A DNA stretch of 64,000 bases, from positions 1 to 64,000 of the forward strand of contig CAIVEH010000236.1 in the NCBI GenBank assembly GCA_903904855.1. Reading direction: 5' to 3'. Made by a program: the position numbers and the translations under genes. The notes beneath the pieces are model-generated. The model was not told the DNA's origin. It saw only the letters and a list, made by a program, of their open reading frames with translations, and searched no databases. Origin of the DNA: an uncultured Bacteroidota bacterium (GTDB lineage: Bacteria; Bacteroidota; Bacteroidia; Chitinophagales; Chitinophagaceae). The first letter of the stretch is position 1; every line of letters starts with the position of its first letter. Of the stretch, positions 1 to 64,000 are shown one piece after another.

Positions 1-56
1 ACGCCGGATAAATATTCCAGGCAGTCGTCGTCTGTTTTAAACCGTTGGTGGAACAT
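1..56 (-). mobile_element. IS1595-family transposase, N-terminal fragment (continues beyond left edge)
   Basis: Reading leftwards from an ATG at 54-56, the minus strand encodes MFHQRFKTDDDCLEYLSG and is still open at base 1. This matches the start of IS1595 (ISXO2-like) transposases, where a short helix with RF-T--DCLEYL precedes a zinc ribbon and then the DDE-type domain. Only 18 residues are visible, so the family call rests on that motif alone. The element lies directly against the broken 3' end of the neighbouring restriction gene, and the stretch between about 57 and 170 should hold its terminal inverted repeat; the exact junction cannot be set because the other end of the element is outside the window. 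Confidence 0.55.
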
Positions 57-133
57 AATTGAATTCACACCTGCAAAGGTAATTCGCCTCTCCATAAGGC
101 AAAGCTACATTATTGCGATCTAAACGCCTATAC

Positions 134-1930
134 CTATAAAGTTTTATCAATCAGAACCTTTTTATCAGAAAATTTCCATTTTCTTGTCCCCCTACCTTTT
201 ATCTGCACAAAATCGGTAGGTGAGAATATGGGCCGCATAAGGCAAATATTCAACAAATCCTCACAATCATAGCCGGTGGTCATCATGCCAACCGTGGTGC
301 AGATGCGGGTTTTGGATGTTTTATATAGTGGTGAGAAATTGCCAGTACCACTTAGGTTATTGTTTGCAAAATTGATGGTGAACTGCTGGGCATCTGTAAT
401 CTTTGAAGTGACCTGCAATGCAAAATCGGAATTGTATTTGCCGGGGAATATTTTCGGGGCCAGATCATTAAATACTGCTGCAATTTTGCGTGCGTGCTCC
501 TGGCTTACACAAAAGACAATTGTTTTACCAATTTCGCCTGTTACGGGATCGAGAAATGCATTTTTGAGAAAGGTTTCGCAGAATATCTGATTCGTGTTAT
601 CGGAAAAGAATTTCTTTTCGAAATCTGAATCGCTGTAGGATTCTTCTTTGTCCTTGCCTTCTTCGTCCTGCACAATTACGGTATAACCTTTATCGGATAA
701 GAGTTGGGTTGTAATATCGGTTCTGGCATCAATAACCAAGGGGTTCACCAGAAAGCCATCTCCTACACCATCGAGCAAGGTGTATTGAAAAGTGGGCTGG
801 CCATTTTCGCATCCGAACGTGGTGTAAGTATCCAGTAACATCCGTCGCTCGAGCTCACGGGGATCTTTTTCACTCATCTTAGCAGTATCCACCATTTTCA
901 GGTAAGCCTTTGGCGTGGCTGTAAGGCCCAGTTTGAAACCAAAGAAATACTCGAAAACAGCACGGGCATTGCCGCCTATAGAACGATGGGATTCATCGGA
1001 AATAATTAGATTGAAATCGGCAGGTGAAAAAATGCGTTTGTATTTATTATTGAACAAAAGCGACTGCACGGTAGTAACTACAATTTCGTGTTTGCGCCAA
1101 TCATCTTTATTGTCTTTGAAAATGCAGCAGGACAAATCGCCTTTCAGATATTTTTTAAAGGCTTTATCGGCCTGGGTTTCAAGTTCAAGCCTGTCGACAA
1201 GGAAGAGTGTGCGTGTTGCATTACCAGAACGGTGAAACAATTTTATAACGGCAGCGGATGTAAGGGTTTTGCCTGTACCGGTTGCCATCTCAAACAGAAA
1301 GCGATTCTTGCCTTTAGCTACTTCTTCCTGAATCCGCTGCACTGCCCGTATCTGGTATTTGCGCAGAAAAGACAGGTTATTATCTTCAACAAAAGCATCA
1401 CGCGTGGTATTATCAATATACAACGGCGATTTGTCGAATTCAGGTTTCTGGGTAGTGGCTATATAGTTTTTGTCAATTATTTCATTCTTCAGTTTTTCGG
1501 GATTGGGCTTATAATCGCAATACCCAATGACTTCCTTTTGAGCTGGTAAGCGGGAAATGATTGAAGGGTTTCCGGATTTTAAATCCCACAAGTAATGCAG
1601 GTTGCCATTAGTAAGAATTATAAAACGGCAATTTTGTGCTATTGCATAGGTGCGCGCCTGTTCTTTAGCATTCAGCGGCTCGATTTCTTCTTTTTTGGCT
1701 TCAACAACTACAAACGGATAGCCCCTGCTATCGAGGAGGAGATAATCAATAAAGCCATTGGTTGTTTTTTCAAAATTTTCGCCGAAACTATCGGTAACGG
1801 TGCGGGTGATTTTTATGCCGTTTTCCAGGATGATATTGGCTTTGCCATTTTCATTATCTTCAAAACGCCAGCCTGCATCTTCGAGGAGCTTATTTATTTT
1901 AATTCGGGCTTTTGCTTCTTTGGCTGCCAT
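134..1930 (-). pseudogene. hsdR: Type I restriction enzyme R subunit, 3' end truncated
   Basis: The 598-residue product is the ATP-dependent motor and nuclease subunit of a type I restriction system. It has an N-terminal PD-(D/E)xK nuclease (D62, E77-A-K79), a superfamily 2 helicase with Walker A MATGTGKT at 215-222 and a DESH box at 312-315, and motif VI QIKGRGTR near 576-583. Family members continue for another 200-400 residues after motif VI into a C-terminal domain that contacts the methyltransferase. Here the reading frame stops 15 residues after motif VI, in sequence that leads into an IS1595-type transposase start. Insertion truncation is the simplest reading. No hsdM or hsdS is in the window; they could lie to the left. 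Restriction activity is probably lost. Confidence 0.85.
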
Positions 1931-2176
1931 GGTGTGTAAAAATATGAAAATGATTCAATTGTATGAAAATGTTTTTTAGGGTTGGGGGTGCATATTTCCC
2001 GATGGGCATAGTAGAGATGCCTTCAATGCGTCCTTTGCGACATACCAATTTATAATGATTGATTAGGCTGCTCAATAAAGAAATATAGTACAAGCGAGCG
2101 TGGCAACGGATGCATAATAATAGCAGCCAAGCCGGGAACAAAAAATATTCGATTTTGACGATAATACCGGATTTCT
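1931..2176. other. Intergenic stretch without a supported gene
   Basis: Between the hsdR start and the photolyase stop. An 80-codon frame on the minus strand crosses it and overlaps the hsdR start, but it has no recognisable domain or signal. I see no hairpin terminator or RNA gene here. Confidence 0.5.
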
Positions 2177-3478
2177 CTACCCAAGCCCCTTTTTATACAC
2201 CCTCAGGCACCGCTCCCGGGCCGCACTATGTTCCACTATGGGCAATGGATAAGTAAGCTGGTCATATTCAGGTACCCACTTTTTGATGTATTTCATTTGC
2301 GGGTCAAATTTCTGGGTTTGCAGGTAGGGGTTAAATATCCGAAAGTAAGGAGCTGCATCGCAGCCGCAACCTGCTGCCCACTGCCAGCCGCCGTTATTGG
2401 CTGCAAGGTCGTAGTCGAGGAGTTTTTCGGCAAAATAGCCTTCTCCCCACCGCCAGTCTATCAGCAGATGTTTGGTAAGAAAGCTGGCTGTGATCATGCG
2501 CACCCGGTTGTGCATATAGCCAGTCTCATTGAGCTGCCGCATACCTGCATCCACAATAGGATAGCCGGTCTGCCCGGTGCACCATTTTTCAAACTCGCCC
2601 TCATTATTCCGCCATTCTATTTGGTCGTATGCCGGCTTAAAACAGCCGGTTACCACATGCGGAAAATACCAGAGTATCATCTGGTAAAATTCGCGCCATA
2701 TCAGCTCGTTCAGCAGAGTGCCATTCAGCTCCAATGCCCTGGCTGCCAGTTGCCTGATACTTATTGTCCCGAACCGCAGGTGCACGCTCAGCATGGTAGT
2801 GCCATTCACCCCCGGGTAGTCGCGGGTTTCATCATAATGCTTGGCTATATCCTCATCAAGTATGGCTGGCGGCACATTATATGTTGCTTTGTCAAAACCA
2901 ATATCTTTCAGCGTAAGAAGCGGTGTGACCAGATCTTTAATGAGATGCTTATAATATTGTTCAACAGGATAAGCTTTGAGGTAAAAACTGTTCAGTTTTT
3001 CTTTCCATTTCCGGCTGTATGGGGTAAATACTGTGTAGGGCTCTTTATTATCTTTTACCACCTCATCCTGCTCAAAAATCACCAGGTCTTTGAACGAATG
3101 AAATGCTATGTTTTTTTCCTGCAGAAATGCCTTTATCTCTTCATCCCTTTTTAATGCATACGGCTCATAATCATTATTGGTATAAACGGCACTGATATTG
3201 AATTCCTCTGTCAGTTTCTTAAAGCAGGTTTGCGGTGTTCCATAACAGGTATATAATGAACTGCCAAGCATTTGAAGCTTATTTTGCAAGCCGCAGATGG
3301 TATCAAAAATGAAATTCACTCTTTTATCAGCCCGGTCGGTCAGGCTATCCAGAATGTTTGAATCATATATAAATATGGGCAAAACCGGCAAGCCCGATTT
3401 CAGTGCATGATACTGGCCGGCATTGTCTTCTAACCGCAGATCCCGGCGAAACCAAAATATTGTTAATGAATCTGGCAT
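2177..3478 (-). CDS. phrB: Deoxyribodipyrimidine photolyase (class I CPD type)
   Basis: Light-driven flavoenzyme that splits cyclobutane pyrimidine dimers in DNA. The 433 residues show the N-terminal Rossmann-type antenna-binding domain (start FWFRRDLRLEDN) and the C-terminal FAD-binding helical domain, with NELIWREFYQMI, the CTGQTGYPIVDAGMRQL block, NRVRMITASFLTKHLLIDWR and a terminal LAANNGGWQW, all hallmarks of the photolyase/cryptochrome family. The length is usual for bacterial class I enzymes. It stands alone, with about 200 bases to the truncated hsdR downstream. A cryptochrome-like role cannot be excluded from sequence, but the full set of repair-type motifs favours repair. Confidence 0.93.
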   Translation of the reverse strand: MPDSLTIFWFRRDLRLEDNAGQYHALKSGLPVLPIFIYDSNILDSLTDRADKRVNFIFDTICGLQNKLQMLGSSLYTCYGTPQTCFKKLTEEFNISAVYTNNDYEPYALKRDEEIKAFLQEKNIAFHSFKDLVIFEQDEVVKDNKEPYTVFTPYSRKWKEKLNSFYLKAYPVEQYYKHLIKDLVTPLLTLKDIGFDKATYNVPPAILDEDIAKHYDETRDYPGVNGTTMLSVHLRFGTISIRQLAARALELNGTLLNELIWREFYQMILWYFPHVVTGCFKPAYDQIEWRNNEGEFEKWCTGQTGYPIVDAGMRQLNETGYMHNRVRMITASFLTKHLLIDWRWGEGYFAEKLLDYDLAANNGGWQWAAGCGCDAAPYFRIFNPYLQTQKFDPQMKYIKKWVPEYDQLTYPLPIVEHSAARERCLRVYKKGLG

Positions 3479-3618
3479 AATTTTTGCCTTATAGTTAATT
3501 AATATACCGTCTTACCCGATGCAGTGTATTTATCGGGTTTGCAGATGGTGCAGCCCACTATGAAGATGATACAGAGCTAAACCCGATTTCAAAGTTTGAT
3601 CTCTTAAAAAATACAACT

Positions 3619-3723
3619 ATGAAACTATTGTTTTTATTAATGCTGCCCGAATTGTTTCTTATATCTGCACTATTTTACTGCTATGGCATGTATTGTACCT
3701 GGCAAAGGCAGCAAAGAAACTGA
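3619..3723 (+). CDS. Possible 34-residue hydrophobic peptide
   Basis: An ATG at 3619 opens a 34-codon frame ending at TGA 3721-3723. The product begins MKLLFLLMLPELF and is one hydrophobic helix with a short basic and polar tail (WQRQQRN). It could be a single-span membrane peptide. There is no homologue I recognise, and the frame is short enough to be chance. It is the only plausible frame in the gap between photolyase and the guanylyltransferase. Confidence 0.25.
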   Translation: MKLLFLLMLPELFLISALFYCYGMYCTWQRQQRN

Positions 3724-3795
3724 ATTTGCTGTATGGAGTATCAGGCTCCCGGAACGGTTAGCAAATAAAGTAAAAACAAATATTGAGGTGTGGTT

Positions 3796-4881
3796 TTATA
3801 AAAACTTATCGCCCTTATTTCGTTTTACCTCAGCCACATATTCTTTTATCTGCTGCTCTCGGTTGCGCTCGCAAATAAGCAGTACATCCTGTGTATCTAC
3901 AACTATGAATTTTTCAAGTCCCTGCAGCACTACCAGTTTTTCGTTGGGGGCTTTTATCATACATTCGGTTGCATCAATCACCATTACATTCGAGCCGAGT
4001 ACAGCATTCCCAAGGTAATCTTTCTCAGAGTTCTCAAAAGCAGATTCCCATGTACCCAGATCACACCAGCCGAAGTAAGACGGAATCACATATACATTCC
4101 GTGCCTTTTCCATAATACCGTAATCAATAGAAATATTGGTGCAGTGCGGATACAGCTTGGTAATCGTATCATGCTCTTCAGGAGTATTGTATACATCTTT
4201 TGCCTGCAGGAAAACCTCGTTCATCTCTGGCAGAAAATGCTCCAGTGCCGACATAATGGTTTTTACATTCCATACAAAAATTCCTGAGTTCCACAAAAAA
4301 TCGCCGCTCTTCAGGAATGTGCGCGCGAGCTCAATGGATGGCTTTTCGGTAAAGGTTTTTACTTTATAGGTTTTGTCTATTTCCTGTCCCGGGTCATACT
4401 GGATATAACCGTAACCGGTATCGGGCCTGGTGGGCTTAATACCCAGGGTAAGTAAGGATTTGTGATGAGATACAAAGTCAAGCGCCTCATGAGCGGTGCG
4501 TTCAAAAGAATGCTCGTCCATTATCAGGTGATCGGCAGGCGACATAATTATATTGGCATGAGGATTGAGCGCCATCATTTTATGAGCAAAATATGCCGCG
4601 CAGGGAGCAGTATTTTTCCTCGATGGTTCAGATATTATATTGGCATCACTAATTTCGGGTATCTGGCTCTTGAGCGTACCCATGTACTGCTCATTGGTAA
4701 TAAAGTAAATATTCTCCTTGGGGCAAATATGTTTAAAACGGTTGTAGGTCCACTGTATCAGCGACTTACCTGTTCCCAGCAGGTCGAGAAATTGTTTAGG
4801 ATAGTGGCTGCGGCTTTCAGGCCAGAACCTGCTTCCTATCCCGCCTGCCATAATGGCTACATAATTATTTTGGATGTTCAT
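3796..4881 (-). CDS. manC: Mannose-1-phosphate guanylyltransferase
   Basis: Forms GDP-mannose from mannose-1-phosphate and GTP, the precursor of GDP-fucose and mannosylated surface glycans. The 361-residue protein carries the nucleotidyltransferase signature GGIGSRFWPESR at 13-24, the PKQFLDL substrate loop, a SPADHLI block and FTEKPS, as in the single-domain ManC/GMPP enzymes; the C-terminal phosphomannose isomerase domain of long ManC proteins is absent. It lies downstream of nfu on the same strand, but a strong hairpin separates the two, so it probably has its own promoter. A Bacteroidota-like -7 sequence, TATTTTTG, is present on the minus strand at 4974-4981. Confidence 0.93.
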   Translation of the reverse strand: MNIQNNYVAIMAGGIGSRFWPESRSHYPKQFLDLLGTGKSLIQWTYNRFKHICPKENIYFITNEQYMGTLKSQIPEISDANIISEPSRKNTAPCAAYFAHKMMALNPHANIIMSPADHLIMDEHSFERTAHEALDFVSHHKSLLTLGIKPTRPDTGYGYIQYDPGQEIDKTYKVKTFTEKPSIELARTFLKSGDFLWNSGIFVWNVKTIMSALEHFLPEMNEVFLQAKDVYNTPEEHDTITKLYPHCTNISIDYGIMEKARNVYVIPSYFGWCDLGTWESAFENSEKDYLGNAVLGSNVMVIDATECMIKAPNEKLVVLQGLEKFIVVDTQDVLLICERNREQQIKEYVAEVKRNKGDKFL

Positions 4882-5001
4882 TTTTTATTAGCAAGTCGTT
4901 TTTGTAACTGCCGGCAACAATGGGCTACCAGTGTAATGCAACCAACTCCGGGGTTTAAATCTGAATAAGGCCACAAAAATAATACAATTCGGGCTATTAT
5001 T

Positions 5002-5046
5002 ATTAATCAGAACGGCGACCTTTACCTGGCCGCCGTTCTGATTAAT
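5002..5046 (-). terminator. Hairpin after nfu, perfect 16-bp stem
   Basis: The arms at 5002-5017 (ATTAATCAGAACGGCG) and 5031-5046 are exact reverse complements around a 13-base loop. It starts 10 bases past the nfu stop codon and is followed on the minus strand by A/T-rich sequence, as expected for an intrinsic terminator, although the T-run is weak. Confidence 0.7.
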
Positions 5047-5056
5047 TTATTAATAT

Positions 5057-5647
5057 CTATTCCGCCTCCGCGACAACCTCTTTTACTTCAGGTATCATTC
5101 TTTTCATCATCCCCTCAATCCCTGACTTAAGTGTGATCATTGATGACGGGCAACCGGAGCATGAACCCTGCAGCATCAGTGTAACTGTGCCGTTTTCAAA
5201 TCCACGGAAACTTATGGCGCCACCATCCATTTCTACCGCTGGTTTTACGTAGTTTTCCAATAACTCCTTTATACGCCCCACCACATCCTCATTATCAGCG
5301 CTTATTGTAAAGGTTTCTTTCTTTGCAACTATCTGATCTGCATTTATCACCACTTTTCCTTCTTCCAAGTATTCTTTCAGAAATTCCCGGATGGATGGTA
5401 TTACATCGTCCCAGTTGGTATCCTGTGTTTTGGTAAGTGTCACAAAGTTGCTGGCAATAAAAACACTCCTTATAAATGGAAATGCAAACAATTCTTTGGC
5501 CAGCGGAGATGGTGCAGCATCAGCTTCGGTAGGGAAATCAATACTTTTTCCCGGATATAACAGTTTGTTTGCTACAAACTTCATGGTTTCCGGGTTCGGT
5601 GTCATCTCAGTATATATACTCACGATAGTGTTACCTGTCTTCAACAT
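5057..5647 (-). CDS. nfu: Nfu/NifU-type iron-sulfur scaffold protein
   Basis: A carrier that delivers Fe-S clusters to target proteins. The 196 residues divide into an N-terminal Nfu_N domain (TEMTPNPETMKFVANK through about residue 95) and a C-terminal NifU-like domain containing the cluster-binding CxxC, C163-S-G-C166, in GSCSGCPSSM. This two-domain layout is the one found in mitochondrial NFU1 and its Bacteroidota relatives, rather than the A-type NfuA fusion. A -7-like TATTTTTG lies on the minus strand at 5665-5672, shortly before the ATG. The gene is monocistronic, ending in a strong hairpin. Confidence 0.92.
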   Translation of the reverse strand: MLKTGNTIVSIYTEMTPNPETMKFVANKLLYPGKSIDFPTEADAAPSPLAKELFAFPFIRSVFIASNFVTLTKTQDTNWDDVIPSIREFLKEYLEEGKVVINADQIVAKKETFTISADNEDVVGRIKELLENYVKPAVEMDGGAISFRGFENGTVTLMLQGSCSGCPSSMITLKSGIEGMMKRMIPEVKEVVAEAE

Positions 5648-5828
5648 TCTCTTAAAAATTTCAGCAAAAATACAGAAATTACAGAAGTAATGTGATTATT
5701 AATACTAATAGACCCTAAGGCTAAATCAATAATGCACCAAATACAGAAAAAAAAACTGACTTTTGTATTTTATTAATAAATTGTGGCCGGGTTTTTGTTC
5801 TATTTCAACAGAGACCAATAATTAAAAC

Positions 5829-5954
5829 ATGAAAAAGGTATCAGTTGCAGTAGTTTTAATACTTATTATCTTCACTACTTCCTGTATTGAGGTTAAACCC
5901 TCACATCATTATTACAAGCATGGCCACCACCATTACTGGCATCGGGTTTATTGA
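5829..5954 (+). CDS. Small His-rich lipoprotein
   Basis: A 41-codon frame beginning MKKVSVAVVLILIIFTTSC. This is a complete lipoprotein signal peptide with the lipobox TTSC and the acceptor Cys at residue 19. The mature part is about 23 residues and is dominated by His and Tyr (HHYYKHGHHHYWH), which suggests metal binding or simple cell-envelope decoration. Such tiny envelope lipoproteins are common in Chitinophagaceae but are often left out of annotations. No partner gene is evident. The signal and lipobox make a real gene likely in spite of the length. Confidence 0.6.
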   Translation: MKKVSVAVVLILIIFTTSCIEVKPSHHYYKHGHHHYWHRVY

Positions 5955-6200
5955 TTCGGATTGGAGAAGGGAGGTGTAATTATTTCAGTTCTTTTAAGTT
6001 TTCCCCTTAGGTTGGCAAATTATTTATTTGCAATGTGTTGTTTTGGCTGATAACATTTATTTCAAACGCCATTTTTTTACTGGCTTACCTCAAATTCTTT
6101 TTGGAGTTAAGTATCTGCTTTAAACCCAGCCAGAGAAAATATTAATACCCGAAACAATTTATCCTGCCTCAAATCAGTTACATTACATAACCGCTGGCAT
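5955..6200. other. Gene-free A/T-rich spacer
   Basis: No open frame of note and no strong terminator. It ends in the putative -7 element of the downstream barrel gene. Confidence 0.5.
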
Positions 6201-6208
6201 TAACTTTG
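6201..6208 (+). promoter_or_regulatory. Putative -7 element TAACTTTG
   Basis: An exact match to the Bacteroidota -7 consensus TAnnTTTG, 38 bases before the TTG start of the barrel gene. A clear TTTG at -33 is not seen, so this is a one-box prediction. Confidence 0.4.
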
Positions 6209-6245
6209 CTGATAGGGTTAAATAATCATCCTATTTTCAAACCAA

Positions 6246-8114
6246 TTGCATAGAATTACCATACTATATAAAACAATATCGCTTCTATTTTTCCTGCTCG
6301 TTTTCTCAGCGGTTGCCCCCTCTATTGTTTATGGGCAGAGGCTGAGCTTAGAGGATAGTATCAGCTTCAGTAAACTTCATTTCACCCACAATAAATTTGT
6401 AAATAATATTTTCCAGCAGGCAGTCAATTCAATGAAGAAATCGCCCGATGGTCAGAATGGTTATACGGGCAAAAGTGAAGACCCTTACCTGCCCTATGAG
6501 GGTAAAATCATCAGGCATATCTATATTGAGCCCATCAACTTCAACAGATCTTTCCAGGACACCAGCAAGCGCGACAACAGTTTTGCTGCCAGAGCGGGCA
6601 ACCGATTGCACAAACATTCCCGCAGATTTGTGATACGGGACAATGTTTTTATTGAGGAACACCAGCCGCTTAACGCCTATAAACTGGCCGATAATGAACG
6701 CTATATTCGTTCCAGAGCTTATATACACGATGCCCGTATTATTATCGACACTTTAGAGAATAACCCTGACTCTGTAGATATTACCATATTCACACAAGAC
6801 CTGTTCAGCATTGGCGGCGGGGGAGCGTCAAACGGGTTTAACCATGTCAATCTGAATCTGTATGATGCAAACCTTGCAGGACTGGGACAGCAGGTAGATG
6901 CCACAGGTATATATGACTACAACCGCACACCGATATGGGGATACGGCGGGTTTTACAGGAAGTATAATATTATGCATTCATTTACTGATGTTACTGTTGG
7001 GTACAGCACTATGAATATCAGCGGTTATACCCATGAAGAAGAAACAACACGGTATTTCTCGCTGGGCAGGCAACTGATCTCACCTTACAGCCGGTATGCG
7101 GGGGGACTCACACTGAGCCAGAATGAAAATTACAATAGCTATCATATTCCCGACAGTATTGCTTACCTCTATAAGTATGATTTGTATGATGTTTGGGCAG
7201 GCTACAATCTGGGCATTAAATTACTTACTGCAACCAATAACACTATCCGCGACCGCCGCTTTTTTGCCCTTCGATATTATAAACGCGATTTTCAGGAAAC
7301 TCCCTACCAGATTGGCAACAGGTTCGATCCTGTTTTCAACAGTACACAGGCGGTGCTGGGCCAGTTTACTTTTTTCAGGCAAGACTATTTCAAAACCCAA
7401 TATATATATGGGTTCGGCACCACCGAAGATCTGCCATATGGTTACAACCTGGCTGTAACAGGAGGCTGGCACAGGCAGCTGAATATGCAACGTGCTTATG
7501 GAGGTATAAGCGCGTCGGAATATGTAGCAACACACCGTGGAGACTTTATTCAGTTCTACTTGCGCAGCGGTGGTTTTCTGTTTAAAAACAAAGTTCAGGA
7601 TGGAAGTATTCTGCTGGGGGCCACTGCCTTCAGCCGTTTATTTTTTCTCAACAGCACCAAAATACGGCAATATATAAATCTTAACTTCACCTACCTTGGC
7701 AACAGGGTAACCTCTGCTCCACTGAAGGTTAACAACTTCTATGGCATACGTGGCTTCCTTTCCGATTCAGCATATGGATCCCGGCGGTTCAGCCTGCAGT
7801 TGGAAACTGAATTTTATATAAAATTTAAATTGCTGGGTTTCCAATTTGCACCTTTCCCATACTGCGACCTATCTGTAATAACTCCTGAGAATCAACCCTA
7901 TTCCAAATCAGAATTATATACCGGATTAGGCGGCGGCTTCCGTACCCGTAATGAAAACCTTACTTTCGGCACAATAGAAGTACGGGCTTTTTTCTTCCCT
8001 GTTGCACCAAACAATATGAGCGGATTCAAAGTAGTTGTCAACAGTAATATCCAGTATCGCTACTCCAGCAACTATATCACTCCTCCCGAACTGGTGCGCC
8101 TGAATGATCAGTGA
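6246..8114 (+). CDS. Outer-membrane beta-barrel protein with POTRA-like N-terminus (surface-antigen type)
   Basis: A 622-residue exported protein with signal peptide ending near SIVYGQ. The middle section (IRHIYIEPINF, then NERYIRSRAYIHDARIIIDTL and VDITIFTQDLFSIGGGG) resembles a POTRA domain of the Omp85/TamA family, and the rest is alternating aromatic strands typical of a 16-strand barrel, ending YRYSSNYITPPELVRLNDQ. The start at TTG 6246 is the only one that keeps the whole signal peptide; no in-frame ATG exists before residue 63. It converges with the GH3 gene, with only three bases between the stops. The substrate or role is unknown. Confidence 0.7.
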   Translation: MHRITILYKTISLLFFLLVFSAVAPSIVYGQRLSLEDSISFSKLHFTHNKFVNNIFQQAVNSMKKSPDGQNGYTGKSEDPYLPYEGKIIRHIYIEPINFNRSFQDTSKRDNSFAARAGNRLHKHSRRFVIRDNVFIEEHQPLNAYKLADNERYIRSRAYIHDARIIIDTLENNPDSVDITIFTQDLFSIGGGGASNGFNHVNLNLYDANLAGLGQQVDATGIYDYNRTPIWGYGGFYRKYNIMHSFTDVTVGYSTMNISGYTHEEETTRYFSLGRQLISPYSRYAGGLTLSQNENYNSYHIPDSIAYLYKYDLYDVWAGYNLGIKLLTATNNTIRDRRFFALRYYKRDFQETPYQIGNRFDPVFNSTQAVLGQFTFFRQDYFKTQYIYGFGTTEDLPYGYNLAVTGGWHRQLNMQRAYGGISASEYVATHRGDFIQFYLRSGGFLFKNKVQDGSILLGATAFSRLFFLNSTKIRQYINLNFTYLGNRVTSAPLKVNNFYGIRGFLSDSAYGSRRFSLQLETEFYIKFKLLGFQFAPFPYCDLSVITPENQPYSKSELYTGLGGGFRTRNENLTFGTIEVRAFFFPVAPNNMSGFKVVVNSNIQYRYSSNYITPPELVRLNDQ

Positions 8115-8117
8115 TAC

Positions 8118-9614
8118 TTAAGCTATCCATTCGGCAAGTGCATCAGCTATCTTTCTGTCGTTGCTCAGCCTTGGCACTTTATTTTGTCCCCCCAGTTTGC
8201 CAATAGATTTCATGTATCCGATAAATGCACCCTTTTGCATAGATCGCACTTTCAGTGTCTGAAGTATGTGCCCGATAATAAGGTCTTCATAATAAATGTT
8301 CTTCTGCCTCAGGTGGTTATTCAGTGATGTTGCAAAGCCCTCCATATCTGCGGGTGGAGTATCAAACTCTATAAACCATTCATGATACGGCAGCCCCTCA
8401 CTAACCTGGATAGCTGGCGCTATTGTAAACTCAATTATGTGCGTATTAAATTCTGCCGAAACCTTATTCATAGCATATTCCACTTCTTCTGCTATAACAT
8501 GCTCTCCAAAGGCCGATATAAAATGTTTGGTACGCCCGGTTACTGCAATACGGTATGGATCTATGCTTACAAACTTTACAGTATCACCTATGCTATATCC
8601 CCACAAGCCTGCATTGGTACTAACCACCAGTGCATAATTTTCACCGGTCTTTACTTCTCCCAATGACAGTCTTACAGGATTTTCTTTACCTACATCTGCA
8701 ACCGGTATAAATTCAAAAAAGATACCCGAATTTGTGTTCAGCAACAACCCTTCATGCTTTGGCTTATCCTGAAAAGCGAAAAAGCCTTCCGATGCCGGAA
8801 AAGTCTCAATCATGTCTATGTGGCCGCCAATGCTATCCAGCAGTTTGGTTTTATAGGGTTCAAAGTTTACACCGCCGTGCACTATGACCTGCAGCGCAGG
8901 GAACAATTCCTTTATTTTTTTTCCATCATTGCGCTCGCTGAGCCAGTCGAAATACATTTGCATCCATGGTGGTATGCCACTGATGAGGGTCATGTTTTCG
9001 CCCATTGTTTCCTGCACTATTTTCGCCAATTTTGTTTCCCAGTCTTCAATACAATTAGTCTCATAAGAAGGGAGCTGGTTGCCACGCAGATACCTGGGCA
9101 CAAAATGATTCACAATTCCGCTCAGCCTGCCTGTTGGTATACCCCCTACTCTTTCCAATTCAGGTGAGCCCGATAAAAAAATCATCCTGCCATCAGCAAA
9201 TGAACTGTTTCCGCTCTCGGCCATATAGCACAGCAGTGCATCGCGTGCGGTATTTATATGATTGGGAATAGAGTCGCTGGTTATTGGTATATATTTTACA
9301 CCGCTGGTAGTCCCCGATGTTTTGGCAAAGTAAATAGGCTTACCTTTCCAAAGCACATTCTGGTCGCCGTTTTTTATTTTGTCTATATATGGTTTGAAAG
9401 CTTCATAATCACGCACCGGAACTGCTTTTTTGAAATCCTCATAAGTCTTTACACTTTGCAGTCCATGATCTTTACCAAATAATGTGCGGGCGCCAGTCTT
9501 AACCAGGCTTTGTAAAACGGCCAGTTGGTCTGCAACAGCCGTAGCCATACCCTTCCTAACCTTTGAGTGAATAATAGACGCATAAGGCTTGGCAAGAAAT
9601 GATTTGATCTTCAT
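8118..9614 (-). CDS. GH3-family acyl-acid amido synthetase-like protein
   Basis: A member of the GH3 auxin-responsive promoter superfamily, adenylate-forming enzymes that in plants join amino acids to acyl acids. The ATP-binding block FAKTSGTTSGVKYIPIT, the ETFPASEGFFAFQ block and the terminal GHILQTLKVR and GKLGGQNKVPRLSNDR segments are all present. I place the start at ATG 9614, giving 498 residues, because MKIKSFLAKP is the usual beginning in Bacteroidota; the frame is open upstream to 9713, but those 33 residues look non-conserved. The bacterial substrate is not known. It is convergent with the barrel gene and divergent from rplU. Confidence 0.85.
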   Translation of the reverse strand: MKIKSFLAKPYASIIHSKVRKGMATAVADQLAVLQSLVKTGARTLFGKDHGLQSVKTYEDFKKAVPVRDYEAFKPYIDKIKNGDQNVLWKGKPIYFAKTSGTTSGVKYIPITSDSIPNHINTARDALLCYMAESGNSSFADGRMIFLSGSPELERVGGIPTGRLSGIVNHFVPRYLRGNQLPSYETNCIEDWETKLAKIVQETMGENMTLISGIPPWMQMYFDWLSERNDGKKIKELFPALQVIVHGGVNFEPYKTKLLDSIGGHIDMIETFPASEGFFAFQDKPKHEGLLLNTNSGIFFEFIPVADVGKENPVRLSLGEVKTGENYALVVSTNAGLWGYSIGDTVKFVSIDPYRIAVTGRTKHFISAFGEHVIAEEVEYAMNKVSAEFNTHIIEFTIAPAIQVSEGLPYHEWFIEFDTPPADMEGFATSLNNHLRQKNIYYEDLIIGHILQTLKVRSMQKGAFIGYMKSIGKLGGQNKVPRLSNDRKIADALAEWIA

Positions 9615-9744
9615 CCGGAATTTACTTGGGGGATCAAAGTTAATGTTTATTGGTAGCGGCGTTGTATTATTTTTGCACCAGGCAGTGATCAGTTTTGGAA
9701 AAAATTTAAACAATGAAAAAAAAATTTAAACGCTAACAAATTTT

Positions 9745-9776
9745 ATTGTTTAAAATAAAAAACTGTATTATCTTTG
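9745..9776 (+). promoter_or_regulatory. Promoter of rplU-rpmA
   Basis: A near-consensus Bacteroidota promoter: ATTG at 9745-9748, 20 bases, then TATCTTTG at 9769-9776. Transcription would begin close to 9783 and give a short leader before the rplU ATG at 9798. Confidence 0.75.
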
Positions 9777-9797
9777 CGAAAATATTTTAGGAAAATC

Positions 9798-10097
9798 ATG
9801 TTTGCAATAGTAACAATAGCAGGGCAGCAATTCAAGGTAAAACAGAATGACGAATTGTTTGTGCATCGCCTAGGAGGCAATGCCGGAGATAAGGTGGAAT
9901 TTTCAGATATCCTTATGGTAAGTAATGATGGCAACATAACTGTTGGCAACAATTCTAAATCAGTAAAGGCTGAAATTATTGATCATCTGAAAGGAGATAA
10001 GGTGATTATCTTTAAGAAAAATCGCAGAAAAGGCTATCAGAAGAAAAATGGCCATCGCCAGTGCCTTACTAAGATTAAAATAAATGGAATCGCTTAA
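9798..10097 (+). CDS. rplU: 50S ribosomal protein L21 (bL21)
   Basis: Binds 23S rRNA in the large ribosomal subunit. The 99 residues begin MFAIVTIAGQQFKV and contain the GDKVEF and GDKVIIFKKNRRKGYQKKNGHRQ segments that define bL21. The ATG at 9798 is the family start; the longer frame beginning at TTG 9774 would start inside the -7 element and is rejected. It is followed 33 bases later by rpmA, the conserved L21-L27 pairing. Confidence 0.97.
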   Translation: MFAIVTIAGQQFKVKQNDELFVHRLGGNAGDKVEFSDILMVSNDGNITVGNNSKSVKAEIIDHLKGDKVIIFKKNRRKGYQKKNGHRQCLTKIKINGIA

Positions 10098-10130
10098 TTT
10101 TAAATCGTAAATACCAACTAACAATAAAAA

Positions 10131-10403
10131 ATGGCACATAAAAAAGGAGAAGGCAGCGTAAGGAACGGCCGGGACTCACATAGCAAAAGATTAGGTGTAA
10201 AGATATTCGGAGGTCAGCCTGCGATATCTGGTAATATCATAGTACGTCAGCGGGGAACGAAGTTTCATCCGGGCGATAATGTAGGGCTGGGCAAAGATTT
10301 TACTATTTTTGCATTGACAGACGGTTTGGTTGAATTCCGTAAAACAAGAACAAAGACTTTGATTTCTGTTAAAGAGTTTAATACCGCAGTCGCCGAGGCC
10401 TAA
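10131..10403 (+). CDS. rpmA: 50S ribosomal protein L27 (bL27)
   Basis: A large-subunit protein whose N-terminus reaches the peptidyl-transferase centre. The 90 residues begin [20 protein letters not shown] and contain [19 protein letters not shown], both diagnostic. The N-terminus starts directly at the mature AHKKG sequence, with no cleavable Firmicutes-type extension. It is cotranscribed with rplU from the promoter at 9745-9776, and the H1-like gene follows 54 bases later without an intervening terminator. Confidence 0.97.
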
Positions 10404-10457
10404 CCCCCAAAGCGATTTTGCCATAAAGATTTTTGTTTAACCCTTAAATTCACAGTT

Positions 10458-10718
10458 ATGGCAACAGCAAAGAAGGCAGCTCCTGCGAAAAAAGCAGCAC
10501 CTGCACCAAAGAAAGCAGCTCCTAAAAAAGCTGCACCAGCTAAGAAGGCAGCAGCCCCTAAGAAGGCAGCTCCTGCCAAAAAAGCAGCTGCTCCGAAAAA
10601 GGCAGCTCCTAAAAAAGCAGCAGCACCAAAGAAAGCCGCAGCTCTTAAAAAAGCCGCAGCTCCAGCTCCTGCTAAAAAGAATGCTGGCCCTAAGAAGGCA
10701 GCCGCTAAAAAGAAATAA
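10458..10718 (+). CDS. Histone H1-like Lys/Ala/Pro repeat protein
   Basis: The 86 residues are almost entirely AKKAAP/PKKAA repeats beginning MATAKKAAPAKK; over a third is lysine. Such proteins resemble the C-terminal tail of eukaryotic histone H1 and the bacterial AlgP and Hc2-type DNA-binding tails, and are expected to neutralise DNA charge. There is no folded domain. The DNA repeats at codon level too, so length variation by slippage is likely. It lies between rpmA and a strong terminator at 10737-10771, so it can be read through from the ribosomal promoter. A similar tail is found on the DNase II-like protein at 29620-30900. Confidence 0.85.
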   Translation: MATAKKAAPAKKAAPAPKKAAPKKAAPAKKAAAPKKAAPAKKAAAPKKAAPKKAAAPKKAAALKKAAAPAPAKKNAGPKKAAAKKK

Positions 10719-10736
10719 CCCACTCTTTAGCGATCT

Positions 10737-10771
10737 AAAAAAAGAGACTGTTTTATACAGTCTCTTTTTTT
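10737..10771. terminator. Bidirectional intrinsic terminator
   Basis: A 14-bp perfect stem AAAAAAAGAGACTG (10737-10750) with its complement at 10758-10771 around a seven-base loop, carrying a T-run on each strand. It sits between the convergent H1-like gene and the small membrane protein gene and serves both. Confidence 0.92.
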
Positions 10772-10785
10772 GCCCTAATTTTAGC

Positions 10786-11028
10786 CTATCGGTCATTCAA
10801 TCCGATACCAAATCCAAACATTGCAGCAACAAATGCTAAGTTTATCAGCAGCACAGCCTTTTGCCATTTGGGCCTTTCACTCCATTTTTGATTCAGATTA
10901 AAAGGGTCGAAGGCAAGGCCGATTCCCATCGAAGCTGCGGCTTCCATATAGTCTTCTCTAACAAATCCCTGATAAATCCCCAGCATCAGGAATGCCAGGT
11001 AAACGATTTTGTTTATTGGTGTCTTCAT
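10786..11028 (-). CDS. Small membrane protein of unknown function
   Basis: An 80-residue protein from ATG 11028 (MKTPINKIVYLAFL); the frame is open six codons further but lacks a better start. It has two hydrophobic segments, near residues 7-22 and 58-76 (AVLLINLAFVAAMFGFGIG), joined by a polar loop with WSERPKWQK. The layout suggests two membrane spans with both ends on the same side. It is close to the 3' end of the araC-type gene on the same strand, but 61 bases apart. I do not recognise the family. Confidence 0.6.
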   Translation of the reverse strand: MKTPINKIVYLAFLMLGIYQGFVREDYMEAAASMGIGLAFDPFNLNQKWSERPKWQKAVLLINLAFVAAMFGFGIGLNDR

Positions 11029-11089
11029 ATGTCTGTTTTTATACAAAATTCAATGAATTACCTTTTTAGGAATTGGACTTTCAGGACAT

Positions 11090-11911
11090 CTACAGAATTT
11101 CCCAAACAATTTTTTCGCCATCTACTAAACTGGCTTCTTTAAAAAAGTATTTTGGGTTTTGATTGGTCATTTTCCTGAACTCCCTGATAAAATAAGATTG
11201 GTCGGAATAATTACTTTCATAAGTAATACTAGTCAGCGATTTTATTTCCTTCGACTGAAATTTAGTTTTCAGCGCATTCCTGAACCTTGCAATCCTTTTA
11301 TAGTCTGATGGCGAACAAGCCAACATTTTTGTGAAATTTCTTTGAAAGGTTTTAAGATTCATGTTCAGCTTTTCTGCAACCTGCGCTACACTATAATCCT
11401 CCTCATTATTTTCAAACATTGTGAGCGCATGTTCCAACTTTATAAAATCGCCGTTCTCTTCAAAAACTGATAGCAGGAACTTCTCCAGGTCTTCAAGTCC
11501 GGCATCAGAATCAAACAATCCGGCAGCCCATTGCAACCATTGTTCATTCTTTAATGGCTGTGAATATTTACCTGCAATCTTCACCAGATCATCGCAAATA
11601 AATCTGTTAATACCTAATGGTTTAAAGATGACTGATATCTCATCAATTTTCCCTTCATAATTCACAAATACCGGTTGGGTATACTTGCCCAGAATTTCAA
11701 TACACACCTTACTTTCAGCAGTTTGTTGTTCGTGTATTTTTACATGAAAATTATCCCTTTCGATGGATACACCTTTAAAAAACGAAAGCCCGGTATTTGT
11801 ATGCGGAAATGCCAGATAGCTGAAATTTTCCCCGCTCTCTGAATTAAAAACATAGAAGGTGTCTATATACTTCTTTAGAACCTCAGATTCCGGGGCAATC
11901 GTCTTTATCAT
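11090..11911 (-). CDS. AraC-family transcriptional regulator
   Basis: A 273-residue regulator with an N-terminal sensing region (about 1-160, of the DUF6597 kind: KYIDTFYVFNSESGENFSYLAFPHTNTG) and a C-terminal AraC double helix-turn-helix from about 165 (SVAQVAEKLNMNLKTFQRNFTKMLACSPSDYKRIARFRNAL, then SITYESNYSDQSYFIREFRKM). It starts 16 bases past the stop of the NAD(P)-binding protein gene upstream, so both are in one operon, and the regulator may control it. The ligand is unknown. Confidence 0.88.
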   Translation of the reverse strand: MIKTIAPESEVLKKYIDTFYVFNSESGENFSYLAFPHTNTGLSFFKGVSIERDNFHVKIHEQQTAESKVCIEILGKYTQPVFVNYEGKIDEISVIFKPLGINRFICDDLVKIAGKYSQPLKNEQWLQWAAGLFDSDAGLEDLEKFLLSVFEENGDFIKLEHALTMFENNEEDYSVAQVAEKLNMNLKTFQRNFTKMLACSPSDYKRIARFRNALKTKFQSKEIKSLTSITYESNYSDQSYFIREFRKMTNQNPKYFFKEASLVDGEKIVWEIL

Positions 11912-11927
11912 CTGGCTGATTTGAAAA

Positions 11928-12854
11928 TCACTTTTTATCCGCTAAAACAACCTGTTTAACACCTTGCTCGTAGGTTGTTGGCTTGAAGTTGAATCGTTTG
12001 CTGAATTTTGAAGAGTCAAAGATATAATCCCGGTCGTATTGATACATCATCTCCGGCATTTCACGCATAAAGGGTATAAAAAGGCCAATCAGTTTAAGCA
12101 TAAACATAGGCAGGCTGGATACCTTTTTGTTAGTGTTCATTTCTTTATTGAACAATGCAACAAGTTCTGTTCCGGTCAGTGTATTGGGGTCAGTAGGCAG
12201 GTGCCAAACCTGGTTATATGCATCGGGTGTATTGCCCAGCATAGCCGTGGCTTTTGCTGCATCGGGGGTATAAATAAAGGAGTGCTTTTTGCCTGCGTTT
12301 ATAAACCAATTGGGCCTTTTACCTTTCAGGATGTTTTTATAAACGAGCTCCAGAAGTACACTGTTATTGATACCCGGCCCATAGAAATCGGGGGCGCGGG
12401 CTATGACAGCGGTTAGTCTGCCTGCGGCTACTTCAGTCATTATCATATCTGCGATCTCTCTTCTTACCTGTCCCTTTTTACCAGGCGGATTTATGGGCGA
12501 TTCCTCGGTTATGTGGCCAATAGCACTGATATCGTAGAGATAAATATTGTCGAAAAATACCAGCTTTGCATTATGCCTTATGCAGGCATCAATGGTGGCG
12601 CGCATCAGTTTGGGCCATTTCTCATGCCACACTTTTATAGAATATTCGAAACCTACAACAAGATATACAACTTCAGAGCCTTCTACGGCTTTATCAACCT
12701 GCGCAGGGTCAGTAAGATCGGCAGGGAACTGTTCGTCGCTGTCGTTCACCCTTTTGGGGTTGCGGCTCACAAGCCTGATATTGCTGGTGTAGGCGCTTAG
12801 TTCTTTTGCCAATGAGCTGCCTATTGCTCCATTTGCACCTAGTATTGTTTGCAT
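11928..12854 (-). CDS. NAD(P)-binding epimerase/dehydratase-like protein
   Basis: A 308-residue extended short-chain dehydrogenase/NmrA-like protein. The Rossmann dinucleotide motif is GANGAIGSSLAKEL at the N-terminus, followed by an acidic-to-basic second strand (LVSRNPKRV) that suggests NADP. A Tyr-centred catalytic region is not clear (FFDNIYLYDISAIGHI), so it may act as a reductase or as a redox-sensing protein. It is the first gene of a pair with the AraC regulator; such pairs in Bacteroidota are often inducible by small reactive molecules. The substrate is unknown. Confidence 0.8.
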   Translation of the reverse strand: MQTILGANGAIGSSLAKELSAYTSNIRLVSRNPKRVNDSDEQFPADLTDPAQVDKAVEGSEVVYLVVGFEYSIKVWHEKWPKLMRATIDACIRHNAKLVFFDNIYLYDISAIGHITEESPINPPGKKGQVRREIADMIMTEVAAGRLTAVIARAPDFYGPGINNSVLLELVYKNILKGKRPNWFINAGKKHSFIYTPDAAKATAMLGNTPDAYNQVWHLPTDPNTLTGTELVALFNKEMNTNKKVSSLPMFMLKLIGLFIPFMREMPEMMYQYDRDYIFDSSKFSKRFNFKPTTYEQGVKQVVLADKK

Positions 12855-13039
12855 AATATGAAATTTTGGTTTTTAAATTTATAACTGTTGATTTAGCCGC
12901 CCTTGGGTTCCAAGCTTGTTATTATAATATTGTCCTACTTTTCCTTTCACCTTCTATTCTTATGTAAGTACGTTCAATAAACTAAAGAGTGAAATTAAAA
13001 CTACCTGACCTTTTGAATAGTATTGACCTATCAGCATAA

Positions 13040-13828
13040 TTATTCTGACCTCCGAGTATTTGTTATTTGATACTGAAAAAACGGAGTCCCTTGTAATGCC
13101 CGGACTAAAGTAAATACTGCCAGAACAAAATATAAGGCAGTAATTAAAAAAACAACTTTCGTGTCTTTAAAAACATAGTAAGATAATATAGGCAACACCT
13201 GCAGGGCGTGCATACCAATAAAATGGGCTATACGTAGATCTCCAAACTTTCTGCTCCAGTTCAATATCGGGATCCCGAAACTATCATCAGATCCGCCGAC
13301 GGAATGCGATAGTCTTGCCCCCATAGCTGCACCCTCAAACGCAAAAATTACAAACAGAACTAACCCAAAGCGAATGGACCAAACATAGTACGTTGGCAAT
13401 TCGGGGAAACTATTTACAAAAAAAAGTATAGAAATATAAGCAGTGTAAAGTGTTGCAACAGTTGCAGCCAGACCCATTATCGAAAATAAAGTACTTGCCA
13501 ATGGAGTACTTAAATTAAAGTGCGATAAATCAGCTCTGCTGGCTCTAAAAGCTATATAGGCTACCTCAAAACCCAGCGTAATAATAATAGTCCAGTTAAA
13601 TAGAGATGCATTGAAATTTTGCAAGTAATGACAATACCAGAGCATCGCCCAGCAATACAGAGTAGTAGACAATGCAAACTTAAACGGTTTAAACCATGCA
13701 TTGACCCCATTCAGCATATTGACCGTAGTGTATGCTAAAACAAAAAACACTATGCCTGCAATTAAATTGGCCAATCCAAAATAAAAAAGTAACTCATTTC
13801 TATATTTTAACTGCTCTATAAAATTCAT
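13040..13828 (-). CDS. Seven-span membrane protein of unknown function
   Basis: 262 residues with about seven hydrophobic helices, beginning with LLFYFGLANLIAGIVFFVLAY and ending with VFLITALYFVLAVFTLVRAL. Polar conserved-looking positions inside helices include WFKPFKFALS, the HYLQNF loop, FEGAAMGARLSHSVGG and the HFIGMHALQVLP segment with two His residues, which could bind metal or haem. It is 36 bases downstream of the SDR gene on the same strand. I recognise it only as a hypothetical protein type seen in Bacteroidota and do not assign a function. Confidence 0.65.
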   Translation of the reverse strand: MNFIEQLKYRNELLFYFGLANLIAGIVFFVLAYTTVNMLNGVNAWFKPFKFALSTTLYCWAMLWYCHYLQNFNASLFNWTIIITLGFEVAYIAFRASRADLSHFNLSTPLASTLFSIMGLAATVATLYTAYISILFFVNSFPELPTYYVWSIRFGLVLFVIFAFEGAAMGARLSHSVGGSDDSFGIPILNWSRKFGDLRIAHFIGMHALQVLPILSYYVFKDTKVVFLITALYFVLAVFTLVRALQGTPFFQYQITNTRRSE

Positions 13829-13864
13829 TTAATAATATTTACTCTAGTAATGGTTCTGATTTAA

Positions 13865-14644
13865 CTATGATTTTATACTGGCTAAATTCTTCTTTATTTT
13901 CATCATAATCCTATCAGGTGTGATTCGGGGCAAATTGGAGATGAACCAATTATTAAACCCAACTATTTTTTTCCCTTTGCCATTTAAGAATAGCTCAATA
14001 CCCTGTTTGGCTACAACTTTTGGGTCCATAGGCTTATTTGTCTTATAGGCATTAGTTTTAAGCATTTCAGAAGTATTAAAGCCTGTATCAATAGGACCGG
14101 GGCAAAGTGCGGTTACAATTACTCCACTTCCTTCCAATTCTGCGGCTAAAGTCTCTGTAAATGCCAATACAAAAGCTTTGGTGGCGGAATAAACTGAATA
14201 GTATGGAAATGGAAGAAAGGAAAGCAATGAGGCAATGTTCATAATCCTGCCCCTGCTAATAGCTTTCATATCAATCAGGAATAATTTCGTCAATGAAACC
14301 ATTGTCGCTACATTAACCTGTATCATGTTTAAATCCTCAGCCAGTGGCGTTTCAGAAAAATCTCCGTAATTGCCAAAGCCAGCGTTATTGATTAAACCGG
14401 TTACTATAAGCTTTTGCGATTTAATCTCATCATATAATTCCTTTGCACTTTCAGGCTTCGACAGATCTTTTGATATGATTGTTACTTTTATCCTGAAAAG
14501 AGATTCTAACTCAGTTTTTATATTCTGCAAAATGTCCATTCTTCTGGCAACAAGTATCAGGTCAATACCTTTTGTCGCTAATTCTCTAGCCATTTCTAAT
14601 CCTATACCAGACGATGCTCCGGTTAATACTACCAGTTCTTTCAT
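13865..14644 (-). CDS. Short-chain dehydrogenase/reductase
   Basis: A classical SDR of 259 residues. The cofactor loop is TGASSGIG at 8-15, NNAG is at 86-89, and the catalytic Ser139, Tyr152 and Lys156 sit in NIASLLSF and YSVYSATK. The ARR after the second strand favours NADPH. The C-terminal region has a hydrophobic patch as in membrane-associated SDRs (DltE/YqjQ-like). It precedes the seven-span protein gene with a 36-base gap and is 29 bases beyond the DUF2147 gene, all on the minus strand, so it may be a distal member of the efflux operon. Confidence 0.87.
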   Translation of the reverse strand: MKELVVLTGASSGIGLEMARELATKGIDLILVARRMDILQNIKTELESLFRIKVTIISKDLSKPESAKELYDEIKSQKLIVTGLINNAGFGNYGDFSETPLAEDLNMIQVNVATMVSLTKLFLIDMKAISRGRIMNIASLLSFLPFPYYSVYSATKAFVLAFTETLAAELEGSGVIVTALCPGPIDTGFNTSEMLKTNAYKTNKPMDPKVVAKQGIELFLNGKGKKIVGFNNWFISNLPRITPDRIMMKIKKNLASIKS

Positions 14645-14673
14645 TTGTGTGATTTAAATTGTTAAAAATGAAT

Positions 14674-15096
14674 TTATTTTATCCTTTCCCAGATTTCTGT
14701 TCTTCCGAAAATGGAAATACCAACATAGCCCCTAATGCAAAGTGAATTCTGACCTTTTATGCTCATTTTGCACGAATAGGTTTTACCTTCTCTTGGATCG
14801 TAAATAGTTCCGCTTTGCCAGCTATCTGTTCCGTTAAAAACAAAATCTGTTAAGATGTCAAGACCCACTAAATCCCGGTCTTGCAATGCCTTATCTGGAT
14901 TTTTCAGGTCTTTTGTAGCTGCACCTGAGCCCCAAATAATCTTTCCATAAAACTTACCGGAGCGTTGATATATCTCAATTTTAGTATCCTTCTTAGATGA
15001 CAACCATTGACCAGTTATTGCATCAGCATTAGTTTGGCCGGTTACATGTACTATTGACCAAATTAAGATTACTATCAGAAAAGCTATTTTTTTTAT
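14674..15096 (-). pseudogene. DUF2147 exported protein lacking a standard start codon
   Basis: The frame encodes a DUF2147 protein of the kind that begins with a secretion signal and then AITGQWLSSKKDTKIEIYQ, with conserved D-LVGLDILT and GTIYDPREGKTYSCKM segments. The signal peptide coding sequence is intact but starts ATA AAA AAA ATA GCT (15094-15096 for the ATA) where homologues would have ATG AAA AAA. No ATG, GTG or TTG is in frame before TTG 15001-15003, which would drop the signal. So it either uses a non-standard ATA start or lost its start by one transition. It is in the same frame as the RND gene and 36 bases after that gene's stop codon. Confidence 0.7.
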
Positions 15097-15132
15097 TTTT
15101 GTTACTATTATTTTAAAATGACAGACATATAA

Positions 15133-18100
15133 TTATTCTGCTGAAATACCTTCCACTTTTGGAGGCATTAGTTTATATATCACAGGTGTAACTACACGAG
15201 ATAACAAAGTCGAACTTATTAATCCTCCAATAAGCACTACCGCAAGGGGTGATATAAGCGGATTGGTGGAAACAGCAATCGGAATAAGGCCGCCAATTGC
15301 TGTCAGCGAAGTAAGCACAATCGGTAGGAAACGCACCTCTCCTGCCTCCTTAATTGCATCGTCGAGAGACTTTCCTTTTGCTCTGAGTTGGTTGGTAAAA
15401 TCAACCAACAGAATAGTATTTTTCACTTCTATCCCTGCCAGTGCAATGAGCCCTATTATGGCTACAAATGATAGAGAGTTACCTGTTAGCCATAATGCTA
15501 TCGCCGCACCCACTACACCCAGCGGAATAACCGATAACACTATGAGTGTGCTCTTAAAAGTGCGGAACTCCAGTACCAATATGGCTATGAACATAAACAG
15601 GGTAACAATGATTATGCTCATAAAACCGCCGAATGAATTATTGCGTGATTCTACTTCACCACCCATCTCATAAGAGTAACCGGGAGCGAATTTGAATTTA
15701 TCCATTTGTGCAACTACATCATTGATTACATTGTCGGCCAGGAAACCTTTTTGTACAAAAGCTTTTACAGATACTACTCTTCTTTTTTCCTGGTGGTTAA
15801 TACTCAGCGGCGATGACTCAAGTTTAAGGTCTGCTACCTGTGCCAGTGGTATAGCTGCGCCGGAATTGCTGTTTAACATAAGGTTGCTGAGTGCATCAAG
15901 CGTTGGTTTGCCTTGTTTTGAACGGGTCAGGATCAGGCTGTAATCATTGTCATTATTGTCGTTATAGTGCCCTATGTTCAACCCGGCTATTGCCATTCTT
16001 ACTGTACGGTCGATGTTAATAGTGGCAACCCCAAAAGACTGCGCTTTCTCCCGGTTTATGTTCACTTTTATATCTGCATTAAGTAGCGCAACCGGATTAT
16101 CTGTGTAAATAGTTCCGGGTGTTTTTTTCAGTAATACCTCTACCTTGGCAGCCATAGCACGCAGCGAATCGAGGTCATCGCCAAACAGCCTTACCTCTAC
16201 CGGAGCTATCTGTTGCGGTCCTTGCTCAAAGTTCCGCACTTCCACTTTTGCACCGGGGTATGGTGCCCATTTATTGCGTAGCTTTTCAATGAGGGCTACT
16301 TTAGTGTCTGGTTTTGTATCCGGATCCAGTTGTATAAATATCTGGGCAAAGTTGGTATGCTCGTTTTCCTGTGCTTCGTTGTAGTATATCATTGGGTTGC
16401 CCTTGCCCGTGTGCGTTGCATAGAACTTGATCAACGGCTCCTTCGCCAGCTCCCGTTCTATTGCCCTGGTTATTGTATCGGTATAAGTGAGTGAAGACTG
16501 AGCAGGGGTATTGATGTTTACAAAAAACTGGGGTTTTTCGGAGGCGGGAAATAAACCAAAGCCAACTACTTTGAACAGGAATATTGCGCCACCAAATGCA
16601 GCCACAGCTACTGCTATAGTGATACCAGGACGGGCAATTGCTTTTTCAAGTAGTTTGGAATAGCTGCCATGAATAATTCGTTTAAGCCCGCGCATAAAAA
16701 TATTGCCTTCCGGGTTGCCCATATGCTCCTTCAATAGCCTGCTTGATAAAAATGGTATAATAGTAAGCGATACAAACAGCGACGCTATAACACAGAATAT
16801 AACTGCAAGTGGCAAGCAGCGTATAAAATCGCCCGCACCTTCAGGCATGAAAACAAGCGGCATAAACGCAATGATCAATGTTACAGTACATCCAAGTACA
16901 GCAAGACCTATTTGTTTTGTTGCTTTCAGCGTAGCATCCATGCGACTGTGCCCTTCCAGCATCCACCGTTCTATATTTTCAACTACCACTATGCTATCGT
17001 CTACCAACAGCCCCAATGCCACCACCAGCCCTACAATGCTGAGCTGGTTCAGATTGTAGCCAAATAATTGCAGCAGTACAATACCTATGGATAATGACAG
17101 TGGTATAGAAATCATCACTATAATCGCAGGTCGTCCCCCAAGCGGAAGCAAGGTAATGGCTACCAGCAAAATGGCTATCAGAAAATCTTCGCCCAGTTTA
17201 CTTAGCCGCATGTTCACATTTTCGGCCTGGTCAAAATTCTGCACCAGATCTATATTGGCAGGCAGTGTTTTTTTGAACTGCGCTATCACAGGGGCATATA
17301 GCTTTTGCGAATTGGTTATATTCTCACCATCTTTTTGTGCTGCTACTACAAATAAACACCTGTGTCCATTGAGCCGGGTAAGGTATGCTGCATCGTCATA
17401 GCCGTAATATACTTTTGCTACATCCCGTAGCCTTGTGTTCTTACCGCCGGCACTGTATACTATGGTATTACTTATCTCGTCTATTGACTTAAAGTTGCCG
17501 CTGGTCTTTATGTTGTAGGTCTTGTTGCCTGCATCCACACTGCCACCAGGTATGTTAGTATTCTCGCTTTGCAGGTTGGCTATGATGGCTGATACCGGTA
17601 TATGCATCTGAGCCAGTTTATCTATATCAGCTTCAATCCTAACCTGGCGCTCTGGCAGCCCTGAAAGTTTTACATTTTTAAGTGGAGGTAGTTTCTCAAG
17701 CTCTTCCTGAAGCTTTTTGGCATAGTGGTTCATCTGGTCGCGCGATGCATTTTCAGAGATGAGTGCTATCTGCATAATGTTCACATCCGATGGCTGGTAT
17801 TTCAGCACATCCAGTTTTTGTATATCGGCCGGCAATTGTCCGCGCATACCATTTACCACGCGCACTACTTCCTGGTACTTGGCATCTACATTGCTACTGT
17901 ATTTGTATTCCACACGTATCACTGCCACACCATCGCTGATGGTGGTGCGCAGGCGCTTGATGTCTTCAAGGCTGTATATCTCCTTTTCCAATGGCTTCAC
18001 CACCAGTTCTTCCATGTCTTTAGGACTGGCGCCGGGATATACAGCAATAATCGGGTAAACGGGTGCATGCATTTCCGGATCTTCAGACCGCGGCATATTT

Positions 18101-18189
18101 AGTAGTGTAGTTACTCCCAGCACTATGATCATTATAAAGATGACCAATGTGAACTGGTAGTTTTTTACTGCATAGTCAGATATTTTCAT
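15133..18189 (-). CDS. RND-type multidrug efflux pump, inner-membrane permease
   Basis: The proton-driven pump subunit of a tripartite RND exporter. I choose the start at ATG 18189 (MKISDYAVKNYQFTL, 1018 residues), which is the normal family start; the frame continues upstream for 21 non-conserved residues into the adaptor gene. The protein has twelve membrane spans, two large periplasmic loops (PGASPKDMEELVVKPLEKEI, typical of the HAE family) and the fourth-helix GLVVALGLLVDDSIVVVENIER with two adjacent Asp residues for proton relay. It follows the MFP gene by 19 bases. Drugs, bile salts or metals could be the substrate; the HAE-type sequence favours hydrophobic or amphiphilic compounds. Confidence 0.95.
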   Translation of the reverse strand: MKISDYAVKNYQFTLVIFIMIIVLGVTTLLNMPRSEDPEMHAPVYPIIAVYPGASPKDMEELVVKPLEKEIYSLEDIKRLRTTISDGVAVIRVEYKYSSNVDAKYQEVVRVVNGMRGQLPADIQKLDVLKYQPSDVNIMQIALISENASRDQMNHYAKKLQEELEKLPPLKNVKLSGLPERQVRIEADIDKLAQMHIPVSAIIANLQSENTNIPGGSVDAGNKTYNIKTSGNFKSIDEISNTIVYSAGGKNTRLRDVAKVYYGYDDAAYLTRLNGHRCLFVVAAQKDGENITNSQKLYAPVIAQFKKTLPANIDLVQNFDQAENVNMRLSKLGEDFLIAILLVAITLLPLGGRPAIIVMISIPLSLSIGIVLLQLFGYNLNQLSIVGLVVALGLLVDDSIVVVENIERWMLEGHSRMDATLKATKQIGLAVLGCTVTLIIAFMPLVFMPEGAGDFIRCLPLAVIFCVIASLFVSLTIIPFLSSRLLKEHMGNPEGNIFMRGLKRIIHGSYSKLLEKAIARPGITIAVAVAAFGGAIFLFKVVGFGLFPASEKPQFFVNINTPAQSSLTYTDTITRAIERELAKEPLIKFYATHTGKGNPMIYYNEAQENEHTNFAQIFIQLDPDTKPDTKVALIEKLRNKWAPYPGAKVEVRNFEQGPQQIAPVEVRLFGDDLDSLRAMAAKVEVLLKKTPGTIYTDNPVALLNADIKVNINREKAQSFGVATINIDRTVRMAIAGLNIGHYNDNNDNDYSLILTRSKQGKPTLDALSNLMLNSNSGAAIPLAQVADLKLESSPLSINHQEKRRVVSVKAFVQKGFLADNVINDVVAQMDKFKFAPGYSYEMGGEVESRNNSFGGFMSIIIVTLFMFIAILVLEFRTFKSTLIVLSVIPLGVVGAAIALWLTGNSLSFVAIIGLIALAGIEVKNTILLVDFTNQLRAKGKSLDDAIKEAGEVRFLPIVLTSLTAIGGLIPIAVSTNPLISPLAVVLIGGLISSTLLSRVVTPVIYKLMPPKVEGISAE

Positions 18190-18208
18190 TGCTTTGGCTT
18201 TTAGAATA

Positions 18209-19270
18209 TTATTGAATAATACGGATGATGCTGTTGTCGGTGAGATATGCATTGCCCGATGTTACAATGGCTTTTGCCTGCTGTAGTCCGTCTGAAATGA
18301 TTACATAATCCTTGTCCATTCCTTGTATCGTCACTTTTACTTTTGATACGGTATTGTTATCATTCACTACAAACAGGTAGCCCATGCTGCCGTCGGCATC
18401 CAGCAACGCTTGGTAAGGTACCGACCAGGTTGTGGTGGCATTGCTTGTCTTACCTTGTTCACAATTTATCGTTGCCTTGCCAAACATACCATAAGCAATA
18501 TCTTCCGGCTTTTTTCCATTTAGCTGCACATCTACTGTGAGCATACCTGAAGCCGGGTCAACGCCCTGCGATTTATGAATAATCACACCTTCATACATTT
18601 TGCCGTTGCCGACATCTGTACTGGCAGTTGCTTTGTCATTTATGTTTATTGCAGCCCATTGCTTATCGCTTACATTTACACGCAACAGCCACGATGAGCT
18701 GTTAGCACCATTAGCCTGAAATACCGGAGTCCCCGAGCCAACCAGTTGGCCTTCATTTGCCATTTTACGCAGCAGGTAGCCATCCCTGGTAGCACGTATT
18801 TCTGAATAGTTCCGGTTAAACTTTGCCGCATCCAACTGTTGTTTGGCAACATCTGCCATTGTTTTGCTGTTCTGCAATTGCTCCAGTGTGGCTACACTGT
18901 CTTTGTAAAGGTTGGCAGTGCGCTCATGGTCGCGTGCTGCTTTCTCATAGGCAAGATTTGCCTGCTGCACCTGCGCATCTATCTCCGTTAGTTTCAGTAC
19001 TGCCAGCAATTGACCAGTATGTATTGCATCGCCTTCATTCACATAGATCCGCTCTATAACTCCTCCAGTTTTAAACGAAAGGTATACCTCGTCCTCTGTG
19101 GTGAACTGCCCGGAGGCCTGTATGGTGCCCGGCCCTTTCTGTGGAGCTAACAGCAATACCTTTACCGGTATTACAACATCAGTTGCTTTTTGGGTAGCCG
19201 CCTTATTTTGTGTACACGATGCCAGCCATAGCAGCAGGGGCAGCGCGAGCAATGTTTTGTAGTATTTCAT
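18209..19270 (-). CDS. RND efflux periplasmic adaptor (membrane fusion) lipoprotein
   Basis: Joins the RND pump to the outer-membrane channel. The 353 residues open with a lipoprotein signal (LLLWLASCTQN, Cys near 19) and show the biotinyl-lipoyl motif split around an alpha hairpin (YVNEGDAIHTGQLLAVLK, then QQANLAYEKAARDHERTANLYKDS), the second lipoyl half IRATRDGYLLRKMANEGQLV, and a beta-barrel region. It is encoded between the TolC and RND genes. Confidence 0.94.
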   Translation of the reverse strand: MKYYKTLLALPLLLWLASCTQNKAATQKATDVVIPVKVLLLAPQKGPGTIQASGQFTTEDEVYLSFKTGGVIERIYVNEGDAIHTGQLLAVLKLTEIDAQVQQANLAYEKAARDHERTANLYKDSVATLEQLQNSKTMADVAKQQLDAAKFNRNYSEIRATRDGYLLRKMANEGQLVGSGTPVFQANGANSSSWLLRVNVSDKQWAAININDKATASTDVGNGKMYEGVIIHKSQGVDPASGMLTVDVQLNGKKPEDIAYGMFGKATINCEQGKTSNATTTWSVPYQALLDADGSMGYLFVVNDNNTVSKVKVTIQGMDKDYVIISDGLQQAKAIVTSGNAYLTDNSIIRIIQ

Positions 19271-19287
19271 ACGATTGATTGTTTTAT

Positions 19288-20652
19288 TTAGTTGAGTGGA
19301 TATGTTGCGAGATCTCTTTCTGTTTCTGCTTTTGCTATCTGCACATTTGCAAATGCAAGCGATAGTTGCAATTGAGCTGTGGTCAGCTGGTTTTGTGCAT
19401 CTATCAGCTCTATATACAATAGCTGACCTTCTTTGTATGCCTTCAGCTGATCGTTGTAATATTTTTCGGCATACTGCCTTTGCGATTTCGCACTGTTGTA
19501 GTTGCTTACTGCACTGTTGTAATCGTTTGTAGCTTGTCTCAGCGCCAGCCTGAAGGCTTTTTCAGTTTCGTCATATTCCAGCTTGGCGCTGTTTACGTCT
19601 GTTTGAGCCTGCTTTATACGGTACTTGTGCTGCCCCCATGCAAACAAATCCCATTGCATATGCAGCCCGAAAAAGTAGTAGCGCGATTGGTCGTTAACAC
19701 TCCAGTTAAAGCCCTGCGAACCCAGATCGAGGAAGGTACTCAGCGTAGGTATCATAAATGACTGTTGCAGTTTTTTATTCAGAGAAAGGATATCTGTTTT
19801 TATAGCAAGTTCCTGCAGCTCTTCCCTGTTTGCTACACTTGTACCTTCTGTTTTCAGGTCTTGTTGTATGTCTGTATTGGGTGTATTGTTTATATCAGGC
19901 TCTATTGAAGTATCTAAGTTTCTGTTGAGTAAAAAGTTGAAATAGGCCTGTGTGTTTTTACTATTGTTTTCAGCCTGTGATATTTGAGCCAACACTTTTT
20001 CTTTTTCTGTTTTTGCACGTGTAAGAGCTGTGCCATTTTTTACACCGTTTCTCAGCAGGCTTTCATTTACCGTGATGTTTTTTTCCACCAATGCCAGAGC
20101 ATCTTTATAGATGGCAACCGCCTGTGTGGCCTGATAATACCGGAAGTATGCAGCCTTTACCTCTTTTACCAATGCCCGCTTATATACATTTATTTCGGCC
20201 TGCATCAGGCTTATTGTTTGCTTTTTTATTTGCTTATTGTAGTTTACTTCTGCATTTACCAACGGCATGGATGTATGCAACTTAACATCGTAGTAATTGT
20301 CCGGGTTTAGCTGCACCGATTCATTTTTTAAAGTCGGAAACTTATCTGAGTGCGTAAGTTGGTTCAGCGTGCTGTAAGCCGGATTCATCAAGTCACCGAC
20401 CGGCAGGTCTATTGTCCTTCCCCCATGGGCTTTGATATAGTCTCCCTGCAGCGATACTGATGGCAAGAACAAAGTCTTTGCTTCATTGAGCGCCTGCATT
20501 GACTTTTCGAGCTGAAACTGTTTTTGTTTTACCCCATCATTATTTTTCAATGCCTGTGCCACATAATTATCGAGTGTGCCCTGTGCAAATAGGTTTACGT
20601 GCGCCACCAGCAGTAGAATAAACGATGAAATTGTTTTGAATGTTGTTGACAT
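19288..20652 (-). CDS. TolC-family outer-membrane efflux protein
   Basis: The outer-membrane channel of the pump. It has 454 residues with a signal peptide ending VNLFAQG and two tandem repeats of long helices and beta strands, as in OEP proteins (ALVKEVKAAYFRYYQATQAV and FRLALRQATNDYNSAVSNYNSA). Translation starts at ATG 20652, 38 bases after the TetR stop; the adaptor gene follows 17 bases downstream. Confidence 0.93.
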   Translation of the reverse strand: MSTTFKTISSFILLLVAHVNLFAQGTLDNYVAQALKNNDGVKQKQFQLEKSMQALNEAKTLFLPSVSLQGDYIKAHGGRTIDLPVGDLMNPAYSTLNQLTHSDKFPTLKNESVQLNPDNYYDVKLHTSMPLVNAEVNYNKQIKKQTISLMQAEINVYKRALVKEVKAAYFRYYQATQAVAIYKDALALVEKNITVNESLLRNGVKNGTALTRAKTEKEKVLAQISQAENNSKNTQAYFNFLLNRNLDTSIEPDINNTPNTDIQQDLKTEGTSVANREELQELAIKTDILSLNKKLQQSFMIPTLSTFLDLGSQGFNWSVNDQSRYYFFGLHMQWDLFAWGQHKYRIKQAQTDVNSAKLEYDETEKAFRLALRQATNDYNSAVSNYNSAKSQRQYAEKYYNDQLKAYKEGQLLYIELIDAQNQLTTAQLQLSLAFANVQIAKAETERDLATYPLN

Positions 20653-20690
20653 ACTGAACGTTGTTTAGTTGAATGGCAAAAAAAATAGTC

Positions 20691-21305
20691 CTACTGTTTT
20701 ATTTGGTTTAAATAATTAGATACTGATGCATAAATTGCCTCTTTTATCTGATCCGAATCCATGTCCATGATCTTCATCCTGCATCCAATCTGCAACGAAA
20801 TCAGGCCATGGCCCATACCCCAAATAGATAATGCTGCCATCCACACATGCTCGAAGCGAATCAGGCTCTTTTCAATACATTCCTGCACACACTTTGCCAG
20901 ATAACTCAGTGCATCGTTTGCATTCTCCCAGTCTTCATGCTCATGCACATTCTTCATTGGCGACTTCATCATAAACATGAGGTCATATATCTCGGGGTTC
21001 TCCAGGCCAAACCGTACGTACGAGTGGCATATCTGCTCCAGCCTTTTGAAAGGGTCTGCATCTGTCGCCTCTTTTTGAAATAATTCTACAAGCTTGCTGA
21101 AACACTCTGCCTGAACATCATAAAGCAGTTCATCCTTGTCTTTATAGTAGAGGTAAATTGTTCCCGGGCTATACTCAATTTTATCTGCTATCTTGCGTAT
21201 AGAAGCGCTCTCATAACCCTCATGGGTAAACATATGCATAGCTGCATCGATGATGTTTTTACGCATCTCCTGTTTATCCCTTTCCTTTCTGTCACTGATA
21301 CCCAT
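20691..21305 (-). CDS. TetR/AcrR-family regulator of the efflux operon
   Basis: First gene of the operon, 204 residues. The N-terminal helix-turn-helix is IIDAAMHMFTHEGYESASIRKIADKIEYSPGTIYLYYKDKDELL, a textbook TetR domain; the helical C-terminal half binds an unknown inducer. It most likely represses its own promoter, and so the whole pump operon. The promoter and inverted repeats at 21323-21391 are just upstream of its ATG. Confidence 0.93.
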   Translation of the reverse strand: MGISDRKERDKQEMRKNIIDAAMHMFTHEGYESASIRKIADKIEYSPGTIYLYYKDKDELLYDVQAECFSKLVELFQKEATDADPFKRLEQICHSYVRFGLENPEIYDLMFMMKSPMKNVHEHEDWENANDALSYLAKCVQECIEKSLIRFEHVWMAALSIWGMGHGLISLQIGCRMKIMDMDSDQIKEAIYASVSNYLNQIKQ

Positions 21306-21322
21306 GTATTTTATTTACACCA

Positions 21323-21353
21323 CAAATTTACTGAACAATGTTTATTTTGCAAA
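21323..21353 (-). promoter_or_regulatory. Promoter of the tetR-efflux operon
   Basis: On the minus strand TTTG (complement of 21350-21353), exactly 19 bases, then TAAATTTG (complement of 21323-21330), a full match to the Bacteroidota consensus. The tetR ATG is 18 bases past the -7 box. Confidence 0.75.
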
Positions 21354-21391
21354 TGAATTTTCAAATATATTTTTACATTTTGCATAAACAT
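21338..21391. promoter_or_regulatory. Candidate TetR operator, spaced inverted repeat
   Basis: ATGTTTATTTTGCAAA at 21338-21353 lies between the -33 and -7 boxes of the tetR promoter, and TTTTGCATAAACAT at 21378-21391 is its near-complement. The two arms would let a TetR dimer pair cover the promoter. A second, weaker pair, TTTTCAAAT near 21358 and ATTTGAAAA at 21405, is in the same region. Confidence 0.5.
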
Positions 21392-21636
21392 CAATACTAC
21401 ATTCATTTGAAAATTTCAACTCCGTAAAAAAACTTTGCAATTATCTGGAAACACAAGGCCATTTATTGCCATATTATTTAGTCATATCTGTAATATTCGC
21501 TCCCTTTATTAAACCTAAAGCAATGTTAATTATCGTTAAATATTCTAATACAAAGCTTCCTCAGGCATACAACTAACAGTTAAGTTTTGTTGCTTTATGC
21601 CCTCACTACCAATTGTTGCCAAACCACTCCTGTTTT
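21392..21636. other. Rest of the tetR / TonB-type barrel divergent spacer
   Basis: A/T-rich sequence with no open frame. I find no strong -7 element for the rightward barrel gene; several weak T-rich candidates occur from 21490 on. Confidence 0.4.
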
Positions 21637-24456
21637 ATGAAGTTTCTATTTACTATTGCCCTTTTTTTTTGTTGTTTGCATAGTTCATATGCACAGACCT
21701 GTATCATCAGAGGTACTGTGGCCGATACACTGAATATAACCCGGCTTTACAAAGCATCCGTTGTGCTTATGAGGCCTGTCGATTCAGGAATTATTGCCCA
21801 TACCCGAACAGCCCCCGATGGCAGTTTTGAATTAAAGGCCGATACTTTTGGCAAGTATATTATAAGGATATCCTTCCTCAGTTTTGCAGACTATGAAGAT
21901 GTGATAAATATATCCAAACCGGTTACTGATATGGGTGAAATCCCTATGCTCACCAAGGAACACGTGCTCAAGGAATTTGTAATTACCCAGCAGATTGCTG
22001 CCATAAAAATTAAAGGCGATACCACCGAATATATGGCCGACAGCTTCAAGGTAAAGGACGGCGCCAATGTGGAAGATCTGCTGAGGCGGCTGCCGGGAAT
22101 CCAGGTAGATAAAAACGGGAAAATAACCGCCCAGGGTGAGGCCGTGCAGAAAGTGCTTGTAGATGGTGAAGAGTTTTTCTCCGACGATCCCAAAGTGGTT
22201 ACCCAAGGCCTGCAGGCTACAGTAGTCAGCAAGGTGCAGGTTTATGATAAAAAAAGCGATCAGGCAGAATTTACAGGTATAGATGACGGGCAGAAAACCA
22301 AAACAATAAACCTCGAACTGAAAGAAAACCGCAAGAAAGGCTATTTCGGTAAACTTGATGCAGGCCAGGGCACCGATGGCTATTACCAGGATCAGGGCAT
22401 GATCAATGCATTCAAAGGAAAAAGGCAGATCTCTGCTTTCGGAATTGCTTCCAATACTGATAAAGTAGGCCTTGGCTGGGGTGATAACGACAAATTTGGG
22501 GGTGGTGGCGGCATTTCAGAAATGACGGATAATGGTTATTACAGTATGGTTGGCGCCAGTTATGATGAGTTTGGTGGTTGGAACGGAAACTATCAAGGGG
22601 AGGGGCTACCCTCTGTACTTACAGGTGGTATTCACTATGCCAACAGGTGGAATGAAGATGCATCGCACCTTTCCGGCAGTTACCGGTATGCCATACAGAA
22701 TGTGAATATTCAGGGCGATAATACCACACAATCATCACTAGCAGGGGATACTTTAAGAATCAACACCGAAAATAAAACGCAATCAAGCAGAGTGGAGCGC
22801 CATGGTTTCAATGGATTTTATGAATGGAAAATAGACACCAATAATTCCCTACGCCTGGTTTTGTATTCCGGCCTTAAAAATTCAGATGTTTCTTCCCGGT
22901 ATCATACGACCACATACAATATTGTTGGCGATGCACTTCCGGTTACAACTAATGACCGCCTGCTCACCGGTAATACCCATGCCGAAAACATTGACCTGGA
23001 CCTGCTTTACAAGAAAAAATTCAGAAAAAAAGGCAGAACAATATCCATTGGCCTTGAGGAGGAATACAATGATTCCAAAGGCTATGGCTATTTAAATTCA
23101 ACCTTGAGCAAGCCTGATTCAATCCCAGGCCGTTACGACCTCATTCAAACCAATCAGCAAAAAACAGACACATCGCATACGCTCTCCTTTAAATCTAAAA
23201 TTACCTACACCGAACCCCTGTCCAAAACAGCATTCCTTGAAGTAAATTACGGGTTGACAATAAACAACAGCACCTCCGAAAAAAATTCATGGAACCTGGA
23301 CTCTGTCACAAAAAAATATGATCTGAAATCCGACAGTTTCAGCAGCAATTATATGTACAATATTCTGACCAACAGGGGTGGACTGAGTTTTAAATTTGTT
23401 TACAAAACCTGGAATTTTTCTTTTGGCACCGATGTGGCCAGTACCAATTATCTGCAAAAAGATGTGCAGCAAACTGAAATACTCGGCCACGATGTATCGC
23501 GCAACTACAATTACCCTAACCTCTTTCCCAAGGCCAATTTCACTTACAAATTCGGCAAGCAGACAAGCCTCCGGTTAAATTATGACGGCAGCACTCAGCA
23601 GCCTACCATAGCTCAGATTCAGCCGCTCAACCAGAATACCGACCCGCTGAATATCACCCTCGGCAACCCCGATCTTAAACAGGAATTTAAAAATAATTTC
23701 CACCTGAATTTCTCCGATTATAAGGTACTCAGCCAGCGCTACTTTTATGTAGGCTTATCTGGCAGTACCGACCTAAACGCCATCTCCACTTCCCAAACCA
23801 CAAATGGTTCAGTCAGTACAATAAAGTATGTAAATATGAATGGCAATTACAGCACAAACGGATGGATGGGCTATAATTTTAAATGGAAAAAACCCGACCT
23901 GAACATAGGTTTTTCAGTTGATGGCAACCAGAACCATAGCAATAACATCATCAATAACCTGAAGAATGCCAGTGATAATATAAGCCTGAATTTCGGGCCA
24001 GATTTCCGGAAGGATAAAGATGATAAATACAATTTCAGCCTCGAAACTCATGTGGCATACAATGAGAACAGGTCCACTATCAGCACATTTGCTACCAGTT
24101 ACTATACTTTCAATGGCGACTTCAAGGCTGATGTTCAGATTACCAAAAAATGGTCGGTAGGCACAACTGCAAATGTTATGATCAGGCAGAAAACAGTTGT
24201 TTTCCCAACCAATAATGAAGTCATAAAATGGAATGCCTACATGTCTAAAAAGTTCCTGAAGAAAAATCAGCTGGAACTGAAAGCCATGGTATACGATATA
24301 CTAAACCAGAACACAGGCTATAACCGCACAGCCACCGGCAGCACCATATCGCAGGTAAATTACAACACCATCCGCCGTTATGGTATGATTACGCTGGTAT
24401 GGAATTTCACCCACTCACCCGGCGGTGCAGTTGCTGCCACCGATGAAAAGAAATAA
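21637..24456 (+). CDS. TonB-receptor-like outer-membrane beta-barrel protein with carboxypeptidase-regulatory domain
   Basis: A 939-residue OM protein, from ATG 21637 (MKFLFTIALFFCCLH; the TTG at 21613 adds eight unlikely residues). After the signal peptide comes a CarboxypepD_reg-like domain (CIIRGTVADTLNITRLYKASVVL), then a plug-like region (VEDLLRRLPGIQVDKNGKITAQGEAVQKVLVDGEEFF), then an OMP_b-brl_3 type barrel rich in aromatic strands. This is the nested family often paired with GLPGLI proteins, as here 20 bases downstream. No TonB box is obvious, so it may not be an energised importer. The ligand is unknown. Confidence 0.87.
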   Translation: MKFLFTIALFFCCLHSSYAQTCIIRGTVADTLNITRLYKASVVLMRPVDSGIIAHTRTAPDGSFELKADTFGKYIIRISFLSFADYEDVINISKPVTDMGEIPMLTKEHVLKEFVITQQIAAIKIKGDTTEYMADSFKVKDGANVEDLLRRLPGIQVDKNGKITAQGEAVQKVLVDGEEFFSDDPKVVTQGLQATVVSKVQVYDKKSDQAEFTGIDDGQKTKTINLELKENRKKGYFGKLDAGQGTDGYYQDQGMINAFKGKRQISAFGIASNTDKVGLGWGDNDKFGGGGGISEMTDNGYYSMVGASYDEFGGWNGNYQGEGLPSVLTGGIHYANRWNEDASHLSGSYRYAIQNVNIQGDNTTQSSLAGDTLRINTENKTQSSRVERHGFNGFYEWKIDTNNSLRLVLYSGLKNSDVSSRYHTTTYNIVGDALPVTTNDRLLTGNTHAENIDLDLLYKKKFRKKGRTISIGLEEEYNDSKGYGYLNSTLSKPDSIPGRYDLIQTNQQKTDTSHTLSFKSKITYTEPLSKTAFLEVNYGLTINNSTSEKNSWNLDSVTKKYDLKSDSFSSNYMYNILTNRGGLSFKFVYKTWNFSFGTDVASTNYLQKDVQQTEILGHDVSRNYNYPNLFPKANFTYKFGKQTSLRLNYDGSTQQPTIAQIQPLNQNTDPLNITLGNPDLKQEFKNNFHLNFSDYKVLSQRYFYVGLSGSTDLNAISTSQTTNGSVSTIKYVNMNGNYSTNGWMGYNFKWKKPDLNIGFSVDGNQNHSNNIINNLKNASDNISLNFGPDFRKDKDDKYNFSLETHVAYNENRSTISTFATSYYTFNGDFKADVQITKKWSVGTTANVMIRQKTVVFPTNNEVIKWNAYMSKKFLKKNQLELKAMVYDILNQNTGYNRTATGSTISQVNYNTIRRYGMITLVWNFTHSPGGAVAATDEKK

Positions 24457-24476
24457 TAGCCTTTAAAAATACTTTT

Positions 24477-25226
24477 ATGAACCGATTCATTTTGCTGTTA
24501 AATGTTTTCCTGTTTGCCACAGTCGCTGCCAGTGCGCAATATACCCTTAGCGGTAAAATTGAGTATGAGAAGAAAACCAATGTTCACGCTGTATTTAAAG
24601 ATAACCGCGACGATGAAAATGACAGCTGGTACCAGGATATGCTTGCTAAAGCCCCAAAATTTAAAAGCACATTTTTTGAACTGACATTCGATACTGCAAG
24701 AAGTATCTACAAGCCCGGCAAGGAGGTTGAAATTGCTTACAAAGGCTGGATGGGCGATGGCCCCGCTAATGATAATATCGTGCTATCCGATTTCGCAACT
24801 GGCAAGGTGAAAGCAGTAAAAAATGTTTTCGAACAGAAATTCCAGGTGCAGGACACGTTACGAAATATGTACTGGCTCGAAAAGGGAGAAATCCGGATCA
24901 TAAACAATTTTAAATGTCACAAAGCAGTTGGCAAAATATGTGATTCAGTTTATGTGGTGGCTTTTTATACCGAAGACATTCCAACACCCGGTGGCCCCGA
25001 AATGTTTGGTGGCCTGCCCGGCATGATTCTGGAGCTGGCTATACCCCGGCTGCATACTACCTGGGTTGCCGATAAGATTGAATTAATAACCCCCAAGGAT
25101 GCTGATTTTGTAATACCCGAAAAAGGTAAAAAAGTAACCGAAAAACAACTCTTCGAAACCATACAAAGCAGTCTCAAAGACTGGGGAAAATGGGCCGGCA
25201 GATATATATGGTGGTCAGTGCTTTAG
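24477..25226 (+). CDS. GLPGLI family protein
   Basis: A 249-residue exported protein of the GLPGLI family (TIGR01200-like). It has signal peptide MNRFILLLNVFLFATVAASAQ, the family block FGGLPGMILELAIP, and PTPGGPEMF before it, in which the proline-glycine motif gives the family its name. It follows the barrel gene by 20 bases and is surely cotranscribed; the pair is common in Bacteroidota. The molecular function is not known. Confidence 0.93.
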   Translation: MNRFILLLNVFLFATVAASAQYTLSGKIEYEKKTNVHAVFKDNRDDENDSWYQDMLAKAPKFKSTFFELTFDTARSIYKPGKEVEIAYKGWMGDGPANDNIVLSDFATGKVKAVKNVFEQKFQVQDTLRNMYWLEKGEIRIINNFKCHKAVGKICDSVYVVAFYTEDIPTPGGPEMFGGLPGMILELAIPRLHTTWVADKIELITPKDADFVIPEKGKKVTEKQLFETIQSSLKDWGKWAGRYIWWSVL

Positions 25227-25250
25227 GCTTTGACTGGAGTCACTTTTTCC

Positions 25251-27122
25251 TCACTTAAACAATTCCTCCTTACTCCTTGGCCGCTGGTTGTCCAGCCACT
25301 TAAACTTGCTGAGTCGCATATTCGGCAGGTCGGCCTTCTCAAGCGGTGTTAATACATGCCTGGGCTCCTTATCAAATTTGATGTGCTGCATTTTCTGGTC
25401 GGCGAAATAAATAAACATCCGCACACTACTGCCCTGGTCCACATCCATATATGCGCCCTTCTCATCTTTCACATAATAGATACACTCGGCATCCGGCTTC
25501 ACAATGATCTGTTTTACAGCATTGCTGTCGAAATATGCAGTCAGTGTTTTGCCCTGAACCTGGTCCCATAGCTGCGCCTTTTCCGGCCCCGATCGCGATG
25601 CCACAAATGCATTATTAGGCACATACATTTTCCGTAGTGTCGAGCTGTCCAGTTGCAGCAATATAGTATCACCGGTTATCTGGCTTTTATGCGACCATAC
25701 TATAGGGCTATACATCATCCTTATCATGGAGTCGGCCCGTGTATAGCACACACTGTCGCACTTACCCTGCATCGAGTCGGAGAATATCAGCACATGATGA
25801 TATCCGATAAAATAAAGCGGTGCAGTAGTATCAACAGCTACAGAGTCAGTTGATGCCACCTGCATCAATTCAACAGATCCTTTTTTATTCTTTTTATCTT
25901 TCTTTTTTTCCACTTTGAGGGCCTTTGGCACCCCTGCCCTCTTTACATTCTCAGTATAACCCGTATCCGATACCGAGAGTGGCACATGGTATCTTGTACT
26001 CGCCACAGGCACAGGCAGGTCATAAGCTACAGCATCAAGCGAATCTTTTTGATTTTTAAGAGAGCTGTCCGGTCTATGCCTTCGGCTCCCTGCCTTGAAT
26101 GAACTATCTCCTTGAATTTGAATTTTACTCCTAACCATCGGCGCTGAATAAAAGGTGTCCGCCCGTATATACAATGTATCCTTACCATTTACCTGTTCCA
26201 GTACCGGCTTGTTGGTGGCCCACAGCTTACGTTGTTTCTGGTAATACTCAGCCCTGCCGCAAAACATCCTTGAATGCCTGCCGGTATCAATGGAAATTAC
26301 CCGTCCACTAATGCTGGCTATCGCAAGGCCAAATCCCGTCTGTTTATCATAATTCAATACTGAATCACTCTCAATATACTGCCCATTGTTCCAGATGCCC
26401 GAGAAACCCTTGAAATGCGCTTTCCCCAACTTTCCGTCATACCATCCGTCCGATGTCTCCAGTACCGATCGGCCACTATCTCTTGTTACCACAGAGTGTG
26501 CATAAAAGCTAGTCACCTTTGTTTCGGTGTTATACTGTACATCTTCACTCTTTATCCGGTATTGTGTGTCTATTATGACTACATTATGCTTAAACCTTGC
26601 CTGTTTCAGGGGTATATTATATTCGCCCGTTCTGCTGGTTACTGTTGTTGAGTCATTATAAAGTTTGCCTCCCTTATCATACACCGCAATCCTGCTCCCC
26701 ATATTGTAGGTTAGCTCTGCACAGTCAAGGTTATTTTTACCATCAGTCATTCGCACATTACCACTCATAAAAGCCATCTTGGCCTGGGTGGTATACTTCA
26801 GGTAGTCGCTGGTGCCATGGGTGCCTCCCTGCTGCGCTATCCGCACATGCCCGAACCCCTCAAAATTATGTGTGGTATTGTTCATCAGAGCGCTGTCGCA
26901 ATACAGTGTATCTGTGCCTTGCTGTAGTATCACATTCCCTTTTAGATGATTGAATTCCCCCGAATCAGTTTTTATTACTGTTATTGTATCCATGTTCACT
27001 ATCCTCACCGGCACCATTGTGGTATCTTCCTTTTGGGCAAAAGCAGAACTACAGAAAAACAAAAAACAAAATACCGGTAAGATGCAGGCAGGTTGCAGGT
27101 ATTTCATCAATGTTTTTTTCAT
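25251..27122 (-). CDS. OstA/LptA-like periplasmic protein
   Basis: A 623-residue exported protein with signal peptide ending SSAFAQ. The N-terminal half (about 40-270) is an OstA/LptA-type jellyroll rich in repeated LKGNVILQQGTDTLYCDSA and SGNVRMTDGKNNLDCAELTYN segments, characteristic of LPS-transport bridge proteins. The second half carries a basic linker (KKDKKNKKGS) and another beta region (YYVKDEKGAYMDVDQGSSVRMF). It probably helps carry lipopolysaccharide to the outer membrane. It lies 123 bases downstream of the MCE gene on the same strand. Confidence 0.85.
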   Translation of the reverse strand: MKKTLMKYLQPACILPVFCFLFFCSSAFAQKEDTTMVPVRIVNMDTITVIKTDSGEFNHLKGNVILQQGTDTLYCDSALMNNTTHNFEGFGHVRIAQQGGTHGTSDYLKYTTQAKMAFMSGNVRMTDGKNNLDCAELTYNMGSRIAVYDKGGKLYNDSTTVTSRTGEYNIPLKQARFKHNVVIIDTQYRIKSEDVQYNTETKVTSFYAHSVVTRDSGRSVLETSDGWYDGKLGKAHFKGFSGIWNNGQYIESDSVLNYDKQTGFGLAIASISGRVISIDTGRHSRMFCGRAEYYQKQRKLWATNKPVLEQVNGKDTLYIRADTFYSAPMVRSKIQIQGDSSFKAGSRRHRPDSSLKNQKDSLDAVAYDLPVPVASTRYHVPLSVSDTGYTENVKRAGVPKALKVEKKKDKKNKKGSVELMQVASTDSVAVDTTAPLYFIGYHHVLIFSDSMQGKCDSVCYTRADSMIRMMYSPIVWSHKSQITGDTILLQLDSSTLRKMYVPNNAFVASRSGPEKAQLWDQVQGKTLTAYFDSNAVKQIIVKPDAECIYYVKDEKGAYMDVDQGSSVRMFIYFADQKMQHIKFDKEPRHVLTPLEKADLPNMRLSKFKWLDNQRPRSKEELFK

Positions 27123-27245
27123 GCTTCTGTTATTTCCGCTCTTAATCCGGATACGATCAGTGAATTTGTTTTGCCTTTATATGGTTTCTTTCTCCCTGAT
27201 ATCCAAAGGGTATCATACCCCTGATTCATCCATTATAGTCCACTT

Positions 27246-28190
27246 TTACGACTTCTTTCTGCCAAAAAATGAAAGAGAAATATACCGGCTCGGACGGGCA
27301 CGCATATCAGTTTCCAGGCTATCCAGCATTTTAACTGCATGATTCATGTTGATGTATAAATCCTTATTGTTCACAAGCAGTCCAGCGGTGCCTTTGCTGT
27401 CATTTATTTTCTCAGCAATGTTTTTGTATTCTGTAAGTGTCGACCTTATATCTTCCACCATTTTCTCAATGTGCGCATTGTTCAGATGAGTAGTTATACC
27501 GTTCACATTAGTCAGTATATGGTTGATGGTATCATTGTTTTTTGCCAGGTTGGCAGTTACGCTGTTGGCATTGTGAATCATTGAATTGATCTCACTGGTT
27601 TGTTTCTTAAGATCACTTGTCAGTTGTGCCAGATTATTGGCTGTAAGGTTTACCGCATGCAGCGCCTCTGCTATTTCCCGTTTATTCTCCGCATTCATCA
27701 GGTCATTTACGCCGTTCAGGGTATTATCAATTGTAGAAATGGTCGATTTTAGTTCCCTCAGTCTTGGCGTCAGTTCAGATGATACATTATCCAGCATTCC
27801 ACCTTCCCTTGCTGCTTTTAGTTCATCACCTGCTTTCAGTGAACCAGGCCCGGGTCCGGGTATCAGCATTATCATTTTTGTACCCATTATGTCATAGGAA
27901 CCCAGTTTGGCTATCGTACCTTCAGGCAGTTCCAGGCCTTTGTTTATATCCAGCAGCACTTTTACACCTTTACCAGGCACCAGCTGCAGAGAGGCTACAT
28001 GGCCCACATTCAGCCCGTTTATCTGGATTACTGCTGAATTCTGAAGCCCTTCTACATTTTGATATATACAAAAATACTCCCTGTCTTTGGAAAAAATGTC
28101 TGCTCCGCTTAAAAATTTTAAACCCACAAAGAATATAATCAGCGCTATTGTTGCCAATACCCCGATCTTTACTTCTTTAGATATTATCAT
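27246..28190 (-). CDS. mlaD: MCE-domain (MlaD-like) lipid-transport protein
   Basis: The 314 residues have one N-terminal membrane anchor (VKIGVLATIALIIFFVGLKFL) and an MCE/MlaD domain (YQNVEGLQNSAVIQINGLNVGHVASLQL, about 40-115), followed by a long helical coiled-coil tail (ELTPRLRELKSTISTIDNTLNG and following). MCE proteins form rings that shuttle phospholipid between membranes. No MlaE or MlaF is nearby, which is usual in Bacteroidota, where mce genes are dispersed. A -7-like TAATTTTG on the minus strand at 28211-28218 may be its promoter. Confidence 0.87.
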   Translation of the reverse strand: MIISKEVKIGVLATIALIIFFVGLKFLSGADIFSKDREYFCIYQNVEGLQNSAVIQINGLNVGHVASLQLVPGKGVKVLLDINKGLELPEGTIAKLGSYDIMGTKMIMLIPGPGPGSLKAGDELKAAREGGMLDNVSSELTPRLRELKSTISTIDNTLNGVNDLMNAENKREIAEALHAVNLTANNLAQLTSDLKKQTSEINSMIHNANSVTANLAKNNDTINHILTNVNGITTHLNNAHIEKMVEDIRSTLTEYKNIAEKINDSKGTAGLLVNNKDLYINMNHAVKMLDSLETDMRARPSRYISLSFFGRKKS

Positions 28191-28509
28191 AATATTTTAA
28201 ATAATGTTTGCAAAATTACGCAAAAGAAGACACCCCTTTTGCCTTATTATTCATTCCTGGCCTTGTTATATAGTTAAAATTAACGCTCTTTTACTTTTTC
28301 AAAGATAGTTCGTTTGCAGAATGATCATTTTCGTTACAAGTAGTTCCAATTGATTGTCATTCCCGACATTAAATAATTGACTGCCAAAAGTTACCTTTGC
28401 TACAAACATTCAGGAAACAACCTTAATGCGGAATCCGCATTATAGTCTGTTTTACTGAATTACCGGCAAATTTAGATTAAAACAAGTGTATAAATTCTAA
28501 AATCAAACC
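28191..28509. other. Divergent spacer between mlaD and the glycosyltransferase
   Basis: No gene. It holds the -7-like TAATTTTG for mlaD (minus, 28211-28218), a -7-like TACCTTTG for the glycosyltransferase (plus, 28392-28399) and the palindrome at 28424-28442. Confidence 0.5.
28424..28442. promoter_or_regulatory. 19-bp palindrome in the glycosyltransferase leader
   Basis: TAATGCGGA and TCCGCATTA are perfect complements around a single A. It is 25 bases after the -7-like TACCTTTG, inside the likely 5' leader, so it could be a protein-binding site for a dimeric regulator. It is too tight for a normal RNA hairpin. Confidence 0.4.
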
Positions 28510-29391
28510 TTGGTTTCCGTAATAATTATAAATTATAATACCTTTAACCTTACCTGCGATTGCATCGCATCTGTAATTCAGTATACCAAAGAGGTACCCT
28601 ACGAAATAATACTAGTCGATAATGCCTCCCCTAAAGATAACCCCGATGATTTTCTGATCCGGTTCCCGGGCATAAAACTCGTTAAAAGCCCCGATAACGG
28701 CGGCTTTGCCAAAGGAAACAACCTCGGCATACAGCACTCCTCCGGAGATATTATCCTGCTGCTCAACTCCGATACCATCCTCAGCGAAGACAGTATCAGC
28801 AAAGCAGCAATAGCCCTTAACCACGATCCGCAGATGGGCGCCCTTGGGGTAAGGCTCATTTTTCCCGATGGCGTAGTTCAGTCATCCGCACGCAGGTTTC
28901 GTAGCATCCGTAACGAAATCCTCGACCTCCTTCGCCCTTTCCTCATGCTCATGCCCTACCGCAGGCGGGCCGAAATGATGCTTAACCAGTACTTCAAAGG
29001 CGATTTTAATACTTATTGCGACTGGGTAAGTGGCGCATTTATCATGTTCCGTACATCCATACTCAGTCAGCTCGAAGGAAAAAAGCTCGACGAACGGTTT
29101 TTCATGTACAGCGAAGACGAACTGTGGTGTTACCAGTTTATGGAGCTCGGCTACAAAAATTATTATCTCTCCGAAACCCCGGTAATTCACCTGCTGAATG
29201 CCAGCGTAGAACCCGCCAAGCAATTGCGCCTCCTCAAAACCTACATAAAGCACCAGATGATCATCATGGACTATATCCATGGGAAAAACTGGTACTACTA
29301 TATTTTTAAGGCCATATTTACCGCCAAGGAGATGTTCCGCTACTACGTCAAATTATTCCTCGACAAAGTCTTTAACTACAAACTCAGGTAG
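28510..29391 (+). CDS. Family 2 glycosyltransferase
   Basis: A 293-residue GT-A enzyme of the rhamnosyl/galactofuranosyl-transferase-like branch. It begins MVSVIIINYNT with the nucleotide-binding strand, carries the DNAS(P)KDN loop, the metal-binding LLNSD, and the acceptor-side VSGAFIMFRTSIL and FFMYSEDELWCYQFMELGYK blocks. The start is TTG at 28510. The C-terminal tail is basic and amphipathic, for membrane contact. No polysaccharide cluster surrounds it. Confidence 0.9.
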   Translation: MVSVIIINYNTFNLTCDCIASVIQYTKEVPYEIILVDNASPKDNPDDFLIRFPGIKLVKSPDNGGFAKGNNLGIQHSSGDIILLLNSDTILSEDSISKAAIALNHDPQMGALGVRLIFPDGVVQSSARRFRSIRNEILDLLRPFLMLMPYRRRAEMMLNQYFKGDFNTYCDWVSGAFIMFRTSILSQLEGKKLDERFFMYSEDELWCYQFMELGYKNYYLSETPVIHLLNASVEPAKQLRLLKTYIKHQMIIMDYIHGKNWYYYIFKAIFTAKEMFRYYVKLFLDKVFNYKLR

Positions 29392-29566
29392 CCAAACAGA
29401 CTATTTTTCCACTCAATCTGCCCAATTATTTTAGTGCTTAAAAAGCTTTTGGGGTCCCAAAATCTTGCGTCTAAACCCCTACAAGGACATTTAAAAAATC
29501 AACAATAGAGACTTAGTAGTAAGAGTAGGAATGCGGTAATTTTTAGCCATCATTCCTTATAACAAA

Positions 29567-29593
29567 GCAGGCCGGGAATTTATCCCAGCCTGC
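29567..29593 (-). terminator. Terminator of the DNase II-like gene
   Basis: An 11-bp stem (29567-29577 and 29583-29593, one G-T pair) with a five-base loop, GCAGGCCGGGA on one arm. It is 26 bases after the stop codon of the DNase II gene and is followed by a T-containing stretch on the minus strand. Confidence 0.75.
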
Positions 29594-29619
29594 CCGATTT
29601 AATATTTGCTATTTATTGC

Positions 29620-30900
29620 TTACTTTTTCTTTGGCGCCGCCTTCTTCGGGGCTGCTGCCTTTTTCGGGGCTGTTGCTTTTTCAGGAGCCGCTGCTTTTTT
29701 TGGCGCTACTGCCTTTTTCGGGGCTGCTTTCTTAGGAGCCGCTTTAGCCGGAGCAGCCTTTTTTGATACAGCTTTTTTAGGTGCAGCAGTAACAGCAGCT
29801 TTTGGCGGCGCCTCATTATGCCGGTGATGTGTTTTGGCTATCACATCATGGGCTTCGTCTCTCGAATGTCCGGGAGGAGCCAATACCAGCCCTGCTTTTG
29901 AGAGGCCCTGCCACAGTATTTTGTTCTGGAAGGCTATTGTGCCACCACCGCGTTTTCTTTGCGAAATCATACGGTTTATATCGCCGATACATACATACTG
30001 CTCATGGATTGTGACACCCCATTTGGCATGGTCATGAGTCTCAGGCCAGGCCCAGTGAGCGCCCATAAACCCAAGGTTCACATACTTGATGTCGAAGGTT
30101 TTGTGTATACCGTCGCTGTCGGCCATAGGAGGTATCGGGCCACGTATCCAGGTTTCGTCATCCATGTCGTCTTTCAGGGTTGGCCCTACCAGGTCGTTCC
30201 AGAAATCTTTATTCCATTCTTTGTTCTTAGCAATAACACTGAATGGCATATTGCCAATAGTTTTCAAGTTGATGGTATCACCATCTCCCTGGGGTTTAGG
30301 ATCCAATGGTTGCGTGAGCAGGTAGAGCGGATCAGTTAATGGCAGGTCGGCGGGTGTATGAGAATAGTATACCTGCGGCTCCTGGTGATGCAGCATCTGT
30401 TCTGCAATCTTTGAGGCAGTGGCGAGGTCGAGCGAAAGGCACAAATAAGTCTGGCCGTACTTAGGTGTAGGATCTTCGGCTGCGCCCGGATCAATAAATT
30501 TCGGCCAAGAATGCAACAACCAGTAGGCGGTCTTGGAATCGGTATCATACGCAATCACTCCTTTAGTGTGACCTTTTGAGCCATCGTCCTTGCGGTTGGT
30601 ACTTTCGGGCATTTCATCGTTGTAAAGTATCCAGCCTGTTGACTTTGGCGGATTCTTAAAATTTTTGAACACCGATTCGAGTGTTTCATTAAGGGCCCCT
30701 TTACCGCTGTTAATAACAAACGGCGATTTGGTTACGTTCCTGTTCCTGGGATCAGGATCGCCATCAATTTTCGAGTCATAATAAACGTATTCGTAGCCTG
30801 TGGCTGCGTCGTTTCCCGCTCCTTTACCGAGCTGGGGTACTTTGTACATGAACCACCAGTCAACTGGTTGGCCACTTTCGTTTAGAGCTGATATCTTCAT
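29620..30900 (-). CDS. DNase II-like nuclease with a histone H1-like Lys/Ala/Pro tail
   Basis: A 426-residue protein. Residues 5-335 match the deoxyribonuclease II family (ALNESGQPVDWWFMYKVP, GYEYVYYD, GWILYNDE). Both catalytic H-x-K motifs are present, H111-T-K113 in GHTKGVIAYD and H291-A-K293 in DHAKWGV, together with YWLLHSWPKF, TYLCLSLDL and CIGDINRMISQRKRGGGTIAF. DNase II cuts double-stranded DNA without metal. The eukaryotic enzyme is lysosomal, but here no signal peptide is seen and an in-frame stop lies just upstream of the ATG. From about 365 the protein turns into PKKAA/AAPKK repeats like the H1-like protein at 10458-10718. It is monocistronic; a -7-like TACTTTG is at 30917-30923 on the minus strand. 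Secretion by another route is possible. Confidence 0.9.
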   Translation of the reverse strand: MKISALNESGQPVDWWFMYKVPQLGKGAGNDAATGYEYVYYDSKIDGDPDPRNRNVTKSPFVINSGKGALNETLESVFKNFKNPPKSTGWILYNDEMPESTNRKDDGSKGHTKGVIAYDTDSKTAYWLLHSWPKFIDPGAAEDPTPKYGQTYLCLSLDLATASKIAEQMLHHQEPQVYYSHTPADLPLTDPLYLLTQPLDPKPQGDGDTINLKTIGNMPFSVIAKNKEWNKDFWNDLVGPTLKDDMDDETWIRGPIPPMADSDGIHKTFDIKYVNLGFMGAHWAWPETHDHAKWGVTIHEQYVCIGDINRMISQRKRGGGTIAFQNKILWQGLSKAGLVLAPPGHSRDEAHDVIAKTHHRHNEAPPKAAVTAAPKKAVSKKAAPAKAAPKKAAPKKAVAPKKAAAPEKATAPKKAAAPKKAAPKKK

Positions 30901-31106
30901 GAAAATAAATTTTTGGCAAAGTACTCAATTATTTCAATTTTCATACTTTATACTGAAGTGTTTAACAACTTTTTTTTAAGCAGTTTTAAAGAATGCTACA
31001 GGCAACAGAAATAAACCCAGTGAATGTAAAAATCAGGTAGTATAAAAGCCAATCACTGAAAGAAATGAAAAGGATATTATGTTGCAAAAATCAGGTGATG
31101 ATTAAT

Positions 31107-33143
31107 TCAGGCAATCTGCACTTTCTGGTTCCGCGCCAGCAGATAGGTTTCTCCTGCCAGCATTATCAGGGCCAGGATCACACATACCTTCCAGAGCGGA
31201 AAGGGCTCATCACTGTCGGAAATGTGGCCGGTATCACTGATATTCAGCCATTTGATATTGTCGCCTTTCCAGTCTTTTTTAAGTACACTTATATCCCTGA
31301 AATCCATCACCGATTCGCGCTTGTCCTGATTAAGTGCTATCCGGGTACTGTCACCGCCCGGCGAGCTGAGTGAATAAAAACCCGGTTGCTGAATTGCCTG
31401 GTCGGCAAACACATCAAGTCCTGCGCCATTGGGGCGTTGCGGAGGAATAATATCCACTCCCCTCGCATAAATGTGCACTGTATTCCGCTCAGTTACATTG
31501 GCCATAGGCAGGTATACTGCCTGCTGTGCGCCGGCGGTTATGGCATATATACTGCTTCCCCCGCTCTGCATGGCCATCTCATAAAGAAAGGGCGTAAAAA
31601 AGTAACTGCCGGGGAAATTACCCGATTGAAGGTCGGCCGAAGTAGCACAGATATAAAGTTGCCCCCTCGATGGGGTATACCTTGCCAGCAAGGGATCGCC
31701 ATTTCTGAAACTCAGTACCGACTGCTGATTGGCGCTCAAACCGGCATGAATATTGTAATGCCAGTTGGCCACAGGCAATTGTACATTGTCGGGAATCTTT
31801 TCAAAGAGATCCTTTACAAGAGCGCTGCCTTGCTGCAACGAACTGGCGGTTTGCACCGCAGTATCTATTGCATCAATGCGAATATCACCAACTGATTTAA
31901 GGCCATCGTTTAATGCCTGTATATTGCCGGTTCTGCCAGGGAAAATACAGATGCTCTGGCCCTGCTGAAGGGCTTCATTGAGTGTTTTGCCGAGGGCATC
32001 ATCTAAATGAGTTATGCCATTCAGAATTACCAGATTGTACTGTTTCCATGCCTGGTAACTGGCAGGCGAAGAACTAATATCCACCGGGTTCAGCCTGAAC
32101 CCATTATAAGCCCTGAAAGCAGCCTGTATATATGGGTTGGGCTGACCTTCGTTCAATACCAGTACAGACAGCGATGGTGAGCTACGGGCTGTTATCCTGA
32201 AGGTATCATCGAAACGCATACCTGCATCATTAACAGTAAGTTCAATATTCTGCCACTCGGCATTATTTACCTGAAAACTGAGCGTATCACTACGTTCATT
32301 CTTTTCAGTGAAACTGAGTGAAGCGGCGCTTTTCACCTGGCCATTTATGGCAAGGTTCAGCACAGGGTTGTCTTTTGGCACCTTACCGGCCATGTGAGTG
32401 CGCACTACCAGCGCATTGCCTTTGCCGGTCTGCAAAACAGGTGTGGTAAGAAAAGCTGTATCGATATAAATATCGGCGGCCTCATCAGTTTGCACAGGCA
32501 GCCCTGAAAAGGTTATGTTCTTAAGAAGCGCTTTATCAGGTATTACCGGAAAAGCGTTTAGCTGGAAATCGGAATAGTAGTACAAATCAGCTTCGCCCGC
32601 GCCTTCGTTCTGCAGAATGCTCTGGGTGGTTTGGAGTACCTGGTTCACAGTTCGCAGCGAAGAACTTACATCGGTATTATTAATCTCCCTGATTACTTTA
32701 TCTGCAGGTTCTGCCCTGAAACTGGCGGGAATATCATTGGTAAGAAATACAAACCTGCTGCCCGGCACCGAATGTAATACCTGTTTGCGTGCGGCTTCCC
32801 TGGCAATATCCAACACACTCCTGGCGCCTTTCTTGGCGCTCATGCTATAGCTGTTGTCCAGATAAATAACCTGTATCTTATTTCCGGCAGTTTTCGTGTT
32901 TGCCTTATTGAAGAAGGGCTGGGCAAAAGCAAGTATCAGGGTTGCAAGAAACAGCAGGCGCATAGCCAGCAGCCATTTGTAACGCACCTGACTTTGTTTG
33001 CGGCTGTTGAGTTGTATATTCTTCAAAAACCGGGTGTGCGGAAACAATACAACCTTATACTTTCGCAGGTTGAATAAGTGTATAATTACCGGTATAGCCA
33101 GCGCCAGACCCGCAACCAGAAAAAGAGGATATAGAAAACTCAC
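31107..33143 (-). CDS. BatA-domain (aerotolerance-type) membrane protein with von Willebrand A-like region
   Basis: The N-terminus MSFLYPLFLVAGLALAIPVI followed by a second span (LLAMRLLFLATLILAFA) is the double-transmembrane BatA domain. A VWA-like region follows with an incomplete metal site, LDNSYSMS (D-x-S-x-S), and a long periplasmic beta-rich part ends in a last membrane span (VCVILALIMLAGETYLLA). I choose the GTG at 33143 because family members begin with M-FLYPLF; the frame is open to a TTG at 33212, but this overlaps the dead toxin gene. The protein has 678 residues. Its function in Bacteroidota is unknown; BatA-family operons have been linked to oxygen tolerance. Confidence 0.82.
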   Translation of the reverse strand: MSFLYPLFLVAGLALAIPVIIHLFNLRKYKVVLFPHTRFLKNIQLNSRKQSQVRYKWLLAMRLLFLATLILAFAQPFFNKANTKTAGNKIQVIYLDNSYSMSAKKGARSVLDIAREAARKQVLHSVPGSRFVFLTNDIPASFRAEPADKVIREINNTDVSSSLRTVNQVLQTTQSILQNEGAGEADLYYYSDFQLNAFPVIPDKALLKNITFSGLPVQTDEAADIYIDTAFLTTPVLQTGKGNALVVRTHMAGKVPKDNPVLNLAINGQVKSAASLSFTEKNERSDTLSFQVNNAEWQNIELTVNDAGMRFDDTFRITARSSPSLSVLVLNEGQPNPYIQAAFRAYNGFRLNPVDISSSPASYQAWKQYNLVILNGITHLDDALGKTLNEALQQGQSICIFPGRTGNIQALNDGLKSVGDIRIDAIDTAVQTASSLQQGSALVKDLFEKIPDNVQLPVANWHYNIHAGLSANQQSVLSFRNGDPLLARYTPSRGQLYICATSADLQSGNFPGSYFFTPFLYEMAMQSGGSSIYAITAGAQQAVYLPMANVTERNTVHIYARGVDIIPPQRPNGAGLDVFADQAIQQPGFYSLSSPGGDSTRIALNQDKRESVMDFRDISVLKKDWKGDNIKWLNISDTGHISDSDEPFPLWKVCVILALIMLAGETYLLARNQKVQIA

Positions 33144-33204
33144 CGGACAAATATAGGTGAATGGCTGTAAAAGCGGGGGTATTTTAACGTTTTCAATAGT
33201 TGGA

Positions 33205-33498
33205 TCAATCAATAAACCATTTCTCTGCGGTTAGTATTATATTGGTGATAACAATAGTATATGATAATTTATCCAGGTTGAAATGAATATTAAATGAAAA
33301 ATTATTCGGATGGATTAAGCATATATTTCTCTATCTTATTGCATATGCTTCAGGATTATTCATAAGTCGGATTATAGCTTCATTTATTGAAGCAGCAAAT
33401 TTTTTCTCTAGTTCGTTTTACTGGTATTTATACCATGCTTTTGCAGCTTTTACGTTCTATGCAACTACTTTAAGATAAATGATCTTGTAAGTTGGCAT
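33205..33498 (-). pseudogene. Decayed ParE/RelE-type toxin gene
   Basis: From an ATG at 33496-33498 the minus strand reads MPTYKIIYLKVVA, stop, NVKAAKAWYKYQ, stop, NELEKKFAASINEAI, IRLMNNPEAYAIR, stop, RNI, HPNNFSFNIHFNLDK, SYTIVITNIIL. Without the three stops (TAG, TAA, TAG) this is a full-length toxin of the RelE/ParE superfamily as found in Bacteroidota (AWYKEQ-, NP--YA-RYRN, HP-FPYNIHF, VVITAI). The ATG overlaps the antitoxin TAA. The toxin is dead. Confidence 0.85.
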
Positions 33499-33726
33499 TA
33501 ATCATCAACTTTATCCAATTCAGCTAATAACTCTTCAATTGGAATAACCTTTTGGGATAGTCAGATATTTCCAGTAAATTTTTGTCAATAATATTTTTTC
33601 CCATTGAGGTAATTCTCCATCTATATTATCAACTTCAGGGTACTTATTTCTACTGATATTCCACTCCTCAATCTGAATGATTACCGCAGTTGTTTGTCCG
33701 GAATTATCTGATACATAGTGGAGCAT
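33498..33726 (-). pseudogene. Decayed antitoxin gene of the same module
   Basis: ATG at 33726 starts MLHYVSDNSGQTTAVIIQI and then EEWNISRNKYPEVDN and LPQWEK, the N-terminal part of the Bacteroidota antitoxin family that partners ParE-like toxins. After the A-run at 33597-33602 the reading frame breaks, a second frame gives NIIDKNLLEISDYPK, and a third frame gives IPIEELLAELDKVDD then TAA at 33498-33500. Two frameshifts have therefore disrupted it. The TAATG overlap with the toxin start is intact. Confidence 0.82.
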
Positions 33727-33826
33727 GATAGCAATTTTAAGGAAAAATCTAATAAGGCTAAAAGTTCTCCAAGGCCAATTGTACCTGATTTTGGTTAGTA
33801 AATGTTTCAAACGGCCTATAAATCAT

Positions 33827-33834
33827 TACTTTTG
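33827..33834 (+). promoter_or_regulatory. Putative -7 element TACTTTTG
   Basis: It matches TAnnTTTG, 18 bases before the B12-binding protein's ATG. The -33 position has only a partial match. Confidence 0.4.
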
Positions 33835-33851
33835 CCTCCCAATACAGGTAA

Positions 33852-34277
33852 ATGAATATAAATAAACAAAGACCTATAAGAGTATTGGTAGCCAAGGTTG
33901 GCCTCGACGGACATGACAGGGGCGCTAAAGTTGTGGCTACTTCGCTCAGGGATGCAGGTATGGAAGTAATATATACCGGCCTGCGGCAGACACCTGAAAT
34001 GGTTGTGAATACTGCCTTACAGGAAGATGTGGATGCAATAGGTATCAGCATCCTCAGTGGTGCGCATATGACTTTGTTCCCTAAAGTGCTTCAGTTAATG
34101 AAGGAAAAAGGCCTTGAAAATGTATTGCTTACCGGTGGTGGTATAATACCTGAAGAAGATATGGAGCAATTGCATTCTATTGGTGTTGGACGGTTGTTTG
34201 CACCCAGTGCTCCGACAGCGGGTATTGCAGATTACATCAGCTCATGGGTTAAGGAGCACAGAAGTGAACTGCTGTGA
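33852..34277 (+). CDS. Cobalamin-binding domain protein (methylmalonyl-CoA mutase small C-terminal type)
   Basis: 141 residues forming a single B12-binding Rossmann domain. The cobalamin signature is D19-G-H21-D-R-G24, with H21 as the lower axial ligand, followed by SILSGAH and TGGGI. It resembles the separate small subunit of (iso)butyryl- and methylmalonyl-CoA mutases. The catalytic large subunit is not in the window. It precedes enoyl-CoA hydratase by 64 bases on the same strand, which fits a fatty-acid or branched-chain acid pathway. The cobalamin adenosyltransferase at 36217-36774 would supply its cofactor. Confidence 0.9.
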
Positions 34278-34341
34278 GACAGATGGCAATTGATAATTAG
34301 AAAATTGAATTGAATCAAAACAAATAATAAATTTCACAAAA

Positions 34342-35121
34342 ATGTACAAAACATTACTTACAGAGCTGGAGAAAGGCACATTGGTTATAACAGTGAACAG
34401 GCCTGACAAAATGAATGCTTTAAACAAAGATGTTATTGAAGAACTTGGCATTGTATTGGATGAAGTATATAACAACGATGAAATAAAATCGGCCATTATC
34501 ACCGGTGCAGGCGAGAAAGCTTTTGTGGCAGGCGCCGACATCAGTGAGTTTATTTCTCTTGATGCAGCAGGTGGATCTGGCCTTGCCAAAAAAGGACAGG
34601 TTAATGTATTTGATAAAATAGAAAATTGCCCAAAGCCGGTAGTAGCTGCTGTTAATGGTTTTTCATTAGGTGGGGGTTGCGAGTTGGCGATGGCCTGCCA
34701 TTTCAGGGTAGCCTCAGCGAATGCAAAATTCGGTCAACCAGAAGTGAATCTTGGACTGATTCCAGGTTATGGTGGCACACAGCGCCTTACACGCCTCATA
34801 GGCAAAGGGAAAGCAATGGAAATGATCATGACGGCTGATATGGTGGGCGCTGAAGATGCGAAAGCGCTCGGGCTTGTAAATCATGTATTTGCGTCGGAAG
34901 AACTTCTGGCAAAAACAAAAGAAATATTGCAAAAAATACAATTAAAAGCTCCTGTTGCAGTGGCACATGTTATTGCCTGCATTAATGATTCAGCAAATGG
35001 TGATCATCATGGATTTGAGCATGAAATTGAGCGTTTTGGGGCTTGTTTTACTACAGATGACATGAAAGAAGGGGTTAATGCGTTTCTGGAAAAAAGAAAA
35101 CCTGTGTTTAAAGGAAAATAA
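34342..35121 (+). CDS. Enoyl-CoA hydratase/isomerase family protein
   Basis: 259 residues of the crotonase fold. The oxyanion-hole blocks ITGAGEKAFVAGADISEF and VNGFSLGGGCELAMACHFRVAS are present, then FGQPEVNLGLIPGYGGTQRL, with Glu residues at both usual hydratase positions. It hydrates trans-2-enoyl-CoA in beta-oxidation or related pathways. It shares the direction of the B12-binding gene and OM protein on either side. Confidence 0.93.
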   Translation: MYKTLLTELEKGTLVITVNRPDKMNALNKDVIEELGIVLDEVYNNDEIKSAIITGAGEKAFVAGADISEFISLDAAGGSGLAKKGQVNVFDKIENCPKPVVAAVNGFSLGGGCELAMACHFRVASANAKFGQPEVNLGLIPGYGGTQRLTRLIGKGKAMEMIMTADMVGAEDAKALGLVNHVFASEELLAKTKEILQKIQLKAPVAVAHVIACINDSANGDHHGFEHEIERFGACFTTDDMKEGVNAFLEKRKPVFKGK

Positions 35122-35152
35122 TTTATAACTTCAACCTCAAATTTTTCCGTAC

Positions 35153-36103
35153 ATGCAGGCCAGAGTTATCAGAAACTTAGTGGCGCTTTCATTTTGTATG
35201 GCTACAGCCTATGCAACCAGCGCCCAAGATGCACACAGACTTTATGTTGAACCAGACGGTTGGGCTATTGGTATGAACATAGGCTTAAGTGACCTGTGGG
35301 GTAATATAGGCACCGCTTCTCCGATTGAACATTACAGCAACAGCAAGTACTTTGATAAGATTACCATGATGGGTGGTTTGTTTGGCCGGTATAATGTGCA
35401 CCCTGGGTTTGGACTACGCGGACAGCTCAATTATGGATCTTTATATGCAACAGATAAATGGAACTATGACCTCGCCAAGAAAGCAAGTACTCAGGGCGAG
35501 GATGCTTACCAGCGATATGCCCGCGCTCAAAACGTAAAAGATGTTATGTTTGAAGGAACCTTACTGATGGAGCTTACTCCCCGCAGATTGAATCCTGAAG
35601 GCAAAAAAGCATTTAAACGCGGACAGCCATTCATAGGCCTTGGTATATCATATTTTCACTTTACTCCTTACAGTACTATAGCCGCAAGCCAGACATGGGT
35701 AAAAACCTATGATCTTCACCTTGAAGGGCAGGGATTCGGTCCAACATATCCTAAACAATATTCGTTATGGGCGCCTGCAATACCAATGGTAATCGGTTAC
35801 AGGTGGGATTTGGGCCAGCATCTGAATCTTGGTATTGAATATATGTTCAGGTATACCTTTTTGAAATACCTTGATGGTGTTAGTGGTAAGTACATTGACC
35901 CCACAGCATTTGCAGCACATCTGACTCCCGCGCAAGCAAAAACTGCAGCAGAGGTAGCAGATAAAGGTTACTGGTATGGTCTTGAGCCTCAAAATGCAGC
36001 TGGCAACATGAGAGGTAATTCGGCATTTACTGATAAGTATTCTACTATTTCAATTACCATTTATTTCAAAGTAGCTACCCGCACAGCAAAGTGGTGGCAT
36101 TAA
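35153..36103 (+). CDS. Outer-membrane beta-barrel protein of unknown function
   Basis: 316 residues with signal peptide MQARVIRNLVALSFCMATAYATSAQ and alternating strands (GWAIGMNIGLSDLWGN, GGLFGRYNVHPGFGLRGQLNYG, FIGLGISYFHFTPY, LNLGIEYMFRYTF) ending ISITIYFKVATRTAKWWH. It is an eight- to ten-strand barrel of the kind seen next to gliding or adhesin genes, with a short helical insert (AAHLTPAQAKTAAEVADK). The gene follows enoyl-CoA hydratase by 31 bases. No known family is assigned. Confidence 0.75.
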   Translation: MQARVIRNLVALSFCMATAYATSAQDAHRLYVEPDGWAIGMNIGLSDLWGNIGTASPIEHYSNSKYFDKITMMGGLFGRYNVHPGFGLRGQLNYGSLYATDKWNYDLAKKASTQGEDAYQRYARAQNVKDVMFEGTLLMELTPRRLNPEGKKAFKRGQPFIGLGISYFHFTPYSTIAASQTWVKTYDLHLEGQGFGPTYPKQYSLWAPAIPMVIGYRWDLGQHLNLGIEYMFRYTFLKYLDGVSGKYIDPTAFAAHLTPAQAKTAAEVADKGYWYGLEPQNAAGNMRGNSAFTDKYSTISITIYFKVATRTAKWWH

Positions 36104-36178
36104 TTGATTAATGGCTGAATTACTGAATGGCTCAATTTCTTAATTGCCGGAATTATTCTGTTTTACCATTAATTAAGC

Positions 36179-36206
36179 AATTGAGTAATTATGTAATTGA
36201 GTAATT
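36179..36206. repeat. Tandem 12-bp direct repeat
   Basis: AATTGAGTAATT occurs at 36179-36190 and again at 36195-36206. Related words (AATTACTGAATGG, CTCAATTTCTTAATT) fill the whole 36104-36206 spacer, giving a small low-complexity intergenic repeat cluster. Confidence 0.5.
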
Positions 36207-36216
36207 CCCAAAAGTA

Positions 36217-36774
36217 TTACAACCTTGCCCTCCAGGGAATTTCAGATGCGTTATTCAGGTGAGAGATATAACGGGAAAGCACAAAAAGATAATCTGATAA
36301 CCGGTTAAGGTATTGAATTATCAGTGGCGGTATAAATTCGTCTTGTTCCTGCATACCCACTGTTATTCTTTCAGCACGGCGGCATACACAGCGGGCCACA
36401 TGGCAGGTGGATGATGCAAGGTTGCCACCAGTAAGTATAAACGAGCGCATTTCGGGCAGCACTGCATTCATTTCATCAATCTGCTCTTCCAGCCAGGTAA
36501 CATCGCTCTCATGCAGGTCGGGTAGCTTTATATTTACTTCTTTATCAGGGTTGGTAGCCAGAGCTGAACCAATGGTAAATAACCTGTCCTGTATTTCTCG
36601 TATTGATTCCGATATCTTTTCATTGGCACACAGATCGTTCACCATTCCAAGATAAGAATTGAGCTCATCTACTGTGCCGTAGCTTTCAATGCGGATATGA
36701 CTTTTAGGCACCCGCACACCACCTATCAGACTGGTACCACCCTTATCACCTGTTTTTGTGTATATCTTAAACAT
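36217..36774 (-). CDS. pduO: ATP:cob(I)alamin adenosyltransferase, PduO type
   Basis: Adds the adenosyl group to cobalamin to make coenzyme B12. The 185 residues begin MFKIYTKTGDKGGTSLIGG and contain RIESYGTVDELNSYLG, LASSTCHVARCVCRRAER and NRLSDYLFVLSRY, diagnostic of the trimeric PduO-type transferase. It probably serves the B12-dependent mutase indicated by the B12-binding protein at 33852. It converges with the OM protein gene at its left. Confidence 0.95.
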   Translation of the reverse strand: MFKIYTKTGDKGGTSLIGGVRVPKSHIRIESYGTVDELNSYLGMVNDLCANEKISESIREIQDRLFTIGSALATNPDKEVNIKLPDLHESDVTWLEEQIDEMNAVLPEMRSFILTGGNLASSTCHVARCVCRRAERITVGMQEQDEFIPPLIIQYLNRLSDYLFVLSRYISHLNNASEIPWRARL

Positions 36775-36921
36775 AAACTACAAAGCCCTGAATGGGCTTC
36801 CCTTTTTTATCTGAAAATTTCCTTTTCCTGAATATTATTGCTATGTTTTATTGGATGAGTTCGGGATTTTCCTTCACCGTTACTATTGACACAGTTTATA
36901 CCGATTTTGGCAATACTTTTG

Positions 36922-37620
36922 CTATGCCATTTGTGCCACCTGTTTTGCATCCGTTTCCACCATCCCATCTCTAATCCTGATTACCCTGTGCGTATATTTT
37001 GCAATATCCTCTTCATGGGTTACCAGCACTACTGTATTGCCTTGCTTATGTATCTGCCCGAATAATTCCATTATTTCAATAGATGTTTTACTGTCCAGGT
37101 TACCTGTCGGCTCATCCGCCAGCAGCAATGACGGGTTGTTGATCAATGCCCTGGCAATAGCAACTCTCTGGCTCTGACCGCCTGATAATTCGTTGGGTTT
37201 ATGATGTGCCCTGTCGGTAAGACCAACCTTTTCCAACATTGCACGGGCTCTTTCTTCTCTTTCTTTTCGGCTGGCACCAGCATAAATAAGCGGCAGGGCT
37301 ACATTTTCCCATGCAGTAAGTCGAGGCAGCAGATTGAACTGCTGAAACACAAACCCTATCTCCATATTACGTACATCAGCAAGCTGATCGTCGGCCATGT
37401 TGCTCACATTCTTTCCATTCAGGACATATATACCTCCGCTGGGAGAATCGAGGCAACCCAAAATATTCATTAGCGTAGATTTACCTGAACCAGACGGCCC
37501 CATCAATGCCACATATTCATTCTGACTGATAAGCAAATCAATCCCTTTGAGTACAGGTAGTTCCTGCTTACCCAGATAGTAGCTTTTGCGAATATTATTG
37601 AGCCTTATTACCTCTTTCAT
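36922..37620 (-). CDS. ABC transporter ATP-binding protein (LolD/MacB type)
   Basis: 232 residues with Walker [10 protein letters not shown] at 41-49, the Q-loop, signature [15 protein letters not shown], Walker [10 protein letters not shown] and the switch His (VTHEED). The [29 protein letters not shown] block places it with LolD/MacB/FtsE-like ATPases that drive FtsX-like permeases. No permease gene neighbours it here. Confidence 0.92.
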
Positions 37621-37746
37621 TTTACAGTCCTGAGTCTTTAGTATTTAGTCTAAAGTAAGCGAATCTCCATAAAAAAGAATTCGAAGACATTTTAGCTAAA
37701 TACTATTGTATTAATTTTCAAAAATACACATAATTTCACCCTTTGT

Positions 37747-38595
37747 ATGCTTTGTTTTCCAAATTGTAAAATCAATATCGGCTTATACGTTACCCGCAAG
37801 AGACCTGATGGGTATCATGATATTGAGACAGTATTTTATCCCATAATAGCAGAGGCTATGGCGGGCGAGCCCATGAATATGCAGCTTCGTGATGTGCTTG
37901 AAGTGGTAAATGCACCTGTTACGAGCCTACATATGACCGGATTACCTGTTAAGGGGAATGACAGTGATAATCTTGTGTTTAAGGCATATCATTTACTTAA
38001 AAACAGGTTTCCTGGTATTGTTTCGGGCCTGGATATTTACCTCCATAAAGTTATACCAATGGGAGCCGGCCTTGGTGGAGGATCGGCCGACGGAGCATTT
38101 ATGCTGCGTCTGCTGAATGATTATTTTCAATTAAAGTTAAGTAAACCTGAACTGGCAGAAATGGCTCTGCAATTGGGTAGCGATTGCCCTTTCTTTATTC
38201 ATAATAATCCTCAGTTTGCCACTGGCAGGGGGGAGCAAATGAATGATATAATGCTTGACCTGAACGCATACTGCCTGCAGATCATTTGCCCGGAGGTTCA
38301 TGTATCTACGGCAAAGGCCTTCTCAATGATACAACCAAAATCTGCCACTTTTAATCTGCAGCGGTTACCGGAATTACCAATCAGTGAATGGAAAAATTGT
38401 GTAGCTAATGATTTTGAAGCGCCGGTTTTTGAAATGCACCCTGAACTGGCTGAAGTAAAACAGGCATTGTATGATCAGGGCTCTGTTTATGCATCAATGA
38501 GCGGGAGCGGCTCAGCCATATATGGTTTGTTTGAGAAAGGGGAAAAGGGGAAAATTAAATCCAGTATTCCTTTTAAAGAATTTTACCTGCAATAA
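37747..38595 (+). CDS. ispE: 4-diphosphocytidyl-2-C-methyl-D-erythritol kinase
   Basis: The GHMP kinase of the MEP isoprenoid pathway. The 282 residues contain the N-terminal NCKINIGLYVTRKRPDGYHDI, the glycine-rich ATP loop PMGAGLGGGSADGAFML and the C-terminal ASMSGSGSAIYGLF. The ATG at 37747 gives the family start. It is monocistronic with a terminator directly after its stop codon. Confidence 0.95.
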   Translation: MLCFPNCKINIGLYVTRKRPDGYHDIETVFYPIIAEAMAGEPMNMQLRDVLEVVNAPVTSLHMTGLPVKGNDSDNLVFKAYHLLKNRFPGIVSGLDIYLHKVIPMGAGLGGGSADGAFMLRLLNDYFQLKLSKPELAEMALQLGSDCPFFIHNNPQFATGRGEQMNDIMLDLNAYCLQIICPEVHVSTAKAFSMIQPKSATFNLQRLPELPISEWKNCVANDFEAPVFEMHPELAEVKQALYDQGSVYASMSGSGSAIYGLFEKGEKGKIKSSIPFKEFYLQ

Positions 38596-38632
38596 AAAAA
38601 CCGCTATAAGATTAATTCTTATAGCGGTTTTT
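38596..38632. terminator. Bidirectional intrinsic terminator
   Basis: Stem AAAAACCGCTATAAG (38596-38610) with a perfect complement at 38618-38632 around a seven-base loop, with T-runs on both strands. It serves both ispE and the convergent susD. Confidence 0.92.
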
Positions 38633-38649
38633 AGAGAGTAACTATTTAA

Positions 38650-39999
38650 TTAATTATCCCAGAAAATCTGAGGTGTATACAGAGTGCTTGCGGGAGTATT
38701 GTTTTTATTGTAAGAATACTCAGTTTGTGGATACAAAAGACGACGGGGAATATTAGCGCCAGCCTTGGCCGGAGTTAACGTTGGATAACCAGTGCGACGC
38801 CACATTGTCCAGGCTTCCGGATTCAGGTATAATGCTACCCATTCTTCATAACAGATTTTAGAAAGTGCGTTAGCGCTGGTCAATGAACCTACAGATGTAA
38901 TATAACCCGCAGTAGTAGCTGAATCAAGTCCGAGTTTGGTCATACTGGCCTTGATACCATTTTTCCATGCTGTCTGAGCTGAAGCTACAGTACCCCCTTT
39001 GGTAATAGTAGCTTCGGCAGTCATAAACTGTAATTCCTCGTAAGTGATAAATTCAACAGGGGCATTTGGGTTGCCATAATAGGCACCCAGCCAGTCTCCG
39101 CCATCAGCAGTAGTTGTATCTATCAAAATCGAAAAACGAGGGTCATTATTTGTCAGCATTGCGGTGGCCAAAGTAGAACTGGCAAAACTGATATCGTCGC
39201 GCTGATTATTGAATTGATACCAGGGTCCACTAGAATTTGCAGTAGTACCGAAAACATATTGGGCATTGTCTGAATTGCTGGCAAAAGATTGCGCAATTTC
39301 ATTCAAGGCATTTGAAGCCATTGTAGGGTTAGCTTTGCTTTGATGCATATAAATCCTTGCTTTTATAGCATGAGCGAAATTGATCCATGCTCCGGCATTG
39401 CCTGCGTATATTACATCTTCGCTGCCAGGTACAGAATATCCGGGGGTGGAATTTGATAAAAATGTAATGGCTGAATCGCATAAACTCAGAATAGTGCCAT
39501 ACAATCCTTTATCCACATCATATGAGGGCTGCATATTTAGCTTTCCTTCCAAAGCTTTTGAATAGGGGATACTTCCCCAGCAATCTACAGTGATCTGTAG
39601 TGTATATGCCATCAACACCCTGGAAACCCCGCTATAAACATTGTACCCTTTTGAATCAGATAACTGGATAAGCTGAAGATCGTTTTCCATTACCGATGTA
39701 TATAAATTACCCCAGGTGTTGTCAACATCTTGTCCGGTAAATATATACTGGTAATAAGCACCGCACTGGCGGGAAATCCCGGCAGTTTGTTGAGTGAACA
39801 TCGAGGCAAAGCGAGAAATATCTCCTCCTTGTGAGTATGCAAGTGAACCTTCTACTGTTGATAACAATACAGCCGGGGTAACACTCAATGGAGCATTGGG
39901 ATTCTGATTAGCACTTGTGTAAAAAGATTTCTTACACGAAGAACTCAATAACATAAATCCTCCTAAAATAATGAACATTGATATTTTTATCACTTTCAT
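38650..39999 (-). CDS. susD: SusD/RagB-like nutrient-binding lipoprotein
   Basis: A surface lipoprotein that captures the substrate for the SusC channel. The 449 residues have lipobox SSSC (Cys near 22) and the SusD-like_2 type TPR fold with N-terminal NPNAPLSVTPAVLLSTVEGSLAY, the inner YTLQITVDCWGSIPYSKALE and YEEWVALYLNPEAWTMWRRTGYPTL near the C-terminus. It is 29 bases after susC. The SusD-like_2 branch is often not tied to glycans, so the substrate may be a peptide or other oligomer. Confidence 0.92.
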   Translation of the reverse strand: MKVIKISMFIILGGFMLLSSSCKKSFYTSANQNPNAPLSVTPAVLLSTVEGSLAYSQGGDISRFASMFTQQTAGISRQCGAYYQYIFTGQDVDNTWGNLYTSVMENDLQLIQLSDSKGYNVYSGVSRVLMAYTLQITVDCWGSIPYSKALEGKLNMQPSYDVDKGLYGTILSLCDSAITFLSNSTPGYSVPGSEDVIYAGNAGAWINFAHAIKARIYMHQSKANPTMASNALNEIAQSFASNSDNAQYVFGTTANSSGPWYQFNNQRDDISFASSTLATAMLTNNDPRFSILIDTTTADGGDWLGAYYGNPNAPVEFITYEELQFMTAEATITKGGTVASAQTAWKNGIKASMTKLGLDSATTAGYITSVGSLTSANALSKICYEEWVALYLNPEAWTMWRRTGYPTLTPAKAGANIPRRLLYPQTEYSYNKNNTPASTLYTPQIFWDN

Positions 40000-40028
40000 G
40001 ACTTATATTTTTATTAGTGAATTTAAAT

Positions 40029-43000
40029 TTATAAACCTACATTTAACCTTAGACCAGCTGACTTGATACCAGGATTATTGAAATAGTCCAATCCCTGACC
40101 ATTTGCTGGTCCTGCAAGGCTTGTTTCCGGATCAACTCCTTTATACTTTGTCCAGAGGATAATATTATTTGCCATTGCAGTAATAGATAAGTTCTGCAAA
40201 TGCATTTTTTTAGCTACAGACTGTGGAAACGAATAAGTAAGGCTGATCTGGCGTAGTTTTATAAACGAGCCATCCTCAATATCAGATTCTGTAGGACCAA
40301 CAAAGCTACTTCCTATGTTCTGCCAGTAATATTGGTTATAAGTAGCAGAGGCTGTATTTTTTGTTCCTGTGCTGACTGGAAGTCCGTTGGCATCAAGATG
40401 ACCTGCAATTCCATCGAACACAGTAGTTGTTCCGCGATTTGAAGTTGCATTTCCGGTTCCAAAATAATCAAGTGCACCTTTTGTTCCATTCCATATCTGA
40501 CCGCCTTTCCTAATAGCAATATGTAGTCCGAAAGAGAACCTTTTATAAGAAAGATTGCTGATTATTGATCCTATCCAGTCAGGATTTGTGTTACCAATTA
40601 CTTGATTTGTAGCGCTAGGATCTACAATTGGCATGCCATAACCCGGATCTCCTTTTACATCATTAATCAATAATTTTCCGGTACTGGCGTCACGGACATA
40701 TTTTGTACCATATATTATACCTGCAGGCTGGCCTGGAACATCATAAATAGCGCCATTCTGGAAACCAGCTATCAAGAGACTGTTGATGCCATTAGCAATA
40801 GAAACAACTTTATTGACATTTTTGCTCCAGTTAAAATTCAGGTCCCATCTGAGACCATATTTAGTTTTTACCGGAGTAGTGCTTAAAGTCAATTCCAATC
40901 CATGATTGCTTAATTTTCCTACATTATCAACAAGAGCACCGAAACCAGTGGAATAAGCAACAGGTACTGAAAGAATTTGGTCAGTAGTCAATGAATAATA
41001 GTAAGTAGCATTAAGGGTAACCTTGTTCTGGAAAAAAGCAAGATCAGTACCTATTTCATAAGAACTGGTATGTTCGGGTTTCAGGTCTGCATTACCCATT
41101 GCTGTAGTTACATTAGCTAACTGGTATCCTGAGTAACCATTGATTGGCCATGTTATACCTGTAGTGAAGCCATCAAGTATACTTGCTGTTTTATAATAAG
41201 TCTGTAAAGCCTGTACACCAGCATCCTTACCAACACCCGCATACGAAAGCCGTAATTTACCAAATGACAAAGTTTTGTTTCCGGTTAGACCCAGTGGCTC
41301 AGTAAAAATAAAGGATAATCCAGCAGAAGGATAGAAGAAATTATCATTACCTGCAGCAAGAGTAGAGGTAGTTTCATCCCTGCCGGAGGCAGTAAAGAAC
41401 AGCATGTTTTTGTAACCAATTTCGGCCTGAGCATACCATGCAGAACGCCTGTATTTTGACGCACCTTCGCTGGAAACATATGATGTAGCATTGGACATAT
41501 CAAGAAAGTCAGGTAGAGTCAGGTTGGTACCTTGTGCAAACCGGGTACTTGAGGTGGCAGAAAAATAGTTTTCTCCTAATACAAGTGTTCCATTAAGGTC
41601 CTTATTGAAGGTTTTATGCATATTTACAATAAAATCTGAATTGAACTGCTGGTTGAAATAATCAATAAGATTGACTTCCCCACCACCACTAGCAACTCCG
41701 TGTGAGCCTATATCGTAAGCTTGTTTACTCTGCTGCGAATATACGTCTCCACCCAGGCGGTAGGTTAAATCCATCCAGTCAGTCAGCTTATAATTTGCCT
41801 GTCCGTAGCCATAGGAGCGGCTTAGTACATCTCTTGCAGGATTGCGAACTACAGTCCAGTAAGGATTATCATATCCACCACCATCTCGGTAATTTCTCTG
41901 GGTCCCATCAGGGAATAAATAAGCTGCTGGATTTGAACTTGCTGCTGCATTACTTATACCATACGAATTATCAAAAGTTGGAGGAGTGCGCATCAGACCT
42001 AGCATCAGGCCGGAAGTATTGGAGCCTTGCTGAATTTTATCATTGCCTGATCCTACATAATTAATACCACCTGAGATTGTAAGCTTATCATTAACTTTAG
42101 ACTGGCCACTTGCTCCGAAAGTTGTTTTATCATACATAGCAGTAGGAATTACACCCACCTGGTGCATATTTCCTAAAGACAATCTATAGGAGTTGTCAGC
42201 ATCGCCTCCTGAAATGGACACATTATTGTTGGTTGTACTGCCGTTCTGAAAGAATTTGTATGGATTATAAGCAGTAACAGGTATTTTGCCATTGGGGTTA
42301 CTCATACCTACAATATCGCCATGGGGATCAATCGTATTTTTTATTCCGGTCCACCTAAGAGTATCGATTGCAGCACCCCAGGTTACCCTGTTAGGGTAAG
42401 AATATTTACCACCTGTGCCTTCTGAATATTGGTTTTGCAATGCAGGTAATTTATTCACCTGATCCATAGTGTATGAAGAATTAATGGATACATGAACTCC
42501 TTTTTCACCCTTGGTATTACCCTTTTTAGTGGTAATTATTATTGCTCCGCTTGCAGCACTTATACCATACAGAGCAGTCGCAGCAGGGCCTTTCAATACG
42601 CTGATGCTCTCAATATCATTAGGATTGATATCCAAACCACGGTTGGTAGGCTGTGTTCCTCCAGTCAAATTACCGCCTGCTCCGCCTGCAGCGAAACCAG
42701 CAAACGTAGGGTCATAATTATTAATAGAGTTGTCAATTGGAATACCATCAATAACAATCAATGGCTGATTATTACCAGTCATAGATGTTATACCTCTTAA
42801 CTTTAAAAAAGTACCAGCACCCGGGTCTCCTGCCGAATTAATAACTTCCAGACCCGATACTTTACCATCCAGTTCACCCAACGCATTGCCGGTACCTGAT
42901 TTATTCATGTCTTCACCGCCAACAGTTTGTGTGGCATAAGCCAGGGTTTTGGCTTCCCGTTTGATACCAAGCGCTGTAACAACTGTTTCATTCAGTTGCC

Positions 43001-43295
43001 TTGCCTGCAATTTCATATTTACTACAACACCTGTTCCGGTTATTTCAGCTTCCTGGGTAGCATAGCCTATTGCCTGTACTACCAGAATGTTGTCTCCATT
43101 AGGTACATCCAGTTCAAAATTACCATCAGGGTCGGAGACAGTTCCCATTGAGGTGTTCTTGACAGCAATACCGGCGCCGGGAAGACCCAGGCCTCGTTCG
43201 TCAAGTACTTTACCCTTGACATGTCGTGACTGTGCATAGGCAAGCTGTGCGCCTGCAGCAAGGAGGACAAAAAGCAACAAATAAATTTTTTTCAT
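40029..43295 (-). CDS. susC: SusC/RagA-like TonB-linked outer-membrane transporter
   Basis: A 1088-residue channel. After a signal peptide (AGAQLAYAQ) it has the carboxypeptidase-like domain (VKGKVLDERGLGLPGAGIAVKNTSMGTVSD), the SusC signature TALGIKREAKTLAYATQ, a plug (LKGPAATALYGISAASGAIIITTKKG) and the 22-strand barrel. The TonB-box equivalent is in the N-terminal region. It forms a pedal-bin complex with the SusD-like protein encoded just downstream. No enzymes or sigma/anti-sigma genes lie nearby, so what it imports cannot be read from context. Confidence 0.96.
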   Translation of the reverse strand: MKKIYLLLFVLLAAGAQLAYAQSRHVKGKVLDERGLGLPGAGIAVKNTSMGTVSDPDGNFELDVPNGDNILVVQAIGYATQEAEITGTGVVVNMKLQARQLNETVVTALGIKREAKTLAYATQTVGGEDMNKSGTGNALGELDGKVSGLEVINSAGDPGAGTFLKLRGITSMTGNNQPLIVIDGIPIDNSINNYDPTFAGFAAGGAGGNLTGGTQPTNRGLDINPNDIESISVLKGPAATALYGISAASGAIIITTKKGNTKGEKGVHVSINSSYTMDQVNKLPALQNQYSEGTGGKYSYPNRVTWGAAIDTLRWTGIKNTIDPHGDIVGMSNPNGKIPVTAYNPYKFFQNGSTTNNNVSISGGDADNSYRLSLGNMHQVGVIPTAMYDKTTFGASGQSKVNDKLTISGGINYVGSGNDKIQQGSNTSGLMLGLMRTPPTFDNSYGISNAAASSNPAAYLFPDGTQRNYRDGGGYDNPYWTVVRNPARDVLSRSYGYGQANYKLTDWMDLTYRLGGDVYSQQSKQAYDIGSHGVASGGGEVNLIDYFNQQFNSDFIVNMHKTFNKDLNGTLVLGENYFSATSSTRFAQGTNLTLPDFLDMSNATSYVSSEGASKYRRSAWYAQAEIGYKNMLFFTASGRDETTSTLAAGNDNFFYPSAGLSFIFTEPLGLTGNKTLSFGKLRLSYAGVGKDAGVQALQTYYKTASILDGFTTGITWPINGYSGYQLANVTTAMGNADLKPEHTSSYEIGTDLAFFQNKVTLNATYYYSLTTDQILSVPVAYSTGFGALVDNVGKLSNHGLELTLSTTPVKTKYGLRWDLNFNWSKNVNKVVSIANGINSLLIAGFQNGAIYDVPGQPAGIIYGTKYVRDASTGKLLINDVKGDPGYGMPIVDPSATNQVIGNTNPDWIGSIISNLSYKRFSFGLHIAIRKGGQIWNGTKGALDYFGTGNATSNRGTTTVFDGIAGHLDANGLPVSTGTKNTASATYNQYYWQNIGSSFVGPTESDIEDGSFIKLRQISLTYSFPQSVAKKMHLQNLSITAMANNIILWTKYKGVDPETSLAGPANGQGLDYFNNPGIKSAGLRLNVGL

Positions 43296-43671
43296 GCGTT
43301 TTTGTTTTTTTGGTTAATTAATAATTGTTTTAGAAGGTGTTAATGAACTGGTAATAATTGTACTGTAGGGTAAAAATAGGGTGATTTTTCAAAAAAAGGT
43401 AACAATTATTTAATAAACCGGAATTAATTTTTGCACATGGGGTGCATTACTACCTTGTTCGATATTTTTTTGATTGAAATATTTTAAATCTGGCAGTTCA
43501 AGCACATCAAATCCCGCACTAAACGAACCTTTCATTTGGCATATTAATTATCAAATTCATTGGTCTTTTAGTTTCAATGGTATCTGCTAATTCAATGATA
43601 GCATATGCCATACCTTAAAAAAATTATCAGTTTTCCGGATTACCCTATCTTTATTCTATTTTTTAATCAAT
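43296..43671. other. Divergent spacer between susC and the hybrid kinase
   Basis: A/T-rich without a gene. It has a weak TGCACATGGGGTGCA hairpin around 43434 and a TATCTTTA at about 43647 that could be the kinase's -7 box. Confidence 0.4.
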
Positions 43672-46344
43672 GTGCCAACCAAAAAGGCAAATACCTGGAT
43701 AATGACAGATACACCACGCTATAAAGAACTTCAGGACCAACTCGCTAATCAGACCGACGAGAAAGGCCGTATAGATGTATTAATAAGTATAGGTGAAGAG
43801 ATACGGAATCTTGATGTGGAAGAAGCAATGAAAACCAGTGTAGACATTATTTCAAGATCAAAAATAATAGGCTACAGCAAGGGGCTGGGCCAGGGGTATT
43901 GCCTTAAAGGTTTTTGTCATCGGCTCAAGGGTGAATATGAAGCCGGGATAGCCGTGCTTAAAGATGCGCTTTCCATTGCGAGGAAAATACATGAACATAA
44001 CCTGGAGGCCACATCCCTATATTATCTTGGTAATATATACCGCGACCTGGGCGATCTGGGCAATGTGTTTTCGCATTACGAAAAGGCTCTTGTAATAAAT
44101 GAAGAACTGGGTGATGAGTATTATCAATCAGTAATACTTTCCAGTATATCCAACCTGCTTTATGATCTGAATGATTATGACAGCGCGCTGGAATATGCAT
44201 TGAAATGCCTGCCGATTTTCGAAAGAGTGCATAACTCAAACAGCCTGTTGAATATCTATAACACCCTGGGCAATATTTATTTTAAAAAAGAACAACTACC
44301 CGAAGCCCTCCATTATTTCAGCGAAAACCTGAGCAGATCGGAACCGGAAACTGCTTCTTATGTAATGGCTGAAAGCGGCCTGGGGAAGGTATATTACAAA
44401 ATGCACGATTTCGGCAATGCAAATAAATACCTTACCAATGCGTTGAGGGAATCAAAAAACCTGGGCAATGCCGAAGTACAGATTATTTGCTTTTTTTACC
44501 TCGGACGCCTATTTATGGATGAAGGGAGCTACCGGATGGCGCTGCAGTATATGGAAAATGCCTACAAACTGTCGGAAGAGTACTCGCGGCGCCATGATAT
44601 GATGAGTGTGCATGAAATACTGTCGGCGCTATATGACAAGATGGGAGATATACCAAAAGCTTTCCACCACCTGAAATCGTTTGAACAATTAAAGGAAGAA
44701 ATTTTCAAACAAAAAATCATCAATGAACTGCGCAACCTTCAGGTAAGGCAGCAGACGGAACTGGCCAAGAAAGAAAAGGAAGTGGCCGAACGCACTGCAT
44801 TTCTCAAACACCAGTTCATGGCCAATATGAGCCATGAGATACGCACTCCTATGAATGCCATTGTGGGCATGACCCGTCTGCTGCTGGGCAAAGACCCCAA
44901 ACCCGACCAGCTCAGATACCTGAATGCCATACAGCTTTCATCGAATAACCTGCTGGTGATCATCAACGATATCCTTGACCTTTCAAAAATTGAGGCAGGC
45001 AAAATAATTATTGAGCATGTAGACTTCAACCTGCGCGAAATACTGGGAAGCGTAAAGGATATGCTGATGCTGAAAGTAGAGGAAAAGGGCCTGGAACTTC
45101 GTATAGTAATTGATCCCGAAATACCCAAAAGGCTCACCGGCGACCCCACACGGCTCAATCAGGTGCTGATAAACCTGGCTGGTAATGCCGTAAAATTCAC
45201 GGAGAAAGGCTATGTGGAAGTTAGTGCCACCCTAATGAAGAAAGAGCGGAATAAGCTGAGTGTAAAATTTGATGTTGCAGATACAGGTATTGGCATTGCA
45301 CAGGAATATGTTGATTATATATTCGACAGTTTCACGCAGGCAGGTGCAGATGTAACCCGTAAATTTGGCGGCACCGGACTTGGACTCACTATATCCAAGC
45401 AACTGGTGGGGCTTATGGGCGGCGATATCTCGGTGCAAAGTGAATTAGGCAAGGGCACAACATTTTCTACCATTATAACACTTGAGGAGGCAGAGAACCA
45501 GGAAGAGATAAAACAGGAAGGTTTGCTGGACGGCGCTGCCATGGAACGGCTGAACAAACTGAAAGTGATGCTGGTAGAAGACAATGAATTTAACCGCATG
45601 GTGGCTGAAGACACACTGAGAGAACTGATTCCGGGCATAAATCTGCATTCAGCAATACACGGACAAGATGCACTAAATAAACTAATGAAGGAGCAGTATG
45701 ACATCCTGCTCATGGATATACAGATGCCGGTAATGGATGGACTTACGGCCACAAAGCTTATAAGAACCACACTGCCCGAACCTGCAAGAAGTGTTAAGAT
45801 TATTGCTATGACAGCCAATGTGATGCAGGAAGATGTGCAGGAGTACTTCAGGATGGGGATGAATGCCTATGTATCGAAGCCATTTAATGCCGATGAACTG
45901 CTGCTGAAAATGGACGCTGTTATGAGCAATATCCCACCGCCAGAACTTAAGAAACCAGAGCCTGCACCAGAACCGGTGAAGGAGACACGGAAATTTGCAC
46001 CATTGCCTGCCCAGGTAACGGATATGACCTTCCTTAAAGGCTTTACAGGCGGGAATATGGACAAACAGCAAAAATACATGGGTATGTTTATGGACAATGC
46101 GCCGAAACTGCTTGATAGTATTGAAAAAGCACTGTTGAAAAATGACTATAATGCGGTAAAAATTGCCGCTCATTCACTCAAACCGCAATTGTCCTACATG
46201 GGTATTAAGGAAGATGTGAGCAATATTTTCCTGATTGAGCAATCGGCTGGTGAAACGGCACACAGAGACACACTACCTGAGCTTGTGGAAAACCTGAAAC
46301 GATTGATAAACAAAGCTTTTGAAGAGCTGAAGGGGATAAAGTGA
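43672..46344 (+). CDS. TPR-containing hybrid sensor histidine kinase with receiver and HPt domains
   Basis: An 890-residue soluble signalling protein. Residues 60-340 form about seven TPR repeats (LYYLGNIYRDLGDLGNVFSHYEKAL and so on). A coiled coil leads to the HisKA box FMANMSHEIRTPMNAIVG with phosphoacceptor H388, then a HATPase_c with NAVKFTEKG, DTGIGIAQEY and GTGLGLTISK, a receiver (LMDIQMPVMDGLTA) and a C-terminal HPt with HSLKPQLSYMG. There is no membrane segment, so the signal is intracellular or brought by partner proteins through the TPRs. Start is GTG 43672; ATG 43702 is equally possible. Confidence 0.93.
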   Translation: MPTKKANTWIMTDTPRYKELQDQLANQTDEKGRIDVLISIGEEIRNLDVEEAMKTSVDIISRSKIIGYSKGLGQGYCLKGFCHRLKGEYEAGIAVLKDALSIARKIHEHNLEATSLYYLGNIYRDLGDLGNVFSHYEKALVINEELGDEYYQSVILSSISNLLYDLNDYDSALEYALKCLPIFERVHNSNSLLNIYNTLGNIYFKKEQLPEALHYFSENLSRSEPETASYVMAESGLGKVYYKMHDFGNANKYLTNALRESKNLGNAEVQIICFFYLGRLFMDEGSYRMALQYMENAYKLSEEYSRRHDMMSVHEILSALYDKMGDIPKAFHHLKSFEQLKEEIFKQKIINELRNLQVRQQTELAKKEKEVAERTAFLKHQFMANMSHEIRTPMNAIVGMTRLLLGKDPKPDQLRYLNAIQLSSNNLLVIINDILDLSKIEAGKIIIEHVDFNLREILGSVKDMLMLKVEEKGLELRIVIDPEIPKRLTGDPTRLNQVLINLAGNAVKFTEKGYVEVSATLMKKERNKLSVKFDVADTGIGIAQEYVDYIFDSFTQAGADVTRKFGGTGLGLTISKQLVGLMGGDISVQSELGKGTTFSTIITLEEAENQEEIKQEGLLDGAAMERLNKLKVMLVEDNEFNRMVAEDTLRELIPGINLHSAIHGQDALNKLMKEQYDILLMDIQMPVMDGLTATKLIRTTLPEPARSVKIIAMTANVMQEDVQEYFRMGMNAYVSKPFNADELLLKMDAVMSNIPPPELKKPEPAPEPVKETRKFAPLPAQVTDMTFLKGFTGGNMDKQQKYMGMFMDNAPKLLDSIEKALLKNDYNAVKIAAHSLKPQLSYMGIKEDVSNIFLIEQSAGETAHRDTLPELVENLKRLINKAFEELKGIK

Positions 46345-46389
46345 AGGTTTGTTTAAATGAAAGACAAGTGAGTTTTTAAAATCAGGTTT

Positions 46390-47387
46390 ATGAGATTTTT
46401 AATGTTTGTGTTTTTTAGTTTTGGGGCTTATTGCAATGTTGTATATGCAACAGATAAACTCGATGCTATAAAGAATAATTCACAACTGTGAATGACCTGA
46501 AAGATGTGTACCGGGCTTATAAAATAAACCATAAAATAGGTGATCAGAATGAAATGCTGAATCTGCTGACTGACGAATCGCCTGAAGATATAGGTAAAGT
46601 TATTACCGCCTACCTGGCAGAAAATAAAAAACTGACTGGCAGTAACATCACTGATAAGCGGCTTAGGGTATATGTTGACAGCTACCTTTTGATGACAAAT
46701 CAAAACTACATTGCAATAAAAAGCAAAGGCATTAATTCGAAAGAATTTACTGATGCTTATGAAAAATTCAAAGCAATGAACAGAAGGTACATGACTTACC
46801 TCACTACCCGGTTTGCCATTGACAGATATATAAAGATGACTGAAGAGGAGTACTGGAAAACCATTGATAAGCATAAGTACATTAAGTCTGCTCAATATAA
46901 TACCTGCCAAAAACTAATAAAAACAGACTTTTATAAAAGCTGTAAAATACTGGACAAGATTATAGGACAAACAACTGAATTTCAGGAAAACTCCATCTAT
47001 CGGTTACAACGTGCCGATCTTTTTGTAAAATATGATTCCACAACAATAGATGCACACGAGAAAGCAATTGCAATGTATAAAGACATTGTTGACAAGAAAA
47101 AATATTGCCTCTACCTTTATGAGGCATGGCTAAAATGGCGCATGGTTTATCAGTACTGGAATGGTTTATCAAAGTCGTCTGATATCCCCAATAATATGTA
47201 TGACAACGTGCGGGAGGATTTAGCTGTTGTGATACTCAAATATCTCAACACTTATCCAAAAGATGAAATGGCCATCAATCAGTTCCTGTTTATTTCTTCA
47301 CACGACATAGTGAGGCGATATGGCGAATATCCTTATGGCAACCAGATTACGGTTGAGTATCACGAAACATTTGATGAACCAAAATAA
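46390..47387 (+). pseudogene. Exported protein of unknown function, frameshifted after the signal peptide
   Basis: ATG 46390 opens a frame with a clear signal peptide (MRFLMFVFFSFGAYCNVVYA) and stops at TGA after NNSQL. A second frame, from GTG 46488 to 47387, continues as VNDLKDVYRAYKINHKIGDQ for 299 residues, helical and lysine-rich, with no family I recognise. The two join smoothly if one base is added near 46486-46489, so a one-base deletion (or a sequencing error) has separated the signal from the mature protein. The gene lies 45 bases after the hybrid kinase and runs up to leuS, with eight bases between stops. Confidence 0.75.
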
Positions 47388-47395
47388 AGCCAGGT

Positions 47396-50197
47396 TTACA
47401 CCACCACATTTATCATCTTTCCTTCCACGAAAATAAACTTCTTAAGTGGCTTGCCTTCCATCCATTTCACCACGTTTTCATCACCCAGTACAGCCTGCTC
47501 AATAGTTGCCTTCTGAGCATCGAGCGGAAACTCCATTTCCAGCCTTGTTTTGCCATTTACGGCTACAGGGTATTTCTTGGAATTTTCTTTGGTGTATTGC
47601 TCATCATACTTAGGAAATTCAGCAGTAATAACACTGGTTGTATGCCCGAACTGATGCCACAGCTCCTCGGCTATATGCGGTGCAAAAGGACAAATCGCCA
47701 ATGCCAGAGGTTCCAGTATTCCTCGCTTATGGCAACCCAATGCAGTCAGTTCATTTACACAGATCATAAACTGGCTCACTGATGTATTGAATGCAAAACG
47801 CTCTACATCTTCTTCAATTTTCTTTATGGTTTTGTGTAGTATGCGCAGTTCATCATTGGTTGGTGTTTCCTCATTCACAATCCAACCTTTTTGTTCATCT
47901 GCATAAAGGCGCCACATCTTCTTAAGGAATCGGTGTACACCCTCAATACCCTTGGTATCCCATGGCTTGCTCACATCTATCGGCCCGAGGAACATTTCAT
48001 ACATGCGGAAAGTATCGGCACCATATTGCGCTACAATATCATCGGGGTTGACAACATTGTATTTCGATTTGGACATTTTTTCGACTTCAGCCCCGCAGAT
48101 GTATTTACCATCTTCTAAAATAAACTCAGCATCGGCATAATCAGGCCTCCATTTTTTGAAAGCCTCAATATCCATTTCGAGTCCATCAACAAAATTTACA
48201 TCAACTCTCAAATCATGTACATCGTATTGTTTTCTCAATCCGGCAGAAACGAATTTATTTTCTCCATTTACTCTATACACGAACCGTGTACTCCCCTGTA
48301 TCATCCCCTGGTTCAGCATCTTCTTAAAAGGCTCATCAAAGCCAATGTGGCCAAGATCATAAAGCGCCTTTGTCCACATGCGGGAGTAAAGCAAATGTCC
48401 GACTGCATGTTCATTGCCTCCTATGTATACATCTACCTGTTTCCAGTAGTCGGTGGCTTTGCGGCTGGCAAATTCTGTATCATTGTACGGATCCATGTAC
48501 CTTAAGAAATACCAGCTGCTGCCGGCATAGCCGGGCATGGTGTTGGTTTCTCGTTGTCCGGCTTCAGTTGTTACCCAGTCTTCTATATTAGCAAGTGGGC
48601 CCTGACCTTCAGGGCCGGGGCGGTAGCTGTCGACATGTGGTAATTCTACCGGTAAATTTCCTAAATGCCAGTCGTTGTGAATGATCGGTTCATCAATGCC
48701 ATAAGGTATGTCATCCACATACATTACCGGGAAAGGCTCGCCCCAATAGCGCTGGCGGCTGAAGCCTGCATCGCGCAGCTTATAGTTTACTTTTCTTTTA
48801 CCAGCACCCTCATCTACCAATTCATTTATTGCAGCCTCACTAGCTTCAGCTATACTCATCCCACTCAGGAAATCACTGTTTTCAATAGTGCCTGTTTTAG
48901 CGCTGTAGGCTTCCTCACCAGTATATTTATCATCAAAAATATTGGTAATCGGAATACCAAAATGCTTTGCAAAAGCATGGTCGCGGTCATCACCACTTGG
49001 CACGGCCATGATAGCGCCGGTGCCATATCCTGCAAGCACATACTCCGATATCCATATCGGGATATCCTTGTTGGTCAAAGGATGCCTTGCATAGGCTCCT
49101 GTAAAGCAGCCTGTAACCTGCTTCACCTCGCTCATACGCTCGCGCTCAGATCGGCTTTTTACGTAGGTTTTGTAGTTGTTTATTGCTTCTTTTTGTTCCG
49201 GTGTTGTAATGTCATCTACCAACTCATGCTCTGGGGCCAGCACCATAAAGTCTACTCCGAAGATAGTATCGGGTCGGGTGGTGAAAACTGTAATGGCACC
49301 CTCTCCTTTGGAGGGGGCCAGAGTGAGGTTAAACCTTACCTCGGCCCCAATGCTTCTCCCTATCCAGTTGCGCTGCATTTCCTTCATGGGCTCGGTCCAG
49401 TCGAGGGTATCAAGGCTGGCAAGCAGGCGCTCAGCATATTCTGTTATCCTTAGAAACCACTGGCGCATATTTTTGCGCTCCACAGGGTGGCCGCCGCGCT
49501 CACTTACACCATTTACCACTTCATCATTGGCTAATACTGTACCCAGCGCTTCGCACCACCACACCTGCGCATAACCCTGGTAGGCCAGGCGGTATTGCAT
49601 CAAAGCGTCCCGCTTTTCTTTTTCCGAAAAATCATTCCACCTAACTGCATCAAATAGCAACGTTTCATCGCCAGTGCAGGGCATATTTTTATTACCCTCT
49701 TTTTCAAAGATGGCAATCAGTTCGCTTATTGGCTTTGCCTTATCAGCCCTATGGTCATACCAGCTATGAAACAACTGCAGGAAAATCCATTGTGTCCATT
49801 TATAGTATTTAGGGTCGCTGGTACGCACTTCGCGACTCCAGTCGTAGCAGAAACCTATATTATCCAGTTGCTCGCGGTAGCGGGCTATATTCTTTTCGGT
49901 AGTAACAGCAGGGTGTTGTCCGGTTTCAATAGCATACTGCTCTGCCGGCAGCCCGAAAGCATCGAAGCCCATCGGGTGCAGCACATTGAAGCCTTTCAGC
50001 CTTTTGTATCGGGCGTAAATATCAGAAGCAATATAGCCAAGCGGATGCCCTACGTGAAGACCTGCCCCGCTAGGGTATGGGAACATATCCAGCACATAGC
50101 ACTTAGGCCGGTCGCTCTCGTTGCTTACTTTATAAACATGGTTATCATTCCAGTATTTCTTCCAGTTCGCTTCTATTTCCTTAAAATTGTACTCCAT
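47396..50197 (-). CDS. leuS: Leucyl-tRNA synthetase
   Basis: Charges tRNA-Leu. The 933 residues contain the class I HIGH box as HVGH (48-51), a CP1 editing domain (TTRPDTIFGVDFMVLAPEHELV), and KMSKSKYNVV. Length and domain order match bacterial LeuRS, including the terminal KFIFVEGKMINVVV. A -7-like TAATTTTG on the minus strand at 50241-50248 precedes the ATG. There is no T-box or other leader element. Confidence 0.98.
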   Translation of the reverse strand: MEYNFKEIEANWKKYWNDNHVYKVSNESDRPKCYVLDMFPYPSGAGLHVGHPLGYIASDIYARYKRLKGFNVLHPMGFDAFGLPAEQYAIETGQHPAVTTEKNIARYREQLDNIGFCYDWSREVRTSDPKYYKWTQWIFLQLFHSWYDHRADKAKPISELIAIFEKEGNKNMPCTGDETLLFDAVRWNDFSEKEKRDALMQYRLAYQGYAQVWWCEALGTVLANDEVVNGVSERGGHPVERKNMRQWFLRITEYAERLLASLDTLDWTEPMKEMQRNWIGRSIGAEVRFNLTLAPSKGEGAITVFTTRPDTIFGVDFMVLAPEHELVDDITTPEQKEAINNYKTYVKSRSERERMSEVKQVTGCFTGAYARHPLTNKDIPIWISEYVLAGYGTGAIMAVPSGDDRDHAFAKHFGIPITNIFDDKYTGEEAYSAKTGTIENSDFLSGMSIAEASEAAINELVDEGAGKRKVNYKLRDAGFSRQRYWGEPFPVMYVDDIPYGIDEPIIHNDWHLGNLPVELPHVDSYRPGPEGQGPLANIEDWVTTEAGQRETNTMPGYAGSSWYFLRYMDPYNDTEFASRKATDYWKQVDVYIGGNEHAVGHLLYSRMWTKALYDLGHIGFDEPFKKMLNQGMIQGSTRFVYRVNGENKFVSAGLRKQYDVHDLRVDVNFVDGLEMDIEAFKKWRPDYADAEFILEDGKYICGAEVEKMSKSKYNVVNPDDIVAQYGADTFRMYEMFLGPIDVSKPWDTKGIEGVHRFLKKMWRLYADEQKGWIVNEETPTNDELRILHKTIKKIEEDVERFAFNTSVSQFMICVNELTALGCHKRGILEPLALAICPFAPHIAEELWHQFGHTTSVITAEFPKYDEQYTKENSKKYPVAVNGKTRLEMEFPLDAQKATIEQAVLGDENVVKWMEGKPLKKFIFVEGKMINVVV

Positions 50198-50348
50198 AAT
50201 AGCACTAAGTAAAAATTAAAATATTGTTGGGTAAAAGTATCAAAATTACAACTTGTAAAGGCAAGAAGGCTTTAAACAATGCAATAAGTTGCGGTTGAAA
50301 GAGGATAGAAATAAGTAAAATTGGATGAATGATTATAAGAATGAACAA

Positions 50349-50954
50349 TTAGTTATTGTCTTCTGATTCAATTTCATAATCTCCAAAAAGTTCAGAAAGA
50401 TCAATAGAAAATCCAGGTAAACTTGCCGATGTAACCATATCTCCGCTTGCCAGGAGTTTTGACGGTTGATATTTACCATCAACCATCGTATAAATGAACA
50501 TCGTTTTTTCATAAGGCATTACAATCCAGTATTCCTTTACCCCAGCGTCTTCATATGCTTCATACTTATTTTTTAACTCCTTCCTGTTATTTGAAGGGGA
50601 AAGAACTTCTACCACAATATCCGGCGCACCAATGCATCCACGCGTATCAAGCTTTTTGGGATCGCAGATAACACACAGATCAGGCTGCAACACAGTGAAA
50701 ATTTCCATATCGCTGTGGGATTTTTTTGGTAAGCGTACATCGAATGGTGCTATATATACTTTGCAGGGATTATCGTAAAGAAATACCCCCAATTTAATAT
50801 GTAATTTCCCTACTAATTCCTGATGTAGCCTGTTGGGTGCCGGGCTCATTTTAAAAATGCGCCCCTTTATCAGTTCCACCCTTTCTTCAAATTTCCATTT
50901 GTAATAATCGGCATAAGAATAAACCTGACTAAGGTCAAGATCAGCAAATTTCAT
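50349..50954 (-). CDS. Uma2-family endonuclease-like protein (DUF820)
   Basis: 201 residues from ATG 50954 (MKFADLDLSQVYSYADYY); the TTG at 50972 is less likely. The PD-(D/E)xK core is visible as PDLCVICDPKKLD, APDIVVEVLSPSNNRKELKNKYEAYEDAGVKEYWIV. Uma2-like proteins have a restriction-endonuclease fold and unknown role; they are very numerous in some Bacteroidota and cyanobacteria, often near transposons. No partner gene is close. Confidence 0.87.
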   Translation of the reverse strand: MKFADLDLSQVYSYADYYKWKFEERVELIKGRIFKMSPAPNRLHQELVGKLHIKLGVFLYDNPCKVYIAPFDVRLPKKSHSDMEIFTVLQPDLCVICDPKKLDTRGCIGAPDIVVEVLSPSNNRKELKNKYEAYEDAGVKEYWIVMPYEKTMFIYTMVDGKYQPSKLLASGDMVTSASLPGFSIDLSELFGDYEIESEDNN

Positions 50955-51020
50955 TGAATGTATTTTTATCAAAAATAACTAATTCCTGTTTGCGACAACT
51001 GAATATTACCATAAATAACC

Positions 51021-51785
51021 CTAAAACTCAAGCACCAGCCCGTCATAGGCCAGGTGCATACCACCAGGCAAACTACTCTCTACTACATCATGTAAACCCA
51101 ACTGGTGGCTGATATGGGTAAAATAAGCATCATTTGTATTGATATCAGCTGCAACCGCTATTGCCTCTTTCAATGTATAATGGGAAATGTGTGGCTCGTG
51201 CCTGAGTGCGTTTAACACCATTGCCTTACTACCCCTTATTTTATCCAGTTCTTCGGGAGCTATATAATTGGCATCTGTGATGTAAGTGAAATCCCCTATC
51301 CGGAAGCCCAATACTTCAAGCTTGTAATGCAATAATCTAATTGGCGTGAAAGGTAGCCCGCATACCTCGAATGGTTCGTGGGCAAATATCGTATTCATAT
51401 TTATTTGCGGTATCCCGGGGTAGGTGGGATATGTAAATATGTAACTATACTCTCTTTTCAGCGCTTCCTGAGTTTCCTCTGTGGCAAAAACTTCCACAGG
51501 CCGGTTGGTAAAATAGTTGTATGGCCTTATATCATCAAGGCCTGCTATGTGGTCTTTATGACCATGGGTAAAAACAATGGCATCCAGTTTGCGCACATTT
51601 GCGCGGAGCATCTGGTATCTGAAATCAGGGCCGCTGTCTATTACAATACTGGCATCGGCGGTTTCGATCCATATGGCCGACCTCAGCCTGTTATCTTTCC
51701 TGTTGGTTGAAGTGCAAACAGGACATTGGCAACCTATGAACGGGATGCCCTGAGATGTGCCTGTACCTAAAAAAGTTACTTTCAC
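51021..51785 (-). CDS. MBL-fold metallo-hydrolase (PhnP-like)
   Basis: 254 residues of the metallo-beta-lactamase fold. The opening MKVTFLGTGTSQGIP and the zinc site H74-G-H76-K-D78-H79 in FTHGHKDHIAGLDD, with a Cys-rich CQCPVCTS near the N-terminus, put it with PhnP-like phosphodiesterases, which hydrolyse cyclic nucleotides or phosphoribosyl cyclic phosphates. No other phn genes are here, so the substrate is open. It is two bases downstream of the hypothetical gene 51788-52096. Confidence 0.87.
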   Translation of the reverse strand: MKVTFLGTGTSQGIPFIGCQCPVCTSTNRKDNRLRSAIWIETADASIVIDSGPDFRYQMLRANVRKLDAIVFTHGHKDHIAGLDDIRPYNYFTNRPVEVFATEETQEALKREYSYIFTYPTYPGIPQINMNTIFAHEPFEVCGLPFTPIRLLHYKLEVLGFRIGDFTYITDANYIAPEELDKIRGSKAMVLNALRHEPHISHYTLKEAIAVAADINTNDAYFTHISHQLGLHDVVESSLPGGMHLAYDGLVLEF

Positions 51786-51787
51786 GG

Positions 51788-52096
51788 TTATATATCCATT
51801 TGGGTTTGTACAGAATCATCGGCACCGGGAGTTGCCTCAGATATCAGTTGTTTATACCATTTCTGCATCTCACCACTCAGCTCTGCCTCATTTATTTTTA
51901 TTGTTGGCAGAATCTCCAGCAAGGCATTGATACGGCCTTCAACGCTGAAAAACTTATTGATCACTACTACCCTTCTTTCCTCCAGTATGCAGTAGCCGCT
52001 GTTGAAATGACCTTTTTCATATCTTATTATATACCGGGCCTCATCATAGAGTCCTTCTAATTTTTTCAGTGTGTTTGGCGTATATTTGAAACTCAT
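51788..52096 (-). CDS. Conserved hypothetical protein, operon partner of the MBL hydrolase
   Basis: A 102-residue alpha-helical protein (MSFKYTPNTLKKLEGLYDEA, GYCILEERRVVVINKFFSVEGRINALLEIL). It has no signal peptide and no known domain. Two bases separate it from the MBL gene downstream on the same strand, so the two are translated together; a role in the hydrolase's function is plausible but not shown by the sequence. Confidence 0.7.
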   Translation of the reverse strand: MSFKYTPNTLKKLEGLYDEARYIIRYEKGHFNSGYCILEERRVVVINKFFSVEGRINALLEILPTIKINEAELSGEMQKWYKQLISEATPGADDSVQTQMDI

Positions 52097-52183
52097 CAGT
52101 TCTGATTAAAAATGTTATCCGGGTATTACCAAAGATTTACTGCTTTTTTAACGTCTATATATATTGGATCAAATGCAGTTCCA

Positions 52184-52891
52184 ATGATTAAAAGTAGAAA
52201 ATTCGCCGCACTTATACTCATAGCAGTTATTTTATGTTCGTTTTCAGTCAGTCTGAGGGCTCAGGACGAAGATGATGATGAGCCTCATGGCTTGTATTTA
52301 CCGGAAAAAAGAGTTTTTTATGGCGGCCTTATAGCCGGTGCAAATTTTGCACAGGTTGATGGCGATTACTTCGCGGGCTATCACAAAGTTGGTTTTAACG
52401 GTGGCGCAATTGTATATGCCCAACTGGCCAAGCATGTTGCGCTTAGCCTTGAGTTACTTTATTCACAAAAAGGGAGCAGCAGTAACCTTGGCGAAATATC
52501 GCCGCATAATACATCTATTTACATCATGAAATATGGCATCAACACGAATTATGCAGAGATACCGGTAATGATCAACTATTTTGATAAGCGGAGAAGTCAT
52601 TGTGGTATTGGATTGTCTTATGGCAGGCTGGTTAGTAGCAGCGAACATATTCAGGTTGACTCCAACGGAATAATAGAAACACTTAATTTCAATAATGCTT
52701 ATCCATTCAAGAAAGAGGCGTTAGATATTGTAGCAGGCGCTGAGCTCCATCTCTGGAAGGGTTTGTTTATGAATGTAAGGTTTCAGTATTCCTTAATACC
52801 TATCCGCACACAACTGCCCCCACCCGATTATGCGCGCGCTGAACAATACAGCAATCTGTGGGTAGTGAGATTGATGTATCTGATTAAATAA
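52184..52891 (+). CDS. PorT-like outer-membrane beta-barrel protein
   Basis: 235 residues from ATG 52184 (MIKSRKFAALILIAVILCSF); the longer frame from 52112 adds 24 unlikely residues. Signal peptide ends SLRAQDEDDDE. The barrel has strands such as GGLIAGANFAQVDGDYFAGY and HVALSLELLYSQKG and ends LWVVRLMYLIK, as in PorT/OMP_b-brl_2 families (eight strands). Function unknown. An acidic stretch follows the signal. Confidence 0.8.
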   Translation: MIKSRKFAALILIAVILCSFSVSLRAQDEDDDEPHGLYLPEKRVFYGGLIAGANFAQVDGDYFAGYHKVGFNGGAIVYAQLAKHVALSLELLYSQKGSSSNLGEISPHNTSIYIMKYGINTNYAEIPVMINYFDKRRSHCGIGLSYGRLVSSSEHIQVDSNGIIETLNFNNAYPFKKEALDIVAGAELHLWKGLFMNVRFQYSLIPIRTQLPPPDYARAEQYSNLWVVRLMYLIK

Positions 52892-52903
52892 AGGCTACAA
52901 TAA

Positions 52904-53218
52904 TCAGTTTCTTGCTATTGCATCTATAATTATAATATTGCAGGGACCCGGATCACCTGCCGGATGATGCCAGTTGAGTTTTACATTTATCGGGAAAGTG
53001 GCAGTAGTAAAATCTATACCACTGCCAGAGGGTAATGTATTAAATCTTGTAACAGCAGTAATACCATCAATCGTAATAAAATACCCCCCGCTGCAAACAG
53101 TCATTCCCATATCAGGACCTGTAATGGTTGCAGTGTTCATGTAAGAGGTAGAACTGCTCTTTTTACATGCAGGTGAGATGCTAATGACACAGAGCATAAA
53201 AACCAGAAAGTATTTCAT
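52904..53218 (-). CDS. Small lipoprotein, member of a local paralogue pair
   Basis: 104 residues with lipoprotein signal MKYFLVFMLCVISISPAC. The mature part contains VCSGGYFITIDG, LPSGSGIDFTTATFPINVKLNWH and PCNIIIIDAIARN. The same order of blocks is in the neighbouring protein at 53425-53736. Two conserved Cys (in VCSGGY and PCNIII) may form a disulfide. Function unknown. Confidence 0.75.
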   Translation of the reverse strand: MKYFLVFMLCVISISPACKKSSSTSYMNTATITGPDMGMTVCSGGYFITIDGITAVTRFNTLPSGSGIDFTTATFPINVKLNWHHPAGDPGPCNIIIIDAIARN

Positions 53219-53424
53219 AAGTATAGTTTTTTAGTTACTGCAAATTACGGGATATAATAATGCAAAGCACATTTGCATCGTGATTAATTTTACTATGAAA
53301 CTACCCTCAGGGATAGGCTATAGCACTATGGAATTATTTGATAGGGTCAATAATGTGGCCAACTTTAGTAAATACAGATCAGGTGTAGATTATTGACTAA
53401 CTAATGTAATCAAAATTTCAACTA

Positions 53425-53736
53425 TCAATCAGCTTTGACGATTGCATCAATCAAAATAAAATTGCAAGGATTGGGATCTGCCTTTTTATGCCAGTTATAA
53501 TTTATCTTGATCGGGAAAGTCGCAGTTTTAAGATCTATTCCTGATCCAACTGGAAGCGGATCCATAAATTTCTGGGAAGTGCTTCCTGTTGTGATCACAT
53601 AACCATAACCGCAAACAATGTTTGAAAGAAACTGGCCTCTTAAATATCCGGTGCTGGAATAAGATACAGGCTCTTTATGTGTACAGGAGGAAAAAAATGT
53701 GGATATACCAATAAGTAAAATCAGCGCATTTTTCAT
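53425..53736 (-). CDS. Small lipoprotein, second member of the paralogue pair
   Basis: 103 residues from ATG 53736 (MKNALILLIGISTFFSSC, lipobox FSSC). It shares VCGYGYVIT, LPVGSGIDLKTATFPIKINYNWH and PCNFILIDAIVKAD with the protein at 52904-53218, so the two arose by tandem duplication and have diverged at the N-terminus. The longer frame to 53778 has 14 extra residues without a signal and is rejected. Confidence 0.75.
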   Translation of the reverse strand: MKNALILLIGISTFFSSCTHKEPVSYSSTGYLRGQFLSNIVCGYGYVITTGSTSQKFMDPLPVGSGIDLKTATFPIKINYNWHKKADPNPCNFILIDAIVKAD

Positions 53737-53798
53737 TAGCAATGGTTTTATGCTATTGCAAGGTAAGGAATAAACCAATTTCGGTCTAATTTTGCGTT

Positions 53799-54218
53799 AT
53801 GTCGGAATTTCACGTAAAACTACCGTTACGAATTGACTGGAGCGAATTGGATATATTAGCGCATGTGAATAATGTAGCCTACTTCAAATATATACAAGCC
53901 GCCAGGGTGAATTATTGGGAAATCAGTGGGCTTCTGCCTATGTCGGGACAAATGAAATTCGGGCCAATTTTGCTCTCAACTTCCTGCAAGTTCATCAAGC
54001 CTCTATTCTATCCCGGAAATATTGTTGTGGAAACCAGGATTGAGTTCATTAAAAATACCAGCTTCGGAATGCACCACAGAATAATAAATGATAACAGTGA
54101 ATTGGCCGCTGAGGCGCATGATGTAATAGTTACTTATGATTTTGAAAAAAACGAGAAGGTCGCAGTTTCTGATCATTTCAGACAATCAGTGGAGCAGATC
54201 GAAGGCATAAAGTTCTGA
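53799..54218 (+). CDS. Acyl-CoA thioesterase (hot-dog fold, 4HBT type)
   Basis: 139 residues of the 4-hydroxybenzoyl-CoA thioesterase superfamily. The N-terminal block RIDWSELDILAHVNNVAYFKYIQAARVNYW, with its Asp and the HVNN, is the catalytic signature. It hydrolyses acyl-CoA; the chain-length preference is unknown. It is monocistronic. Confidence 0.9.
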   Translation: MSEFHVKLPLRIDWSELDILAHVNNVAYFKYIQAARVNYWEISGLLPMSGQMKFGPILLSTSCKFIKPLFYPGNIVVETRIEFIKNTSFGMHHRIINDNSELAAEAHDVIVTYDFEKNEKVAVSDHFRQSVEQIEGIKF

Positions 54219-54364
54219 TCTTTTGGAATCACCGTAGTAAATGTACAACCTCGCAACGATGGGATAATCCGACCAAATGCCGCTCAAAATTATGCTTTTG
54301 CATTTCTTTAGCAAAATATAGCAGGTTAATTGAACTTGTATCAGAAACCAACAAAATCAAGGTT

Positions 54365-54619
54365 ATGAAACTCAGGCTCATTTTAAGCGCGTTGCTTGTA
54401 ATTATTATCACAGCAGGAATTAGTTCAAATGCAAATGCCAACCCAAGGAGGCATGGATACTGCCGCCCTGTAGTAAGGTATTGTCCACCAGTAAGGGTTT
54501 ATGTACCACCAGTGCCTGTAGTTTATTATTCCCCGGCATATTGCCCGCCGGTGCGTTATGCCCCAAGATGTTATCATGAGCATGAATACAGAAGTTACGG
54601 ACATAGATATTGCAGGTAA
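54365..54619 (+). CDS. Small secreted Pro/Tyr/Cys-rich protein
   Basis: 84 residues with a signal peptide (LILSALLVIIITAGISSNANA) and a mature part dominated by Pro, Tyr, Val and Cys (YCPPVRVYVPPVPVVYYSPAYCPPVRYAPRCYHEHEYRSYGHRYCR). The low-complexity composition suggests a cell-wall or extracellular structural role; the conserved-looking Cys and His could bind metal. It ends close to a strong terminator at 54634. Confidence 0.7.
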   Translation: MKLRLILSALLVIIITAGISSNANANPRRHGYCRPVVRYCPPVRVYVPPVPVVYYSPAYCPPVRYAPRCYHEHEYRSYGHRYCR

Positions 54620-54633
54620 GAAACCATAAACCA

Positions 54634-54674
54634 AAAAAAGTAAGGCTGCCCGCTTTCCGGAGCCTTACTTTTTT
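54634..54674 (+). terminator. Intrinsic terminator
   Basis: AAAAAAGTAAGGCT (54634-54647) and AGCCTTACTTTTTT (54661-54674) are exact complements around a 13-base loop, ending in a T-run on the plus strand. Confidence 0.88.
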
Positions 54675-54738
54675 AATTCTATGTTTTTACCAAATGAAAA
54701 AATCTGTATTTTCTTGAATAATATACAGGGATGAAATA

Positions 54739-55242
54739 CTATCTCATTGTACGAACCAGGTAAAACGAAATAGCTATTATTGCAGCAATAGCAATTCCAA
54801 GGAACGTAACTACCATTTTATAACCCTTATTTGACTCTTTCAGTCCCTGCAGTTCTTCCAGGTTGTTGAAGATATTCTGCATCCTTGAGAAGGCGGTTTC
54901 GCCCTTTATCACGTAGTCATAGGCGCCATGTTTCATACTATCCACAGCTACTTCCAGCTTATCCTGTCCGCTCAGCATTATCACATGAGTTGCAGGGTTG
55001 GAGGCCTTAACCAGTTTCAATACATCCACCCCGTTTTTTGCATCGGGCAGGTGTGAATTCAGGTGAAAATCCAATACCATTATAGCGGGGTTAAGGCCGA
55101 TATCTTTCAGTGCATCCTCGCCATTTTCATAGGTCTTAATATTATACTGAAAACGTTCTGAAAGGTAATCTTTCAGCATTTCGTTCTGAATTGGTTCATC
55201 ATCAACCAGGAAAACGTATTGTGTGCTTTGATCTGCTGCCAT
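54739..55242 (-). CDS. Response-regulator receiver domain tethered by a C-terminal membrane helix
   Basis: 167 residues. Residues 8-125 are a receiver (VDDEP, phosphoacceptor D58 in MVLDFHL, S91 and K113 in VIKGE). From 144 comes a hydrophobic helix MVVTFLGIAIAAIIAISFYLV ending in RTMR, so the output is an inner-membrane anchor instead of a DNA-binding or enzymatic domain. A coiled linker (RMQNIFNNLEELQGLKESNK) joins them. No kinase is adjacent; the orphan receiver could be driven by a kinase elsewhere in the genome. Confidence 0.87.
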   Translation of the reverse strand: MAADQSTQYVFLVDDEPIQNEMLKDYLSERFQYNIKTYENGEDALKDIGLNPAIMVLDFHLNSHLPDAKNGVDVLKLVKASNPATHVIMLSGQDKLEVAVDSMKHGAYDYVIKGETAFSRMQNIFNNLEELQGLKESNKGYKMVVTFLGIAIAAIIAISFYLVRTMR

Positions 55243-55360
55243 AGAATATTCAATAATTGGGAAAAGTAGTAAAAAATTCCGGCAAATAAAAACATTTGAT
55301 GGAAAAACTGATTTGAAAGAGTGATTGAAAATTTATCTGGTGACTGAAACAAATATATTC

Positions 55361-56431
55361 TCAATACAATCTCACCCTCGGATCAATCCAGGCATATAAC
55401 AGATCGGTGAACAGATTGATGACGATAAAAATAAATGAGGTAAACAAAACTGCCCCCATAACCAGCGGAAAATCAAACTTATCCAGCGCATCAACAGTAA
55501 CTTTACCTATGCCCTTCCACCCGAAAATATATTCTACAAAAAAAGAGCCTGCAAGCAACTCTGCAAGCCAGCCCGAGACCGCAGTTATTACAGGGTTGAG
55601 CGCATTGGGCAAGGCATGACGGAAAATTGTTTTTGTACGGGAAAGGCCTTTGGCATATGCCGTGCGGATGTAATCCTGCGAAAGTGTATCCAGCAGGGCG
55701 CTACGGGTAAGCTGGGTAATTACTGCCAGCGGGCGGATACCCATGGCGAATGCGGGCAATATGAGATTCTTTAATGCCAGGTGCCTCCCGGTAAAAGGGT
55801 CATACTCCCAAAGGCTGCCTGTCATATTCAGGCCGGTATAGTTATGAAGCAGGTAGCCAAATACATAGGCAATAAGCAGCCCGGCAAAAAAGGATGGCAT
55901 GGATATACCTGCCACACTTGCTGCAACGGCCGAAGTATCGAGCCATGTATTTTTTTTCAACGCTGCCAGCACGCCCAGAAGAATGCCAAATAATGTTGCG
56001 AAAGTCATTGCTGCCAAAGCCAGCAATACGGTGCCCGGCAGGGCTTCGGTAAGAATAGCGATTACTTCTTTACGCGTCCTGTATGATCGGCCAAGGTGAG
56101 GCCATTTAAGTATTATTGCACATCTTGAAGGCAGCGGCACAAGCCTTATGTATTTATTTGCAGAGCACCCGGAGGAATCTGTATTACAAAAGCTTAGCGG
56201 AGATAGTTCATTAAGATATATCAAGTAACGGGAGAAAAGTGGTTTATCCAGGTTCATTTCACGCCGGGCATTGGCCAGTGATGCAAGATCACTTCGCTGA
56301 CCCATAGTCAGCCTCGCCGGGTCGGCAGGTAGCACATTGAAAAGTACAAATATCAATGTTATAACTCCCCACAAAACCAGAAGGCTGTAACGTATGCGGT
56401 GAAAAAGATAACGAACCATAAATAGCGCCAT
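55361..56431 (-). CDS. OppB/DppB-type ABC transporter permease
   Basis: 356 residues of the peptide/nickel permease family: the N-terminal span (YSLLVLWGVITLIFVLFNVLPADPARLTMGQR), then the six-span core with EAA loop (GLSRTKTIFRHALPNALNPVITA). The usual partner genes (OppC, ATPases, solute-binding protein) are absent on both sides, so this is a solitary subunit here. In Bacteroidota these permease genes are often scattered. Start ATG 56431 or, 12 bases on, ATG 56419. Confidence 0.85.
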   Translation of the reverse strand: MALFMVRYLFHRIRYSLLVLWGVITLIFVLFNVLPADPARLTMGQRSDLASLANARREMNLDKPLFSRYLIYLNELSPLSFCNTDSSGCSANKYIRLVPLPSRCAIILKWPHLGRSYRTRKEVIAILTEALPGTVLLALAAMTFATLFGILLGVLAALKKNTWLDTSAVAASVAGISMPSFFAGLLIAYVFGYLLHNYTGLNMTGSLWEYDPFTGRHLALKNLILPAFAMGIRPLAVITQLTRSALLDTLSQDYIRTAYAKGLSRTKTIFRHALPNALNPVITAVSGWLAELLAGSFFVEYIFGWKGIGKVTVDALDKFDFPLVMGAVLFTSFIFIVINLFTDLLYAWIDPRVRLY

Positions 56432-56606
56432 GCAGATGGACTATACAAATTTAGTTTATTTAGCAAAAGGCGGGCAATAGATTTAATTCAGAACTTTATT
56501 GATTATTAGTTGGAATTCAGATAAATTATTATCTACCTTTATCGCAATATTATTTTATTGTTAAAACCAATTTTCGAATCAATATTAAAACCAAAACCAA
56601 CTGTTT

Positions 56607-57506
56607 ATGAATCTAAACAAAATCAAAAACCCTCAAAATCAATCGATTCTAAAAGGATCCTTCGCCCGTAAAGCAATCACAGCTGTAGCCTTTTCCTTAG
56701 CCTGCGGACCTGTATTTGCCCAATCAGGCTTTGATTTCGGACTAAAAGGTATTTTCCAGGCATCCGCTCTGATAAATAAGCAGGACCAGGCGGCCGGAAC
56801 GGAGCTTGATTATAAGGTTAAAACTGGTATTTCCGGTGGAGTAAGTGTAGGGTATTCGTTTACCAAACACCTGGGTGCAGAAATCGATATCCTTTCCTCA
56901 ACTCAAGGACAGGGATACGTAGGGGTGGTTAGCCAGATCAACAACAACAGCGCTCCAATACTTAGCTATGAATTCAAAAATCTGGCATTTTCCAACTCAA
57001 TACCCTTTACCGGTAATTATACGGCACAAATCTATTTGCATACGCTTAAAATCCCTATACTTTTCCGTTATACAGGCGATAACACTAAAAAAGTATTTTT
57101 CAGTTCATTTATTGGCCCGCAGATCAATATGCTGAGTTCAGCTTCTCTTAAAATTAATGACAAGGATGCACCATTGTCGGCTTCTGCCAAGATGAACTTT
57201 ACTGATGGATATAAGAAAACCACGTTAGACCTGGCATTCGGGTTTGGAGCTGGTCTGAATATTACTGATAACCTGGTAGTATCCCTTCATCTGCGTCTGG
57301 ATTACGGAATGGGAGATGTAGAAAACAAAAGTGCATCTATAACCACAACTAGCGGAAAGGTAAATTATTATGATGCCACCCGCACTGCAAATAATAATGC
57401 AACAGGCGGCGGTATGGTAAGCCTCAGTTACAGGTTGGTAAAGAAAGTTAAAGAAACCGTTAAAAAGCCTGCTGCTGGCGCAAAGAAAACACCGGTAAAG
57501 AAATAA
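56607..57506 (+). CDS. PorT-like outer-membrane beta-barrel protein with Lys-rich tail
   Basis: 299 residues with signal peptide ending PVFAQSGFDFGLKG and an eight- to ten-strand barrel (GISGGVSVGYSFTKHLGAEIDILSS, FSSFIGPQINMLSS, GFGAGLNITDNLVVSLHLRLDYGMGDV). The last 20 residues are a basic Lys/Ala/Pro tail, KVKETVKKPAAGAKKTPVKK, unusual for a barrel protein and similar in composition to the tails at 10458 and 29620. Function unknown. Confidence 0.8.
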   Translation: MNLNKIKNPQNQSILKGSFARKAITAVAFSLACGPVFAQSGFDFGLKGIFQASALINKQDQAAGTELDYKVKTGISGGVSVGYSFTKHLGAEIDILSSTQGQGYVGVVSQINNNSAPILSYEFKNLAFSNSIPFTGNYTAQIYLHTLKIPILFRYTGDNTKKVFFSSFIGPQINMLSSASLKINDKDAPLSASAKMNFTDGYKKTTLDLAFGFGAGLNITDNLVVSLHLRLDYGMGDVENKSASITTTSGKVNYYDATRTANNNATGGGMVSLSYRLVKKVKETVKKPAAGAKKTPVKK

Positions 57507-57528
57507 AATAAGGCGAATTATAAAATTG

Positions 57529-57560
57529 AGTGGGAGACAAATGATTATTTGTTTCCCACT
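57529..57560 (+). terminator. Terminator of the barrel gene
   Basis: Stem AGTGGGAGACAAAT (57529-57542) with its complement at 57547-57560, one G-T pair, loop GATT, followed by TTTTTT. Confidence 0.88.
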
Positions 57561-57641
57561 TTTTTATTTCTGATTACCATCTGGGAGTAAAACCAGCAGT
57601 ATATTTTCAGCCTGCTAAAAACTGGCAGTTAGCCAAAATAG

Positions 57642-57677
57642 CAGAGCTACAGCCATCAGTTGATGGTTGTAGCTCTG
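57642..57677 (-). terminator. Hairpin after the cold-shock gene
   Basis: A 17-bp stem CAGAGCTACAGCCATCA (57642-57658) with its near-complement at 57661-57677 and a two-base gap; located 22 bases past the cold-shock gene stop on the minus strand. The T-run is weak, so it may stabilise the RNA end. Confidence 0.65.
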
Positions 57678-57699
57678 AACACGAATTTTGTTGCTGTAA

Positions 57700-57891
57700 T
57701 TAAGCTCTTTTAACGTTAACAGCGTTCAATCCTTTCGGGCTGTTTTCTACGTCAAAACTTACTTTGTCACCTTCACGGATTTCGTCCTTAAGGCCGGAAA
57801 CATGAACAAACAAATCCTTACCACCATCTGCTGGTGTAATAAAGCCAAATCCTTTTGTGTTATTGAAAAATTTTACTGTACCTGATGCCAT
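57700..57891 (-). CDS. cspA: CspA-family cold-shock protein
   Basis: 63 residues of the five-strand OB fold that binds single-stranded RNA and DNA. RNP1 is KGFGFI at 13-18 and RNP2 LFVHVS at 27-32. One domain, full length. It is monocistronic with its own terminal hairpin. Confidence 0.96.
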   Translation of the reverse strand: MASGTVKFFNNTKGFGFITPADGGKDLFVHVSGLKDEIREGDKVSFDVENSPKGLNAVNVKRA

Positions 57892-58114
57892 TTTAATTGA
57901 ATTAAAAATAAAGAAAAAATAAACCTACAACTTATTTCTGGTATAATTTTTTTTATAGGAACATTTATTTATTTAACAGCGCAACAATTTGATCCGGCCT
58001 CCCCGTTTATAAGAGATATTCCATCTGGTAATGAAGTAATGCTTACCAGTATCAGTAACGCAATCTGCTCTTGTTGTCAATAATTTCAACTCCTCCCTGA
58101 TTAAAATTTTATGT

Positions 58115-58145
58115 CTGAAAAAAGTGGTGATAAAATCACCACTTT
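58115..58145 (-). terminator. Intrinsic terminator of the T9SS protein gene
   Basis: Stem ATCACCACTTT with AAAGTGGTGAT (58121-58131 and 58135-58145) around AAA, followed on the minus strand by a T-run (complement of 58115-58122). It is 24 bases past the stop of the T9SS gene. Confidence 0.85.
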
Positions 58146-58169
58146 GCACAACCAAACCAAAAACAAGCA

Positions 58170-59654
58170 CTAATTCTTAAGAAATTTAATTCTTGATGTA
58201 TTGCCATTGTTACTTACCTGACATACAAAAAGGCCGCGAGGTAAGTCTCCTACCATGATAGCCAACTCACTTTGATTTCCCTGATAATTCTGGCTGATTA
58301 ATACTCTGCCAATCATATCATAAACATCAATTCTCACATCGCCTCTAAAACCGCTTGCCAACCTGATCTTCAACATATCATTTGCCGGATTCGGATAACA
58401 GAGAATTCCATTTGCAGTTGCTTGAATTTCATTTACACCCAATGGTGGTTCTGGTGTGATCAGGTAAGTCTTATTGGTAGCATGAAAATAGTCGCCACTT
58501 GCCGATGATATACCCTCAAGCAATATTTTACCAGATGGGTGCATAAATGCCATAGTGGACATGAGATATTCAGATGTACCCATTGTGAATGTGCTGTTGG
58601 AATGATATACGAATCCGGTTGTGAGATTGACTGCCACAAGGCTTATCCTGGTTGGATCATATCCTGAATCGATGCCTAACAAATAAGCCAGATCATTGGT
58701 TTTATCGAGCACAAAATCACAGAAACCACCATTTGTGAAGTCATCCATAAGCGGGGCAGAAAGAGTGATTTTATCAAAGACTTTAGTTGCAGGATCAAAT
58801 GTAAGCAGTCCATACAGATGGGTTACTGCATTGTAGCCGCCAAACAAATATTTGCCATTGCTCATCCTCGAATCGCTCCTTGGCCTGCGATGAAACGGAG
58901 TGCCTGAAACCAGCCAACCCGGATCGGCAGGTAAAATCTCACTACTTACAGCGTGGAACGAATTATCTGTTGGGTTATAATATTCCACACTGGTATAATC
59001 ATTGCCCCCATAAGACGGTGTGCCCCCAAAAACCACAGCTCCTCCATCATCAGAGGGTAATATTACCGCATTAGCCCTTGGCTGAATCATTGCATTGGTC
59101 TGTACAAAAGTGTGTGCTCCTGTATCATATACTTCTCCGTATGTTGACCCCGAAGTATTATACCATCCACCCGCAATCAATACTTTTCCATTAGTCAGTT
59201 GTGCAGCATCTGCCCACATCCTTGCATAATTCATGGAGCCGGAAGGCACAAATGTATTGGTTGCCGGGTAAAACATTTCTGTGGTAGCATAACCAGGAGC
59301 TACACCCAAGTCATGAGCTCCACCAATAATGAAATACCTGCCATCCGCAAGTTTCAGCACATAAGCGTTGTCGTGCGGATAATTCATAGCCACTTCTGTA
59401 AAACTGTTAGATACCGGATCATAAATATCGGCATAGCTACAGGAAATAAAATTATACTCTCTTCCCCCGAAAGTTACCACCCTGCCATCATTGAGCGTGG
59501 TTAAAAACGGTTCAATCCTTGTTCTGTCCATTACCGGGCCTGGTACAAAAAGCCCACCACCTGATTGCGCCCTGAGTTCAGTATTGGGACTTATTGCTAA
59601 AGTCAGCAAACAAATTATGAAACTCAAACGCTCAAAAATCCAAATCTTCTTCAT
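58170..59654 (-). CDS. Kelch-like protein with type IX secretion sorting domain
   Basis: 494 residues with signal peptide ending LRAQSGG. Repeated motifs of the type YNFISCSYADIYDPVSNSFTEV, GRYFIIGGAHDLG, ATEMFYPATNTFV and GKVLIAGGWYNTSGSTYGEVY mark a kelch/galactose-oxidase type beta-propeller. The C-terminal 75 residues (CYPNPANDMLKIRL, VYDMIGRVLIS, YQGNQSELAIMVGDLPRGLF, SRIKFLKN) are the type A sorting domain that directs export and attachment by T9SS. It is therefore secreted or displayed on the cell surface. No partner gene is near. Confidence 0.92.
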   Translation of the reverse strand: MKKIWIFERLSFIICLLTLAISPNTELRAQSGGGLFVPGPVMDRTRIEPFLTTLNDGRVVTFGGREYNFISCSYADIYDPVSNSFTEVAMNYPHDNAYVLKLADGRYFIIGGAHDLGVAPGYATTEMFYPATNTFVPSGSMNYARMWADAAQLTNGKVLIAGGWYNTSGSTYGEVYDTGAHTFVQTNAMIQPRANAVILPSDDGGAVVFGGTPSYGGNDYTSVEYYNPTDNSFHAVSSEILPADPGWLVSGTPFHRRPRSDSRMSNGKYLFGGYNAVTHLYGLLTFDPATKVFDKITLSAPLMDDFTNGGFCDFVLDKTNDLAYLLGIDSGYDPTRISLVAVNLTTGFVYHSNSTFTMGTSEYLMSTMAFMHPSGKILLEGISSASGDYFHATNKTYLITPEPPLGVNEIQATANGILCYPNPANDMLKIRLASGFRGDVRIDVYDMIGRVLISQNYQGNQSELAIMVGDLPRGLFVCQVSNNGNTSRIKFLKN

Positions 59655-59872
59655 AAAATCAAGTTTTAGTTAACCATGCAAATTTCCTGATTTACCAAGC
59701 ATCTTGGAATGACGATTATCAAAGACAAACTGATATTCATCAGATGGGGCAGTGCTGGCACCTAACTCTATTTAATGCTTCAGATGAAACATTTTATAAC
59801 ACCGGCTTTGTTGAATTTGTTCTACAACAGGATAACATAAAACTGAGTAATCCGCAAGGAAAATTTAGGCTG

Positions 59873-61351
59873 TTATTTTATAAGACTGTGATCGTTTAAT
59901 GTATCCAGTGTTGCCTTGATCCTGTTGTCGAGAGAATCAAGTTGCCGTCTAAATACATCACTGTTGCTTGCAGCAGATCGGGAAATTGTTTCATAACTAT
60001 GTATGCGCAGCTCGGTATAGATTTTAAGATACCTGTTTCTTTCATGATAACTACCAGACAATTTAAGATTGTCAATATGCTCAAGCAACTTAATGTTCTC
60101 GTTCCAGGCAGGCAAACCTTTTTGTTGAATCAAAGAAATTACTGTCTCTTTTGGAGTTTCAGCCGGCATCTTGTACAGCTCAAGTGCGGTTTTCTCATTT
60201 TCCACAATTTTATTCATCAGTACCTCATGCCTGCTATGAGTAACCTGTAGTGTTTTATACATAAATGAGGAAAAAGTCAGAACAAGAAATACACTCAATA
60301 CTATTGATGCATATTTTATCCGCAAGCTCATTGGTTTTTTCAACCCGGGGATCGATATATACCCCAGAATCAATCCACTGACCAAACCACCTATATGGGC
60401 TGCATTATCTATGCCGCCCTTCATGCCATTGGCCAGATTATACCCTACAAAGAACAGGATACTTAACAATAAAGCGCTCCTTGTCTTCTTTTCTATCAGA
60501 TTGCTGGTGAGCATTGCCAGAAAGAAACCATACATACCGAATACTGCACCTGAGGCACCAGCGCTAATAATATCAGAGTGCCACCAGAGGCTGACAGTAC
60601 TGGCTGCAATACCAGTCAGCATATAGGCGGCAAGAAACCTCATTTTCCCTAAATGTGGCTCAAGCAACAGACCGATAAAGAACAGTGCATAAAGGTTCAT
60701 GAGTAAATGAATAACACCAATATGCAGGAAGTAGCAGGCAATTAATCTCCACCATTCACCTGCCAGTGTCAGTGGCCTGAAATTAGCGCCCCATCTCAGC
60801 AGGCTTGCATTATCTGGCTCCATGATACTCACTCCGGTTATAGCCATTATAATGAAAACAAGGAGGTTGGCATCAATAATGAGAGGTGTTATAAAATAAT
60901 CTTTCCGGGGAATAAACAGATCAACCACTCCGGGATACTGATCTTTGGCCGGGAGAACTACATCATTGATATTTGCGATATTAAACTGGTTGTACTCAAG
61001 CAAAAAGCGATACCGGGCTGCCAGTTCATCAGTGGATAGCTGCATTTTAATTTCGTTGAATACAGATAGATAAGCCTCCGCGATTTTTTTATTTTTCCTC
61101 CTGTCAAAAAAACCTCCGTTAACAGAAGAACAATTTACTTCAGCAATTCCATTTTCAACTTTCAATATTATTAAGGCTCTCTGGGCATCCCCTCCTCCTG
61201 GTGTTTGCGCAATGAAGCCATTACCGGCAAGGTAACCTACATTCCATTGCAATTGTCGCGCCGCATCCAGCCCTATTACCAGGAATTGCTCCATGGTAAG
61301 GCCATCAAGCGGTACTGTTGTCTGGAAGCCCCGGTTAGATCCTGTACTCAT
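59873..61351 (-). CDS. Rhomboid-family intramembrane serine protease with N-terminal extension
   Basis: 492 residues. The rhomboid core (about 155-345) has six or seven spans with HIGVIHLLMNLYAL, catalytic S267 in GASGAVFGMYG and H319 in NAAHIGGLVSGL. The first 150 residues form a soluble domain with no recognised family (GFIAQTPGGGDAQRALIILKVENG), and about 140 residues after the core (MYKTLQVTHSRHEVLMNKIVENEKTALEL and onward) are helical and outside the membrane. Most rhomboids lack such parts, so this form may bind specific substrates. Confidence 0.9.
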   Translation of the reverse strand: MSTGSNRGFQTTVPLDGLTMEQFLVIGLDAARQLQWNVGYLAGNGFIAQTPGGGDAQRALIILKVENGIAEVNCSSVNGGFFDRRKNKKIAEAYLSVFNEIKMQLSTDELAARYRFLLEYNQFNIANINDVVLPAKDQYPGVVDLFIPRKDYFITPLIIDANLLVFIIMAITGVSIMEPDNASLLRWGANFRPLTLAGEWWRLIACYFLHIGVIHLLMNLYALFFIGLLLEPHLGKMRFLAAYMLTGIAASTVSLWWHSDIISAGASGAVFGMYGFFLAMLTSNLIEKKTRSALLLSILFFVGYNLANGMKGGIDNAAHIGGLVSGLILGYISIPGLKKPMSLRIKYASIVLSVFLVLTFSSFMYKTLQVTHSRHEVLMNKIVENEKTALELYKMPAETPKETVISLIQQKGLPAWNENIKLLEHIDNLKLSGSYHERNRYLKIYTELRIHSYETISRSAASNSDVFRRQLDSLDNRIKATLDTLNDHSLIK

Positions 61352-61657
61352 AATATTTCTTCAAGTAGTGGCTGGTGATATATAGTAAGATGAAGTTTCC
61401 GGCTAATTCCACAAATGCCATAAATAAAACTAATCAAATTCTATTTTGACAACAAATAAATTGATGCATGGGCAGATAGGATATCATTATATCCGGATAT
61501 AATTTTTTCAGTATGTCCATTGCTTTTTTAAAAAACAACTGATCATTAAAATTATTTTGTACTTTTCGGTGTGTTCTGTTTTACATAACGGTAAATAATG
61601 AGATTCTCCTTTGAATATTCTCTTATTTGCCGTTTTACAATCTAACCATTACAATCA
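61352..61657. other. Divergent spacer with an 18-bp palindrome
   Basis: Between the rhomboid (leftward) and methyltransferase (rightward) genes. It holds the palindrome at 61486-61503 and no gene. Confidence 0.5.
61486..61503. promoter_or_regulatory. Perfect 18-bp palindrome
   Basis: ATTATATCCGGATATAAT is its own reverse complement and is followed by a run of six T. The 10-base core ATATCCGGAT recurs at 62269-62278 in front of the ModE-like gene, so it could be a binding site for a dimeric regulator. Confidence 0.45.
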
Positions 61658-62260
61658 ATGAGCGCTTTCTGGGATGAACGTTATAGCCGGACGGAATATA
61701 TATACGGAGAAGATCCGAATTCCTTCTTCTCTGAACAAATACTGAAATTAAAACCAGGTAAAATCATCCTGCCTTGCGAAGGGGAAGGTAGAAATGCTGT
61801 ATTTGCTGCAAAGCTAGGCTGGAATGTTATGGCTTTCGATTCGAGTAATGCCGGCAGAATAAAAGCTATGGGGCTGGCAGAAAAATACAGTGTGAACATA
61901 GACTATATAATCGAGGATGCTTTAAATGCCGACTACCCCGAAAACAGTGCAGATGTTGTAGCATTTATTTTTGCCCATTTCGAACCTGAATCAAGAATTC
62001 AGTTACACAAAAAAGCAATTAAGTGGCTGAAACCCGGTGGAAAAATCATCCTGGAGGTATTTAATACTGATCAATTAAAAAATAATTCAGGCGGACCGAA
62101 GGATCTGGCGTTGTTGTACACAGAGGATATGCTCATTCACGATTTCGCAGTCCTTGAAACAGAATTGCTGCAATCAATCCAGGTAGAACTGAGTGAAGGG
62201 AGTTTCCATAAAGGAAAGGCAGAGGTGGTGCAATATATAGGCACAAAGCAGCAAAGCTGA
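61658..62260 (+). CDS. SAM-dependent methyltransferase (class I, TehB-like)
   Basis: 200 residues. The opening MSAFWDERYSRTEYIYGEDPN and motif I ILPCEGEGRNAVFAAKLGW (a variant of D-x-G-x-G), motif II VMAFDSS and a post-II LKPGGKIILE block mark a class I fold similar to TehB and thiopurine-type methyltransferases. The substrate is unknown. It is followed by the ModE-like gene after 81 bases. Confidence 0.87.
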   Translation: MSAFWDERYSRTEYIYGEDPNSFFSEQILKLKPGKIILPCEGEGRNAVFAAKLGWNVMAFDSSNAGRIKAMGLAEKYSVNIDYIIEDALNADYPENSADVVAFIFAHFEPESRIQLHKKAIKWLKPGGKIILEVFNTDQLKNNSGGPKDLALLYTEDMLIHDFAVLETELLQSIQVELSEGSFHKGKAEVVQYIGTKQQS

Positions 62261-62282
62261 AATTCTCATATCCGGATGATCA

Positions 62283-62312
62283 TTTGCTATTTCGGGTTTG
62301 TTTTGTATTTTG
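62283..62312 (+). promoter_or_regulatory. Promoter of the ModE-like gene
   Basis: TTTG at 62283-62286, 19 bases, then TATTTTG at 62306-62312, one base short of the consensus -7 box. The start of transcription would fall at about 62319, inside the inverted repeat at 62317-62332. Confidence 0.55.
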
Positions 62313-62316
62313 CGTA

Positions 62317-62332
62317 ATGTTTTCTAAAGCAT
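62317..62332. promoter_or_regulatory. Inverted repeat at the ModE-like gene's transcription start
   Basis: ATGTTTT (62317-62323) and AAAGCAT (62326-62332) form an imperfect inverted repeat, one mismatch. A closely related, perfect version is in front of the downstream porin (62707-62728). The position over the predicted start is typical for autoregulation. Confidence 0.4.
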
Positions 62333-62341
62333 AGTGCCTGA

Positions 62342-62692
62342 ATGAACCAAACCACTAAAAATTATTCAATTGGCTTCAGGATTTGGATCAATGAAGAGCA
62401 TGGCCATTTCCTTGGAATAGGCAGGGTGAAACTGCTTGAAAATATTCGTGAAACCGGCTCAATTACCAATGCCTCAAAAGCCATGAAAATGTCTTACAGG
62501 CAGGCCTGGCAGATGGTGGAAGATATGAACAGCGCATCCGCGAAACCACTTGTAGAAAAGATGCTGGGCGGCAAGGGCGGCGGTGGGGCCAGGGTAACAG
62601 AAGCCGGTGAAAAGGCAATAAAGCTATTTTATAAACTGGAAGAGAAGGTAAAGAAATTCTCAAATGAACTGGGAAACAAAATAAGGCTCTAA
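62342..62692 (+). CDS. ModE-like winged helix-turn-helix regulator
   Basis: 116 residues made up of the DNA-binding half of ModE only. The ISRIVKLLENI-type N-terminus (GRVKLLENIRETGSITNASKAMKMSYRQAWQMVEDMN) and GGKGGGGARVTEAGEKAIKLFYKLE are diagnostic. The molybdate-binding TOBE domains of enterobacterial ModE are absent, as in many Bacteroidota and other short ModE proteins, which may sense the effector differently or rely on another protein. It lies in front of an outer-membrane porin gene. Confidence 0.9.
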   Translation: MNQTTKNYSIGFRIWINEEHGHFLGIGRVKLLENIRETGSITNASKAMKMSYRQAWQMVEDMNSASAKPLVEKMLGGKGGGGARVTEAGEKAIKLFYKLEEKVKKFSNELGNKIRL

Positions 62693-62706
62693 TTTTTTTA
62701 TTAACC

Positions 62707-62728
62707 GGTATGTTTTTTGAAACATACC
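62707..62728. promoter_or_regulatory. 9-bp perfect inverted repeat before the porin gene
   Basis: GGTATGTTT (62707-62715) and AAACATACC (62720-62728) are exact complements around TTTG. It could be an operator for the ModE-like regulator or an RNA hairpin between the two genes. Confidence 0.5.
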
Positions 62729-62741
62729 TGAAAGCGTAAAA

Positions 62742-64000
62742 ATGCAAATGACAAAACACTTTCAAAAATTAAAACAGAAAAGTTCACGCATCACATGCAA
62801 AAAAGTAATCGGCAGCTTCCTGCTCTTTTTAATGTCCGGTATTGCTGTGGCACAAACTGATACAGCAGAGACATTCAAACCACATGGCCAGCTTTGGGGT
62901 GCTGCATTTGGCGATTTTGCCTACAAAAACAATGCTGATATCCTGGGGCGTGGGGCAAATCAGTATACTGGTGTCCCCACCAGTACCAATATGTTTCAGT
63001 GGCGCCGTATTTACCTGGGTTATAACTACTGGATCAGCCCGAAGTTCTCTGTTGAATTTCTCCTTTCTTCCGAAAACGATTATGCGGCTAACCTTTTAGG
63101 CCAAGCGCCAAATACTATTAATACCACTACCGGCGCAGTAACACTGGGCGGAAACGGCGATATACTGATGAACAATAAATTTGCCCCTTTTGTGAAATGG
63201 GCCAACCTGCGCTGGAAAAACATATGGAAAGGAACCGACCTTGTATTTGGCCAGGTCAACAATCCTTCGGTAGGCATAAACGGCAGAAACCAGCAAACTT
63301 CGGAGGAAGTATGGGCATACCGTTCTATAGAGAAAACAGTTGACGATATCCGTGGCACTCCTGTTTATGATTTTGGAGCAGAACTTCAGGGATGGTTTGA
63401 CAGCCGGGGGAATTTCGGTTACGATCTGATGGTGGGCAACGGTCAGGCGGCCAGACCGGAAAACGATTTGTATAAATGGTTTTATGGAGATGTTTACGCC
63501 AAGTTCTTCAATAAGAGACTGGTAATTGATCTTTACCAGGATTATGAAAAACTCAACTGGGGAGTATTTACTAAAGGGCTAAACGGACCATGGCATCACG
63601 ACAGAAATATGACCAAACTGTTTGCAGCATGGAATACTGAGAAATTTACTGTTGGCTTTGAAGGTTTCACAAATACTTTACTGGGCGATGTAAAGGTTAC
63701 CGGTAAAGATGGCAATACCTATTACCGAACCACAAAGGCTCTGGACATGTCGCTTTTTGTTCGTGGCCGTATACTTTCCGATCATAAAGGCAATGCCCGC
63801 CTCGGCTACTTTGCCCGATACGATAATTATGACCCAAGCGGCGACCTGGGCAGCATCATCAATAATGGCAACACCAAAAGTTATGTTGCTTCAACTGCGG
63901 CTTATGACCCCACAACGAAGGAACAATTTGTGGTATTGGGATTTGACTATACACCGGCAAAGCATGTGCATTTTATGCCCAATGTGGAACTAAATACCTA
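62742..64000 (+). CDS. Outer-membrane porin, 3' end beyond window
   Basis: An open frame from ATG 62742 (or ATG 62748) to the right edge, at least 419 codons with no stop. The signal peptide ends SGIAVAQTD. The mature part has strand pattern and conserved-looking stretches of a 16- to 18-strand porin (LWGAAFGDFAYKNNADILG, FQWRRIYLGYNYWISPKFSVEFLLSSEND, WANLRWKNIWKGTDLVFGQVNNP, GFDYTPAKHVHFMPNVELN). It follows the ModE-like gene by 49 bases. In Bacteroidota this order often leads to modABC, so oxyanion uptake is inferred. Confidence 0.82.
   Translation, partial: MQMTKHFQKLKQKSSRITCKKVIGSFLLFLMSGIAVAQTDTAETFKPHGQLWGAAFGDFAYKNNADILGRGANQYTGVPTSTNMFQWRRIYLGYNYWISPKFSVEFLLSSENDYAANLLGQAPNTINTTTGAVTLGGNGDILMNNKFAPFVKWANLRWKNIWKGTDLVFGQVNNPSVGINGRNQQTSEEVWAYRSIEKTVDDIRGTPVYDFGAELQGWFDSRGNFGYDLMVGNGQAARPENDLYKWFYGDVYAKFFNKRLVIDLYQDYEKLNWGVFTKGLNGPWHHDRNMTKLFAAWNTEKFTVGFEGFTNTLLGDVKVTGKDGNTYYRTTKALDMSLFVRGRILSDHKGNARLGYFARYDNYDPSGDLGSIINNGNTKSYVASTAAYDPTTKEQFVVLGFDYTPAKHVHFMPNVELNT

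Follow-up and report, generated by a model that had tools for sequence, protein, structure and literature searches.

A bacterial DNase II with a histone H1-like Lys/Ala/Pro tail and no recognizable signal peptide in an uncultured Chitinophagaceae bacterium

Results

The DNase II gene and its catalytic core

The window, by which we mean the whole stretch of 64,000 nucleotides that was analysed, carries on its minus strand a single open frame of 426 codons with an ATG start, which by its sequence is a bacterial DNase II. The features at this locus and a tail-like open reading frame (ORF) elsewhere in the window are given below with their evidence.

29620..30900, minus strand: DNase II gene, 426 aa, with a C-terminal Lys/Ala/Pro tail (ORF, Pfam and alignment to PDB 5i3e)
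29824..30900, minus strand: catalytic core, residues 1-359, beginning directly at the enzyme domain (PF03265, 5i3e and N-terminal hydrophobicity)
30562..30570, minus strand: first H-x-K motif, HTK, residues 111-113 (alignment)
30022..30030, minus strand: second H-x-K motif, HAK, residues 291-293 (alignment)
29623..29823, minus strand: H1-like Lys/Ala/Pro tail, residues 360-426, net charge +19 (composition)
10458..10718, plus strand: H1-like ORF of 86 aa, rich in Lys/Ala/Pro, that follows the genes for ribosomal proteins L21 and L27 (tail-like sequence)

The PF03265 (DNase_II) profile matches residues 6-335 with an E-value of 3.2e-74 over profile positions 3-318 of 326, and its score of 250.5 bits against a curated cut-off of 23 places the protein within this domain family. 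The only other Pfam row (E 0.036) falls under its own cut-off, and the one NCBIfam row, the tail against valine--tRNA ligase (E 0.33), is a chance match. The structure 5i3e ('Putative deoxyribonuclease-2') aligns with residues 1-359 (E 2.2e-135); its fold is presumably phospholipase-D-like, and the window core is related to it by this sequence match. Both the profile and the structure alignment bear out the DNase II domain proposed in an initial annotation made from the sequence alone, and the two H-x-K motifs placed there at H111 and H291 are indeed found, as HTK and HAK. H111, K113, H291 and K293 belong to the 69 invariant columns of an alignment of 28 DNase II sequences. No loss of either motif in relatives was seen: each is present in 48 of the 49 rows of the DNase II table, which has the window protein but not L004 and L044, and the two gaps lie in a partial (L039) and an interrupted (L051) sequence.

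The N-terminus

An in-frame stop sits 8 codons before the ATG with no ATG, GTG or TTG between them, and the best 12-residue Kyte-Doolittle mean found when a hydrophobic N-terminal stretch was sought in the window protein was 0.11, against 2.68 and 2.67 in two lipoprotein controls. The signal peptide of lysosomal and secreted DNase II is accordingly not recognizable in the window protein, as the initial annotation had it. The same holds for all 45 DNase II rows, window included, none of which has a signal-peptide-like stretch by this measure of hydrophobicity, as distinct from a trained signal-peptide predictor; no 12-residue mean exceeded 1.18 near the start, or 0.92 when counted from the aligned start, and the proteins open with the domain itself. 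A paper on Trichinella DNase II places the Burkholderia pseudomallei enzyme with those members for which no signal peptide is predicted (PMC4148230). Because this has already been published for a Burkholderia DNase II, the missing signal peptide is ordinary, and judging from the sequences we take it to be a property of the bacterial DNase II family, not special to the window gene.

The Lys/Ala/Pro tail and stand-alone H1-like ORFs

The tail comprises 67 residues (K20 A25 P11 R1, with 2 acidic residues), and its net charge of +19 stands against -9 for residues 1-359. As a long Lys/Ala/Pro segment with almost no acidic residues it is H1-like, in agreement with the earlier description. The underlying DNA has a weak periodicity of 18 bp and 15 bp and its codons are mixed, each of the four for Ala and the two for Lys being used; at a period of 5, residues repeat at 45% of positions and codons at only 16%. 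As codons repeat so much less often than residues, the repeat has little of the look of a recently duplicated stretch of DNA.

In composition the tail resembles the 86-aa stand-alone ORF at 10458-10718, for which Pfam gave no match; the two are the same kind of sequence, and any tie of this ORF to the DNase would be putative. The genome has the codon pattern for K-K-A-A-P-K-K at 5 sites (2 in the DNase II gene, 2 in the window H1-like ORF and 1 in another H1-like ORF) and its reversed control at 0 sites, and across 60 genomes the pattern was found in 37, own included, and the reversed control in none. Copying of the tail from the ORF at 10458-10718 was considered and found no support: the best shared-codon count of 18, against a shuffled mean of 15.2, was reached by 26 of 300 shuffles, and BLASTP with default handling gave no alignment.

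Sequences of this kind were also observed elsewhere. Paired motif matches with the 87-base spacing of the ORF at 10458-10718 occur in at least three genomes of the same genus (G015, G026 and G030). Another contig of the window's own genome encodes a 182-aa Lys/Ala/Pro protein with an acidic C-terminus (L053:1315-1863, minus strand), whose match to chlamydial HC2 (PF07382) is weak and below the cut-off (E 0.0012), and a third tail-like site of this genome, on contig C174 (L060:1498-1602, minus strand), consists of 34 residues of Ala-Pro-Lys-Lys-Glu repeats that include acidic residues too.

Distribution of DNase II and an N-terminal version of the H1-like segment

A scan of contigs gave 44 DNase II loci in Bacteroidota, Pseudomonadota, Acidobacteriota, Myxococcota and Ignavibacteriota, with L046 not placed. 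The gene is rare, PF03265 being found, own genome included, in 4 of 395 genomes across the phylum, in 3 of 396 genomes of the order and in 4 of 149 near relatives, all of them within the window's genus, in which 4 of 35 genomes, again with its own, have DNase II. Neither phage records, searched for phage relatives of DNase II, nor viral contigs yielded a match, and the plasmid search returned one record, a Burkholderia replicon of 880 kb; with no phage record, no viral contig and just one plasmid record, carriage by phages or plasmids was set aside.

The four enzymes of the genus differ at their ends. Besides the window's, with its 67-residue tail, G028 encodes a DNase II with a 55-residue Lys/Ala/Pro tail, that of G001 has a short Lys/Arg end, and G026 carries a distant DNase II (L004:910-2547) that PF03265 matches with an E-value of 8.6e-18 over profile positions 25-235 only. 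This last protein has H-x-K motifs at 266 and 469, the second outside the Pfam match, and K, A and P account for 26%, 37% and 13% of its first 125 residues, a segment with no acidic residue and a net charge of +33 that is followed by a Thr-rich linker. No solved structure matched it by sequence and no plasmid match was found, and its core, compared with 395 genomes, returned itself and two weak partial matches and no second full match. The N-terminal segment of L004 and the window tail could hardly be one inherited feature, because they lie at opposite ends of the protein; from these sequences, the pairing of an H1-like segment with DNase II therefore probably arose at least twice, with both forms now present in one genus.

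The tail across DNase II relatives

A C-terminus was called strongly basic when the last 25 residues had a net charge of +6 or more. Such an end is present in 12 of 43 DNase II rows, window included, and in 5 of 267 neighbouring ORFs, an enrichment with a Fisher p of 4e-8 that ignores relatedness and uses neighbours that are mechanical picks, some probably not genes; by eye, none of these five is Lys/Ala/Pro-rich. Under a strict K-rich tail rule, the counts are 7 of 49 DNase II rows (two being the same protein) versus 0 of 280 neighbouring ORFs. The 43 rows exclude L002 and L049 (the same proteins as L013 and L029), L038, L039 and L051 (incomplete or interrupted) and L037 (with a divergent end), and the set of 267 neighbours omits the loci L001, L002, L044 and L052.

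The tail is thus not conserved in homologues, a check suggested by the initial annotation: basic ends are commoner on DNase II than on neighbouring ORFs, but 31 of the 43 rows lack one. Homologues without the tail, one of the results named in that annotation as refuting its reading, do exist, and they include the nearest relative, L005, which is 75% identical and has only ten residues beyond the core. As most relatives and the nearest one are without it, the tail is accessory. The claim that it matters nevertheless draws support from its repeated appearance, including the N-terminal version in the same genus. Mapped on a 45-row tree of the cores, the tail has to change state 11 times, and well-supported branches force 6 or more of these changes. 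Its presence does not cluster, since shuffled states need 10.7 changes on average and 380 of 500 shuffles were as low; this fits quick gain and loss, but also a tail of little effect.

Genomic neighbourhood

The window DNase II is flanked by genes for a glycosyltransferase and a BatA-type protein. GC content is 0.41-0.50 in the 500-base intervals overlapping the gene and 0.30-0.50 over 27000-34000, so the gene is no outlier, and recent foreign DNA was rejected on composition. When a 19-kb stretch of G026 was compared, matching DNA covered window positions 31111-33163 and 33782-37641 and halted at the end of the BatA-type gene, just beyond which lies the DNase II gene, and in a 19-kb stretch of G028 only the BatA-type gene (31135-33163) matched; no empty site was found. 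PADLOC, run on the DNase II and four neighbours, had no match for the protein and three of the neighbours, and the remaining MlaD-type neighbour matched a large number of unrelated, coiled-coil-like models, each only weakly, which leaves no convincing match to a defence family.

In other lineages, a PF04185 phosphoesterase recurs beside DNase II. Coordinates compared by hand place it no more than 5 kb from DNase II in 13 of the 31 searched genomes (32 loci given, with L042 not included) against an expected 0.17, and in at least two phyla; the loci are L006, L007, L010, L021, L022, L024-L028, L034, L035 and L046. In the Flavobacterium loci L024, L025, L027 and L028 the neighbour of DNase II is the genome's only PF04185 match, and when the Flavobacteria/Saprospiraceae and Mucilaginibacter groups are collapsed the count becomes 6 of 23. 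L029 and L039, which lie outside the 31-genome search, also have a phosphoesterase neighbour, and a second, weaker-matching phosphoesterase type is present in L006 (E 3e-11), L007, L010 and L039. PF04185 was sought in the window's genome without a match, and the phosphoesterase was rejected as a partner of the window DNase II. On the Burkholderia pyrrocinia plasmid (L052), DNase II was observed near tyrosinase-family, GTPase, metallophosphoesterase and ferritin-like genes, and in L040 (Acidobacteria) DNase II is followed by a protein similar to the ORF that covers this GTPase.

Discussion

A proposed mechanism

We propose, at about even odds for the model taken as a whole, that the window gene encodes an acid, metal-independent DNase that is silent in the cytoplasm and active after lysis or acidification, with an optional tail as its DNA tether. 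The enzyme would be a phospholipase-D-like acid endonuclease independent of metals, in which the two H-x-K motifs form one active site. With no Sec signal it would stay in the cytoplasm, where the near-neutral pH should keep it almost inactive, and upon cell lysis or in acid surroundings it could work, degrading DNA as a source of phosphate and nucleotides. The Lys/Ala/Pro tail may be an optional and repeatedly evolved DNA tether that raises retention, as the lysine repeats do in actinobacterial topoisomerase I. The sequences themselves show the domain, the motifs, the tail with its patchy and repeated occurrence, and the lack of a signal peptide; catalysis, its optimum at acid pH and silence near neutrality, the release of the enzyme on lysis and DNA binding by the tail are inferred, and the binding partner of the tail could be RNA or polyphosphate, not DNA.

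The recurrence of H1-like segments, found at opposite ends of DNase II within a single genus in which stand-alone H1-like ORFs occur as well, suggests that the natural place of the enzyme is on DNA. The recurring phosphoesterase neighbour points to DNA as a phosphate source, a link that comes only from other lineages because the window's genome has no PF04185 match. A bolder reading, which we hold to be unlikely, is that, within this genus and outside it, an H1-like segment has been repeatedly grafted, at either end, onto a cytoplasmic acid DNase, which would ride the nucleoid in life and digest it upon death or acidification. If true, such a nucleoid-riding DNase would be the bacterial equivalent of lysosomal self-DNA clearance and might provide phosphate for kin.

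Alternative explanations

The tail might instead be near-neutral, low-complexity sequence, a disordered C-terminus without a selected role that lengthens through slippage at codon repeats, which we regard as doubtful but worth serious consideration. Its unclustered presence on the tree, its absence from the nearest relative and the weak DNA periodicity are in favour of this, but its enrichment on DNase II over neighbouring ORFs (by a test that ignores relatedness), the mixed codons with residues repeating far more than codons do, and the similar segment that a further DNase II of the genus carries at its other end argue against it.

Export of the DNase II by a non-Sec route, such as contact-dependent injection, vesicles or a phage-tail-like device, so that it acts on the DNA of other cells or of the environment while the producer lives, seems unlikely. 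It would account for a nuclease without a signal peptide and be in line with the phosphoesterase recurring in other lineages and with the one Burkholderia locus that has tyrosinase-family and ferritin-like genes nearby, but no export-tag model matched in NCBIfam and the flanking genes match a glycosyltransferase and a BatA-type protein.

Use against incoming DNA, a role offered in the initial annotation, would make the DNase II an intracellular defence nuclease held on DNA, phage DNA included, by its tail, and its cytoplasmic location by sequence and patchy presence in the genus would suit this role. We consider it very unlikely, as PADLOC gave no match for the protein and, among its four neighbours, weak matches for the MlaD-type one only, no phage or viral relative was found, and the presumed acid optimum would leave the enzyme idle in the cytoplasm. 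Least probable of all is a tail whose main partner is polyphosphate or RNA, or one that acts as a tag for storage or solubility and keeps the enzyme inert until lysis. AlgP, another bacterial protein resembling histone H1, is reported to be linked to polyphosphate granules (PMC9239181), but an H1-like tail on a DNA enzyme would most simply bind DNA. A silent cytoplasmic acid DNase with an optional DNA tether remains our preferred reading.

Comparison with known systems

Both bacterial DNase II and H1-like tails on DNA enzymes have been described before, but we saw no report of the two together among the matches listed from the open-licence literature. With the structure of a bacterial DNase II already solved, the question raised here is why a cell would keep such an enzyme inside. 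The solved structures 5i3e and 5unb, which we take to be Burkholderia thailandensis DNase II, share with the window protein its whole core (residues 1-359) and both H-x-K motifs, but the chain of 5i3e, 358 residues long with 8 of them ahead of the aligned Met, stops at the point where the tail of the window protein starts. The DNase II of the Burkholderia pyrrocinia plasmid pBPJTT (WP_258285638.1) is 52.8% identical over residues 1-358, but in L052 its gene (8001-9056) runs on for just six codons past the match, counting the stop, and is therefore without a long tail. A Burkholderia DNase II is reported to act at acid pH with no need for metals.

Chlamydial Hc2 (PF07382) and other bacterial H1-like proteins have Lys/Ala-rich repeats like those of the tail but, unlike the window DNase II, are stand-alone DNA-binding proteins and not enzymes. 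Animal lysosomal DNase II has the PF03265 domain and paired H-x-K motifs in common with the window protein, and is not known to carry a Lys/Ala/Pro tail. Unlike the window protein, most animal lysosomal enzymes have a signal peptide, according to the Trichinella study (PMC4148230). A parallel to the tail is found in actinobacterial topoisomerase I, likewise a DNA enzyme with a C-terminus of H1-like lysine repeats, which in the Streptomyces enzyme stabilise it on DNA and raise its processivity (PMC7398561). The two enzymes are unrelated, and retention on DNA, shown for topoisomerase I in the same work (PMC7398561), would by analogy be the putative role of the tail on the window DNase II.
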